Positions 1-64,000 of a DNA stretch of 64,000 nucleotides are shown here, piece after piece. The DNA lies in NCBI GenBank assembly GCA_026929865.2, contig CM049402.1:15481501-15545500 (forward strand), in the 5' to 3' direction. The notes under the pieces were generated by a model. It saw only the letters and a list, made by a program, of their open reading frames with translations, made no database searches and was not told where the DNA came from. This DNA is from Hyperoplus lanceolatus (lineage: Eukaryota; Chordata; Actinopteri; Uranoscopiformes; Ammodytidae). Position 1 is the stretch's first letter; each line of letters begins with the position of its first letter. A program made the position numbers and the translations under genes.

Positions 1-3000
1 GTTGTTTACGTTGCTGAATTTGACCAGTTTCGGGCTTCTTAGCAGGCAGCAGTTGTGTGGGTGCTCTAAAGGTTCCTGTGTCTGTTTTGACAACATTGTT
101 TCTTTCGATTTTAAAGCAATGATATTATGATTTTATACCATTTCAATTAAGAAAGCATCCTGATATGGAAGCTGAGTAGCCCTGCATGCAATTATTTTTT
201 AATGCCATTATCTTAAAAAACAAAAAAGGTTGTTTTCTTCTAATTGCTAAGATAATTTTGGGGAACTCAAATATTTTAGGTAATAAGAACACCCTTTTGT
301 TTTTCTTCTTTTGTCAAGAAAACATTTTTTTGCAGGATATCAAAAGGTTATGAACATAAGGGGATATTACTTTTTGTGATAATGGGTTGATTATAATTAT
401 ATCACAATGCTTGTGTTCTCGAGCTAACAAGGTAATTCACTCATGAACTCCTGATAACAGCCTTTTATTATTATAAGTAATAAGTGGAAACAAGTTTTTT
501 TTCTCATTATGTCACTAGCTAACTTTTTATCACAAAATACTGCCATATTCAACAGCATGGCTGTTCTCGGCTTCCATAAATATCAGTGACACTCTACTCA
601 AAATATTTCTATTCACAGTTCAACACTCAACTTTGGAAATGCTTTTGATAAGCTAATAGTCTATAACAAGTTTGAGTTAATGTTTGTTAGAATGCATTCC
701 CATGGCATTCCCATAGAAAAAGGATCAAAACATGATAAAATGTTGATAAAGCCTCGCAGTAACACTCCTACAGCTTCTTCTTCAGTGTCCATCTGTATGC
801 TCAGTATGTTGCAAGGCTTATTGTATTGCCAAAAATGGCTAAAACTGGTGGGGCTTGAGAGGGCCAATAAAGTGACACCAAAGCAGTATATTTACTCATA
901 TTTTGCCAACATAATGGCTGGAACATACGGACCACACAGATGGACAATGGAATAGTGGATTATCTTGCAGTCTTTCTTTCATTCCCTAAAAACAACTTTG
1001 GAAGCCGATCAACTGCATTTAAACTGACCACAGCTACAACTCTCAGCATTAGATTCTCACATCTATCAAGGATTTGGGTGGACTAACACTTTCAAGAACA
1101 AGAACTGCACCAGAACCTATAGCTAGATCACAATGTGCAATGGCTACTTTGCACATGTCCACTTACCTGGCATATAAATTAATTGAGGAGTTTGCCATTG
1201 TTTGGTGTGGTAAAAAATGACAAGGAGTGGATGGAAATAAGAGATAGTCAGCTTATAGGTGGCTTATCCCTGCTAAAACATGTGTTGATCCGGACTATTA
1301 TAGCAGTGGAAGTCCTAGCTTTTATTTTACAGGATTGATGGTTTGAACGCTTACCTCAGACAGGGTTAAAGCAAACCCTGCAGACAGGGGTTGAGTGTGC
1401 CAGTGTAGACCAAATGGCTTTCCCATCTGCTGTGTCTGAGTAGTGCTGGGCTGTTTAGGGGGCCCCATCCTCTTGCATGCCATCTAATACACAACATGGA
1501 GGCAGAAGGAGTGCAGTCAGGTAATTTTATCTTATTCTGAAGACATTTCTGGAAACAACGTGTGAGTGTGTGCGTGTCTGGCTTTGTCAATGATCACGAT
1601 ATGCAAAAAAGTGTGTTGTATGCAAGTGTGTGTGTGAATATATAAATGCCCAATTGCATGCAGATGCAGTTATGTGTTGTAGCGTGAATATTGTAGCATG
1701 AACAAAGTCACAGCGTGTGGTTACACGCAGAATAATCTACACACGCTCATTCTCATTCAAGGCAAAGCATCATCTTTCAGATTACTACAAATGAAAATTA
1801 ACAGGACAAGTACATCTGACATAATCATCATTCACTGATTTTGGAGATTTCATATTTTTAACAACTTAAATGCAAAAGATTCAACCTGTAAGGTTCTCAA
1901 GAAGACTTTCAGCAACATTCCCTTTGAAGACTGTATAATGTGTGTAAAAGGCCTAAACTGCTGTCTTCTCTTCATAAAATGCAGACATAGAATGCTCGCT
2001 GTTCACGGCTGTATGATTATCCTCATTTGTTAGCCGTGTGGCTGCTAACGTGTGAATGTGTTTATAGAGAGCTCGCCTGGCAGGGGTTGGTGCATGTGGT
2101 CTTACAAGGTTACTTCATGTGACTCTTCTGGCTGCAGGGTTTCTCTCTGCCTTGCACTGGCTCTTCTCTCTCTGTGTCTCTCCCAGTCTGCAGCGTGTGA
2201 TGCTGTAGGATGCTGGCTGAGCCAGCAACAGACAGAATGTTGATTAATGTCTGCACAGATAGCCTGCAACTTATCTCACTGTCTTGTTTCCCCTCAAAAA
2301 GAACCCTTGTTAAGCAAGGTAAAAATTAATGAATACATCTTTATTAATACCATTAGCCAGGTGACTGAATGTTACAAAACTTCTACTTAGCTCCTCGGGC
2401 CTGTGTGGAGCTAAAAAAAAGTCTTGCAGTTTTGGCACAAATATTCCAATGGTAGTTTATTGACAGAACATGAACATAAGTGCTCCGTTTTTGTTAAGGG
2501 CTTGAATCTTACTGCCTGTCTACTTCCTCTCTTTCACTTCCACTTCAAGTTACATTCTTAACATTGGACTGAGAATAACACGCCGCTCAGCTCCACCTCT
2601 TCCTCCCTCAGCGACACTTAGATTTCATGTTGTCAAGTTTTATGTTGCTCTGCTGGCCAATGAGCTTGTAATATCCCAGGCCAGACATTTTACAGTGGCC
2701 ATCTTTGCAGTTTGCAATCGGGGTTGGTTGTATGAGTGAGCACAGGCTGTGCTGTAATAACTGCAGTTAGGACTGCAAGAAATGCATGGAGAGATAAACA
2801 AAAAGTAGTGTGATTAGTTTTTTTTTTACCTTTTTTACTCAATACTATAAACAATTGTCCTTGTCTGTATCCTGCCAATGTACTCTACAGCATGGATCAA
2901 TTACAAACACTCATCTTCTGGGTTTCCGTTTCCCACCGAGCCCTCAAGCTTCACTGACTTACTTGCACTCAGTTCTATTCACACACAATCAGCAGGTAGT

Positions 3001-4719
3001 GTGATATCACTCCAAATGATTGATGCCCGAACCAGATTTTTTTTCGAATTATCTGTGCGCCTGTGTAGATTGGAATGCTCGGCGTGCATGCATGCCACAC
3101 AGTGCCTGTTAACATGTGATCGGTGCATGGGGAGCAGCGGTGAAATTTGCAACACAAGGTTGTAGATCTCAGGGCGCACTGGGGGTGCTTGAGGAAATGT
3201 AAGCAGCTTAAGCAGCCCATGATGTTGTCATCTCTTTCTCAGCTGAGCTCCCAAAATAACAGGCCCTCTGGGCACAGACTGGCAGAGCTTTGAGCAGGAG
3301 ACAGTCAACAGACACATCCAGAACAACCCGGCCCAGTTTAGACCAGATCATCAGACTACCCCAGTTACTCAGTCCACTAGAGCGCACACTGGTCAATTCG
3401 ACCTTGCAACATTAAGAGGTTATCCCAAATAACTGGGCCTTTATAACAAGCATTTGCATTTCTAGAAAACCTGCATAGCTCAGCCCATTTTATGAAAGCC
3501 TGAATATATAGCAGGGATTTCCCATGAAGCCCAGCCTTTTGCCAAACCACTGGCTCACGTGTAGGTCAATTGACTGTAATGAGCATGCTCTCTGCTTGAG
3601 TCTAGTATGGCTGGTGAGGTGGGCATGGCGCTGCCGACAGTAGAGGTAAGATTAATGTCTTTCTCTCTCACACACAAACACAGCATCTAGGCCACATTAA
3701 GTGGTTAAGTGTGTCGTAGAAGGAAGGCCTTGTACTTGTGAGATGGTCGGCCGAGAAACTGTTTAAGACTCCTCACTGCTCCCTTCTGCCATTTAGGTCA
3801 CAATGTAGGCTATATGCTAGGCTATGTATAGTATATTCTTAGTATGTCTGTAAATGTGTAAAATGTCCCACTCTCTGTGTGTCACCAGAATATGGTGTGT
3901 TGTTGTTGTTGTTTTTTTAGCATTTTTTTCGCCTATGATGCAGCCCATATTCGGATGAGCTCATTCTCACCTGTAAAGTATTGAGCTGAATTATTAATGA
4001 GTGAGAGCTAAACAGGATGCAGCTGACAAAAAGCTATTTTTGGAAAGTCTCATTTGAATATGACAAAGCAAACAACAGAAATTCCTTCTAAAATACATCG
4101 CCATGTATTGTCTCTGTGTGCCTTTTCTTTTTTATTTTACTAGTTTAAAAACATATGGCATGTAAGCAGGATGATCAAATATTTTAACACTCATTTTGAA
4201 AAACAACATTTTGCTTGTTTTTTTATGCAACCTTTTTGATGTTCAGAGGTTACCTGCACATACCGCTATCGTTCTTCAATATACAGTGAAACATACATAC
4301 AGTGTGTGGTCATGGATTCAGATGTGGACTGGAGGCCTGCTCATATCACCTTCTCTACATGGCTGTGTTGCATGGAGAAAGACCTTTTGTGTTTTGTTGT
4401 GAGAAATTAATTGATGCACTCATAAAACCTGAATGGCTGTCATGCACAAAGCCATTTGTTGTTGTTGCTGTTTTACTGACAGGCTTAAGGGACATGTTTA
4501 TATATATATTGCAAAAAAAGGATGGCTCAACATTAAAATCTCTCATCCTCACTGATAGAGGTTAAATTCACAGAAAGATTAGTTTCCAGCTTGGCCAGGG
4601 TATGCAACTGGCAGTGCTAGCAGATGGGAAGATGTTGAGGGATGAAATGTGTGTCCATATGTATCGTAGGAGATGCTTTTGGTAGTTTATGATAAGGTCT
4701 GTGTTGCAGGTAGGGTTAG
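1..4719. other. Non-coding flank or intron, no gene recognised
   Basis: No host exon was recognised on either strand. The open frames here are short, overlap each other on opposite strands and resemble no known family. The sequence is AT-rich with short poly-T and TTG runs (for example near 2819-2828 and 3900-3915). It lies upstream of the fgf13 V exon, so it is either intergenic or inside a long intron if a Y-type first exon lies further left. Confidence 0.6.
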
Positions 4720-5063
4720 TTAAAGGTGGGGTCAGCAATTCTGGAGAACGCTTTTTAGTCAAAATCAGTGGATGTCAGTGAATACGATCCGCTATCTGTC
4801 CATACTGTGTGCGCAATGAAATTGAATCTGGTGTTTATACACAACCGAGGCTCTGTAAACTGGCATGTAATCAAAGGGTTTGTAAACCAAGGGGGCCCAC
4901 AATGGCTAGCAAAATTCCATTTTAACTGAGCCTATAGGCTGTGATTAACAACAGATTGTTTTTCACCCACACAGTGCATACATAGTGGATCGTGAGATCA
5001 CTGATTTTGTCAAAGTGATTTTGACAACAAGTGCTCTCCAGATTTGCTGGTTCCTTTTTTTAA
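4720..5063. mobile_element. TTAA-flanked MITE-like element, 344 bp
   Basis: The left end reads TTAAAGGTGGGGTCAGCAAT. The right end, reverse-complemented, begins with TTTAAAAAAAGGAACCAGCA and continues with a matching TCTGGAGA block, so the termini are imperfect inverted repeats. Both ends carry TTAA, either as a target duplication or as part of the repeat. No coding sequence was recognised inside. The arrangement fits a non-autonomous DNA transposon common in fish genomes; the superfamily is not settled. Confidence 0.6.
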
Positions 5064-6991
5064 ATGATTCCAATTGGACAAAAATGGAAAAATTTAAAAA
5101 ACAATGAAAATACATAGTACAAACTTAATATAACTTTGACTCCATGAGGCAGTGATTTTTCCCCCCAACACTTTCCCAAGGTCAGAACCTTAATTGCAGC
5201 AATCTCATCAGCTCACATTGTCCCTCTGGCCTGATGTAAACAAAAAAAACTCAGCGCTCTTGATGTCACCAGTCAAAGTCATCCATCAATTGTAGTTGTC
5301 AAACCCAAGGTTGTGGTCACCATGTTGTATGGCAGAAGCAGATTTATTTAAGGCATTGATTGGTCGCTAAACTGTAATCGGGCCCCTCAGCCTTGGAGCA
5401 CCATGTTCGCAGTTTGGCTCCTCGGTATTGTCATATCATTTGATGATGGATGGAATGACCCGGTGTTGATTGCGCCCCCTCATAATTTACCTTATCTTGT
5501 GGTTATGGTGCCTTTTTCAGGGTGGACCCCTTAGGCACCGGGGTTTGACAGGTGGAGGGATAAAGAAGTCAGTTCTATGACTTGTCACAAAGGGAATTAA
5601 GTTATTGGGGAAAAAAGTAAGACTATGCTATATGTAGACCTTGTGAACTGCCAAAGGTCATTTCTTTGTAAATAAGTAAGACCTTTATCAATGTTTTCCA
5701 ATAACAGGTTCCTAAAATCTGGATATGGGATTAATATATACAGCAATGGTACTTTTTGTCTTTTAAATCTGTTTCTCATTCCCTGTTTCCCTTACGACAA
5801 TAACTTGTACGGATCTCCTCACTTTTGGCTCTGTCCATATACTGTCTGTCTGTCTGTCTGTCTGTCTGTCTGATTTTCCCTTCTCAGAATCACACTTTCA
5901 AGAAAGACACCTCACATTATCTCGTGCTGCTTTACCCCCAATCCCCTGTGGATAGTGACATTGCATCGCCAGCAGCAGCCAAAGGTCATGGAAAACGACC
6001 ACTACTGCTCCCTTTGTTGATTAGATTTCCTAACCTACATTATTAACCTGCTATGTGGAACACTTTACATAATAGTAAATATCAAATTGACCTCAGTTTT
6101 CCTTTCATCACCTTTCCGATTCTATCGTGAAAGCCTAGTGATTGACATTGAAGGAGAGGTACACTGCCCAGAATGGCTGCTTGACCCGAAGGCTTTTTGA
6201 CATACGCTGGTTATCAGAGTTACACTGGGAAAGTACAGCTAAGGGAATTGTGCTGGACCAGAGGTGCTTTATGTACTCAACCACGGTCCCTCTGGGTTTT
6301 ATGGCCTCAAGCCATAATGGAGTAGTTGTGTTAAGGTCATATGAAGGACTAAGGCTAATCCAGTCTGCATTGGATTTAAAGCTGATAGGCTGGATAAAAG
6401 CCCTGAATGTAAGTCTAGCAGTGTGATGTATACAGTTGTAAGCTCCTCCATACATCTGGCCAGCTGTGGCGTCTTCATGTTTGCTTGCAAAGGTCAACTG
6501 CTCGGACATTAATAAGGGCTGTGATGTAAAGCCTCAACATACGGAACAGCAGAAATAAAACCCAAACCAAAACAATGTAATGGATCTGTGAGCCCACATA
6601 GCCAGCAAGCACCTTGGATGTGGAGGTGGGACACCTGACCTTTTCTCTTTTATTTTTAAATTGAGTTTCTAGGATTGAAATGTCTTGTGACACTTGTGGG
6701 CTACTATGACCTTGAGTACACGTTCCCTTCACCAAATACGTAATATAAGCAAATTCTTACTTTTGAAAACACAGTTGTCAAAAGTCTGATATTGTTGCTT
6801 TAAAAATGTATTTGATAGGTTAACATTGCCAACAGGTTCTGATTGAATCGATTAATTTTCTAATCATTGCATTTCTAATGAAACGGCTAAACTAAATTGC
6901 TGGAGTATCCCTTTAGTATATTTCAAATACATTGTGCAAAGAATAAAAAACCCTGGCTATTTGTATTTTTTCTCATGACATCTTGGATGTA
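5064..6991. other. Non-coding stretch with one tetranucleotide repeat
   Basis: No gene was recognised. The (CTGT)n array at 5842-5872 is the only clear structure. Overlapping frames on both strands at 6135-6509 (124 codons on the minus strand, 94 on the plus) have no recognisable domain or splice-site support and are treated as chance. Confidence 0.55.
5842..5872. repeat. (CTGT)n microsatellite
   Basis: About 7.5 uninterrupted copies of the tetranucleotide CTGT are visible. Confidence 0.95.
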
Positions 6992-7317
6992 CACTATATA
7001 GCCAAAAGTATTGGCTCACCTACCTTGACTCGCATATGAACTTGAGTGACATCATATTGTTAATCCATAGGGTTTAATATGACGCCGGTCCAGCCTTTGC
7101 ATCTATAACAGCTTCAACTCCTCTGGGAAGGTTTCCCCTAGGTTTAGGAGTGTGTTTATGGGACCATTCTTCAAGAAGCGCATTTGTGAGGTTGAAGCTG
7201 TTATCGCTGCAAAGGGTGGATCGACATCATATCAAACCCTATGGAATAAGAATGGGATGTCACTTAAGTTCATATGCGAGTCTAGGCAGTTGAGCCAATA
7301 CTTTTGGCAATATAGTG
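6992..7317. mobile_element. Palindromic Tc1-like deletion derivative, 326 bp
   Basis: The ends are inverted: CACTATATAGCCAAAAGTAT on the left and CCAATACTTTTGGCAATATA near the right end, each flanked by TA, the Tc1/mariner target. The blocks just inside, CTCGCATATGAACTTGAGTG and its counterpart near 7266-7283, are also inverted. Most of the interior is inverted as well: the segment containing TATAACAGCTTCAAC has its reverse complement near 7188-7206. No transposase can be made. It is a short foldback copy of a Tc1-family element that would need transposase from another copy. Confidence 0.85.
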
Positions 7318-8417
7318 TATGTCATTGATTTTGTACACTGAGGTTATAATTGATATTACAACCTACAGTCACATATCATAATAGTAAACAAATACAAAAA
7401 TCTTAATAATATTATAATATTAATTTTTATAAGGCCATTGTATGAGACCATGAAGGTTTCTCTTGAAGTAATAACAAGAAAGAGGCAAAGCCCGATCATG
7501 ACGGACCTAGATGTGATATTGACTTCCATTGTTTTGCATTATAGATGAGGTCATAATGAGGTCAAATTCCAGCTATGAATCAAGACATGAACTGCTGTTT
7601 GTATTGATCATCACATGTGATGTGATCCATGCTGCATGATTTTCAAATGCATTCCTTATGTACGTGGGTGCTGTAATATTATGGCACACTAAGGATATTG
7701 AGTTTATTCTTAGTATCTTCATCTCCGTTTTAATGGGACATCTGGCCCTGTAGCAATACAATCATACTCATATGAGGAAATGGATGCTGTATGAAGGATC
7801 TCTTCTTCCGACTGGTCTAGTGCAGCAGTGTGGCTTTTGTTTCTAGAGTGTGCTGCTTAGTTTTGTTTTGAAGCCAAATGGAAGGGCATGGAGAACAAAC
7901 CGGCCTATGCAACTGGCGAGCAAGCTCATTATCTCCACCACATGGCTGCTTAGATACAGTATGTAATAAAGTGTATTCATTTTAAACTGAGCAGTAATTG
8001 TAAATGTGTATTTAAAATAAGGAAACAGAGGGACATAAAGAGGTCCTTTGACGCTTAGCAACATTTGTTTAAAAATAGCAATGACACAATTACATTTCTG
8101 CCGTCATTGCTCTTAATCTGTAGCAAATAACGCACAGCACAAATGTACTCAGCCAGCCAAATAATCCTTCGCTGCACATACAGGGCCATCAAATATTTAA
8201 CATACCATTGTACAGTACAGTGCTGTACGCACTGTCTTTTATTTCGATAGTGTTTGCTGAACTCACGGCTTCAAATTGTGCTGGTCACAACAGTCAAAGT
8301 CAGCAGTATAGACGAGGACCCAGGCACTCAGCGCATGTTGACAGCATATGAATCCTGACATGCATACTTATTCACCACTGCTTCTTTTGAACGATGGCCT
8401 GCTTTCTTTTCTTTTTT
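7318..8417. other. Non-coding stretch, nothing recognised
   Basis: AT-rich sequence. Neither a host exon nor a named repeat was recognised. Confidence 0.5.
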
Positions 8418-8965
8418 TTAAAGATATCCTATTATACTACTTTTCTGGTCTTAATTTCTTGTTAAAAACTGCTATAGAGCAACCTGACACGAATCACATC
8501 ACAAAAAACTATGTAGATTTTCGGGAAGCACTTCCTCTCATCTGGACGATTCAGCCTGCTCTGTCAACACTGCACTTCGGCCATCTCCCCTCCTGCAAAC
8601 CCCACTCCGTTGTGATTGGTTACCTTCCTTCGCAACACTTTTGACAGCACGCGGGCAGATTTGAGAGCAGGAAGGTGGGGGCATGCCCTGAGCGCGCTAC
8701 CACGTTGCAGCATTACCATACATGGAAAAATCCGGGAACGTGACGACACGATGGAAGGAAATTTGAACCGATTTGAACAAGTGAATTCTCGACTGGCTGC
8801 CCTAGTGTTTAGCGCTCTGCACAGCCACCCCAGAGGGTCAGCAGGGAATACGTCTAAATGCATGTACGTAATTATTTGATACACTAGTATGGTTAAACAT
8901 GACTATAAATCATTATAACGTTTATAGGTCTTAAAAGTTGAAAAAGTATAATAGGTCCCCTTTAA
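8418..8965. mobile_element. TTAA-flanked MITE-like element, 548 bp
   Basis: The left end, TTAAAGATATCCTATTATAC, and the reverse complement of the right end, TTTAAAGGGGACCTATTATA, form an imperfect terminal inverted repeat. It continues weakly into a GGTCTTAA / TTAAGACC block. The interior is more GC-rich than its surroundings and has no stop-free transposase frame; overlapping frames at 8564-8884 are not recognisable. It is interpreted as a non-autonomous DNA transposon of the same general type as the element at 17216-17750. Confidence 0.7.
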
Positions 8966-11115
8966 ATCAACTCCGACACAAATCAGCAGGTGAGACCCAC
9001 TCACAGTTTAATCAACATTGTAGGCATCAGGGCAGATAACTGTGATGTAGCAATTAATTCTTAATTGTTGCAATTGTTCCTCATTAAAGAGGTATTGACA
9101 ATACTAACAGCCTATATATCCCATGGGAGAAGTGGCCTCATTTGATAGATTCATGTATCACTGCTGTGTTTCTTTACTCCCTGCCATTCTGTCTCGTTTG
9201 TGCTTTCAAGCCGTGGATGTTGTCATGGTAATTTTCTGCAATATTGTGAGGCAGTTTGGTGTTTTATGGCCTTGGCTCCTGCTGAACAGTGTTTGGCTGT
9301 TCAAATACACACAAACAGCTGTGGGACCATTACTGAGGAAAGAACACAATAATCTCTTGGTGCAGGTGGAAGAGAACGCAAACACTGGCGTAGTGTTTGA
9401 TTGCTCTCGCCATTCATTCATCCACCAGCAATCAAACAATGTCTGAACAAATCCACGAACAGCCCCGTCCGTTAGTTGAAAGCAGACCTTATTGGTGCAT
9501 GTTTTCAATCTAGCCTCCAGTCAGACCAGGCCCTCCCCACTTTCCATCCGTTAGAGGAAGGATGCCCCTGATTGGGTCGTTGATGCGCAAGGTTAGATTG
9601 ACAACTACACAAAACAATCAGTAGCTGCTTTTCACTATAGAAGGGACACACGTTTGGTCAGAACAGACTCCTGATAGGCCCAGTCTCCCCAAGGAGATTG
9701 GAGAAAGGCCAGTCTGATTTGCTGGAGATAAATGAATGTCAAGCTTGCGCGAGATCAGGGCTGGTCTCACCGGGCTGGGCTCTCCTGGCTTTGCAGTGTA
9801 GAGTCTTCTGGAAAAGAGTGGCAGGGTAACAAGCGGTTTTCGGTTACAGTTCCATTTTCACACAAGGATCATCTGCCACCGGCCCTTTCCTTCACCTCAC
9901 TCGGCCCTCCCTGTGGCTGTTGTTCACTTTCACAAGATATATCAACAGACATTTTGGCAGCTCTTCTGGGTCTAAAGGATTATGTTTGTGTTGTGTTAGA
10001 GATAGTTGCTGGGACAGCGGTAAACCCCACACATGTAGGTTTATTCTGCTGTGCCTCAATATATCAACAACTTTTCTCCAGTGCTTTTTGCTGCAGCTTT
10101 AAGCAACATTTCCTTCTCTCAGCCAGAACAGACCAAAATATTCTGTCGGTATTGAAGTGATGGTTGTAGAGCTTACCCATGTCTGTCTAAAATTCAAATG
10201 TTTTGCATAGAGCAATTAAGTGCTATACTGGTTTTCAGACTGAATTAGTGGGTTTTGGAAATTGAAGGACTGTTTGAGAACCTAGACTTCAGCCCAGCAA
10301 AGAGCCTAAACAATGCTGCCAAAGAATGGCTGCACAGTTTTTCAGAAGCCAGGCCAGACAGGTTACGGCATAGCTGTGGTGCCTGCAGTATGCACACACA
10401 GCTGCCAAACCTTCTGCTCACCTTGACCGATATTCTTTATCAAGTAAGTCAAAGAACATAATGTAGACAGGAATTGCATGAACACTTAAGACACTACTGT
10501 ATATGGCCTGATCATATGCATTCCATCCTTTTAGTTCCTAATCCTTCCATCCATTTAGTGGTGCTATCAATGGATGTTGCTGAACTAAAAATGAAAACTT
10601 GCATCAACCTGCTCTTTAACCCTCATCCTATTTCTCTCATTATTTACATAACTAATAATGTTTATAGGAGACAAATAATGTGTTATTCTCTTTGATGGTT
10701 TCTTCCAGCAATTTTAGCTTGCGGTCTCTCTAGTGACCTCATCGTTAGTCCATGTTTGTAAAATGTGTTGGTAGGATGAGGGTTAAACTAATGTTTCATT
10801 TTAAACCATACCTCATATATTTAATTGATTGGCCATGTCATAGAGTATACTATTCATGCCTAAAGTTTGAACATTGACTGGAAATTGTCTGATAAATATG
10901 GTACTGTCTGATCGGTCCTTTTGGCACATCACAGAGAATGAAAAATAATGCTATTTTAAGGCCCTGATTTACTTGTCTGTTGTCAAAAATATCATGTTGT
11001 CAGTTATCCCTGGAGAAATAGTGTCAATAAAACTACCAGTACCCTGGATAGTCAACTGTTGCTAGTGCAAGTGCTCGTAAATACCGTGAAGGGTTTAGAT
11101 TCCCATTTACCAATG

Positions 11116-11139
11116 GTGTGTGTGTGTGTGTGTGTGTGT
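11116..11139. repeat. (GT)12 microsatellite
   Basis: An uninterrupted GT run of 24 bases. Confidence 0.95.
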
Positions 11140-12765
11140 TGCTGGGTGTCAGCGAATGGCGAGTGTGGGTGGTTTGCTAACGCTGAGTAAAGCAGCTGTC
11201 TTAAACAGTTCTTGTTTAATTGTAATCCCTCTGATCGTTTGCTCTGTAAACACCAGATAGTAAACCTAGCCTGGAGGTCGAATCGAGCCTCAGACACACA
11301 AATGCACACTCATTCCTGTTTACCTCCATATAACATACACCTACTTGCTTGGCAGTACAATGGAACTTGGACCCATATATGCATTCACACATGCAGAAGC
11401 GTCCTGGCCCTTTTGTGGAGATCTCGAATGACAACTGTCCTTAAAATCACAGGGTATAATGCTTGAAAAAATTAGTGGCCACTTACAGCACTTGTGTTTT
11501 TCATTGGTCACCATCTGCTTGGCTTAACATGATGACCGGCTCATCCATTCCAAATTCGCACAGATGGTGCTCCCTGGCCTATGTATGCCTATGAGTGCAA
11601 TTCTTGTAAAAACCTCAATCGGGATCAGAGAGAGAGAGGGGAAGAACTCTACTCCATGTATCACTTTTAAATCCTTCAAGTGCAGTGTCCGTGTAAGACG
11701 GATAGAATGAACACTTTTTGCTGCATCGCTCTCCAATGTCAGTTTTTATCACGGATGGTGCCAGAATCTTCTGCTGAGATATGCTCCCCTCCCTTTTTAT
11801 TCTTTCTTTCTCTGTCCCTCACACACACCCTCTCATGGCAAAGAATGTTAGCTAAACTTGCTTTGCCTGTGCAGGCATTTATAAAAAATGCACCGCTACA
11901 TGTCTGGATGGCCCGGTTGCATAATACATGTCTTGGTATAGAGCTTAAACCTATACTTGCCCCTCTTTCAATGTTCTACTCTTCAACTGTGTAATGGGTT
12001 CTGTGTAGTCGTAAAGAAAAAACTTAACTGGTAGCATCAACTAATGCCCACCCTACCCCTCTAAAACCAGAACCGCACTCCATTCAGAATTGCAACTCTT
12101 TGTAGCCAACCTTTAATTATCACACCGTCTTTCACTCCAATAATTTTTTTTTCTCTTAAGATTTAAATTAACACACTGGAACACACTTCATATGATGATT
12201 TACAGGGACAGACTGTCTTTTGTATTTTGAGTATGCTCTTTTCCAATTTTCTTTTTATTTCATCGTTTCAAATTAAATTATCTATTTTTCACCTGCTTTT
12301 CCTAGTTATTTTTGTAGTTAATCTACAGTCATGCCTTTATGAAAGCTGCTGGTGTATATCCTAAACAATGTATAAAGAAGGCTACAGAATTCATCAGTCA
12401 CCATTTCCGCTGCGCTTCGTGAGGATTGTGTTAATTGATTCGCCTTCTGTTCTACATTTCAGTTATATTGAAGGTACACATAATCAATTAAGATCCAGAG
12501 CTATTAGTTGAAGCCAGCTATTTAAGAAGTGAGATTCCTGCCTTTAATATGGTGGTGTAAAGGTTGGAGTCTGCATATGTTTGGACAGCGAGTAGAGTGT
12601 TACTTGAGATAAGACCATCGCAGACTAGACGTCTCACAGGGGGTCATGGGTAACGGCAGGTTGAACATACACAATCACACACACACACATGCATGTGCAT
12701 GCACAAGAAACAGTTTGACCTTTGAAATAAAACACGTAAATTCTGTTTTCTTTTTTTTCTTTTCT

Positions 12766-12811
12766 TCATAATGTCAGCATTTTGTCTGAAATCAAAATGC
12801 TGACATTATGA
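12766..12811. repeat. Perfect 19-bp inverted repeat with 8-nt loop
   Basis: TCATAATGTCAGCATTTTG (12766-12784) is followed by an 8-base spacer and then by its exact reverse complement, CAAAATGCTGACATTATGA (12793-12811). It would form a near-ideal short hairpin. The stem is shorter than in a typical vertebrate pre-microRNA, and no flanking pairing extends it. A remnant of a short foldback transposon is as likely as a structured RNA. Confidence 0.9.
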
Positions 12812-12912
12812 TTTGAATCTTAAACCCTAGACCAGCAGTACTCCTAGGTGTTTTAGTGTAATGCAAAAACAGCGTTATCAGGCATCGGATTTTCCCAGGC
12901 TAAATGTCTAAC

Positions 12913-12941
12913 ACTCACCAGTAAGTGACTTACTGGTGAGT
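12913..12941. repeat. Perfect 13-bp inverted repeat with 3-nt loop
   Basis: ACTCACCAGTAAG and CTTACTGGTGAGT flank the trinucleotide TGA, giving a tight perfect hairpin about 100 bp after the 12.77-kb hairpin. No function is assigned. Confidence 0.9.
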
Positions 12942-14998
12942 TTTAAAATCTACACACATTGGGCTGACAGGTTATACATCAATGAGTGAAAGTGTAAATT
13001 ACCATGGGTAATCAATGTTTCTATTGATGAATGGAAACACAAGTAAGTTATTATATTCAATAGGCTATTTCTGTTTTAAGCATCAACTCACTAGAGGTCC
13101 ACGATACAATTACCTCTCTGCATGGAACTGTCAATTCTTCAAACAAGAATGATCATTATTTTGCTTTTATTGAGTAGACACATGAGCATCCAGCAGCTGA
13201 AAATAAAGGTATTACTACATCATCAATGATTGTGTGTGTACAGTGAAACAGGTCAGATTTCCTGTTTTTTGTGGGTCTTTTTGTATGCTGCACACATGAA
13301 TTTACATGCACACGCAGGCACATACATGTGCATGCGCAAGGTCTCCATGGGACCCTGAGGCTCCTTGGGCAGATGGACTCTGCAGACATGGCCGCCTACG
13401 CACAGCGCTGTATGCAGTGTGATATTTGTCATACAAGCATATTAGACACTGTCCACACACACACACAAACACACATAGACATGTGCATTTGTGTGAGTTT
13501 GTGCAAGAACCCTGAAAAGCATGATGACCATTGTGGTCACTGCTGCCTACTGTCACGTGGGTGTTACATGCTACAGCTCTGCTTTGATTCTCTTCCAAGG
13601 TGACAGAGCTCAGAACATGTTGTTGTTGTTGTGGTGCTGGCAGACTGTCTTGAGAGGTTGTGTAGCAATTGGACAGAAATACAAAATCACCTCTGCTATT
13701 GTAATCCTCTATTCGGCATTGAAGGATTTGTGCAAACAAAACTCCTCAACAAGTTACAGGATTTTGACAGAAACAACCACTGAGCAAACTATTCAAGACA
13801 CAAATCTCAGTGTGGAACATAGTGTGACTGGATCTGTGCCTCACTCTACACAGATCTACTTAGAGAATCAAAACCACACACGCACAAGTGATAAAAAAGA
13901 CTGTGGGGATCATGCTACTGGATAATGTGGTGTAGCAAACCGAAAAGAAAATAGTGAGATTCCTCTGTGTATACTGATCAGAGACATGGTGGCTGTCGTG
14001 GCCTGTACTCAGTAATGCATCTCGCATTACTCCCACCTGGGCTGGTTCCAAGTGCTAAATCTCCCACTGTTGGGCCACTGTTTAGCATGAGAACTATTCT
14101 GGCATGGCCAGCACTGATGGCTGCCAACGGCACCACCCCCTTCATTGTCCCTGTGGATCAGCTTTCGTCTGGTTCCCGGTTGGACTATGTGACTGTGTGT
14201 GTTTAGGAGAATGTGTTGAGCACATGATAGGTTAACAGCTGGGATGACTTGGCTAAAGTGCTGGGAAATGTTCAGGCATGGGGAACAGCTGCGAGTGAAG
14301 AGGATTAGACTTTGAAAATTTTATATGTTCATATTCTCAATGGCGGGCTACAGCGACACCCGTGCAGCAGTTGTACTATGGTTTGTCGTTCTATGAGATA
14401 GGAAGGGAATTCCAGGAAACATGTGTTAACACATGTTAGCTTTACATCTTGGCAGCTGCTACAGAGAGGGTCAAATATACAAATCTGCGAAAAACAAATA
14501 TCACTGAATAATCTCCATTTCTATCAGCCAAACTTTCCACAGTGCAGCATGTATCTATTTATACAGCTTTCTGGGTCAGATCAAATGTGTTACTGAGTTT
14601 TCTGCTTTAAAATCAGCCAATTTGCAATGTTACAGTTAATGGAAATTTGTAAAATGTAAAACGGATTAGCATTTTCATTTATAAAAAAAAGTTTTTGCGA
14701 AAGACTACAGCCAAGTAGAATGAATGAGAACCATTTAATGACAAAGTTGCTGCACACCAGGATCGGGTTGGCTCTGATTGGTAAGCTTTCCTGTCACATA
14801 GATTCAAGAGGACCACTGTCTCAGACAATTACTATCGTTGTGGAATAACGTTATTTGTTCCAGTTCAGGTCGCCTCAAAGCTCGCTGAGACGCGAAGACA
14901 GTATTGCTTTTGAGGTCTCTTTTTTGTGGTTCCCTTCACAAAGCATCACAAATGGCCGGATGTTTTTCCAACTTGACACAAGAAAAACAATGATGGGA

Positions 14999-15029
14999 TG
15001 TGTGTGTGTGTGTGTGTGTTTGTGTGTAT

Positions 15030-15060
<31 letters not shown>

Positions 15061-15061
15061 G
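14999..15061. repeat. (TG)n microsatellite, interrupted
   Basis: A TG-rich tract of about 63 bases with short TTTG and TATGAG interruptions. Confidence 0.95.
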
Positions 15062-15923
15062 ATTTTGTCCCTCTAGAAATGCATCATGATGAAACTGAGC
15101 CATCAAGCGCTAATCACATTTTTTTTTTTGATGATTCAGATAGCGTTGGCGTTAGCTTTTCCTAAATCTCCCCTCTCTGAATGCCTGGCTTTGTATGCTT
15201 TATGTAATCCTGCATCAAGGCCCGGCAAGTTGGGACTGTTTGGTCATTTTGAGTCAATTGTGTATTTATTCCTTGTTAGCCATAATACCAGCATAACTAT
15301 TTTCTTGATGGTGTATTTTCACTTTATCAACTTGTGCAGTAGACTAAGAAGCTAGTGTTCAATGCTCCCAGTCATGTTATCATGTTTTGTTTGTGCCAGT
15401 CCTCAGTCTTCTGTGGCAATTTTTCCCTCATTTTGGTTTGACCTCTATGCTGTGTATGTCCGACACAGGGACACGGTTACTTGCAAAGATATTGTTCGAG
15501 TAAGCCTTCTACAGCTTGCTACTCTTCATAAAGTCAGAGTCTCTGGTTTTGTTGGTGGTTATTGGTGGTTCATCACAGGTTTTATTGTTTATTGAAATTT
15601 AATGTCATCTGGCAGCCAAGATAATTTACAACATCCTTACACAAGCATACATGAAACAGAAACTGATTGACACAAACACACACACACTTGAAACTAATTT
15701 GATAAGTCCCAGGCTTAGATTCTACAATAGGATTAAATACGAAGCACAATTATGAGGACTAAAGGCTTTATAGCAAAATGCTGTAAGACGAAACAAACAT
15801 AAAATCAACACATACTTTCAAAGTTTTCAAAGTTTGTCAAATAAACACATTTCATTAAGAGGATGCTGAGTAATGCACCCTTGTTTTATCATTTTAATCA
15901 CAATAAATTCAACAATCAAAAAA

Positions 15924-16748
15924 TTAAAGCGGCTACGAGTAACATTTACATATCTTTTAAACAGCCTCATGTTTCCTCTGATAATCATAAACTACCTTTA
16001 ACAGCAAATGAAACCATCAGTGCAAAGAAAGACGTTTTTAAATAGTTTTTATTACTGCTTTTGGTCTGGTCGCACACCCAGTCCGATTTTCGGTTCGCTC
16101 GTGCAAGCTCTATGGTCACATATCCGTATTGGTCGCAGATTTCAGTGTGGCGCAGCAACGTGAATTGAGAAGCCTATCCCTCCAGGTGAGGGAAGGGGAG
16201 CGGGAGCCTTGTTTGATACAGTTATTTGTCGTCATAATGACTGATAACGGGGCTGAACCATCAAAGAAAAAAAAGAAAATGCAATGAAGAAAAGCCAAAA
16301 GGGAGAGTGATATAGGCTACGGGGGGCGAGGGCGTTGCCAAGCAACGTGTATACAATTTCACAAGAGCGAAACTAGACTGCAGTGTTTACTCCTAAATGA
16401 ATGAGCGGTTGGTACTAACACAAAGTTTGCTTGCTTCACCATCATCAGATAACCATTATCTGAAAAAGTAGAGAGTAGTTAGGTAAACCTGCATCAACTC
16501 ATTGCAATCAGGTGCGTGTGGCAGTGACTGGCATTAGTTCATGCAGTGTCAAAACCACTCTCACGGAGCCGAAAAGAGTCCTCACACTTTCAACACACGG
16601 ACATGCGCTATATTGCTCCCTTCTCAGTTCACACTCACACGCCTGGCACGCGCTAGAAAACAGCTTTGCGACAGCGGGCGTCGTAAAAATACTACCGCTT
16701 TTGTCCAAAGGGGACGCCAACGTGCCATGTTACTCGTAGTGGCTTTAA
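15924..16748. mobile_element. TTAA-flanked repeat family, copy A (825 bp)
   Basis: The copy starts TTAAAGCGGCTACGAGTAAC and ends TTACTCGTAGTGGCTTTAA, so the ends are near-perfect inverted repeats of about 18 bp with TTAA at both boundaries. The interior matches 56069-56998 in the same orientation almost throughout; shared blocks include GTCCGATTTTCGGTTC, GGGCGTTGCCAAGCAACG (interrupted once) and CTACCGCTTTTGT. That two separate copies share the same boundaries confirms a mobile family. No transposase was recognised, so it is probably non-autonomous. TTAA targets suggest a piggyBac-like mode, but the terminal bases are not a classic piggyBac CCC, so the class is open. Confidence 0.85.
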
Positions 16749-17215
16749 TTGTCAGCTTCAACTTTGAAAATTACTAGTGCAACTGTCTCTCATTTCCCCC
16801 CGCCCTGCTGTTGATCTGTAAAATATTGATCTGTAATTAATGCTAAGACAGGTGTGCAGGGTTTTCACTTGCTTCTAATGTTTAAACACCTCTGTAGTGC
16901 TGAGACTCAAGGTGTTTTGAGGTCAACCTTTTTTTCTCTGCTCTGCCTTTCTCTCCTGTTCTTTAAAACTGTACACATGGCCTGGCTCATCCTCACAGAA
17001 CCTGCTTCACTAAACCGCTCACTGCGTGTGTTTAGGATGCCCACCTGGGATCTGATCTGGTTGGCAGAGGGCAGAGGAAGATGCTGTCCGTCATATCTGC
17101 TCTGCCAAAAGGCCTGCATTCTTGGCAGTCAACCTTGGATCGAGGAGTTTCTTTATTTATTTTTATTTTTATTTATTTTTTCATTTACTACTGGAACAAT
17201 AGGGGACATGCAACT

Positions 17216-17750
17216 TTAAAGGTCACATATTATGCTAAATGCACTTTTTAAATGTGTTCTAACATATCCATGGGTCCACGGTGTGCCTAGAGACTGCCAA
17301 AATATATAAAAAAATAACAATCTCTCCTGTTCTCACTCTCCCCCTTTCTGAAACCCCCACCCTTGCCCCCTCCCCCCCCCCCATTATACTCCAGTCAGAA
17401 TTTTCCCCTTTTCTGACCTCACAAACTGGAAAGCCAGAAACTTCCACTGTGCAGCCCACACCCCTATTTCTTATTGGTCCACGGCCCTGACAGACAGAGG
17501 GCGAGGCGTATCTGGCTTCGCTTCCAGACAGGGGGCGGGGGCAGCTCAAAGATTGTATATTTACGAGGGGAGCTGCAGCTCTTTTTAAAAAAATAGGCCA
17601 TTGTGAGATTAGCTGAACATCAGCATAGTACAATAAATTATATGAAAGTTTTTTCCAGCAAACAATTAAAGAAAAACGTATTAGGGACCACTAAGACCAT
17701 ATAATATGGTGTATAATAGTACCGAAAAGTGTATAATATGGGAGCTTTAA
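17216..17750. mobile_element. TTAA-flanked MITE-like element, 535 bp
   Basis: The left end, TTAAAGGTCACATATTATGC, and the reverse complement of the right end, TTAAAGCTCCCATATTATAC, match over most of 20 bases, with TTAA at both borders. The interior holds a poly-C run near 17371-17382 and a GC-rich block. No coding potential was recognised. It looks like a non-autonomous DNA transposon related in its ends to the 8418-8965 element. Confidence 0.8.
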
Positions 17751-17951
17751 AAGTGGTCTGTACATTACTAGACTGCATTTCAATTATACTGCCTTTTTCT
17801 CTCCCTTTGGTGTCTAAAGTGGCATACTGTAAATATATGCTAATGTATGCCCACCGTGGTTGAGTGTGCTTTCATAAAGGCAGGAGCGAGTTTGTTTCAA
17901 TACATAGATCAACACTTTTCTATAGTAACACAATGTGTTATTCATAGTGTA

Positions 17952-18884
17952 GGGGAGAACGGGGTAATTTGTCACACGGGTTGGTTGTCACAATCGTTAT
18001 ATCTCGGAACCAGAAGGCGCTGTCTGTGATATGTAAATATCCAGAATTGGCATCAGAGGTCACCTACATAGTCTTCCTTGGAGTTAGACTGCTGCATTTG
18101 AGGAGAGAGGACTGTTTTTGTTTTTCATGTCAAATTGAAAATATTTAGCTCCTCAGTATTTTTCTTCTAGGCTTTTACACAATGGGTTTATAACAAAACA
18201 CTTTTTACCCATACAAAGTGTGAAGGGTAAGCTATAGTTTAGATTGTGGTTAGCAAGCTAATTAATTGTCAGATGGTTGTTGGCCTTGATGCTACCAAGA
18301 AATTCAAGTTGGGGTTGGTCGTCAAATTTTTTGGGGGGTTGGTTGTCACATGTTATCTCAAGGCTGCAGCCAGAAAAGGAACCCAATAACGAAATAAATT
18401 GTCAAGCTGTATCCTCACTGACACCCCAGAGAAGGAAAGAATAGAGCAGGAAAAGGCAGCTAGCAAGCAAAAGAAAAAAGGGCAACAAAATCAAAACAAC
18501 CCAGTGCATCCCAAACTAGACCAGCTGCCAAGGCTACAGAACGTTATGTAGGCCTATTTGTCAACTTGACAATGCAATTAAACTTTCAAATTTAGTTCTA
18601 CTTTCTTGCCTTCTTTTTAAGATGACTCCCATTAAGATTACATTGTGACAAACAACCCCATAGTGTTTGACAACCTACCCCTTGATGGGGTTGGTTGTCA
18701 CAATGTGTAAGGGTTTGATGATTAATTTCTTCTTTATTACAATAAGACAGAAAAAGTGAGGGGTACACATTTCAAGCCAACACCTTAAGCTTCAATTTAA
18801 TATAGGAATGACTATTGAAAGATGTTTTGGTGATAAGCAATTCTCACTAGAGTAACAAGTGTGCCTACTTACCCCGTTTTCCCC
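17952..18884 (+). mobile_element. Decayed pogo/Tigger-like transposon, 933 bp
   Basis: The ends GGGGAGAACGGGGTAA and TTACCCCGTTTTCCCC are inverted repeats with one mismatch in 16, flanked by TA dinucleotides (17950-17951 and 18885-18886) as expected for the Tc1/mariner/pogo superfamily. Around 18410-18550 a plus-strand frame reads ILTDTPEKERIEQEKAASKQ. This resembles the C-terminal tail of pogo-type DDE transposases; only this fragment survives. The 13-mer GGTTGGTTGTCAC or close variants recur at about 17980, 18314, 18341 and 18690. The tail similarity is judged by eye; the element boundaries are firmer than the family name. Confidence 0.7.
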
Positions 18885-20624
18885 TATAAATCACTTTTTA
18901 TACCTTGGCTGAGACGTTAATTTACATCTATATAGCTGTTTATATGGCATTATTATTTTTCAGTGTGAGGCAAAACATGTGCTGCTTGGAGCCAAGTTTA
19001 CATCTGTTACCAAAGGACATTTAACTTTTTATAAATAAATAAAATAGATCTTGAAATTTGAAAGCAACTGATTGGCATCCTTTATTGTAAGCTTTTGAAT
19101 AAAACTTCTTTACAGATAATATAAGCTGTATCTTGGCTTTTGGTACTTCTCTTGGGTAAATAAATGCTTAAAAATTGATAAATGTTTGAATAATTATGTA
19201 ATGTTCAACAACGTAATGTATGAGGGAATATTTAAGCATAGCTTTCCTTCTGTGTATTTTTGTACACAGTTTGTTGGCACATGTGGGTGAGCCATTTGAC
19301 TTATTTTGCACGGTTAACCGGACACACACTTTGAAACGCAGCTGTGAGTTGAGCACCGGTGCGTTTAGTTCACTAGTTCACTGTAGGACAAACTAGTGGA
19401 AGAGGTGTTCAACACTCTGCCCACAGTCTTCTGCATAAAAGACCACAGATGTTTCTTATTAATATCCCTGACCGGAGACGAACCGCGCCTCATAAAGCAC
19501 ACTGTCAGCTGCCGGCAAATCATAGTGAGATAGACAGGGCGACACATCCTTTCCAGTGGGCACGGAGTCAACGTGAATAGAACACACATGAATCATATGT
19601 GACTGTGGTGCAGATTTAACATATCATATATCATAAACTACTTGGCATCACTTACCGCTCAGGCTTTGTTGATCCTATTACCTCCTCCCATATGTTTGGG
19701 TCCTCCCAATCTCAAAGACCTAATGATCTAATGATCATCACGCACACAGCAGTATTTGTTATACTATCCTATTTGCACTTGTCAGCTGTTAATTGCAGTG
19801 AAAAGGATCCTCTGCATTAATCCGCCTTAGCAGGAATGGCTGTTTGATCCCTGTCTGTTGACACAATATCTGTGAAACATTTGAATCCATGATAGGGAAG
19901 TAGGTTCTGTATGGGATGATATTTTAGTAGTTCATTTGCATGTCTGTGTAAATGTGTAGGGCTGTTGGTCTTTAGCAGGATATGCATTACAACACACAGG
20001 CCACAATTTCTGTGTGAACGTTTAATTGACCTGCAGGAGCTCTCCATGGAAACACTAAAAAAACAGTGGAAATGTACTGAATGTGTACAAGACAGAGAGA
20101 CAGAGGGAGTGAGTGAGTGAGTTTGGACCCAAATAGTCTCTTCATATTGATTTTTTCTCAACTTGGCATATTTTCAAGCCAACTGATGTATTCGAGGGAT
20201 TTAAACTTCCATTTAAAACCTATTGAGACTGAGAAATAGTTGTCAAGGGGATACGGCAAAACAAGTATAGATCTTGATAAAACTGTGCTCAGTCTTAAAT
20301 GGGACTTGGAAGAGCAAAGCAGGTGTCATTTAATAATTTAGTAGAGTCATTTGAGGATTCCCAGCCTGTTGGGAAGACAAGATAAATGTGAGGGTTTGTA
20401 AGATTATTGATGAGATAATTTAGTAGAAAGATACTTGCTCTTATGTGCTTGTTACGTGGTTTAACAGTTATTTAGAAGAAACAGGTTCAGAGGGTATAAC
20501 CGCTAAAGTGATAGGGTGTCCAAAGACACTGCTGCTTTTTCAACAACTCCCAGGCTAAAAAACGTAAAAGAACTGAAACTTCTTAGCCATTTGGGAAACG
20601 TCAACAGGCCATTGTTTTAAGATA
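18885..20624. other. Non-coding stretch, nothing recognised
   Basis: AT-rich sequence with no recognised exon. A short (GAGT)n run lies near 20107-20122. Confidence 0.5.
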
Positions 20625-21476
20625 CAGTCCCCTCCATAAGTATCGGAACAGTGAGGCCGATTCCTTTATTTTTGCTGTAGACTGGAAACATTTGGGTTTG
20701 ACACCAAAAGATGAATATGAGACAATAGCTCAACATTTCAGCAATTTTTTTAAAAGAACACAACATTTTTAGGCGAGCAGAAGTATTGGAACAGATAGAC
20801 TTTAAATAAAATAAAGTGAATAAACCGTAATATTTTGTCGCAAATACTTTGCTTGCAATAACTGCATCAAGCCTGTGACCCATTGACATCACACAATGTT
20901 TGCATTCTTCTTTTGTGATGCTTTTCCAGGCTTTCACCGCAGCCTCATTCAGTTGCAGTTTGTTCTGTGGGGTTACTCCCTTCGGTCTCCTCTTTAGCAG
21001 GTAAAATGCATGCTGTATAGCGTTTAAGTCTGGAGATTGACTTGGCCAGTCTAACCTTCCATTCCTTACCCCTGATGAACTCCTTTCCAAACAGCAACTG
21101 AATGAGGCTGTGGTGAAAGCCTGTAAAAACATCTCAAAAGAAGAATGCAAAAGTTTTGTGATGTCAATGGGTCACAGGCTTGATGCGGTTATTGCAAGCA
21201 AAGTTTTGCGACAAAATAGTACGTTTTATTCACTTTAATTTATTTAAAGTCTATCTGTTCCAATACTTCTGCTCACCTAAAAATGTGGTGTTCCTTTACA
21301 AATAATTATATCTTCTCAGTTGTGTATCAGATCCAGATGTGAATACCTGGAAATGAAAGCTGAAATGTTGAGCTATTGTCTCATATTCATCTTTTGGTGT
21401 CAAGCCCAAATATTTCCAGTCTACAGCAAAAATAAGGGAATTGGCCTCATTGTTCCGATACTTATGGAGGGGACTG
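20625..21476. mobile_element. Palindromic Tc1-like derivative, 852 bp
   Basis: The outer ends CAGTCCCCTCCATAAGTATC and its reverse complement are flanked by TA on both sides (20623-20624 and 21477-21478). The left arm read on the minus strand and the right arm read on the plus strand both encode pieces of a Tc1 transposase C-terminus. The minus-strand arm carries GRLDWPSQSPDLN, matching the SPDLN context of the last catalytic residue, followed by LNEAAVKAWKSITKEECKH. The plus arm repeats the coding sequence from the LNEAAVKAW block onward. The arms meet near 21065-21090. The N-terminal domain and first two catalytic Asp are gone. It belongs to the same family as 32990-34460. Confidence 0.9.
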
Positions 21477-22049
21477 TATGTCACTGGTTATTATGAAAGC
21501 CTGTGTGTGTGTGACCCCTCTCCCCACCTCACAACACAACCTCATAAACACATAGCCTACGACATATACAGTACCTCTGACTCACCAAGTGGAAGTCACA
21601 TGAGTGTGTGTCTGTGCATGGACCTCTCTACCTAAGGCTAGGAAGCTGTCCGAATATGGTAGAATTGTATATACTCTCTATGGGTTGAATGGGCTCCATG
21701 CAAGGCCACATATTTGACGCTGGATCAATACTTTTCTTCACATGAGCACCAATGCGTGTGTCCATCATTGGGCCTTCACCAACAGTTTCGTCACATCTAT
21801 TTTCTCTGCAGACATGCATTATTGGCAGGCAGCAGTAGCACTGTATTCCACTTGCTATCATCCACTTGACTCATCCTACTCACACACACACCCCTACTCA
21901 CAAACACCAACCTCTGATGATGGGCCTATACTGTAGCCTGTGTGACAGTCTGTCAGAGTCAAAGTGCCTCCATATCCTCTATATGGCTGTGTGCTTCGTG
22001 CCCATAGGTTCCTCTGATCATACACCCTGCAAGTACAGTTGACCACCCC

Positions 22050-22141
<92 letters not shown>

Positions 22142-22270
22142 TTTACAGTGTCATGGTGCACGTTGGGTACAGATATGAGAGGCAGATAAAACAAATGGTT
22201 TTATATATTACAAATGAGGCATGCACACATTTATTTGAAACAATAAATGCTATTTATGAAGTGTTATATA
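21477..22270. other. Non-coding stretch with a long GT array
   Basis: No exon was recognised. The interval between the palindromic Tc1 derivative and the intact Tc1 element is occupied mainly by unique AT-rich sequence and the (TG)n array at 22051-22142. Confidence 0.5.
22051..22142. repeat. (TG)~45 microsatellite
   Basis: An uninterrupted TG tract of about 90 bases. Open frames through it, encoding poly-Cys-Val, are artefacts. Confidence 0.97.
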
Positions 22271-23880
22271 CACTCAACAAAAATATAAACGCAACACTTT
22301 TGTTTTTGCTCCCATTTTTTAAAGATCTAAAATTCATTCCAGATACACAATATTACCATTTCTCTCAAACATTGTTCACAAATCTGTCTAAATGTGTGAT
22401 AGTGAGCACTTCTGCTTTGCTGAGATAATCCATCCCACCTCACAAGTGTGCCACATCAAGATGCTGATCTGACATCATGATTAGTGCACAGGTGTGCCTT
22501 AGACTGTCCACAATAAAAGGCCACCCTGAAATGTGCAGTTTTGTCTCACAGCAAAATGCCACAAGCATTGAGGGAGCGTGCAATTGGCATGCTGACAGCA
22601 GGAATGTCAACCAGATCTGTTGCTCGTGCATTGAATGTTCATTTCTCCACCATAAGCCGTCTACAAAGGCGTTTCAGAGAATATGGCAGTACATCCAACC
22701 GGCCTCACAACCGCAGACCACGTGTAACCACACCAGCCCAGGACCTCCACATCCAGCAGGTTCACCTCCAAGATCATCTGAGACCAGCCACTGAGACAGC
22801 TGCTGAAACAATTGGTTTGCATAACCAAACAATTTCTGCACAAACTGTCAGAAACCGTCTCAGGGAAGCTCAACTGCATGCTCGTCGTTCTCATCGGGGT
22901 CTTGACCTGACTCCAGCTCGTCGCCGTAACAGACTTGAGTGGGCAAATGCTCACATTCGATGGCGTCTGGCACGTTGGAGAGGTGTTCTCTTCACGGATG
23001 AATCTTGGTTTACATTGTTCAGGGCAGATGGCAGACAGCGTGTGTGGCGTCGTGTGGGTGAGCGCTTTGCTGATGTCAATGTTGTGGATCGAGTGGCCCA
23101 TGGTGGTGGTGGGGTTATGGTATGGGCAGGCATCTGTTATGGACGAAGAACACAGGTGCATTTTATTGATGGCATTTTGAATGCACAGAGATACCGTGAT
23201 GAGATCCTGAGGCCCATTGTTGTGCCATACATCCATGAACATCACCTCACGTTTCAGCAAGATAATGCACGGCCCCATGTTGCAAGGATCTGTACACAAT
23301 TCTTGGAAGCTGAAAATGTCCCAGTTCTTGCATGGCCAGCATACTCACCGGACATGTCACCCATTGAGCATGTTTGGGATGTGCTTGACCGGTGTATACG
23401 ACAGCGTGCACCACTTCCCACTAAAATCCAGCAACTTCGCACAGCCATTGAAGAGGAGTGGACCAACATTCCACAGGCCACAATTGACAATCTGATAAAC
23501 TCTATGCGAAGAAGATGTGTTGCACTGCATGAGGCAAATGGTGGTCACACCAGATACTGACTGGTTCTGAGTCCCCAGACCCCCAATAAAGCAAAAAAAA
23601 TGCAAATTTCAGAGTGGCCTTTTATTGTGGACAGTCTAAGGCACAACTGTGCACTAATCATGATGTCAGATCAGCATCTTGATGTGGCACACCTGTGAGT
23701 TGGGATGGATTATCTCAGCAAAGCAGAAGTGCTCACTATCACACATTTAGACAGATTTGTGAACAATGTTTGAGAGAAATGGTAATCATGTGTATCTGGA
23801 ATGAATTTTAGATCTTTAAGTCCATCTCATGAAAAATGGGAGCAAAAACAGAAGTGTTGCGTTTATATTTTTGTTGAGTG
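22271..23880 (+). mobile_element. Complete Tc1-family transposon, 1610 bp
   Basis: The element starts CACTCAACAAAAATATAAAC and ends with the reverse complement. TA target duplications lie at 22269-22270 and 23881-23882. The terminal inverted repeats are long: 22271-22524 (254 bp) and 23614-23880 (267 bp). They are almost identical apart from a few substitutions and about 13 bases present only in the right arm (the right arm has GTCCATCTCATG near 23820). One uninterrupted transposase gene lies between them. Long near-identical arms and an open frame suggest a comparatively recent insertion. Confidence 0.97.
22556..23560 (+). CDS. Tc1-family DD34E transposase, intact (334 aa)
   Basis: This enzyme would cut the element out of one TA site and paste it into another, acting in the nucleus on the element's own terminal repeats. 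The ATG at 22556 (MPQALRERAI) is used because the frame upstream has no other ATG. Residues 1-45 form a helix-turn-helix (STRSVARALNVHFSTISRLQ), followed by a basic RRPR linker near 53-56 and a second DNA-binding segment. The catalytic core shows D148 in FTDESW, the glycine-rich GGGGVMVW box at 183-190, D236 in QQDNARPH and E271 in SPIEHVWD. D236 and E271 are separated by 34 residues, the Tc1 spacing. The length is normal for the family and there is no frameshift or internal stop. The gene lies between 254- and 267-bp inverted repeats and has no link to fgf13 function. Activity is not proven by sequence alone. Confidence 0.96.
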   Translation: MPQALRERAIGMLTAGMSTRSVARALNVHFSTISRLQRRFREYGSTSNRPHNRRPRVTTPAQDLHIQQVHLQDHLRPATETAAETIGLHNQTISAQTVRNRLREAQLHARRSHRGLDLTPARRRNRLEWANAHIRWRLARWRGVLFTDESWFTLFRADGRQRVWRRVGERFADVNVVDRVAHGGGGVMVWAGICYGRRTQVHFIDGILNAQRYRDEILRPIVVPYIHEHHLTFQQDNARPHVARICTQFLEAENVPVLAWPAYSPDMSPIEHVWDVLDRCIRQRAPLPTKIQQLRTAIEEEWTNIPQATIDNLINSMRRRCVALHEANGGHTRY

Positions 23881-25998
23881 TAGTTAAGCAGTCACAATGA
23901 AATATAACAATGTAAGTATACTAAAGTCTTGACTATGATGTGGTTATGGATCCATTAATACGTGAAATGGATTTCATCTTTGCATTTTCACATTATATAA
24001 ATGTATTAATATTTTGTCAATCTACTTTTTAATCAAATTCTTCACGTGTTGATTACAAACCACAACAATATTTGTCCCAAGCTACAGAACCTGTGTTTAT
24101 AACAGAAAAAAGGCCGAGGAACAAAGAACAAGAGAAAAAGAAACAGAGAGAAGGAGACAAACAATGAGCTCGGGGGATGAAAGCGCATGCAAAAATGCAA
24201 CCTCGAGTTCAACTCGACTCGCTTTCTCCCTGCCTGCAAGGTGACTTACAACCAAACTAAAACTATTCTTTCTCCAGATGGAGCGACACTGAAACAAAGG
24301 CATCCCAAAAGACAATGTGCTAGATTCCACTTCTTGTAAAAAAAACACACACATTGAGGCCAGGCTATTTTCGAAACTCAAACCTCAGACCTGTTTCTGT
24401 GCTTAATTCTGATTCTAATTCAGTGAGTATGCCATTCGCCAAGTCCTGATGTATGTGTGACACCTTCTTGACGGATCTGAGCCGTGACTTGAGTAGATTG
24501 TGCAGATTGCACCTCATTTACGGGAGTGTAGTTCATCTCTCTGAACCTGACAGTGCTTCAGTTGATTACACACGTCCTTGAACCCTATTCGAACACAAGG
24601 TGGGTGGCATTTGCGAGGGCCCGGTGTGTCGCTGATGATGCTCGTCACATTAAGGCCGTCTTTCTGTACTATAGAGGCATTCACACTCAAACATACACAC
24701 ATTGTCATTGCACATCGCTTGCTTTATTCTTCATACGATAAATACCGCCCACGCAGATACTACCCAGGTACTACCCAGGTATACCATACTGTTGCCATAA
24801 AGACCTGAATATGCCCTGTCATTTCATGAGGGTCCTTAAATATGTGAGCAACTAACCGTATAGCGAGATACATCTCATCACCCCCTTGTCCCATTTGTAC
24901 CCATGACTCTTTAAGGTGAGATTTATGGCTGTCAGAGGGGCAAGGACATCTATTGCAGCCCGCTGAAGGTCCAGTGTGGCAACAGCGGTGCCTGTAGATC
25001 ACCGACTATCTTGAACCTGGGTGACAGCTCACTCCTGAGTGGCTGGTCTGATAGAGCGCGAGGTCCCAGGCTCCCTCTTGCTGTGTCATTCATCACACAA
25101 TCCTTTAATCCACAATATGCGCGCTCCATCAAGGTGTGTGGTAAGGATGTAGTAGACAGGCTGTAAAAGATGGTACTGTCCACCCCCCCTCCTGTTTCCA
25201 TCCTCCCTGCCCGACCATCACTCATTTTTTATTACCTTGGATGAGCCGGCAGTTAGCGGCCGGGCTCATTAAGAAACGGCTGGCTGGAATTAGAAATGTT
25301 GTTTAAGTTTTCTCGAGAGTCAGTGTGTGTGTTTTAACCCGTCCTTCGCACAGACACTCACACACATTTTCTACCTCAGCTGTATGGGCTCAGTGAGGGG
25401 TGCTTAAATGTGAGCAGACACAGAGAGTGGCGATGGGTGATGGAGAGAAAACAAACGGCTGAGTGCATTCATGTTTGTGTTCAGTAAGCAGTTTGTAGTT
25501 TGACCCTTTGCCAACTAGCCTGTGGATGAGTCTCCATGCTCCTTAACACCCTTCAGTCTTTGTTTACTTTGTCTGGGCGAGAACAACTTCAATCTCTTCT
25601 ACTCATCAATGTCTATCCCGGTGTGCCGTTTTTTAAAAATATTATCATAAATATAGTGTATTTTAAAAGCTAAGCTCAATTGATATGGGGTCAAGTACAA
25701 TAGCAGGACCTCAGGTGCAGAGGATGGCATCATATTGATGGAACAAGTCTTAAAAGCCCCCCTCTCTATCACTCAAAAGCACCATTAAAGTTTCAGTGGT
25801 GCTATGGCTTTCTTGGCTAGGGGGTGGCAATGGATATTATCAGCTGTTTTCAGGACCTTTTGCTGCAGAGCTGTAACAGTGTAGCAGGCCATCCAGTCTG
25901 AAGGAAGCCAGAGATACTGATAAGTCCTGTAGGAGAAAAGGCATGTGGTGATTAATTGCACAGGGTGTGGAGTGTGGAACCCTGATTATCTGTTGTCG

Positions 25999-26093
<95 letters not shown>

Positions 26094-28051
26094 ATGGAGT
26101 AAACACACAAGGAGGCTTGTGTCAGGAAATTGCTGGCCTACTAGATACTAGTGGACCTGCTCTTCTGGACTGTCATCAGGTACTACATTTAAGTGATGAG
26201 GTCAAGTGCAGCTCTCAACATCTTTGAAAGAAATACAACACATTTAATAAAACAACTGCAGACATATCATTGAGAAAATACTTACTTTGAGTCAGTTTAA
26301 ATTTTAACGACAAAATATAGCTGTCCATCATCTTTTACAGGGTCTACTATCTTTATTAATGGCCATCTTTTTCAAGTAGATTCATCAACAGCTTGGCCAA
26401 ACCATAATAAAATGACTCTTTCATGACCTTTCTCCCTAATTTATTTGTATTTTAATGAGCCAGTCATTCCACTGTTTTATCAAGGCAGGGAAATTGTTAG
26501 AAGTTGTTCTATTACCTTAGGTTGTACAATTTATTTCTGATGCAATGTTTTTCCGAAAAGCATCTCTCTCCTGATAATGCACTGCGCATACAGCACATAC
26601 ATCTTCCGTTAACATTCTCTCACAGTTTGAAGTTTTGTGTGTTTCATCACTGTGCTCCTCCATTCTAATTAGTATTTTTCACCACACAGCTCTTTCTGAA
26701 ATATTGTATTGTTTACACCGTGTCCAATTCTGACTGTCCTTCTAAAGGACAATTTAAAACAATACTAATTGGACCCATGTGCCTCAAAACATGCGCTATT
26801 GTTCTTTTGTGGGCTATATTTCTGTTTGTGTTTGAGACACAATGGGAGAGAAATGTGTGCGGATGCTTCTAGATCTTATTTTTTATGAGGAATTCGCTCT
26901 GCATACTACTTGGAAGGCAGTGCGTGGGAATCTGTCCTCGTAATGTTTTAGTGTATATTTAGTAGTTTGGTGTATTCATAGTGGGTGAAGAAACCGAGGG
27001 CGGTAAAGTAGTCCATTCAGCTTTCTGAATAAAGCTGGCTGGAGTTTACATGCAGAACAGAACTGTGGTAATATATCATCACAGCATAAGAAAGAAGAGT
27101 GTTTAATAGGTAACCGAGAACAACGCCCTGTGTGAAAATGATTCGAACATTGACAATTATTATTATTTGTCAAACATGTCATAAATGGAAGGGGGAGGCT
27201 CGATAGGGGCCACTTACTAATAGATTTCTCCGTTAGTCATTTTCATTAAGTCGTAAATGTCAGAGACAGGCATGACACTCAAATCCAGAAAAAGAAACAA
27301 TTTATTTAGGCTGATTCGCTTGTAGCTTGTCCATCAACACAGACAAAAAAGGTCACTGATGAAGTGCCCAGGACATAACAGGCACAATAGAGAATGCACA
27401 TACACACAGACAGAAACACAGGGCTTTTCACAGGATCTACGTGCAGAATTCCCCTGCATCTGCTTGCCTATACTCATACAGCAAACGGGATGGATATGCG
27501 GTGAACGGGGGGGTGCATGATAACCGACCTTTTGACTTGGTACATACAGTAGTTAGACTGCCTGCTTGCCTTGCTATCCCACACGCTGTCAAACCTCTAG
27601 CGGCCCGACCATCACCTCATTCAAATGCGGCAGCTCATGCTTCTGTGCCCTGCTCAAAGCTTGCCATAACAGTGATTTTGAACATTGAACTGTTATTGTT
27701 TCCTTTTACCCTTCCCTTTGTGTTAGTTTGTCACTCTTCATTTCCACAACCAAGGGTATATTTAACAGAACCCCACTGTTGTTGGTTGTCTTTAATTTGA
27801 GTTGTTTTGTGAGCTTGATGTTCTTTCTATCTTCTGCCTAACTTCTCTCTAATTCTCTTCTGTCCCCCTCTCTCAACTCTCTGTCAGTCTACGTGTTAAT
27901 TACCACTATTGATGTTGCTATTGGTAGATTCCAGTCTTAATTTGCCTGTGTTTCTTCCCTGTGTTTTTGCTACCGTTGTTGTTGACTTTTATTTTCCGTG
28001 TTTGTGGTGAGCTTTCTAACCCCAGTTCATTCTGTTATGGCACCACCGCAG
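23881..28051. other. Non-coding sequence up to the fgf13 V exon
   Basis: No exon was recognised. The stretch holds the GT array at 26003-26090. A CT-rich tract follows at roughly 27840-27880, and the acceptor of the V exon ends it. A Y-type fgf13 first exon was looked for here and further left and was not found by eye. Confidence 0.55.
26003..26090. repeat. (GT)44 microsatellite
   Basis: An uninterrupted GT tract of 88 bases. Confidence 0.97.
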
Positions 28052-28219
28052 TCCAGGATGACGCTGCCCCAGGTACCCAGGAGTACATTATGTTACGGCA
28101 GGACTCCATCCACTCAGCGGATATAAGGAGTAAAGGGTCCCCCTTTCGTGCTAAGTGTCACGAAATCTTCTGCTGCCCTCTGAAGCAAGTCGTCAACAAA
28201 GAGAGCTCAGAGCCCGAAG
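28052..28219 (+). CDS. fgf13: fgf13 alternative first exon V (partial CDS)
   Basis: The exon encodes the N-terminus of the V-type isoform of fibroblast-growth-factor homologous factor 13, an intracellular FGF relative that binds voltage-gated sodium channels and microtubules. From the ATG at 28090 it gives 43 codons plus one base, the same length as the mammalian V exon, including the blocks MLRQDSIHSAD and FRAKCHEIFCCPLKQV. Differences from mammals cluster in the middle and at the end (VVNKESSEPE). Upstream of the ATG the frame stays open and reads VQDDAAPGTQEYI, the conserved segment translated when V is spliced behind a Y-type exon. An acceptor CCACCGCAG ends at 28051 in the phase needed for that. 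The donor is GAAG|GTTTGT, a weak match to consensus. Phase 1 fits exon 2 and completes Glu. No signal peptide is present. Exon identity is firm; the first base assumes splicing, and transcripts starting at V would add 5' UTR. Confidence 0.95.
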
Positions 28220-29545
28220 GTTTGTTCGCACCCCCTTTCCTTTCCTTTCCTTGCTTTGATTTGCTGATGCTCCTCGTACCCACACCCATCCCCCCTCCGC
28301 CTTTTCCCCCATCTTGTCTTTCCCTCTCTCTTTCTCTTTCATATTCTGTGTGAACTGATAGTTCTCCGCCCCTCCAAACTAAGCTTCCTTTCATTCCTGT
28401 TCCAATTTCTTAAAAGAGCATCTGGTGTGTTTCTGACCCGTTCTGTGTGTTTGTGCACGTAGGTGTGTGTGCGTATGTTTGTGTGTGTGTGCATGTGTGC
28501 GCACGTGCGTGACCGCTTCTATGTGCTTGCTTGCAGAGAACCCATAGAAGAGCATATTCCCCCCCCCCATCCCTGTCCACTGTGGTGTGTTTGTATGAGT
28601 GTGTGTACGCATGTGTGTAGTATGGACACATCTAATGTTGGACTGAGGAACATAGTGTCTGTGGCTCCTGCTGTACTCCTCCCTTCCGCAAACCATTAAC
28701 TCGGTCATTGCCACCCTGAGGCGCACGCACAGACAAAAACAAAGTGCAAAATAAAGGGGTTGGAGATGGAGGCAGCTGCCGCCCCGATAACTTCAATGAC
28801 TTGGCAATTTCAGTCTGGCTTCCCCTCCCGAACTGGCAACATAGAAATAAAGAAGGTGAAACCCTTATCGTTTTCTGTACCTGAAGACTATATGTGGAAT
28901 TGAAATGTAAATGCTACATATTCATGACTAAACAGTGGTATACTCAGTCATAGGCTGCCGGTCAGCAATTCTTCCCCTCCTTCTTGTCCCCTGTGCTTCC
29001 TATATGCTTCTGTCTGTGGCTGGTGGCTGCAGCCTATACCTTATCAGTGCATTTATTCCTTCCGTTTCCCCCCTCCCTCCCTAACCTTGCATTCCCCCAC
29101 TTCTGTAAACCTTGTTTCACCTTTCCCCTAACTTTATTTCCACTTCCTTCTTTAGTGCTTGCAGCAGCATGAGGAAATGTCTGCACTCTGTATTTGTTAT
29201 CAGCCTTTGTACAGTTAGGACACGATAGTAGAGCAAAACATTTAAGAATCCAAGCATGCTACCATATACCCTTCACCGTCCGGCACTCCCGTGGCCTTTG
29301 ACTGCCTCATTTATCATACAACCCTAAATAGAGTGCTAAGATTATAGAAATTGTTTTTCCTTGCAGACTTCCTGATAGGTAAGATATGAATGATCTCACT
29401 ATTGATGTGTTTTCTGCAATGTGTTGCTGTGCCTTTTGTATCTGAATAAGGTTCAGGTCTGGTACAGTATTGTTACACTTGGATATTGGTTCACCTGTTG
29501 ATGGGTGTCTGTCTAACCACTGAAGGACTCAAGCACATGCACATA

Positions 29546-29548
<3 letters not shown>

Positions 29549-29619
<71 letters not shown>

Positions 29620-29661
29620 TGTGTCTGTGTGTGAGAGAGAGAAAGAGAAAGAGAGAGAGAA
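29549..29661. repeat. (GT)n array followed by GA-rich tract
   Basis: GT repeats run from 29549 to 29617, followed by interrupted GTGA/GTCT units and a purine-rich (GA)n stretch to about 29661. Confidence 0.95.
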
Positions 29662-29693
29662 GGGAGGGTGAGGGTGAGGGTGAGGGGGTTGGG
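29662..29693 (+). repeat. GGGTGA tandem repeat with G-quadruplex pattern
   Basis: Six runs of three or more G are separated by loops of one to three bases (GGGAGGGTGAGGGTGAGGG, then further G runs). This meets the standard intramolecular G-quadruplex pattern on the plus strand, which is the coding strand of fgf13. Confidence 0.85.
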
Positions 29694-32600
29694 AGTGATA
29701 AAGAGGTGCAATACTAGCAAAGGTCTGGCTAGAGAAGTACAGATGTATTATTCAGTTTGGCTGCAACTCCAGTTGGACGTGACTGAATTAACAAAGGAAG
29801 GAGGGGAGAGTACAGCTGTTACGTAAGCTGTTTGCGAGGACGTCATTAATGTTGATGCCTGACGCCGATGGAAACTTTGTTAAACCTTGTTTGGAACAGA
29901 CACACAATAGACATCTGTCTGCTAATGATCTTGCCCAAAGGTATACATATCAAATAACCATCCAAAATAATATGCTGAAAGATGGCAGATTCTGAAATAT
30001 ATTTGCTTAAACTTTGTTAACTTATTTGATTTGACAGAGAAAATATTTATTTTGTTGAGATCTGAGCAGGAAAGTCAACCCTTGTCACATTGTTACCACA
30101 GCAACAACGGCTTTGTGCTGCACTTATTAATAATTTTTCATAGGTTATAGATTCTACAACACTCAGCTACATGTACATTGAATTTCTAAGTGGAAGTGAG
30201 AGTAGATGGCAGCACAGAGCGTTCACTATGGAAGTATGGTCTGTGTCCCTATATGCTTAGATTATATTAAATGCAATGACGTTAGCAATACAATTATCCA
30301 ACTGTGAGGTTGAAAATTGAACTGAAAGGCCATGTTTCTAAGGTTGTATTGATGTTTTGTGCAGTTGATACACTGGAGTGTGTCACTGACAGAGCTCTGA
30401 GCGCTACAAACATTAATTTAAAGCTCTTGCGAGGCTTTGACAGACTATAATTTCAAGTCTAATTCTTCTGATGCATATCCCAGCACTACGCTGAGGTGGC
30501 TTATACAGAGAGCAGGATTGTGGTTTCACAAGTCACAGGAGACATGGTTGACAGAACAAGCCATCGGTCGCCCAGGGCTTGGACAGTAGCACCGCAGGAG
30601 GATTAGTTTGAATCATATCAGTTCATCCATGCACACCAGGGAACGTATCTTCAGTAACCCATGGCTACGTGTGGGTGTGTACCCGAAATGTGTAGCTAGA
30701 ACAACTGATAGATGTAGTACTTTCCATTTTATATAATTACATCTGACGCGGTGGAAAAGATACAGCGCCGCCATTCTACATCACCTGCTAATAGGTTCAT
30801 CTCTTTAGAGCTGCAGGGAGCATCAGAACACAGAGACACAAGAGCACCTGACCTGCTACCTCTATCTTTAGGCTAGTGCGTGCTTCCTGCCTGTCAATTC
30901 CTTCTCTCTCTCGAATTCCTTTTCATTCTCAAATCCCTCTCTTTGGTGTCCCCTCTCGCCCCAACCCCCGCCTCTGTTTCTCTGTTTGGCTGTGCAATGT
31001 TTCGCAACAGCATAGAAAAAAACAAAGCTGGTGCCCGAGGGGGCCGTTCTGGGTAAATATCCCATCCATAATTTAGACGACTACAAGACTTTGTATTTAT
31101 AGTTCCAGGCTATGCAATATATACACAGACGGACAGATATCCATTAAGAGAGATAAATGTTGAGGTAAAATGTGGGAGTATTTGATATGTTTTTCCTTTG
31201 TGTGAGATAAACTCAAGGAATGGGTGTTGAATTAAGAAGTGTTGCCTCATGTTAACTGGATTTACAAATGTTGAACTGCTTAGAAATTTGACTGCATTCA
31301 AGAAAAAGGCTGAAAAGACCACCACACGTTTACAGTACACAGCAGAGGGACAGTTACAGCTTGAAGGGATACGTTCATAACTTTTCAAGTCATAAAATTA
31401 TTGTGGGTAGCTTCCAGACTCAATTTTTTTTAAATACTGGTCGTGCCCTGGTGTGTAATTTTGTGTTTCCGCCGACAGTGTTTGGTTGTTGTGTTGTGCT
31501 GTAATGGAAGGATAATAACTGAAAGGGATTTGGTTGCCTCAGAGGGCTGAAGCCTCATATTAGTCTCAAATAAACTTGTAGGACCGCATTTCGTCCCCAA
31601 TCACTCACATTGAAAGCCCTTCAGAAATGGACCTCTTAAAATTCCTCCACTGTAAGCACTGCAAAAATGCTTACAGCAAGCAAAAACCGCTTGCATGTAC
31701 ATATGGACCCTTGACTATTGCTTTAAGAAACACGCCTTGACAAACTGTGAACCTATCCTTAAAAGGACCCCGGTAGAGGTTTTGCGTTTCTGTTCACTTT
31801 TCGCTATTGCTTGCATATATTCGTAATTTGCTCGAGACTGGTAATCCACCTTTATTACTTTATGATGTTGTTCTTTTATGGTAATGGAAGTTGTGAGAAA
31901 GGACTGGACGATTGGCACAGCAGGAAATAATATGTACATTTTGAGGAGTAGTGGTTCAACTATACAAGCATAACTAGGTCCATATGAAGGTTTGTTTAAA
32001 ATTAGCTAGATCAACTTGAGGTAATCACAGCCATCAGTTAAGCTATTAGAGTGTTAACCAACTGTCAGCTCTGGGGTGCACTCTCTTAAGCAATGTAATG
32101 ACATCAGTAATATGATAATTCTCTCGCACAGACAGAATGAGGTCCAGCACCTTGTGTTGCTCAACATTCAGGCCACTCTCGCTATCGTCTCTTTCGGCCC
32201 TATTGACAGAATAACTCATCTGCTGCCCACTCAGCCGAGAAAATATAATCAGCAGTATGGGAATGAATGAGGGATGGTTAGCGGTCCTTTCCCATTTCCC
32301 ACACCCAGTGTAGAATGCATGGCATGGCGGTGATGATTCACCACAAAGTCGACACGACGCAATTACATTTCACGGGGGCCAGTGTTGCTCCTTATAGCAG
32401 AGTATCCAATTGCAGTAATTCACAGAGTCCCGAACGCCACGGCAATGTTGACAAGAGACAAACACGTGGCCTCAGGATGCACTCTTGCTTCGATAGCAGC
32501 TTGTTTAATTGTCTCGCTTTCCCTCGCACGAAAAAAACAAGTCAATGTATAAATAGACGATGCATGAATAAATAATGCGTATGATAATGTAATTGGCTGC

Positions 32601-32989
32601 CTGGGGAGAGTAAAGGCTGTGCAGGAGAGTGTCAATGTCACACAAGCACTGGAAGTTCTGCTCTGCTTATCTGACCTCTCCGGTTTCCTGGTGAAATCAT
32701 AAGTGATTTTTTTTTTGCATCTCATAAAGTTTAAGCATGTACCTTGGCTTTTATACAAATGGACAGTTATAGCACGCGTGAAAAATTAGCTGTAATTCTT
32801 TTGAACAGCTTATGAAGACAATATTGACACAATAGCTATGTCAAATAATCCCTCATTTATGAATGAGTGGTGTTTTATTAGCCCAGTTTACATTACAAGT
32901 TAAATTTGAGCCTTTTCTTAAGCAGAACGTGACACCAACAAAATATGAATTAGAAGAGGTTAGAGTACGTGTTCCATTGGCGTGATGTA

Positions 32990-34460
32990 CAGTCCCCTCC
33001 ATAAGTATCGGAACAGTGAGGCCGATTCCTTTATTTTTGCCGTAGACTGGAAACATTTGGGTTTGACACCAAAAGATGAATATGAGACTATAGCTCAACA
33101 TTTCAGCTTTCATTTCTAGGTATTTACATCTGGATCTGATACACAACTGAGAAGATATCATTATTTGTAAAGGAACACCACATTTTTAGGCGAGCAGAAG
33201 TATTGGAACAGATAGACTTTAAAGAAATTAAACTGAATAAAACGTACTATTTTGTCGCAAATCCTTTGCTTGCAATAACCGCATCAAGCCTGTGACCCAT
33301 TGACATTACCAAACTTTTGCATTCTTCTTTTGTGATGCTTTTCCAGGCTTTCACCGCAGCCTCATTCAGTTGCAGTTTGTGTTAGGGGGTTACTCTCTTA
33401 AGTCTCCTCTTTAGCAGGTAAAATGCATGCTCCATAGCGTTTAAGTCTGGAGATTGACTTGGCCAGTCTAAAACCTTCCACTTTGTGCCCCTGATTAACT
33501 CCTTTGTTGCGTTTTGGGTCAATATCTTGCTGCATTATGAAGGATCTTCCATCAGTTTGGTTGCATCTTTCCTTAAATTGTCAGACAAAATGTTTCTGAG
33601 TTCATTTTGCTGTTGCCATCATGTGTTACATCATCAATGAAGAATAATGAGCCCGTCCCAGAAGAAGCCATGCAAGTCCAAGCCATGACATTGCCTCCAC
33701 CGTGTTTCACAGATGAGCCTGTATGTTTGTAGATCCGTTCTGTCTATAAACTTTAGCCTTTCCATCACTTTGGTAAAGGTTAATCTTGACAACAACACAG
33801 TAACACATGATGGCAACAGCAAAATTAACTTAAAAGTCTACAGAAACATTCGGTCTGCCAATTTAAAGAAAGATGCAACCAAACTGATTGGAAGATGCTC
33901 CATCATGCAGCAAGATAATGATCCAAAAAAACTGCAAAAACAACAAAGGAGTTAATCAGGGGCAAGAAATGGAAAGTTTTAGACTGGCCAAGTCAATCTC
34001 CAGACTTAAACGCTATAGAGCATGCATGTTACCTGCTAAAGAGGAGACCGAAGGGAGTAACCCCCCAAAACAAACAGCAACTGAATGAGGCTGCGGTGAA
34101 AGCCTGGAAAAGCATCACAAAAGAAGAATGCAAACGTTTTGTGATGTCAATGGGTCACAGGCTTGATGCAGTTATTGCAAGCAAAGTATTTGCGACAAAA
34201 TATTATGGTTTATTTAGTTTAATTTATTTAAAGTCTATCTGTTCCAATAATTTTGCTTGCCTAAAAATGTGGTGTTCCTTTTCAAAAAATGATATCTTCT
34301 CAGTTGTGTATCAGATCCAGATGTGAATACCTGGAAATGAAAGCTGAAATGTTGAGCTATTGTCTCATATTCATCTTTTGGTGTCAAACCCAAATGTTTC
34401 CAATCTACAGCAAAAATAAAGGAATTGGCCTCACTGTTCCGATACTTATGGAGGGGACTG
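32990..34460. mobile_element. Palindromic Tc1-like derivative, 1471 bp
   Basis: The ends CAGTCCCCTCCATAAGTATC and its complement are flanked by TA (32988-32989 and 34461-34462), identical in family to 20625-21476. The left arm on the minus strand and the right arm on the plus strand both carry the transposase 3' half. The plus arm shows a QQDN block near 33909, the SPDLNAIEHA block near 34000 and KAWKSITKEECKRFVMSMGH at 34099 onward; the left arm mirrors the last two. The arms converge near 33790-33800. Stops and frameshifts break both arms, and no N-terminal DNA-binding domain is present. It lies in the large intron between exons V and S. Confidence 0.9.
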
Positions 34461-37400
34461 TATAATCTCCACCCTCGCATGCAATTTTCCTTCATTGTAT
34501 CTGCCCAAGTGAGCATGCACTTTTAACATACAGTAGGAAATGTTTGACTTACTTATTGCCTCAGGTTCAGGCAGAAATGCTGATGCCGTGTTCATTTCAG
34601 TCTTGTCTGGGGCTTAAACTACAGGCATTAACAAACAGCTGGAGTGGGCGTGTGCATGACACAATTAATGAGAAACTGCTCTGGGGACAGGCAAGACAAA
34701 GTGAGGCAGAGTAAAGTTGCCAGGCCTATGACATTCCATCATTGTCTATTTAATAAGCACTTTTTCTCCCTTACGCCTCCGCATCCCAGTTCCTCTCCTC
34801 AGGTCCTCTGGCACATTCAGCAGCAGCTGCATAGCATAGAATAAAGGATTCTGTTCAGCAATACAGTGAATTGGTTTATCATGAATGACTGTGTTATGAA
34901 TGTTCATTCTAAATGTGCACTGTGCCAGCCACAGCATGAACAATATCTTTAACCAATCACAACTGTGAATGCAAAGGCCTTAATTTGGCAAAGTATCTGC
35001 TTTTGTCGCAACTTATTTTGAAACTTTTACACCATTAGCATTTAGCGGTAATCATCCAGTGGAAGGTTTTTATCTCAAAAGTTCCATGTCTAATGAATCA
35101 GAATGTATTATATGAAGTATTTTTTATATTGCATGCTTTAAGGGCTTACTTTTATGTATTGTAACATTGGTCTGCTGTTACTTTACTGAGAAATAATTCA
35201 TAGCTTATCTATTTTGTAACAAGAGTACACAAAGATGCAGGTGCACTACAGAAGCAAAATGCTCTTTTATATTCCACATAGCTACATGCAGCATGTGTTT
35301 TTATCCTCCATTTCCACAATAGCAGTGGTACTATTACTGAATTCAAAGTTGCCCCATCACTCGCGCTGCTTCACTCAATTATGACAAACCTTCACAGCTT
35401 GACACTAAAGTCCCAGTGTACTGTATGCGACGGATGACGGATATGCTTGTGGTTGTTTGTTCATATTCAGTGGAATTTCTGTTGAACCACAGGCCGGCTC
35501 AAAAGTAGAGGTACGCAGGCACAAACAAGTAGAGCAGTCAGGTTATAGCAACTGTGACACAAGCAGGGTGTAAGTTTTCCCCAGAGTAAACACGCGTTAA
35601 GCTTTTTAATTGGGGCAATGAGGCGAACTGCTGAGTCGGCACCACAGTAATGGGCTGTTGCCAGCTGCCAGGATGGAGATTACAGATACATACACAAATT
35701 AGTGTCACTTATTTGGCAGAAGAAGAAGAAGCTTAGTAGAGTTCATAAATTAACATTGATCACAAACTGAATGCTATTTTTGAGTAGTTGAGGGTTCTAT
35801 AGTAAAAATCCATAGAATGTACATGTTAGGACATGCAGCTCTTATCTCTATTTAAACTTTAAACAGCACAGTTCAGACAGTGGCACTGAATAACACAACT
35901 GAACAGAAAGTTTTGATCTGTACTTTTTTTTGTTTGTGGGTAATCCTGGGTGCTGGCGGGGTTATTTAAGGACCATGCCTGTTTTATCTCAAGGAGCACC
36001 AAGTTATGTGCCAGTCTAAAGCCGGGGCTTATAGTGGCCACAGGATTCATACGGGTACTCAATTTGTCACACCATGTCGCCTGCCAGCCCCGGGAAAAAA
36101 GCTTGTCTCTTCAAGGGAGCAGAAGAGTTGTACCGTCCTTCACATACAGAGGATATACTGTATAGTGATATTGGCAAGATTTTTTTTTAAAGTTGGTTAG
36201 TCAAAATGAGATCAGATTTAGAACAAAAAGCTGTGTTAAATGCTGTGCCAGCTGGGGGGTCTTTCTTCCTTCCCAGTCTCTCTTGCTTAGATGTACTTGT
36301 GTGCGCTGCACTTGAGAAAGATTGTTTGTTTACTTCCTTCTCAGTGGTGGTTAAATGTCAGGAAATTGTCTAGGGTATTCCTAAACTGCCTTATCCTATT
36401 TAATTCCGACTCAGTGATCTGTGTGATCCCTTCCACAAGTTAAGAACAGCAGCTTCTGTAAAAGAAAACAACAACAAAAACAACAAACAGCTAGATATAC
36501 AAAGTATATTGAATACTTTTGCTTACAGGATAGTTTGCCTCACCCCTGATCTGTTTGCCTGACCTTACTCCTCCAAAGATTTGTACATCTGAGTGAGTGA
36601 GTTGTAATATAATATGTGCATGTATATGCCATTGCTCATAAACTCAGACCTCTTACACTCGCTACAATTAAGAATTAAGAATTTGCTTAAGTATCATCAC
36701 ATCGAATCATCCCAAAAAAAATGTCTTTGAAATCAAATCAAATCTATGTCAGAAAAGATAGGTACCAAACAGGAAAAGCTCCTATTTAATGACACCACTT
36801 AATACTTAAATGCAGAGCGGTCTCCTCGGACATTAAATCATATTCTGTCCACCATGAATAGCCCGGTGTGATTGCTCAAGGTCCTTGTAAATGTATGTGC
36901 CAGGGCAATGGATGGGATGGACATAAATAATGCATACTGTTAATGAAATGGTAATTCTTCAACTGTCAAAGAGTGTGCTCTCCAAGTTGGCAGTCCCCCC
37001 TCCCTAGGTCGTACATTGCCCCTCCATTACCCTCTGCAGGTGTTTGTCAAATGTGCTCCCATGTAAGTAACTGGATTGGCCTCAATGACGTGCCTTTAAC
37101 CTCCAACAAGCTGCGACTCCTGTGTCGTACTGTGTTGTTATTACAAGCGACTCAGTCAGGTGTCTTGCATCAGTATGCTGTGAACATGAGGCCCCCGAGT
37201 CATTATCTTAGTACCCAAATCTAATTTTACAGCGCGCATACGAGCGCCCAAGCGGGACAGGGCGACTCAGTGAACTGATTATACAACATAGAGGTGTTGA
37301 ATGTGTGTGGCTACGCTGAACCTCGGCTGTCGGGCACATGGATGCATGCACACGGATGCATGCACACATACTAACACACCAACACATACAAACACACATG

Positions 37401-37576
37401 CACAGGACTGCAGCAATTACGGCAGACTACGCAAACTTCAACCACTCCTCAGTCAACCATACATTGTCCAAACCTGGCAAAGCCCACAAAACCCCCCACC
37501 CACCCAAAAAAACAAAAGTGCTCCAAAAAGCTTCTTCCTGGTTTCAGTGCCTTTTCTCATCTCATCTTCCCTCTGT

Positions 37577-37579
<3 letters not shown>

Positions 37580-37636
<57 letters not shown>
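37580..37636. repeat. (TG)n microsatellite
   Basis: An uninterrupted TG tract of 57 bases, lying 173 bases before a long AC tract. Confidence 0.97.
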
Positions 37637-37638
<2 letters not shown>

Positions 37639-37800
37639 TCTGCACTTGTGTGTGCTCTCCGGGATGTACGGCCTTATGGCAGCCATTAGTGTTAGCTTGC
37701 TAATCCACTGGCTGGAGAGATAATTAGACTTTGCACATCTCATCAGGCCCTGCCAGCATCCATTGACAGCTGTCTCTCTTTTCCTCCCTCTCTCTCTCTC

Positions 37801-37925
<125 letters not shown>

Positions 37926-40494
37926 GTTTGTTAAAATAGGTCAGAGTGCTAAGATGTGAACTAAAATAAAGGGAAAGCGGGACGTAACACGCTTCAGAAT
38001 CATGTTCAGTATGACATAATGGATAGCAATCAGCATTACAGATGATCACATGTAAACCAGTATAGCAACAGGCCAGGGTCACTCAGCCTCCCATCCCTAA
38101 TCTGTGTCTTCTTATTGTCAAAGCACTCGTTAATATGTCCTAATCTCTTCATGTTATTCGCCTCGGTTGCAAACACTCAGGCCCATGATGATGGTGGGTA
38201 TCACTGGCTATGCCTAGACATTCAAGAAGGGTTATTTTCCTACCGTCTCTCTGGTACAAATCTGATCCAGCAGTGCTGAGACAAACCTATTCTGACTTGT
38301 TGAATGTCTATGAATGTTTTTGGCGGCTACTTTTGTAAACTGCCACAGCTTCGGACACTGAAATACCACAGCAGCTGTGCTGCTTTGGGAACTTAGCCCT
38401 CGTAATATGATATGGACTCCAGTCATTTGCCCTGATCCTTCAATCGGTAGCAGAGGGCTCAGTGCAATCATTCAATTCTGTTAAAGCATGACCTCTGACT
38501 TATTGTACAACACATGGGTCAAACTGGTTGTAGTGGAGAGAAGGAAAGACATTGTGTAACTATTCCCCCATCACATTAAACTTTTTATTCCACAGTAGCA
38601 AGTTCTTATTCTTTCGTCAAGTAATAGTAAGGATTTATGAGGTTGTTCAATTTCCCTAATGTGTGATTTCAAAACCCTTAAAGACCAGCTGGTTGCCCAC
38701 GTCACTTGTTAATTTTGTTTAAGAATGTCCACCTGATTCAGTCCATACTGAATTATACTTCATAATAATTCAAAACTACCACCAAACACACACATTCTAC
38801 CTTCTTAGAATGTATGAATTAACAATCGTTTGCATTAGGCAGTAATAGAATCCATTAGGTCTGGGTGACAACTGTAGACAACTGTTCTCCATGCACATCC
38901 ATATACACACCCACATACATACGCATGTACTGCAGCAAGGAATATGCTGTGTTGCATATGGATTTCTTTGGATCCCTCTTCATAATTTTTGATGGGTTGA
39001 TAAATACAGCAGGATTTAAGAATGCATCAATGCATTGCACACAGTTAATTCCTTTTTAGCTGTTTGAAGTTCAAACCAAAGGAAGACTAAATACAAGATG
39101 CTGCACTGATTTTGAGAAAAGTATGATTTCTGATTTGAGGTATCACCTAGCCACAGTGGGAGGTGTAAACATAACACTAAATGGTCAATCGTCTTGCAAT
39201 ATAGTGTGCGTTTGCTAACAACTGTAAGACGGATAGATTTCTTCCTTAACTTATTGGACAGTATTTTAACTATTTTTCTTTTGATCTCCATTTGTCATGA
39301 TTATACACTGGGTTCGATTTCAAAAAGTATACCGAAGCTCGTGAATGAAATACTGCTCTGCAGCTGACTCTCGGCTATCAAACGTCAACATCGTCTTGAA
39401 TGTGGAGCATACAAGTGCCACTTGAATTTACCACTCAACCTATTCAAAATAATCTACACTTTTCATTGCATTTCCACACAATGACACCATAACTAACAAA
39501 AAGGCACTATGACCATCTAATGGGCTCCACTGTCATTTCAACTGAACATGAGGTCCATTATAAGCAAAAATGAGTGCCAGCTAAACATGATTTGCCTACT
39601 CAAATTCTGTAATTTTCGTTATGAGCATTGTATTAGTTAACACTTGTTTACACAAGCAAATGGCCTGACTGAATGGCCTGAAGTGTGTATACTGACACTC
39701 AAAATGATTATATGACAATAATTAAGTAGTAGCTTGACATTAGCACCAACACTGAACTCTTGCTCTGTCTTTGAGTATTTGTTAATATCTGTGAGGCCTT
39801 TAGTTTAGTTTGTCACAAAGTCGTTTTATTAAAGTCATTAAAAAAAACACTATTAACAAACACAGTACTGTGGTTACCAGTATATTTGCCAAGCATTTTA
39901 GCTAGTGGCATGGCATGGGGTTCATTTTGTAGCATGATGTAGTGTTGGCAAAGGGATAAGATTACATTTTATTAAGCTTCATTATGCTTTTACAAGTCCA
40001 GGGCTTTTTTTGTGATAGTGTTGCATTTTCATATTACACGCCTACTATGGACCACAGAGAGCGATTACTGCTTCACTGCTGTGCTCTGGCCTACTTTTTT
40101 GCCATACCTCTGTTGGGCTCTATATCAGCTGTGCACAGCTCCTCCCACCTGTTATATTCCGCACACTGGTCCCCTACCATCCATCCATTGTCATTATGTT
40201 CTCATTGATTTTGTCTGTGTGCTGACTTCGCCCAACAAGCACAGGGACTGAAAGTGAAAAGTGGGATCGGGATTCGCTGTGGTGGGTAGAGAACATGACC
40301 TATTTACCCGCCCACTCTCACCAGTTGAGTCATGCCTCCTGTTGTGTCATTTCCAGCTTAGACGATCGGTTTCAGCGAACGCGTTGGGCTTTTAACTGTA
40401 CTGAAATAAGCCGTTCCGAACTGAGCTGTGCAATCATATTGGCATGTTTACCTATATAGTCATGAAAAGATCTGAAAGTGTCTAATCATTTTAA

Positions 40495-41236
40495 TAGGGC
40501 CCGACCGATATGGATTTTTGGGTACCGATGCCGATTATTTTCTGAGAAAAATTACGAATACGTTTTTTTTTTAACCCTTAAATATATATAAATACTTGTT
40601 ACTGTCAATGGGTGTACAGTAACTTTTTATTTATTGAAATATGCATTATCTAAAAAAAATAAAGTGTGTCTCAAGTGACATGACTAATTTTTAAACTCAG
40701 ACATTAAGCATTTTATGTAACTGCACCCAACCCTCTGGAACTCCCTCCCTCCAAACATCAGCATCTCAGACTAAATTAACTCATTCAGAAGTCAACTCAA
40801 AACTCACCTCTTTCAGAAAGCATAATTACACCTGCCTCCACTCCAAACCTTATCTTTAATTTGTCTGTATTTTGTTTTCTTTTTCTATAAGTATGATTTT
40901 CTATATGTTTGATGTAAAGTGTCTTTGAATGATCTCCAATAAAGCACTATATAAATTCTATATAATAACTATTCTAATATCAACTACTATTAACAGTCAA
41001 GAGATGACCAATGACTCTGCTATTGGTGTCAGGGGGAACTGTCAAGTGTGAATCAATCCACACCTGCTGCTGCTGTTAATATGCTATAAGGCTACCTCCG
41101 GGGCAGCAATGCATCTCACTCAACATGATTGCTGGAATTTAAAAAAAAAACGGCAAAAACTTGGCGACCATTTTGCCGCTGCCGCTTTTTCGGAGATGTG
41201 CTATAATCGGCCGATTAAATCGTCGGCCGGGCCCTA
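40495..41236. mobile_element. hAT-type element with 8-bp target duplication, 742 bp
   Basis: The ends are TAGGGCCCGACCGATATGGA on the left and, in reverse complement, TAGGGCCCGGCCGACGATTT on the right. CATTTTAA is duplicated exactly at 40487-40494 and 41237-41244. An 8-bp duplication is the mark of hAT transposition. No transposase frame was found. The interior carries a LINE 3' fragment, listed separately. It is a non-autonomous or hollowed-out copy. Confidence 0.92.
40720..40985 (+). mobile_element. L2-type LINE 3' end inside the hAT element
   Basis: From 40733 a plus-strand frame reads LWNSLPPNISISD, a stop, then FRSQLKTHLFQKA. This is the familiar C-terminal end of the L2/CR1-type reverse transcriptase ORF. 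It is followed by a 3' UTR-like segment ending AAAGCACTATATAAATTCTA, typical of L2 tails. The 5' part is absent, as expected for a 5'-truncated LINE copy. Its position inside the hAT boundaries means it inserted into, or was captured by, that element. The family call is by eye. Confidence 0.75.
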
Positions 41237-41261
41237 CATTTTAACCTTAAGTGACGTAGCA

Positions 41262-41414
41262 GGAGCTCTGTGGTAGCCATGTGGTTATAGCTCATGACAC
41301 TGAACACTGCTGGTTTCGATTCCAGATGGTAATCTATGTTGCATATTATTCTTACCTCTGTCTCCCCATATTTTGTGTCACTTCTCCAGCTATAGCTGTG
41401 CAATAAGAAAAGTG
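41262..41414 (+). mobile_element. Probable tRNA-derived SINE
   Basis: A B-box-like GGTTTCGATTCC lies at 41312-41323. An A-box-like GTGGTTATAGCTC lies about 30 bases upstream, and a tRNA-unrelated tail ends near CAATAAGAAAAG. The layout matches fish tRNA-type SINEs with their internal RNA polymerase III promoter. The exact ends are uncertain. Confidence 0.6.
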
Positions 41415-41445
41415 ACATTATGCCAAATATGTAATACTTCCCTGC

Positions 41446-41822
41446 TATTTAGTATAGTAGAACAAGATTTAGGATGTCCCAATTCTTGTGATGCAGCATG
41501 CTTGAGAATACCCGGATGCCCTACATCCAGTCGGAATTTTTGGTGTTGAAGTCAGCATGCTTTATGGGCGGTTCTGTCCCACAATCCAGTGTGCACCGGC
41601 AGTGATGTTACATCGACGGAGCCTCAGAGTGAAATCAACCGGCAGCAACGTGACAGATATATAAGCAAGATGCACGTTCAAAGTGCAATGATATGATGAA
41701 ATAAATAAGTAAAAGTATGTCCCAATTGTATGCCTTCTGCATGCTAAGGAGATACTTTTTATATGATCAGTTGTAGTATCTAGAATAGAATAAAGAAACA
41801 GTATGCAAATTGGAACGCAGCC
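41446..41822. repeat. Possible diverged interspersed repeat
   Basis: The stretch opens with TAGTATAGTAGAACAAGATT and closes with CAGTATGCAAATTGGAACGC. These, together with an internal ATGTCCCAATTGTATG block, resemble the ends of a common fish DNA-transposon repeat, but the inverted match is weak. No coding sequence was seen. Confidence 0.35.
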
Positions 41823-43108
41823 TTAGAACCTGTATATGACCTTTCATTACTTAATGTTTCGAGAACCATTCTCTTCCATGCAGCTTCTCTGTCGCTCAGA
41901 TCTGAATTCAGATATAAATGCGACCTCACTGTGCCCTACTTGTCCACCAGGGGAATGAAACCCCCGATATTATCCTGGAGGAAATGCGTCAGTGGCAGGG
42001 GAAATCCAGAGTGTGCTACCGGACTAAAATGAGCTTCATTAATGTTCACACCCTGTATGCTGCGCTGAACATTTGACCTCGTTGCATAATATTCACAGTT
42101 ATTCTCGGGGCCAGACAAGGGATGTGCCAGGGCTGTTCTGAGGACACAGACCTGGTTAATGTCCAAGATCGTGGTCTAAAATGACAAAAAAAAAAATTGG
42201 ACGGAAGCAAATGACAAACACCTCTACAGGTGTCGGGGTTTCTCCTCACCGAGTGAGCACGAGAGAGGAGAAATGTTTACTCTGCCGTTTCTCAAGCAGG
42301 ACACCATGTTAGTAAAAGTTTTAATTTCAAGATGAGAAAAGTTTGTGCTTACATCATCATAATTAAGAAGTGCCCATCACCTAAAATAATAATTTGTCCA
42401 AAGTTGGCAACTCTTAAAAGTGGAGCAGGCATGACCTTGTACTCTAGTGCTTGACTCAGAGTTTTCTTTAGTGTCTCGGTCAGTAAGAAGACATTTTAAG
42501 CTAGCTGCTGGTGTCTGGGATGATGCCTTTAATCTCACTCCATTCCCTTCTTTGATGTGTCATACTGGAGGGGATATGTAGGACAACATCCCTTCACTCA
42601 CAGTATTCTGGGACTAAGACGGCTCTTGCCAGACAGGTTATAATTAGTATTGCGTTATTAATACAAACTTTCAGAAAGGCTGAGCTTCTTTGTTTTGGCT
42701 GCATCACACTTCCTTGATTTCTCTTTGATACCAGATGTCCCTCAATGTTAGGACAAGAGTCCATTTCCTGGGTGTGTTCTGGTAAGAGGAGGAGGGATGA
42801 CTTGAAAGAGAATAACAGTGAATTTTGTTGTTAAGGGTCTTTTTAACTCCTAAATGCTATCTCTTGGTAGCTTTTCCACAATGATGGATATTGCCAAAGG
42901 GCTGCCATCGACTTACCATCTATGATTCACACAAGTGACAGTGTTCAGTCATCCAAGGGAGGATCTCCCACACTTGATTTCCTCCTCCAGCTACCTCCTG
43001 TTTTGATGCTAGCAATGACAGATACTGGATGTTGGTCTGATAATAGGCATTTAGAGGTTCCTATTGGACTGGGCTGACTGGCTGCCTGTGTGTGCATGTG
43101 TTGTAATG

Positions 43109-43110
<2 letters not shown>

Positions 43111-43148
<38 letters not shown>
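43111..43148. repeat. (TG)19 microsatellite
   Basis: An uninterrupted TG tract of 38 bases. Confidence 0.96.
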
Positions 43149-43152
<4 letters not shown>

Positions 43153-43749
43153 CTTGTTAAATATTGCATCTGTGTATACATCATGATGTATGATCTTATC
43201 TTCCATTCACTCTGCTGGCTGAAAGTAATGCTGTATTATAGACTGTGCTGGAGCTAACCTAGAAACAGACATCATCTGCACCAAGCTGACGCACATTGCA
43301 CAAATACCCATCCACGGACACACGCAGAAATTACATTTCAATTTCCATTAGTGGCCTAAACAAAACAGTGGCCCGCTGACATCATCCCACTGATGTTTCA
43401 TAACCAGTACAGAGTGTTAAATAAATCAGCCTCTTTTTCGTATTTCTGTGTCAGGCCAACTGACTACAGAGATCTCATACCAGTCTTTTTTTAGAGAGAA
43501 TCAGATTCAGGTGCCAATCATCCAAATCTTTGTTTGAAGTCCGAGAAGAAATATGTGTTAGTTGGTTCGAGGACAAGGGAAATGGGGAGCTGCTGTGGCC
43601 AGTAGTTTTACACTCTTGTATGTGTCGGGGGAATGAGAGCACATGGCTCGTACAGCATTAGTCATGCCATGCGGGTTGCTGTCTGAACTCTGGCCATTTT
43701 GTACAAGGTTTGGTGCCTCTGATTGAGATTTCTCCACTTCATTACAGCC

Positions 43750-43877
<128 letters not shown>

Positions 43878-44067
43878 TCAGAATACAGATACAAAGAGCA
43901 TAGAGGTCGTAGTGAAAGCCCCTAGTATGCTTCCAAGCTAAATGATGTACTGCACTTAAATCAAGTCAAGAAGTGGCAGCTTGTAGATTCAAGCTTGTGT
44001 ACATATATTCACTAGTGTATTTGCTGTGTTTTATTCAGGGATTTTTGTTAAAAATGTATGCAAAGTC

Positions 44068-44262
44068 AGGATGCTCCGGTGACGTAGTGGGTTGAGCGCA
44101 TACCAAATAGGCTCAGTCCTTGGTGCAGTGGTTGTGGGTTTGAATCCGACCTGTGGACCTTTACTGCATGTCATCCCCCTGCCTTTCCCCATTTCACGTT
44201 TTCCACTATCTACTTCAAACTGTCAAATAACGACACCGAAAAAATATCTTGAAATTTTTTTC
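44068..44262 (+). mobile_element. tRNA-derived SINE
   Basis: The head reads GATGCTCCGGTGACGTAGTG and continues GGTTGAGCGC, an A-box region. A B-box-like GGGTTTGAATCC follows at 44136-44147. Next comes a CTGCATGTCATCCCCCTGCC body block common to perciform-type fish SINEs, with an A/T-rich tail. The internal polymerase III promoter organisation supports a SINE; the ends are approximate. Confidence 0.8.
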
Positions 44263-45277
44263 TTATTCCAAGTACCTGCGAGGAACAAACAGCACATTTG
44301 AATTGTTCATTTCTAGTTGACAGCACAGGTTGAATTGAATAGGAACAATGTCACTCTCGTGATGACCATAACCTTTCTTTCACGTTATGACTCCTGTATT
44401 AGCTGTGAAGGTGCAGATTTCAAATAGACTTCTAAAGGGTGGATAATTATTCATCATCTATTTGGGTATCATTGTCAAGCAAACTTTAAAAAATAATCTG
44501 GCAGATGCTCAACTCCTGATATATTTTCAGTTCTATGATTCAGTGCCATATTTAGCTTTGTTGATGTATAAAATAGAATGTCGTTCCTTTTGCTTGAGCA
44601 ACAAACATATCTGCGCCTATCTAGTCTGTGTGAGAGAAAAAAAATATGGCAGTGCTGATCAGTGGACAGATACTTTGAAGCCAGATGTTATGCAAAAGGT
44701 GAGTTAGGTTAGATGACAAACGCCAGGCATTCTGTCTGCACCTAATTGCTTTCAGTGTGATGGTGATAGAACTAGTGGTGGTTTAATGATGAGCAGACCA
44801 GACACACAACTCAGACATCCTCTTTGAAATACAGTATTTGATGTTTAAAAATATATATTTTTTATGGTAATGTCCCTGTGACTAACAATAAGGCAAATGT
44901 ACCCTGTTAAGAAATGACATTGCTTGAAGACAGAACTGTCTGACAGATAAAACACAGTTAATGACCTAATTTAAGACATTTAAGACTTACAGCTTATTTA
45001 TTTTTTTACATGCTGTGACATACATTATAATCGTTCCTCAGTGACGCTGGGAGAGATAATGGGACTGGTGTCCTCCAGTTTCATTCTACAGACTCCTTTG
45101 CTTTTATGTCCTGAACAAAACCCTCCGGTTCCAAAGAGGTGGGATAGATCACACAGTCATTGCCATGATTCTCCCCGCCAGGCATTACTGAATTGTAGCC
45201 CCCCCCCCTCCCCCTCTCTACTGGAACCTTGAGTGATTGATGGTTTCTTGTTCGGTAATATCCAACCCCCATTCTCA

Positions 45278-45278
<1 letters not shown>

Positions 45279-45353
<75 letters not shown>

Positions 45354-45430
45354 CACACACTCACACACTCACACACACTCACACACACACACAAACACAC
45401 ACACACACACACACACACATACACACTCAC
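45279..45430. repeat. (AC)n microsatellite with periodic ACTC interruptions
   Basis: A pure AC tract of about 67 bases is followed by AC units interrupted by CTCAC, AAAC and TAC variants to about 45430. Confidence 0.96.
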
Positions 45431-45624
45431 ACCCTTTTACGTATGTGCAGTCTCCATGGTAACGTGTGGTATCATCACTATGACACTGTCGTCCTAGCAT
45501 GCTTGCTTGGTGCTGCTGCTATTGTGGATTTACTGTACCAGCACACGCACAAAGAGCAAACAGGGCTGCAGGCTTTGAGCAGCAACCCCCTTTGAGTTGA
45601 TCAGAGACCATTCCTCTTCCCCCT

Positions 45625-45646
45625 GATATACAGTATACTGTATATC
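45625..45646. repeat. Perfect 22-bp palindrome
   Basis: The 22 bases are self-complementary with no spacer; the core is CAGTATACTG. A function, such as a dimeric protein site, is not indicated by context. Confidence 0.9.
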
Positions 45647-46370
45647 ATTTCTCACTTCATCCTCTCACTCCGTTCAAAGACTGCTACTGCATTTTCAAAT
45701 AGTATTATTAAGTGGGGCATTTAATATCTCAATATAATTAAGGGCACTTTGATAGTATGCAACTTTGCCCCCTGTAACACACCACGAGCAAGGTTAACCT
45801 CGCACTTTATTCCGTGTTTGCCCTTGAATGCCACTTTACTCTGCAAATTTAAAAATTAATTAAACATTCAGTGTTATCATGACAGCCTGGGGTTATTAAT
45901 AATAAGAAATAGGTTTAATTGTTTGGTTATATTTGATAATAGAAAAAGGTCAACACAGTGCTCAACCTTGGTAGCACACAGCACAGGCCTATCACCCACT
46001 TTTATGCTGGAGCCCTGCCCTCTAGTGGTCAGAGATGGCAAGGGCGGCAGGGTGCTGGAACCTTTTGTGTATGTGTGAAGTCATGCGCTCCAAGCACAGT
46101 TTAGGTGTGTATACGCAAAACTGAATGGTGCTATGCTTTGGACATTGTTTGGGCCGTTACACTTTCTGCAGTTAAACACGTTTCAAATCTAAATTGTATC
46201 TTGTCCTGTTTATATCTCTGTTTGAGTATGACGCAAAAACAAACTAACAAAAAAGATTAAAGTATGTTCTGGATACAGTATTGTGTTTATATTATGATCA
46301 CATAATGATAGAAGCTGACAGAACTATGCTTTCAGCGGTTCCCAATTATTTTCACTCTCCCTTTTTGTAT

Positions 46371-46411
46371 GTGTGTGTGTGTGTGTGTGTCTCTGTGTCT
46401 GTGTGTGTCTC
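46371..46411. repeat. Imperfect (GT)n microsatellite
   Basis: GT units are interrupted by CTCT and CTGT. Confidence 0.9.
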
Positions 46412-49400
46412 TGTGAAGGTGCCCTCGGGAGGCCACAGTAGACTGGCATTCTGGGGCACCACAGTAATGAATGTACCCACAAGCAACCAGAGCACATAAA
46501 CCAGAGAGACAGGAAGGCAGTCTCTTTGAGTGTGTGTTTGTTTGTGTGTGTGTGTGAATGTCCTTGTGTCTTTCTGGGTTGTCTCATTTACAGCCTCTAC
46601 AGTTGTGGGTTACAGAGTCACTTGTGTCTGTTTTTATTTCTGCATTCGGATGGACCTAGAGGCTGGTGCTTTAGCTCTTCTGCTGGGTTTGATTATCTGA
46701 GAGAATAGTTTATGAAGGTTATGCTCATCAATGCCAAGCTTTCACTTGTGGTAGACTTTAAATGAGTCAAATATAGCTGTAGTCCACTTTGTTGGCAAAA
46801 GAAAAAGAAAATATAGGGACGAGAGCTATTCTTTCTTCAAAGACTTCTGAATGACTGTTTAAAATATGGTTCTCATTTTTACTTATCCCCCCCAGTTCCA
46901 TGTGTGTCATTGCATTTTCTATTTTGTAATTTTTTCCACCTTCATCATAGCTCACCCTTCTGCTCAGAAGGCACTAACGCGCAATGGACATTATCAGGGC
47001 CTATACACATTTGCACTTTCTTTAGTATCATCTTAGGTGTTTGATTAGTGTTGCAGTGGTACAATGCAGCCCAACTCTTATCTCTGCTCTCCTAATAGTC
47101 AGTGATAAACACAGCCATCCTCCTGAAGGGCCGCACTGTCCGCCTGAGTGATGGATGGCCCAGGTTTATCGGTGGCTGGATGACTGAAACAAAACCCACA
47201 GTCTGCTTATGGTGCTATTCAGATCTGTGTTTGCTCATGGTAGAATTAGAGGTATCAGATAGTAGGCAGGCAGGGATACTCTATGCTGCAGTGTAAAACA
47301 AGGTTGTACAGAGGTTAGATATTTCCCAGATTGCAGTAGTAACACCATATACATACATATCAGACGAGAGTGCAAAACCACAGTATGCCTAATGTATGGC
47401 AACATCCTCAACTACTTGAAGGAAAGTGTTTTGCCCGTGCATTTTTCACGTATCTAAACAATGTCATATTTTTAACATTTCAATTTAGTGACACCCTGTA
47501 TTAAAGCTTCCCTTTGACAGTAGTGCAGTTTGTAGTTTATTTTGATCACGGAAGGTAGATACATCAGTGATTCTTGATAAGTGGGACAAAACAGGGTGCA
47601 ATGTTGAAAAAATACAAACCCTATGTTTCGGCAAATTAAATTACATGTATGTATCCAACATATACTAAGCTACTGAGCTAAGCTTTGACACAACCTCCCA
47701 GCTTTTGTTTTTTTTACCGTCATTGGCCTATCACCACCCTCAGATATCAACTCTGTCAGATTTCCTGTCTGATGATGTTGACATATTACGTTTCTTAAAC
47801 ATAACAAATGGAATTTAGATAGTAGACATTTGGTTTTTCTGTTTATGTTAGGTTCCAGTATGAACTACTTCAGGAAAATAAAATTATCAAAACATTTCAA
47901 GTAACTTCTTCAGAAATTGTAAGTCGTTGTTGACGTATCATGTTTGTGACGTAGGACTTTAAAGATTTGGAATGTAAAATATTCCAAAACTACACAACAC
48001 TTATCAGAGCCTGTCTGACTCTAATGTACTCTGCAGAGGTAGACTTTGACAAGAGGTCCTTCAAAGTGACACCTGCCCCTTATTTCGCCTGCTTTTATTA
48101 CATTTTACATAATGAAATGTCTGACGGTGTTGACTTACAGTAAAGTGGTCCCACCAATTACAATCCTTATACAACATGAATGTGTAGTAGAAAAACTGTT
48201 TTTATTGATATGAGAGATTATTTAGTGTTGCTTTTGATGATAAAAACACTATTTTTAATTATTAAAGTACATTTTAATAGGTTTTATTGCATATGAAAGA
48301 TTGAAATCTTCTCTGAGGACACACTGTTTTGGACGTCACGAGAAGAAACAAGTGTCATATATTTGACATAATATAATGATACAATTAAATTTAAGGGGAT
48401 AATTGTGCTCCAGACATTCTATTCTTAATCCCTAATACCATCTACAATTTTAAATATTTTTAGTTTTAAACATAACAGCAGTTACATATGGAAGACGGCC
48501 TTTTGTCCCGGTTCTCGAGAATCACTGACATAACATTACATACATAACATAAAAAAGAACACCCAAAAGAAACCCAAAGGTGTCATCTTGATTTATATAC
48601 ATTGTCATTTTTTTGTGGGTCCTACAGAATCGTATCATCTTTTTTTTAAATGCATTTTGTTTTTTATTATAATAATTATTGCTATTATTAATTCCTGTAT
48701 ATTTTATTCCATACAAAGTTATGAATTAAAAATAATAATATCGGCATTCATATCAACAGTGCCAAACATGCCTCACTTTTATATTTGTTAAGCATCTTCT
48801 TTTTCAGTTTAAAAATAAATTAATATGTGTAGCGTGTTACCAAAAAGGTTAATCAGATCAACTAGCCTACCATGTTAAAGACATACAGCTCATCCACCTG
48901 ATGAATTGGATATCTGAACTAAAACTGTCTAAGTTTTCTTGATAGGGATTCTGGCGGGAAATGTTCAACATGAAATACTAGATTGACAACTCTTTTATTG
49001 GGACATAAAAATAACATTTGAAGTAAGCTCAGAAGGGGATTGAAAGGAAATGAGGAAATTGTGTGATATTGATTTCAGCAGCATTACAACATGCTTGGCT
49101 GAACCAACTAACAGTGTTAGAGGAAGTCATATAAGGTTATCACTGGCTAAAAGAAAACACCCTAAGGATATAGTTGTCACTACATATCAAGGTGCGGGCT
49201 GTGTCCAACCTTCAAACAACTTTGCTGACCGTCTTTTCTTGTACTACATGCATTCAGAGGTTAGATTCCCTCGCGTCATTAAGGAGAGCCATCAATGGAG
49301 AAAACATCACTGAAAACCAATGCTTTTATCTATTTGGTGCCTTATGTCTCATGCCATTTGAACCACATCCTCAGGAAATCAATATATTGGTAACCTGTTT

Positions 49401-50490
49401 CCGCTGAACGTTTCAAATCTTGGGTTATCACTGAATTATTAAATATTTATTTTTATGGCAGTGGTGACTTGACTTCATTGATTTGTTGTTTCACTCTGAT
49501 GTGAAGTCATTTGTACATATATTGCAGGGTAGCCTATATAAATGACATAATTCCACACTGCTTTATGTTCCAAACTCAAATGATTAAATCAGTTCATGAC
49601 GCTCTGCGTAGAAATGTACATAACTGATATAATGTACATTGACTATCTTTTTTAGGTGGATTTCCCCTTCAGGGTGAATATGGTGAACATGGTCTTGATA
49701 GCCAATCCACATGCGCCATCTAGTGTTCAGAGCTGCGCATGGTCAGTGGATAGACGTTACATATCAGAGCTCATCGTTAAGACCATCATAAAGTTCACTT
49801 TTGCAATCACGTCTATATAGAGCAACATATCATACTCACACAGTGTTTGCGCTTTTCATAATTGGACTCATATGACAGAGCTGTGCAAGCAAAGCAAGAG
49901 AGCACATTGTATGCATTTTATTGACAGCTTTTTATGTCCTGATGATAGATAATCCTGGCTGGGCATTTTTTTTCTGCCTCTACAGTTTCAGAGAACAGAG
50001 CATTGTCTTTGTAGAAAAAACACTTTCCCTAATGCATGTTGGCTCCGTTGGTTGTACATCGATTTTCTTTCTTTTTTTTCAGTCGAAAGTGGACAGGCCT
50101 GTATAACCGGTTTAGTCAACGCATTATCGGATCATTTTACATGATTTTTTGTAATATGAGAGCGAAGTCTTCTCTGCCCCAAGAAGGAAGTCCAGCCTCA
50201 GCCTCCGTTTTCGATCACTTTTTCTTCTCAGCAATACAGCAAGAGGAGCACACGCCCCGTGTTTGCCGGATCAACAATAACCTCTAAATGAATGTTTAAT
50301 GAGCATTGCAGAAGTCATAATGGCACGTCGCTAATGTCCTGTAATGATCTTCCCCGTTTGTGGCCACGCCTCGCTGCGCCTCTTTTGACAGTTGTCTGAC
50401 AATGGTTTGAACTTATTTTTTGCACAACCCTAAGACTACTCGCCTCACTTCACCACCCAGGGACGGCACGCAGCCGAGTCACCGCTCCAG

Positions 50491-50527
50491 ATGAATAGGA
50501 CTTTTCCCTTGAGAAAATGTGTTTCAG
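50491..50527 (+). CDS. fgf13: Candidate fgf13 alternative first exon, U-type
   Basis: The ATG at 50491 opens MNRTFPLRKCVS and then meets a donor TCAG|GTAGGC after the first base of a codon. This is the same phase 1 as exons V and S, so joining exon 2 gives an in-frame Glu. The mammalian U exon encodes only MALLRKSYS before the same Glu; the shared L-R-K-x-x-S core and the very short length fit. The position between V and S also matches the mammalian order. It is the first ATG in its frame after a stop at 50431-50433. The preceding 150 bases are GC-rich and contain CACGCCTC- and CACGCAGC-like stretches, unlike the surrounding intron. No transcript evidence is available, and a 12-codon match can arise by chance. 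Confidence 0.5.
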
Positions 50528-50782
50528 GTAGGCTGCCGGGCTTGTTTTCTGAATGTACTTTCATTTCTTTTACTTAACTTTATCTTTGTAATTTCTCATT
50601 GACAGATATACTGCCTAGTTGTTCTGAGTTAAACAGTTTATGGCTTTAAGTAATGTAGTGTTTAAATAGTGTTTTATTCTATTGATCAGTGCTTTATTGG
50701 TGTTCTAGTTGTTAAACGGACCTGGAGCTGTCCGTGGTGCTGAAGGGCTTCCGTCGATAAACACTTTGGTTGGAGCTTTAAG

Positions 50783-52378
50783 GGTGTAAAGTAGCGAATT
50801 ACATTTACTCGCGTTCCTGTAATTGAGTAGTTTTTTCGTGTACTTGTAATTTTTTAAGTGATTTTTAAAACCTATAGCCTACTTTTACTTTGAGTATTTT
50901 TATTTTGAAGTATTGTACTTCGCTACATTTTATATCACCTGCGTTACTGAGTAAAACAAAATAGATAGGGAAACGAGAGAAAATAAAAGAAATATCGCGG
51001 GGTGCTTTTATTTTTACGGCACAATACCGGAAACTAACAGAGAATGATCGAAAGGATCATTGCGACTAAATGATAACAACAAACATTGCTTCCCTCTATC
51101 ATTAAAACAAAATAATCCTAGTTAAACTGTCATTGTTCCGCACGTGAAGGCTTTTAAATGCAGCAAACCTTTCATCCAGCCGTGCGATCGGCCCCTCCCT
51201 CACCTAGCTTTCAGTTTAACAGTGCAGAGTAGGATGGAGACGGTGCGTGTTGGCGGGAGCTTTGAAAAACTTCCAGAAGACGGCAGAAAGTCAGCCTTTG
51301 CTCGAGAACAAAGGTAAAAGTAATAGGCTAAAACAATGTGCAAGATATGTTATGCGCGGACACGCGAGTCAGATGACATGGGCGACCGTGAGAGAGAGAG
51401 AAAAAAAGTCATATGCGACCCAGCTGCACCTCAAAACATCACGACCAATTGGTCTATGACCAAGCAATAAAGGAATAAAAAACACAGGAAGTTTAAAGTT
51501 CCTTGACTCTTACCACCACAACAGTCATCAATTAAGAACACTGTAGCCTACAATGCAACTTGCTTATCCAGCCAGCTCCATGAGATATACATTAAAATAT
51601 GCCCTCACATTCCTGCTAGCAAAAGACGTGCCCTATCGACAACATTTGCAACGATTTATTTTGATTTTGACACTTATTTTATTTAATTATATAAACATAT
51701 GTTTTACTTAGGCTATTTGCATTTTCCTTGTTTTCAGTTCAATTAGGATATGTTTAAAGTCAAAAGTCATGGTTTCAAATGTTAAATGAATACATGTTGC
51801 AGTTCTTAAATCAATAAATAATTGTCTAATAATTGTGATTATACAATGTCAATCAAAATAATCATGATTATGATTTTTGTCAAAATCGAGCAGCCTAACC
51901 TTGCAATTTCCATGGTTTAGATCAATTGTACACAATTACATTATTAGAACTGCAGCTGCAGTCTGTTTAGGTCTGTAGACCGGTTACATTCCCATTCCCC
52001 CATTAACAGACTATTTGCTCCATATTTGCTTATCTAAAGTATAATGACACAGTATACACCCATACATGTGCGGTGACATGATTTATTTAATTTGTGCACT
52101 TTCATTTGTAAGTGTTGTATTAGTTAAACAAAACTAGTTTGAGATTTATATCCCCTTGTCTATATATAGAATGCCCTACACTGAAGAGACCCCTGCCCCT
52201 TCCCGCTGTTAAAAAGTAACTAGCAACTTGTACTTTAAGTACATTTTAAATCAGCTACTTTTTCACTTTTACTTCAGTAGATTTTTAGACTAGTACTTTT
52301 ACTTTTACTTAAGTAAAATTTCATCCAAGTAATCATACTTTTACTTGAGTAGAATATGTTTGTACTCTTTCCACCTCT
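50783..52378. mobile_element. Decayed hAT-like transposon
   Basis: The left end runs AGGGTGTAAAGTAGCGAATT. The right end, reverse-complemented, is CAGAGGTGGAAAGAGTACAA. Both are followed by repetitive ACTTTTACTT / AAGTAAAAGT blocks in mirrored orientation, typical of a widespread fish hAT group. Around 51330-51450 a plus-strand stretch encodes Cys-x-x-Cys (CKICYA) followed by TQLHLKTSRP, a relic of the N-terminal BED zinc finger of hAT transposases. The catalytic part is missing. Exact ends and target duplication were not resolved. It separates candidate exon U from exon S. Confidence 0.65.
51820..51900. repeat. Possible end fragment of another DNA transposon
   Basis: The run ending AATCGAGCAGCCTAACC, after ATGATTATGATTTTTGTCAA, resembles the terminal sequence of a common hAT-type repeat. 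It sits inside the decayed hAT element and has no matching partner nearby. Confidence 0.3.
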
Positions 52379-52741
52379 GTTTTGTCACAACACGCACACA
52401 ACGTGTGGGACGTTTATGATTTATCTGTTAAATAGTTGCTTGATTAGTTTGGTGAAGATCTATTTGGCTAAATTTCGGACTCAACTTTTTGACGACTCAT
52501 ATTCAATCAACGCAAAATAGTACATACTGGGTGTGTAGGAAAAAAAAAGTCTATCCGGCATTTTTGTTTGAGGACTGCAGATGGCACCATTGGTTAAGCT
52601 GTTAGCTGTGCTCAGTCCAGGGTTGAGGGGAAAAGTGTTGTGGATGGAAGTCAGGGGTGACAGAGAGAACGGTGTAAGCAAATAGGCAAATATGGTACGC
52701 CGCACACAGTAGCAGCTGAAATCATATGCTGATGGGCGTCT

Positions 52742-52975
52742 TTAAGAGATAGTTCAGTATTTTTGAAGTGGGGTCGTATAAAGTACTTATGCGTAGTTAG
52801 TCTGTTACCTTATGGAGATGGCGATCAGCGCAGTCATTTTAAGAAGTTTTGGAGAGACTAGGCTTTAGCAGAAGTCGGCCTGATCGCCATCCCCATAAAG
52901 TCACATATTAACTATGCATACGTTCTTCAGACAACCCCCCATGGTAACAACATACTGAACTATGCACCAAAGGTG
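52742..52975. mobile_element. MITE-like element, about 230 bp
   Basis: The left end TTAAGAGATAGTTCAGTATT is partly mirrored by ACATACTGAACTATGCACCA on the right. In between, GAGATGGCGATCAGCG and CCTGATCGCCATCCC form a second inverted block. This resembles a frequent fish foldback repeat. It is non-coding and the right boundary is approximate. Confidence 0.6.
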
Positions 52976-54434
52976 GAATGTCAGGCATTCATGTTTTTTT
53001 TGTTTTTTTTTCAAATGGAATTCAAGTTACTAATAATTGCATGGGGCCTATACGATCATCCACCGGCTTTAGGTTAATAAAAATCACTTCTCATTCCACT
53101 ATAATCCTGCTTTAACATCATTGCTGACTAGTGATTATGGCTTCCCGCTGCTTCATCCCTCACGGTCATCTTCACGCTAAATCAGGCAATTGTATTAGTT
53201 AATTAAGTACATTGTTTAATTAATATCATTACAATGTAGTTAATCACTTATACGACATGAAATTCCCGCCTAGTCTTTGGTTGGACACTATCCTCACATC
53301 AATATTTGAAATATTTATTTTCCACTGTTCCTCGCAGCCTGATTAACCGAGTGGCGTCATTTGTTCTTAACCTTTAGTTTGTGACTTTCTGTGCTTGTTT
53401 ACTCGAAAGTGTCTGGTATTCCCTCCTCTCTTCCGACTGTATGTCTCTTCTTTGCCACCTCCCCGCCCCCACTTCGCTCCTCTCTCTTGATACGTAGCAT
53501 GATATGTATCCCATATGACTGCCTGTTCGGGAGATATTAATCTTGTGTGCACACTGCCTGGGATTGTTTCTCACTAGTGAGTCCTCTCCCTCCTCCCCAC
53601 TGTTAACTGTCCAGATATAGTCTGTGGTATGCTCTCAGCAGCACAGCTGAGTGTGTGCTTTGCGCCGGGGCTCGGATATTGCATCCAGAATGGCGCGACT
53701 CCTATCACCTTGCTTTACCTCGCTGCTTCAGCAAAAAAGAGAAAAACAAATGGAATCTCCACAGTGATTCGCCTACATTGCATGTCTTTCTAAAACAGAG
53801 TGTAGTTTTTTTCTTTCTCTCTCTCTCACACACAGCAGCAGCTTCATGAAGAGGATTAGGGAAACCAGATAAAGGGCATTGCCAAACACTCCCCCGGCGA
53901 CTGCAAACAGGTGTTTCCATCCTTTGGCTGCGCACTGAGGTTCATTCACGACTCTGTGGCGACTCGAATACCATGTGTGCGGCAATGTAGTTCAGTGGGA
54001 TGATGCAAAAGCGCTTCCAGAGACTGGGTTTGTGCGTATTTTTTGTGATGCCGAGACAATGATACAGTTGGAGGAACACGTAACGTGCAGCGGTGGAAGT
54101 CTTTGTACTGCTTCACGGTGGAACGTCAGCTTTTTTATTTTTGGTTAATTTCACTTTTTTTTCGGAAATGCAACGGACAATTATTGAATAACGCCCAAAT
54201 AAATTAAAAAAATATTAATTTGGACATTATCTAACAGCCACTACCGGGACTTTTACTCTCAACTCTTTATAGCCCATTTGACTGACTCTTTATTAAACCG
54301 ATCACTGTATTTGCCTCCGATTGTTATCAGTTCACCTGAACGTTTTTCTTCGGAATTCAGTTTTCTGGTTTCAAGGAGGGTGAATATTTTCACGCGTCAC
54401 CGGAAGTTTTTCGCGGAGCGCTGCCACACTGGCC
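52976..54434 (+). promoter_or_regulatory. 5' flank and probable 5' UTR/promoter of fgf13 exon S
   Basis: This is the sequence upstream of the S-exon ATG. The proximal part is richer in CpG than the surrounding introns, especially 54388-54430 (ACGCGTCACCGGAAGT, TCGCGGAGCGC). No convincing TATA box or single start site is visible. Exon S is a transcribed first exon in other vertebrates, so a promoter should lie here, but the start position is inferred, not seen. Confidence 0.45.
54399..54407 (+). promoter_or_regulatory. ETS-like site ACCGGAAGT
   Basis: The sequence is an exact match to the consensus ETS/GABP site, 28 bases before the exon S start codon, within the CpG-rich patch. It may act in the promoter or simply lie in the 5' UTR. 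Confidence 0.3.
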
Positions 54435-54624
54435 ATGGCTGCGGCTATTGCCAGCTCCCTCATAAGAGCGAAGAGGCAGGCGAGGGAGCGGGAGAAATCT
54501 AATGCCTGCCGCTGCGTTAGCAGCCCCAGTAAAGCCAAAGGAACCTGTGAAAAACCCAGTAAACTCAATGTTTTCTCCCGGGTCAAACTCTTTGGCTCCA
54601 AGAAGAGGCGAAGGAGACGACCAG
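54435..54624 (+). CDS. fgf13: fgf13 alternative first exon S/A (partial CDS)
   Basis: The exon encodes the N-terminus of the A-type (S) isoform of FGF13/FHF2. The ATG lies in GGCCATGGC, a good initiation context. It yields 63 codons plus one base, one residue longer than the mammalian exon (62). Residues 1-20, [20 protein letters not shown], form the A-type segment known in the family to act as a long-term inactivation particle blocking sodium channels; position 12 is Ala where mammals have Gln. The [11 protein letters not shown] block follows at about 23-33. The [20 protein letters not shown] tail at 44-63 contains the basic nuclear-localisation cluster. There is no signal peptide, as expected for an intracellular FGF homologue. 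The donor is CCAG|GTCTGT, which departs from consensus at +3 and +4. Phase 1 joins exon 2 at 57807, 3.2 kb downstream. Homology and splice phase make the call secure; the transcription start is not determined. Confidence 0.97.
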
Positions 54625-56068
54625 GTCTGTTGTGCAATTCCATCAGGATATTATCCTCATGATCACTTATTCTTCATCTATTGTAGGGTGCTATTATATT
54701 TTCAAAAAAAATCCCTAAACAAAACAAGAACTGCGACATTTCTGTCTTGGATTCAAACGATTGATGAAAGAGTGAGGGGGTTCCCCCGTGGAGATAGTCC
54801 ACAGAGAGGTCACTTTGGGCATCTCAGACTGTTCTGAGGGATATATTTAACTGCTACTTCATCCTCCACTTTCTTATTTGATCCACTTTTTATTTACCAT
54901 TATTTAATATATGGTACCCTTGGGTGAGCTATAACCTAAACATGATTTCAAAATGTCTCAAATCATTTGAAACCCAGTGTTAAATAGGCATTTCATCATA
55001 ATTTTGTTTTGGCTCCCATTTGGATCAAACATTATGTTTCCCCAAGTTATTCGGTGCTTAAATACATCTGAAAAAAATACTTGGCTGATAAAAAATAAGT
55101 GGTACCTGGTTATCATAACTCAAAATAAATGCACAAATACTATAAGTAATTCCTCATATGATTATAATAAGTACTGTTTCTGTATCCCCGACATGTAAGC
55201 CAAGGTCCACGGTGGCTCTTGAAGCACTCATATTATCGCAGTGACAGAAGTGTCTCTCTGAAGCCTAAAGAAAAAAACAATCCTTGATAAATAATAGAAG
55301 TAAACACAGCTGCAGTTCTGATCGGATCACATTTTACTCAGGTCCTATAGCACACCTTTCATCAGTTGTGTCAGTTTCTTGATGTGACAACGGCTCAGAC
55401 TTACAAGATGCGGCTCTGTCCCCCCCCAAGCTTTAGTCTGTCCCATCAACTTCATTCATCTCTGAGCAGTTTTATAACTCTGTATCACTAACTCTGTGAT
55501 GCACGCTTATGTAACAGCGCAGCTCTCTTGACAGTTTGTTGCACCCTTCTCTTACTTCCATTTTCCGTTTCTACCTTATGGAGGAAGCGATGAGGGCTCA
55601 CCTAACAAAAAGAACATAGCATGGTGTGGACTATGTGTAGTTTCATGGATTTTTTGATAATGCAGTGTGCACATGGTCATGCTCTACTGTATTTGCAGCA
55701 CATGCTGACATTTGTAAATTTCTTAATGCATGTCCATATTTTAGAAGCGTCCGTCTGATGCATATCTATAGGCTAGGCTACCCCTATAGGCATCATAACC
55801 CAATGATGTAAAACGTTTTACAATACAATATTTCTGGTCTAAACTTCTCTTTAGCAAAAGTCACCTCTGTAAGTAAAGAAATGGCAGTAGGCTACTGCAA
55901 TATGAGAGAGATGAAAGGATAGAAGAAAGGTGTGGTAAACCACAGCATAGAACACTCCACTAGGCACAGTAACCAGGGAATGGAGAGCACTTAGCTGTTA
56001 TCAGACATTACACTGATGTCACACACAGACAGGCTAACCAGCCACTTCAAAATTAAATGCTTTGCCTC

Positions 56069-56998
56069 TTAAAGCAGCAACGAGTAACATTTAAATATCT
56101 TTTAAACAGCCTCATGTTTCCTCTCATAATCATAAATTACCTTTAACAGCAAACGAGACCATCTGTGCAAAGAAATACTTTTTTATATAGTTTTTATTAC
56201 TGCATTTGATCTAGTCGTACACCCAGTCCGATTTTCGGTTCACGCGTGCATGCTCTATGGTCACATATCCGTATTGGTCGCAGATTTCAGTGCGGCGCAG
56301 GAACGCGATTTGAGAAGCCTATGGCTCCAGGTGAGGGAAGGGGAGCGGGAGCCTTGTTTGAGACAGTTGTTTGTTCATAATGACTGATAACGGGGCTGAA
56401 CCATCAAAGAAAAAAAAGAAAATGCAATGAAGAAAAGCTAAAAGGGAGAGTGATAGGCGGGCGGGAGGGCGTTGCCAAGCAACGTATACACAATTTCACG
56501 CAGCGAACCTAGACTGCAGTGTTTACTCCTAAATGAATGAGCGGTAGCCTACTAAAACAAAGTTTACTTTGCCTCACCAGCATCATCAGATGACCATTAT
56601 TCATCTGAAATAGTCATTATTTACAACATAAACACATTACCTCATCGTGATCCATACTAACTAACTGCCATCTCTCGTTCATTTGCTTGGTGTGAGGACA
56701 CGGACTCGTTCAGCTCCGTGAGAGGTGACAATGCATCAACTCATTGCAATCAGGTGTGTTTAGCACTTACTGCCATTAGTTGATGCTGTGTCACCCATAG
56801 ACTCACAGAGCCGAAAAGAGTCCGGTGCCCTCCACACTTTCAACACACGGACACGCACCATATTGCTTCCTGATTATTTGAATCTTGCACTCCCTGCACG
56901 AGCTAGAAAACAGCTTCACGACAGCTGGCGTCGTTAAAATACTACCGCTTTTGTTCAAAGGTGTCGCCAGCGTGCCGACTTACTCGTAGTGGCTTTAA
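56069..56998. mobile_element. TTAA-flanked repeat family, copy B (930 bp)
   Basis: This is the second copy of the family at 15924-16748, in the same orientation, with ends TTAAAGCAGCAACGAGTAAC and TTACTCGTAGTGGCTTTAA and TTAA at both borders. Compared with copy A it is about 105 bp longer, mainly because copy A lacks a segment present here around 56605-56730. Sharing identical borders at two loci 40 kb apart demonstrates mobility. No transposase was recognised. It lies within the intron between fgf13 exons S and 2. Confidence 0.88.
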
Positions 56999-57240
56999 GT
57001 CTATTGTATTTTAGACCTATTGAAGCTTGTTTTATTCATTGCTACACTATATTCTCCATTTTTTAAATCTTCTAACAGATATTTGAAACATATGTCTCCT
57101 TCTTGTCAAAAATGTGTTGAAAAGTTAAGCACTATATTTATCACAAATACTATAATTTGCTGGTGAGTTTCAATGCACTTGACGACTCAATTGTATTATG
57201 TGCTAAATTTCACAATATGATTCTTTTGGGAGTCTGCACA

Positions 57241-57335
57241 GTGAGTGGTGGCAAGCATGGAGGGAGAAAGAAGGGGATGACAAGCAGGGAAAATCCTCTG
57301 CCATCTTAGACCACTGAGTCACCACGGGCCCCAAA
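57241..57335 (-). mobile_element. SINE fragment in reverse orientation
   Basis: The reverse complement contains a body block close to GCATGTCATCCCC (here GGGGATGACAAGC), and the segment ends near GAGTCACCACGGGCCCC, resembling the head of a fish tRNA-type SINE (GGGGCCCGTGGTGACTCAGT when reversed). It is short and diverged. Confidence 0.5.
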
Positions 57336-57806
57336 GCCATTGTTTAAATTTGATACAATTTGCTATTGCGGTCCATCTGTGGTCTTATTTCTTTGTTGTG
57401 AAAGTGGCCTTTATAAAGCGTCTGGAGGATTAGTGGAAACCTGTACTGTACTGTACTGTAGGATATCAGCCAGCCCAGAGCCCTTATCAGGCCTGAATGA
57501 AGTGGCAACCGCCTTGACTGAGTGGTCACACCAATGTGAAAGTATCTTCAACTGAAGCTGTTCTAGTGGCCGCCAGATTCTAACTCCAACACTATTTAAA
57601 CATCACAGGATTTTCATCGAGGAAAAAGGGATTTTGCGACTCTAGAAACTTCCAAAATGGTGGCGAGCAGTGCAATGAAAGTGAAGCTTCAAAATGTCCC
57701 TTCAGAAGGCTACGAGTGACATAACGCTGCTACATTTAAGTTCCTGTATGATCTGGGGTTTTCATGCTGGCGTCTTCCTGTCTGTGTGTCTCTTGTGCCT
57801 CCATAG

Positions 57807-57917
57807 AGCCCCAGCTGAAGGGGATTGTGACCAAGCTGTACAGTCGACAAGGTTTCCACCTGCAGCTGCAGGCAGATGGAACCATTGATGGAACGAAGGA
57901 GGAGGACAGTGGTTACA
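57807..57917 (+). CDS. fgf13: fgf13 exon 2 (shared core, partial CDS)
   Basis: This is the first exon common to all FGF13 isoforms; it starts the beta-trefoil core that binds sodium-channel C-termini. It is 111 bp long, the same as in mammals. The frame, entered in phase 1, reads (E)[17 protein letters not shown] and continues [19 protein letters not shown], ending on the first base of the next codon. Against the mammalian protein it has F for Y in QGFH, E for D in TKEED and G for T in DSGY. The acceptor CTCCATAG has a pyrimidine-rich lead, and the donor TTACA|GTAAGT is consensus. The remaining core exons were not found before the right edge, so the following intron is at least 6 kb and the gene is incomplete here. 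The core sequence distinguishes FHFs from secreted FGFs, and the S exon identifies fgf13 among the FHF genes. Confidence 0.98.
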
Positions 57918-59241
57918 GTAAGTTTCACTCCAATACTTTTTTTTCAACACTTCTCTTACTCAATACTTCCACTGCCATGTTTTTGTTGTTGTTAAGAGGG
58001 ACCTTTTAACCCACTACTGTCAATTCCATTCACTACAAACAAACCTGCATTAGCTATACAGTATATCACAATTTCCGGTTGTAGTTTTTCTTAGCTTAGA
58101 TTTGATTATAAAAGCTGAATTAGCCAACTGCATTGCTACATTTTAATTATTGACAACATTCAAACTCCACTGTTCTTGTAGTATCGGTTCACTGTACTGA
58201 AAAAATCATGGCGTTCTTCTCTTCCAGTACATTGAAGACAACGTTTAGCTGTTTTAATTGAATCTAATCATCTCTGAACACAGAACACACATGATGATGA
58301 TTGGCTTTCTCCTCTGCTACACACTGCCTCTGTGACAGGAGCCAGTTTTGTCTCATTCTATGTATTGATGCATCCCCATCACTGCCATTACACCCACCAG
58401 CTTGTTGTTTTCCAATAGACAGATTAAAGCGGAGATCAATGGAAGTGTAACAGCACAGCCTCTTGTCTGGCAACAATATAGACGAAATAGACCACCTCAT
58501 AATTAAACGGTACATTCAACACTACATGCTTTTAAAGATTAGAACAGTACAACGGTTGCTGACATATGCTCAATCCGCTTTGCCACCAAAGCGAAACAAT
58601 ATTGTTTAGGGAGAGATCTGTAGGGCACACATTGAAACAGCTTTGATGTCATACTTACTGTGTAATCCTGACACTAAGTAGATGTAAACATTTCAAGAGC
58701 CCCTGAATAAGTACCCCTGCATTCATTCACTTCTCTTGGTTTGAGATGGCTTTTGTATTTTACATATAACTAGAAGCAGCTCTCTGCAATTGGGATGTCG
58801 CCTAAGCAGAAATTCACCACTGATGTGTCTGGTATTTGCTTCCTTATACAATGATAGCAACCTTAAGTTGCTACACATAGGAGACAATGGCTCAGGAGTT
58901 CAAACGAAGATAAAGTAATCATCTTGTGCTGATACAATATTATGCTTCACCTAAAATAATGACCACCCAACCCACTATGTCTGCAAGGATGCACATTTCT
59001 GTTCACTTATATAACAACTGGCCTGCTTTGGAACCAAAATAGTTTTTGAAGAGAAAATTAAAGAGTGCTGCTGAATAGGAAAAGGAAGAAAAAAAAGAGA
59101 GAAGCTCTTTGCACTGCTCCAAAAATAGCGTTGTTAGGCGCTGGGTGCGCTTGTCTCCATGGTGACGAGAGCGCGGTCCTCTTGGAGCTTCTGGTGTCTT
59201 GTGATGGTGGGAGAGGACCTACTCAAAATGCTCGCGAGGAT

Positions 59242-59291
<50 letters not shown>

Positions 59292-62200
59292 ATGCACGCA
59301 CAGACAAGGATTTGATCTTTGCTCCTGTAGCTTGCTGAGAGAACACACACTTGGCCATGTGGCTGTGCTAATAAAGAAGTTAGATATTGCGGTGACATTT
59401 TCATTAGGAAGGCACACAATGTCAGAAATAACAAATCCAAGTCTCATAAATCCTAGTGATTTCTCTCTCTGTGTTGTATCAAAAGCAAATCCACTGGGTA
59501 TCTAGAGAGAGAGAGAAAGAGAAAAAGACTGAACTGTATGTCAACTATCTTTTTCTTGAAAGAAGGAGGGTACTGTTTAAATGTTCAATATGCACTCCAT
59601 TGGTATCCTAGATGTCACACTTTACAGTTAACCTTCATCCTTGTATACATTGACGGTTTTAACTTTAGGAAATTAAAGCAAACTATTCTATAACAGTGAA
59701 TCCATGTCTTGTGTCTCACTAAGGAACTACTCATATCAGTGTTAAACTTCCTCCGCAGACAGTCAGCAGACTGTTAAAAACAGTGCCATCCTTCTTGCAA
59801 CTGTGCTATCATCAAAACAAATGTCTAGATAAATACAAGAGTCGTACAACATGTTTCTGAACTAACCCAATTTTCCTCTATCAGTGCTGTGACAAGTGAC
59901 AGGTACTGTGTAATGTTGTCACAACAGCTTTCTTTTATAGCGACAAAACAATGTTGTGTTGACATATTTAGGCTGCTCCAATAATTGCAGGCATGCTGCT
60001 CCCAAAATGAGTTGCGGAGAGGATGAATGTCACTAAAATATGTTTAGCGATTGCCTATAGAACCTTCAGGTTTATTTTCATGAATCCAAGTGTGTAAGCT
60101 GAGCGAAACACAGAGACAGCCTGAAAGCAATTGTGAGAAGTGTCCCTCCGGCCCCGTCAACCCTTCTTAATGCCCATGACACTAGGAAAGGTCTGCAAGT
60201 GGGTGGCAGGACCTGTCACCCTCTTCAGTGTGCTCAGGTGTTTCTAGTAGCCAGAATGTAATTGGGTTTCCCCTCTTGAAAATCTCCATCAGTGCGCCGG
60301 CTGGTAATCCTTGTGAAATGAAGTGGGACTGCAGATGTGTTCGTTTTTTTTTGCCATGGTAGGATAAGAAAGGGATACAACTCAGTGTGCGACGCAGAGC
60401 AAGATGGGTGCAGTTATAAAGAAGAATGGCTCATGTAGCAAGATGTTTCAGCAGCAGAAGAATTCCATCCAACACCAATACATTTAATACAATACTGTGC
60501 TACATACAAATAAAAATTACAATAAATGTATTTCCACAGAGCCAAATGGGTAATATCCTCTTGATTTGACATAGTAGTGAAGAGCGTATTATTTAATGAA
60601 AACATTACCTCACAGAAAAGCAGAAAGACTAAGGAAGACTGTTGTTGTTCAAATAAAAAACGTCATACTTATACTCATAAAATAATAACCCTAGCCCTTT
60701 TTGGGGAATTTAAGTAAAATGTACTTACACCAACTATAGTGTATGTTTGGGTTGAGCGAGGATTTTCGTCTGTGTAACCCATATTGCTGAATTAATATTT
60801 TCATAGTTCCTTTGACTTTGTTTGACAGTCCCAATAAATACTAATTTGGCAAGTAGATCTATAATTAGTTTGACAGCTTGACACAGCGACTGTACACTGC
60901 ACACAGTAACACTAATAAGGTTATAAGTAGTTCAAATCTGTTCTAAATATACATGTTACTGGCAGCATCTGCTGTAAAGCACACAGTTGCCAAAGAAAGC
61001 ATCAGCAAAGATACACCAGTCTTTCCCCTGAAAGCTTCAAGATAGACAGTGCTGTATCTTTCTCATGGGAGCCTTCTTCTGAGTGCTGTTTTATTTTAGC
61101 CTTATCAGGGCACGCCAGGGTGTTTGTCTCCGGGGCTGCAGCTGGATAGTATGGAAATGCTGGGAGAACATCTTGCCCCCTGTTGGTGCTATTCCTCCGT
61201 TCATTTAGACGGGCGGGGGGCCGCGTGTAACTCACACGCCCTGGTCAGGTAAGGCGTTGTGAGGGACACGCGTGGACCGGCGTGTCTATTTCACGCCTCG
61301 GCGTGATACCAGGTTGTTGTATTAGCTGAAGTTATTTAACGAAGTCAATAAACCATATTGTAACCTTATAATATAAATAAGAAAGGGTTCTCCACCAAAA
61401 AATTAAAATTAAAAATCTAACCATGATGATTAAGGAGAAGCCCTTATTGGAGAAATGGATATAAAAAACTACTGGTGGAAGAACCAGGTCAAGCCATCCA
61501 AACTTTGGTGCCAGATTTCTGCAGCAAGGGCACGTGGAAAGGACAACTGTAGGTGTATTAATGAGGACCCGAAGGGATTGCCGTTCAGAGTGTGACATTG
61601 TGTGGATCAGATGTTCTGTAGGAAAAGGCGAAAAAGCTTGGAGTGGCCGAAAAGAATGAGTCTGCACTGCTACCGTAACAGATCCTTTGTGAAGTACATC
61701 ACAATACAATTAACGGTACGGGAATGTCCTGAACAGGCCCCCCTACTGAAGGGGTACTGCTGCACTAATTATTATCATTATTTGAAATACAATCATTGAG
61801 GATATGAAAGCAGAAAAGAGTGTACTGTAAGGTAAACACTTTTAGTTTGGTATATCAAGAATCCAAAATTGAAGGTAAAGACAGACTGAGAGAGAGATAG
61901 CAAGATGGAGAGGGAGAGAAACCGGGAAGACAGGTCGTTCTGGGACCTAACTGCCCTTCTACTGACTCAAGAATATGCTGGCCATGCCCGTTTACTCTAC
62001 CCGGCAGATACATTATGCATTTCTAGGGCTGTTGTTTGCAATGCAAACCCAGAGTGAAGGAGGTCTGCAGGGTTAAAGCGATTAGGGCAGCCCATCAAAT
62101 AGCACAGTAGTGCTAGTAGTAGTGCACTTTGCTTAAAAGAGACTGGAGATAGGGGTATATTAATTGGTTGACAAGAAGCCCCCTTTAATAAGCTCACAGC

Positions 62201-62631
62201 TTAACCGATTTGAGAAGGAAGCTTTATTTCTCCTCTCACACATGTCTAAAACTCTGAGTCGGTGTCCTAATGTGACAATTTGCAGTCTAAAAAAACTTGA
62301 GATGAATGTTGTGATTCTTCCATGGACATTACTTAATTGTATTTGTTACGGTGAAAGGGATCAAACAACACATCTACATGATTGCTGATGGCTCCCCTGT
62401 TTGTGAGAATGTCAACAATAGTCAGAAGAAAAAACGTGATAATTTTCCTTTTAATGGATAGAAGCAAGACTCCATATTTACAGCTGGATGTTTATGTGCT
62501 TTCCTCTATCCATCCCATGGGCTCCCCTCCCAGTGTCTTATGACACAAGACACACTCAGTAAACAGTGCAGGCAGACATTCATTAGGAACAGGTTTACCT
62601 TATGGACCAGCTGGGCAAGTGCAGTCATATA
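57918..62631. other. fgf13 intron 2, left part
   Basis: No exon 3 was recognised. The stretch contains the AC array at 59245-59286 and a CpG-rich patch at 61205-61310; the remainder is AT-rich. No RNA gene was identified by eye. Confidence 0.7.
59245..59286. repeat. (CA)21 microsatellite
   Basis: An uninterrupted CA tract of 42 bases. Confidence 0.96.
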
Positions 62632-64000
62632 CAGGTGAAACTCGAAAAATTAGAATATCGTGCAAAAGTTCATTTATTTCAGTCATTCAACCTAAATGGT
62701 GAAACTAATATATTATATAGACTCAAAGTGAGATATTTCAAGCCTTTATTTGTTATAATTGTGATTATTATGGCTTACAGCTTGTGAAAACCCCAAATTC
62801 AAAATCTCAGAAAATTAGAATATTACATAAAATCAATAAAAAAAGGATTTTAAATACAAAAATGTCGGCCCTCTAGAAAGTATAATCATGCATATGTAGT
62901 AAGTACTTGGTTTGGGCCCCTTTTGCACGAATTATTGCCTAAATGCGGCGTGGCATGGATGCTATCAGCCTGTGGCACTGCTGAGGTGTTATGGAAGCCC
63001 AGGTTGCTTTGATAGAGGCCTTCAGCTCGTCTGTAGTGTTGGGTCTGGTGTGTCTCATCTGCCTCTTGACAATACTCCATAGTTTCTCTATTGGGTTCAG
63101 CTCAGGAGAGTTGTCTGGCCAATCAACACAGTAATACCATGGTCAGTCAACCAGTTACCAGTGGCTTATGGTAGGCTACTGTGGGCAGGTGCAAAGTCTA
63201 GCTGGAAATGGAAATTGTCATCACCATAAAGCTTGTCAACAGACAGAAGCATGAAGTGCTCTAAAATCTCCTGGTAGACAGCTGTGGTGACTTTGGACTT
63301 GATAACACAGTGGACCAACACCATCAGATGACATGGTGCCTCAAATCATCACTGACTGTTGAAACTTGACAGTGGTCTTCAAGCCCCTTGGATGTTGTGC
63401 CCCTCCACTCTTCCTCTAGACTGTGGGACCTTGATTTCCATGAAAGGCAACATTTAATTTGGATCAGTGATGATTTGAGGTATCATATCATCTGCTGCTG
63501 TTTGTCCACTGTGTTATCAAGTCCAAAGTCACCACAGCCATCTAGCAGAAGATTTTAGAGCACTTCATGCTTCTGTCTGTTGACAAGCTTTATGGTGATG
63601 ACAATTTCCATTTTCAGCTAGACTTGGCACCTGCCCACAGTACCATAAGCCACTGGTAACTGGTTGACTGGCCATGGTATTACTGTGCATGAATGGCCAG
63701 ACAACTCTCCTGACCTGAACTCCATAGAGAAACTATGGACTATTATCAAGAGGAAGATGATACACACCAGACCCAACAATACAGAGCAGCTCAAGGCCAC
63801 TATCAAAGCAACCTGGGCTTCCATAACACCTCAGCAGTGCCACAGACTGATAGCATCCATGCCACACCGCATTGAGGCAAGAATTAATGCAAAAGGGGCC
63901 CAAACCAAGTACTTAGTACATATTCATGATTATACTTTCTAGAGGGCCGACATTTCTGTATTTAAAAACCTTTTTTTAATGATTTGATTTAATATTCTAA
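62632..64000. mobile_element. Palindromic Tc1-like element, cut by the window edge
   Basis: The left end CAGGTGAAACTCGAAAAATT follows a TA at 62630-62631, a known type of fish Tc1 terminus. The right arm mirrors the left: ATGTCGGCCCTCTAGAAAGT at about 62862 has its complement near 63934-63954. Both arms also carry the transposase 3' half, on the minus strand at about 62910-63460 and the plus strand at 63464-63942. The plus arm reads NSPDLNSIEKLWTIIKRK, the context of the third catalytic residue, then QCHRLIASMPHRIEARINAK. The left arm extends about 100 bases further inward, which accounts for the spacer at 63355-63463. The outer right end lies beyond 64000. The N-terminal domain is absent on both sides, so it is non-autonomous. 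Confidence 0.9.
63664..63942 (+). pseudogene. Tc1 transposase C-terminal fragment
   Basis: A 92-codon open stretch encodes the last part of a Tc1-family transposase, including the conserved SPDLNSIEKLW around the final catalytic Glu and the C-terminal PHRIEARINAKGAQTKY region. The DNA-binding half and both catalytic Asp residues are missing, so it cannot be an active enzyme. It is the right arm of a palindromic element whose left arm carries the same region on the opposite strand. Confidence 0.85.

Follow-up and report, generated by a model that had tools for sequence, protein, structure and literature searches.

Introduction

FGF13 exists as a set of isoforms that are generated by alternative promoters and splicing, and a knockout in mouse excitatory neurons eliminates the S and U proteins (PMC11709433). 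The N-terminus of S is an inactivation particle that is hit in epilepsy (PMC13388009), and A-type tails cause long-term inactivation (PMC13196787). In cultured cells, the U form, FGF13-1b, was reported to increase the Nav1.7 current and to shift its gating (PMC12259270).

The N-terminus of mammalian FGF13-U is MALLRKSYS. This was checked against PDB 4dck chain C and agrees with the tiny U exon cited in a preliminary description of the locus studied here, which proposed that a diverged, very short U-type first exon may lie between the V and S exons of a fish fgf13 gene. A search of the open-licence literature found no paper on a fish U exon, and the available portions of the zebrafish fgf13a/fhf2a papers contain nothing on first exons. 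Here, we compare the candidate exon with mammalian U and with a second fgf13 gene in the same genome, and conclude that it is probably the coding part of a diverged U-type alternative first exon.

Results

The candidate exon and its gene

The window is the whole stretch of 64,000 nucleotides that was analysed (C8:15481501-15545500 of an 807-Mb genome, G000), and it carries the 5' half of fgf13 on the + strand. The gene is identified by its S, Y, V and common exons, which match human FGF13, with 79-88% identity to the human counterparts in V, Y and S. The features of the window are as follows:

28052..28219, + strand: Y exon of fgf13, with a CCGCAG acceptor before it and a GTTTGT donor after it; 79% identity to human Y over 56 residues
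50257..50350, + strand: element conserved with fgf13 on contig C13; 68% identity, E = 3e-6, against 22336-22426 of the joined C13 sequence (L042:2336-2426)
50351..50490, + strand: putative promoter/5' UTR stretch from the element to the ATG, G+C- and CpG-rich for the window
50491..50527, + strand: candidate U-type first exon, coding part; MNRTFPLRKCVS plus the first base of a split Glu codon, frame and donor read directly, with a counterpart on C13
54435..54624, + strand: S first exon of fgf13, coding part; donor GTCTGT, 87% identity to human S
57807..57917, + strand: common exon 2 of fgf13, the predicted phase-1 partner of the candidate exon

The V exon, MSGKVAKPKEDKDASK with G/GTAAGA (here and below the slash marks the exon end), lies about 19.5 kb before the window (L046:470-518), and exons 3 to 5 lie beyond it (L009, L010). 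The order found is V, Y, candidate U, S and exon 2. Placement of the candidate between V and S is therefore true of the gene, although its nearest upstream alternative exon is Y and not V. The V-Y-candidate-S order, which places the candidate beyond V and Y, towards S and exon 2, agrees with mammals to the extent that a human translocation described in PMC11709433 leaves U and S intact while removing V, VY and Y.

The ATG at 50491, the 12 codons MNRTFPLRKCVS and the phase-1 donor GTAGGC at 50528-50533 (G/GTAGGC), which follows an exon end of TTTCAG at 50527, were all confirmed. When joined to exon 2 at 57807, the exon is in frame and the junction reads CVSEPQLKG; the protein would begin like MNRTFPLRKCVSEPQLKG. 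Phase 1 fits exon 2, which the S, V and Y first exons also join in this phase. When the donors of the ATG...G/GT mini-ORFs of the window were scored by a consensus matrix, that of the candidate was among the best 8 of 249. Upstream, the frame runs to a stop at 50431 with no further ATG in between. The start context is poor, with C at -3.

The flank had been described as GC-rich, and this was borne out. The 300 bp upstream of the candidate have a G+C content of 0.50 and a CpG observed/expected ratio of 0.89, which are at the 96th and 95th percentiles of the 300-bp windows of the stretch. For comparison, the values from -200 to +100 of the S start are 0.50 and 0.91, and those of the 300 bp before S are 0.38 and 1.31.

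Likeness to mammalian U taken alone

Only four of the last nine residues of the candidate are identical to MALLRKSYS. Among the 249 mini-ORFs of the form ATG...G/GT with 6-40 residues on both strands of the window, the candidate scores 11 against mammalian U and ties for second place, with one equal scorer in the same Y-S interval (37051-37159). In addition, 28 of 100 Markov simulations of this 26-kb interval matched mammalian U equally well or better. Thus, the resemblance to mammalian U is at chance level, and was rejected as proof by itself.

A different U exon elsewhere in the intron would have spoken against the candidate, and no better one was found in the window or in the preceding 30 kb. 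On the + strand of the window, the 20 best ungapped matches of nine residues all lack a following G/GT. Mini-ORFs in the 30 kb that precede the window reach no more than 10 in similarity to mammalian U and 14 in similarity to the candidate, and neither of these top scorers is U-like.

A second fgf13 gene on contig C13

Eleven regions outside the gene (L011-L021) were considered as further copies and set aside: six are FHF-type (in our judgement fgf11-, fgf12- or fgf14-like), two are weak matches to other FGFs, three have no match listed and none is fgf13. A second fgf13 gene was recognised from an FGF exon on contig C13 (L023): of 20 small regions compared, two are FHF-type, and one of these, L023, is fgf13. 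The comparison sequence was 30 kb that ends in exon 3 of this gene (L042-L044, C13:12964401-12994400). It holds a V-like exon, MSSKSKSKEDASK G/GTAAGT at L043:2032-2071, followed by an S exon, exon 2 and exon 3. The gene is compact, with about 0.5 kb from S to exon 2. A search of the 30 kb with human V-Y did not find a Y exon, which makes loss of Y possible, with isoforms divided between the two genes. PMC9958866 reports that black rockfish carries fgf13a and fgf13b from the teleost genome duplication, and the window and C13 genes are likely that pair.

Between the V and S exons of the C13 gene is a mini-exon, MSFPIRRSTS G/GTAGGA (C13:12986981-12987011, L042:2581-2611). It has 10 codons versus 12 in the window, as its ATG is two codons nearer the donor, and this ATG has A at -3. 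Among the 75 + strand mini-ORFs of the 30 kb it is both the most similar to the candidate (25, next 12) and the most similar to mammalian U (10, next 6), to which three of nine residues are identical. The two copies share phase, have near-identical donors (TCAG/GTAGGC versus TCAG/GTAGGA) and encode similar peptides, FP[LI]R[KR]xxS. The conservation check suggested in the preliminary description was thus run on the paralogue in the same genome rather than on other fish, and core and donor are conserved. The L-R-K-x-x-S core first proposed holds in the window copy; with both copies, it is better written [LI]-R-[KR]-[SC]-x-S/E.

Upstream of the C13 mini-exon there is, by eye, another ATG (L042, about 2546-2584) that opens a 12-codon frame, the TGA of which overlaps the start codon of the mini-exon (ATGA). 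This frame might alter translation of the mini-exon if transcription begins 5' of that ATG.

Pair statistics and codon constraint

When the mini-ORFs of the Y-S interval were paired with those of the C13 V-S interval (49 x 35), the candidate and its counterpart ranked first of the 1,715 pairs, with a score of 25 versus 16 for the next. Adding similarity to mammalian U gives a summed three-way score of 45, with the next at 24. In three controls with one or both strands swapped, the best pairs scored 18, 14 and 24, and the best three-way sums were 29, 29 and 25, two of these three including one of the two real candidates. The pair score of 25, set against a control of 24, is by itself not overwhelming.

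Anchored at the donor and aligned without gaps, TFPLRKCVS and SFPIRRSTS are identical at 13 of 27 nucleotides and have a peptide score of 26. All differences in the codons for Phe, Pro and Arg are synonymous, with two of them in Arg; the final Ser codon is unchanged, and the T/S, L/I and K/R exchanges are conservative. In 200,000 random trials that changed the sequence to equal nucleotide identity, a score of 26 was attained 86 and 83 times, while the other two frames of the aligned mini-exons score -13 and -2. The mini-exon is under codon-level constraint, with residues kept where nucleotides have changed.

A conserved element upstream of both mini-exons

The two introns were compared on the + strand after masking sequence that matches 38 other loci. 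The top matches were three pieces of a transposon present in both, followed by the element at 50257-50350, which, transposons aside, is the one clearly conserved sequence that the comparison of the introns found. Below it ranked two matches that begin within the transposon copy of the window, at E = 4e-4 and 0.003, and a third at 0.16; the best match to the reversed-sequence control also had E = 0.16. From the end of the element to the ATG there are 140 bp in the window and 154 bp on C13; for the best pair, the probability of both mini-exons landing by chance no more than 250 bp downstream of the element is about 2e-4. Four TAAT cores align in both copies of the element, a number reached in 33 of the 2,609 overlapping 94-bp windows in the interval. 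The element is presumed to be part of a U promoter or enhancer, and it is a guess that the TAAT cores point to homeodomain control.

The stretch from the element through the donor lacks clear conservation, since its score is equalled by 38 of 500 shuffles and, elsewhere, at 9 of 358 and 10 of 613 places; nucleotide conservation across it was accordingly rejected as support. A long local alignment of the region (630 versus 535 for the highest of 100 shuffles) was also set aside, as it fails to align the two exons together, and for this reason the masked search was relied upon. A bacterial promoter scan is inapplicable to a vertebrate and was discarded.

A repeat that is about 82% identical over 1,716 columns occurs in both fgf13 introns (window 50782-52379; L043:5625-7308). 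It lies 250 bp after the candidate exon in the window and about 5 kb before the mini-exon on C13, and these differing positions indicate that there were probably two separate transposon insertions.

Discussion

We conclude that 50491-50527 is probably the coding part of a diverged U-type first exon of fgf13, a reading for which the frame, donor and counterpart argue. The match is beyond chance once the second fgf13 copy is counted, and not by mammalian U alone. What tells against this reading is the identity to mammalian U of four in nine residues, versus 79-88% for V, Y and S, and the C at -3 of the window ATG.

The alternative that survives best, though it is improbable, is that an open mini-frame with a good GT arose by chance in an ordinary intron, beside an unrelated conserved enhancer. 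The simulated introns that do as well against mammalian U, the strand-swapped pair at 24 and the weak start context would all fit such an origin. They have to be set against an independent C13 counterpart with the same phase and donor, the codon-level constraint (86 of 200,000) and the matched distance to a conserved element in both copies, and these findings decide for the U-type exon.

Whether a real exon is also the orthologue of mammalian U is a separate question. A teleost first exon of separate origin, which came to lie in the same interval and to have a basic stretch and a Ser end, would account for the low identity to MALLRKSYS in both copies (4/9 and 3/9) next to V, Y and S exons that are 79-88% identical to human. 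This is even less probable, given the expected interval, the same phase, the same very short length and the shared [LI]-R-[KR]-[SC]-x-S/E core. In addition, the three-way sum of 45 compares with 24 for the next and with controls of 29, 29 and 25, two of which contain a real exon themselves. Decay of a U exon that was formerly functional in both copies, with the window copy now out of use, is hardly credible, for although the weak start context of that copy and the strong divergence from mammalian U would suit it, neither copy has lost the open frame or the donor, and amino acids have been retained despite nucleotide changes.

How a U-type exon would be used we infer as follows. The transcript is presumed to start from a promoter of its own within the Y-S interval, close to the TAAT-rich element. 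The first exon of this transcript would encode a basic N-terminus of 12 residues and be spliced in phase 1 to exon 2. The predicted product is an FGF core almost without a tail, with neither the S-type inactivation particle nor the V/Y tails, and it could bind the C-termini of sodium channels and shift gating without a particle. In this fish lineage, the U N-terminus may be a fast-evolving tail whose only constraint is a basic [LI]-R-[KR]-[SC]-x-S core, the upstream element being kept in both copies. On this view, selection would mainly preserve a separate promoter for a near-tail-less FGF13, with the peptide as a near-minimal cap, a proposal in which we have middling confidence.

A coding piece of 37 bp with a drifted peptide would be missed by annotation based on protein similarity, and public isoform annotation may already include it. 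If the exon is transcribed, this fish retains a U exon in both fgf13 copies and offers a system for probing the role of the little-studied U isoform. Transcription would also suggest that little of the U tail is fixed in sequence, in contrast to the S inactivation particle.

The U isoform itself is of a kind known from mammals; what is new is a fish member that has diverged strongly, together with its counterpart in a second gene copy and the element before both. Mammalian FGF13-U (FHF2B, FGF13-1B) is like the candidate in its very short first exon, the phase-1 S/EPQLKG junction, the L-R-K-x-x-S core and its position on the S side of V/Y. It differs in having 9 codons instead of 12 and in five of the last nine residues. 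The S, V and Y first exons of the same gene are likewise alternative 5' exons that join exon 2 in phase 1, but they are longer and far closer to their human counterparts. FHF B-type first exons, such as that of FGF12-B (MESK), also place a short N-terminus before EPQLKG and do so without the A-type inactivation particle, but their peptides are dissimilar to that of the candidate.
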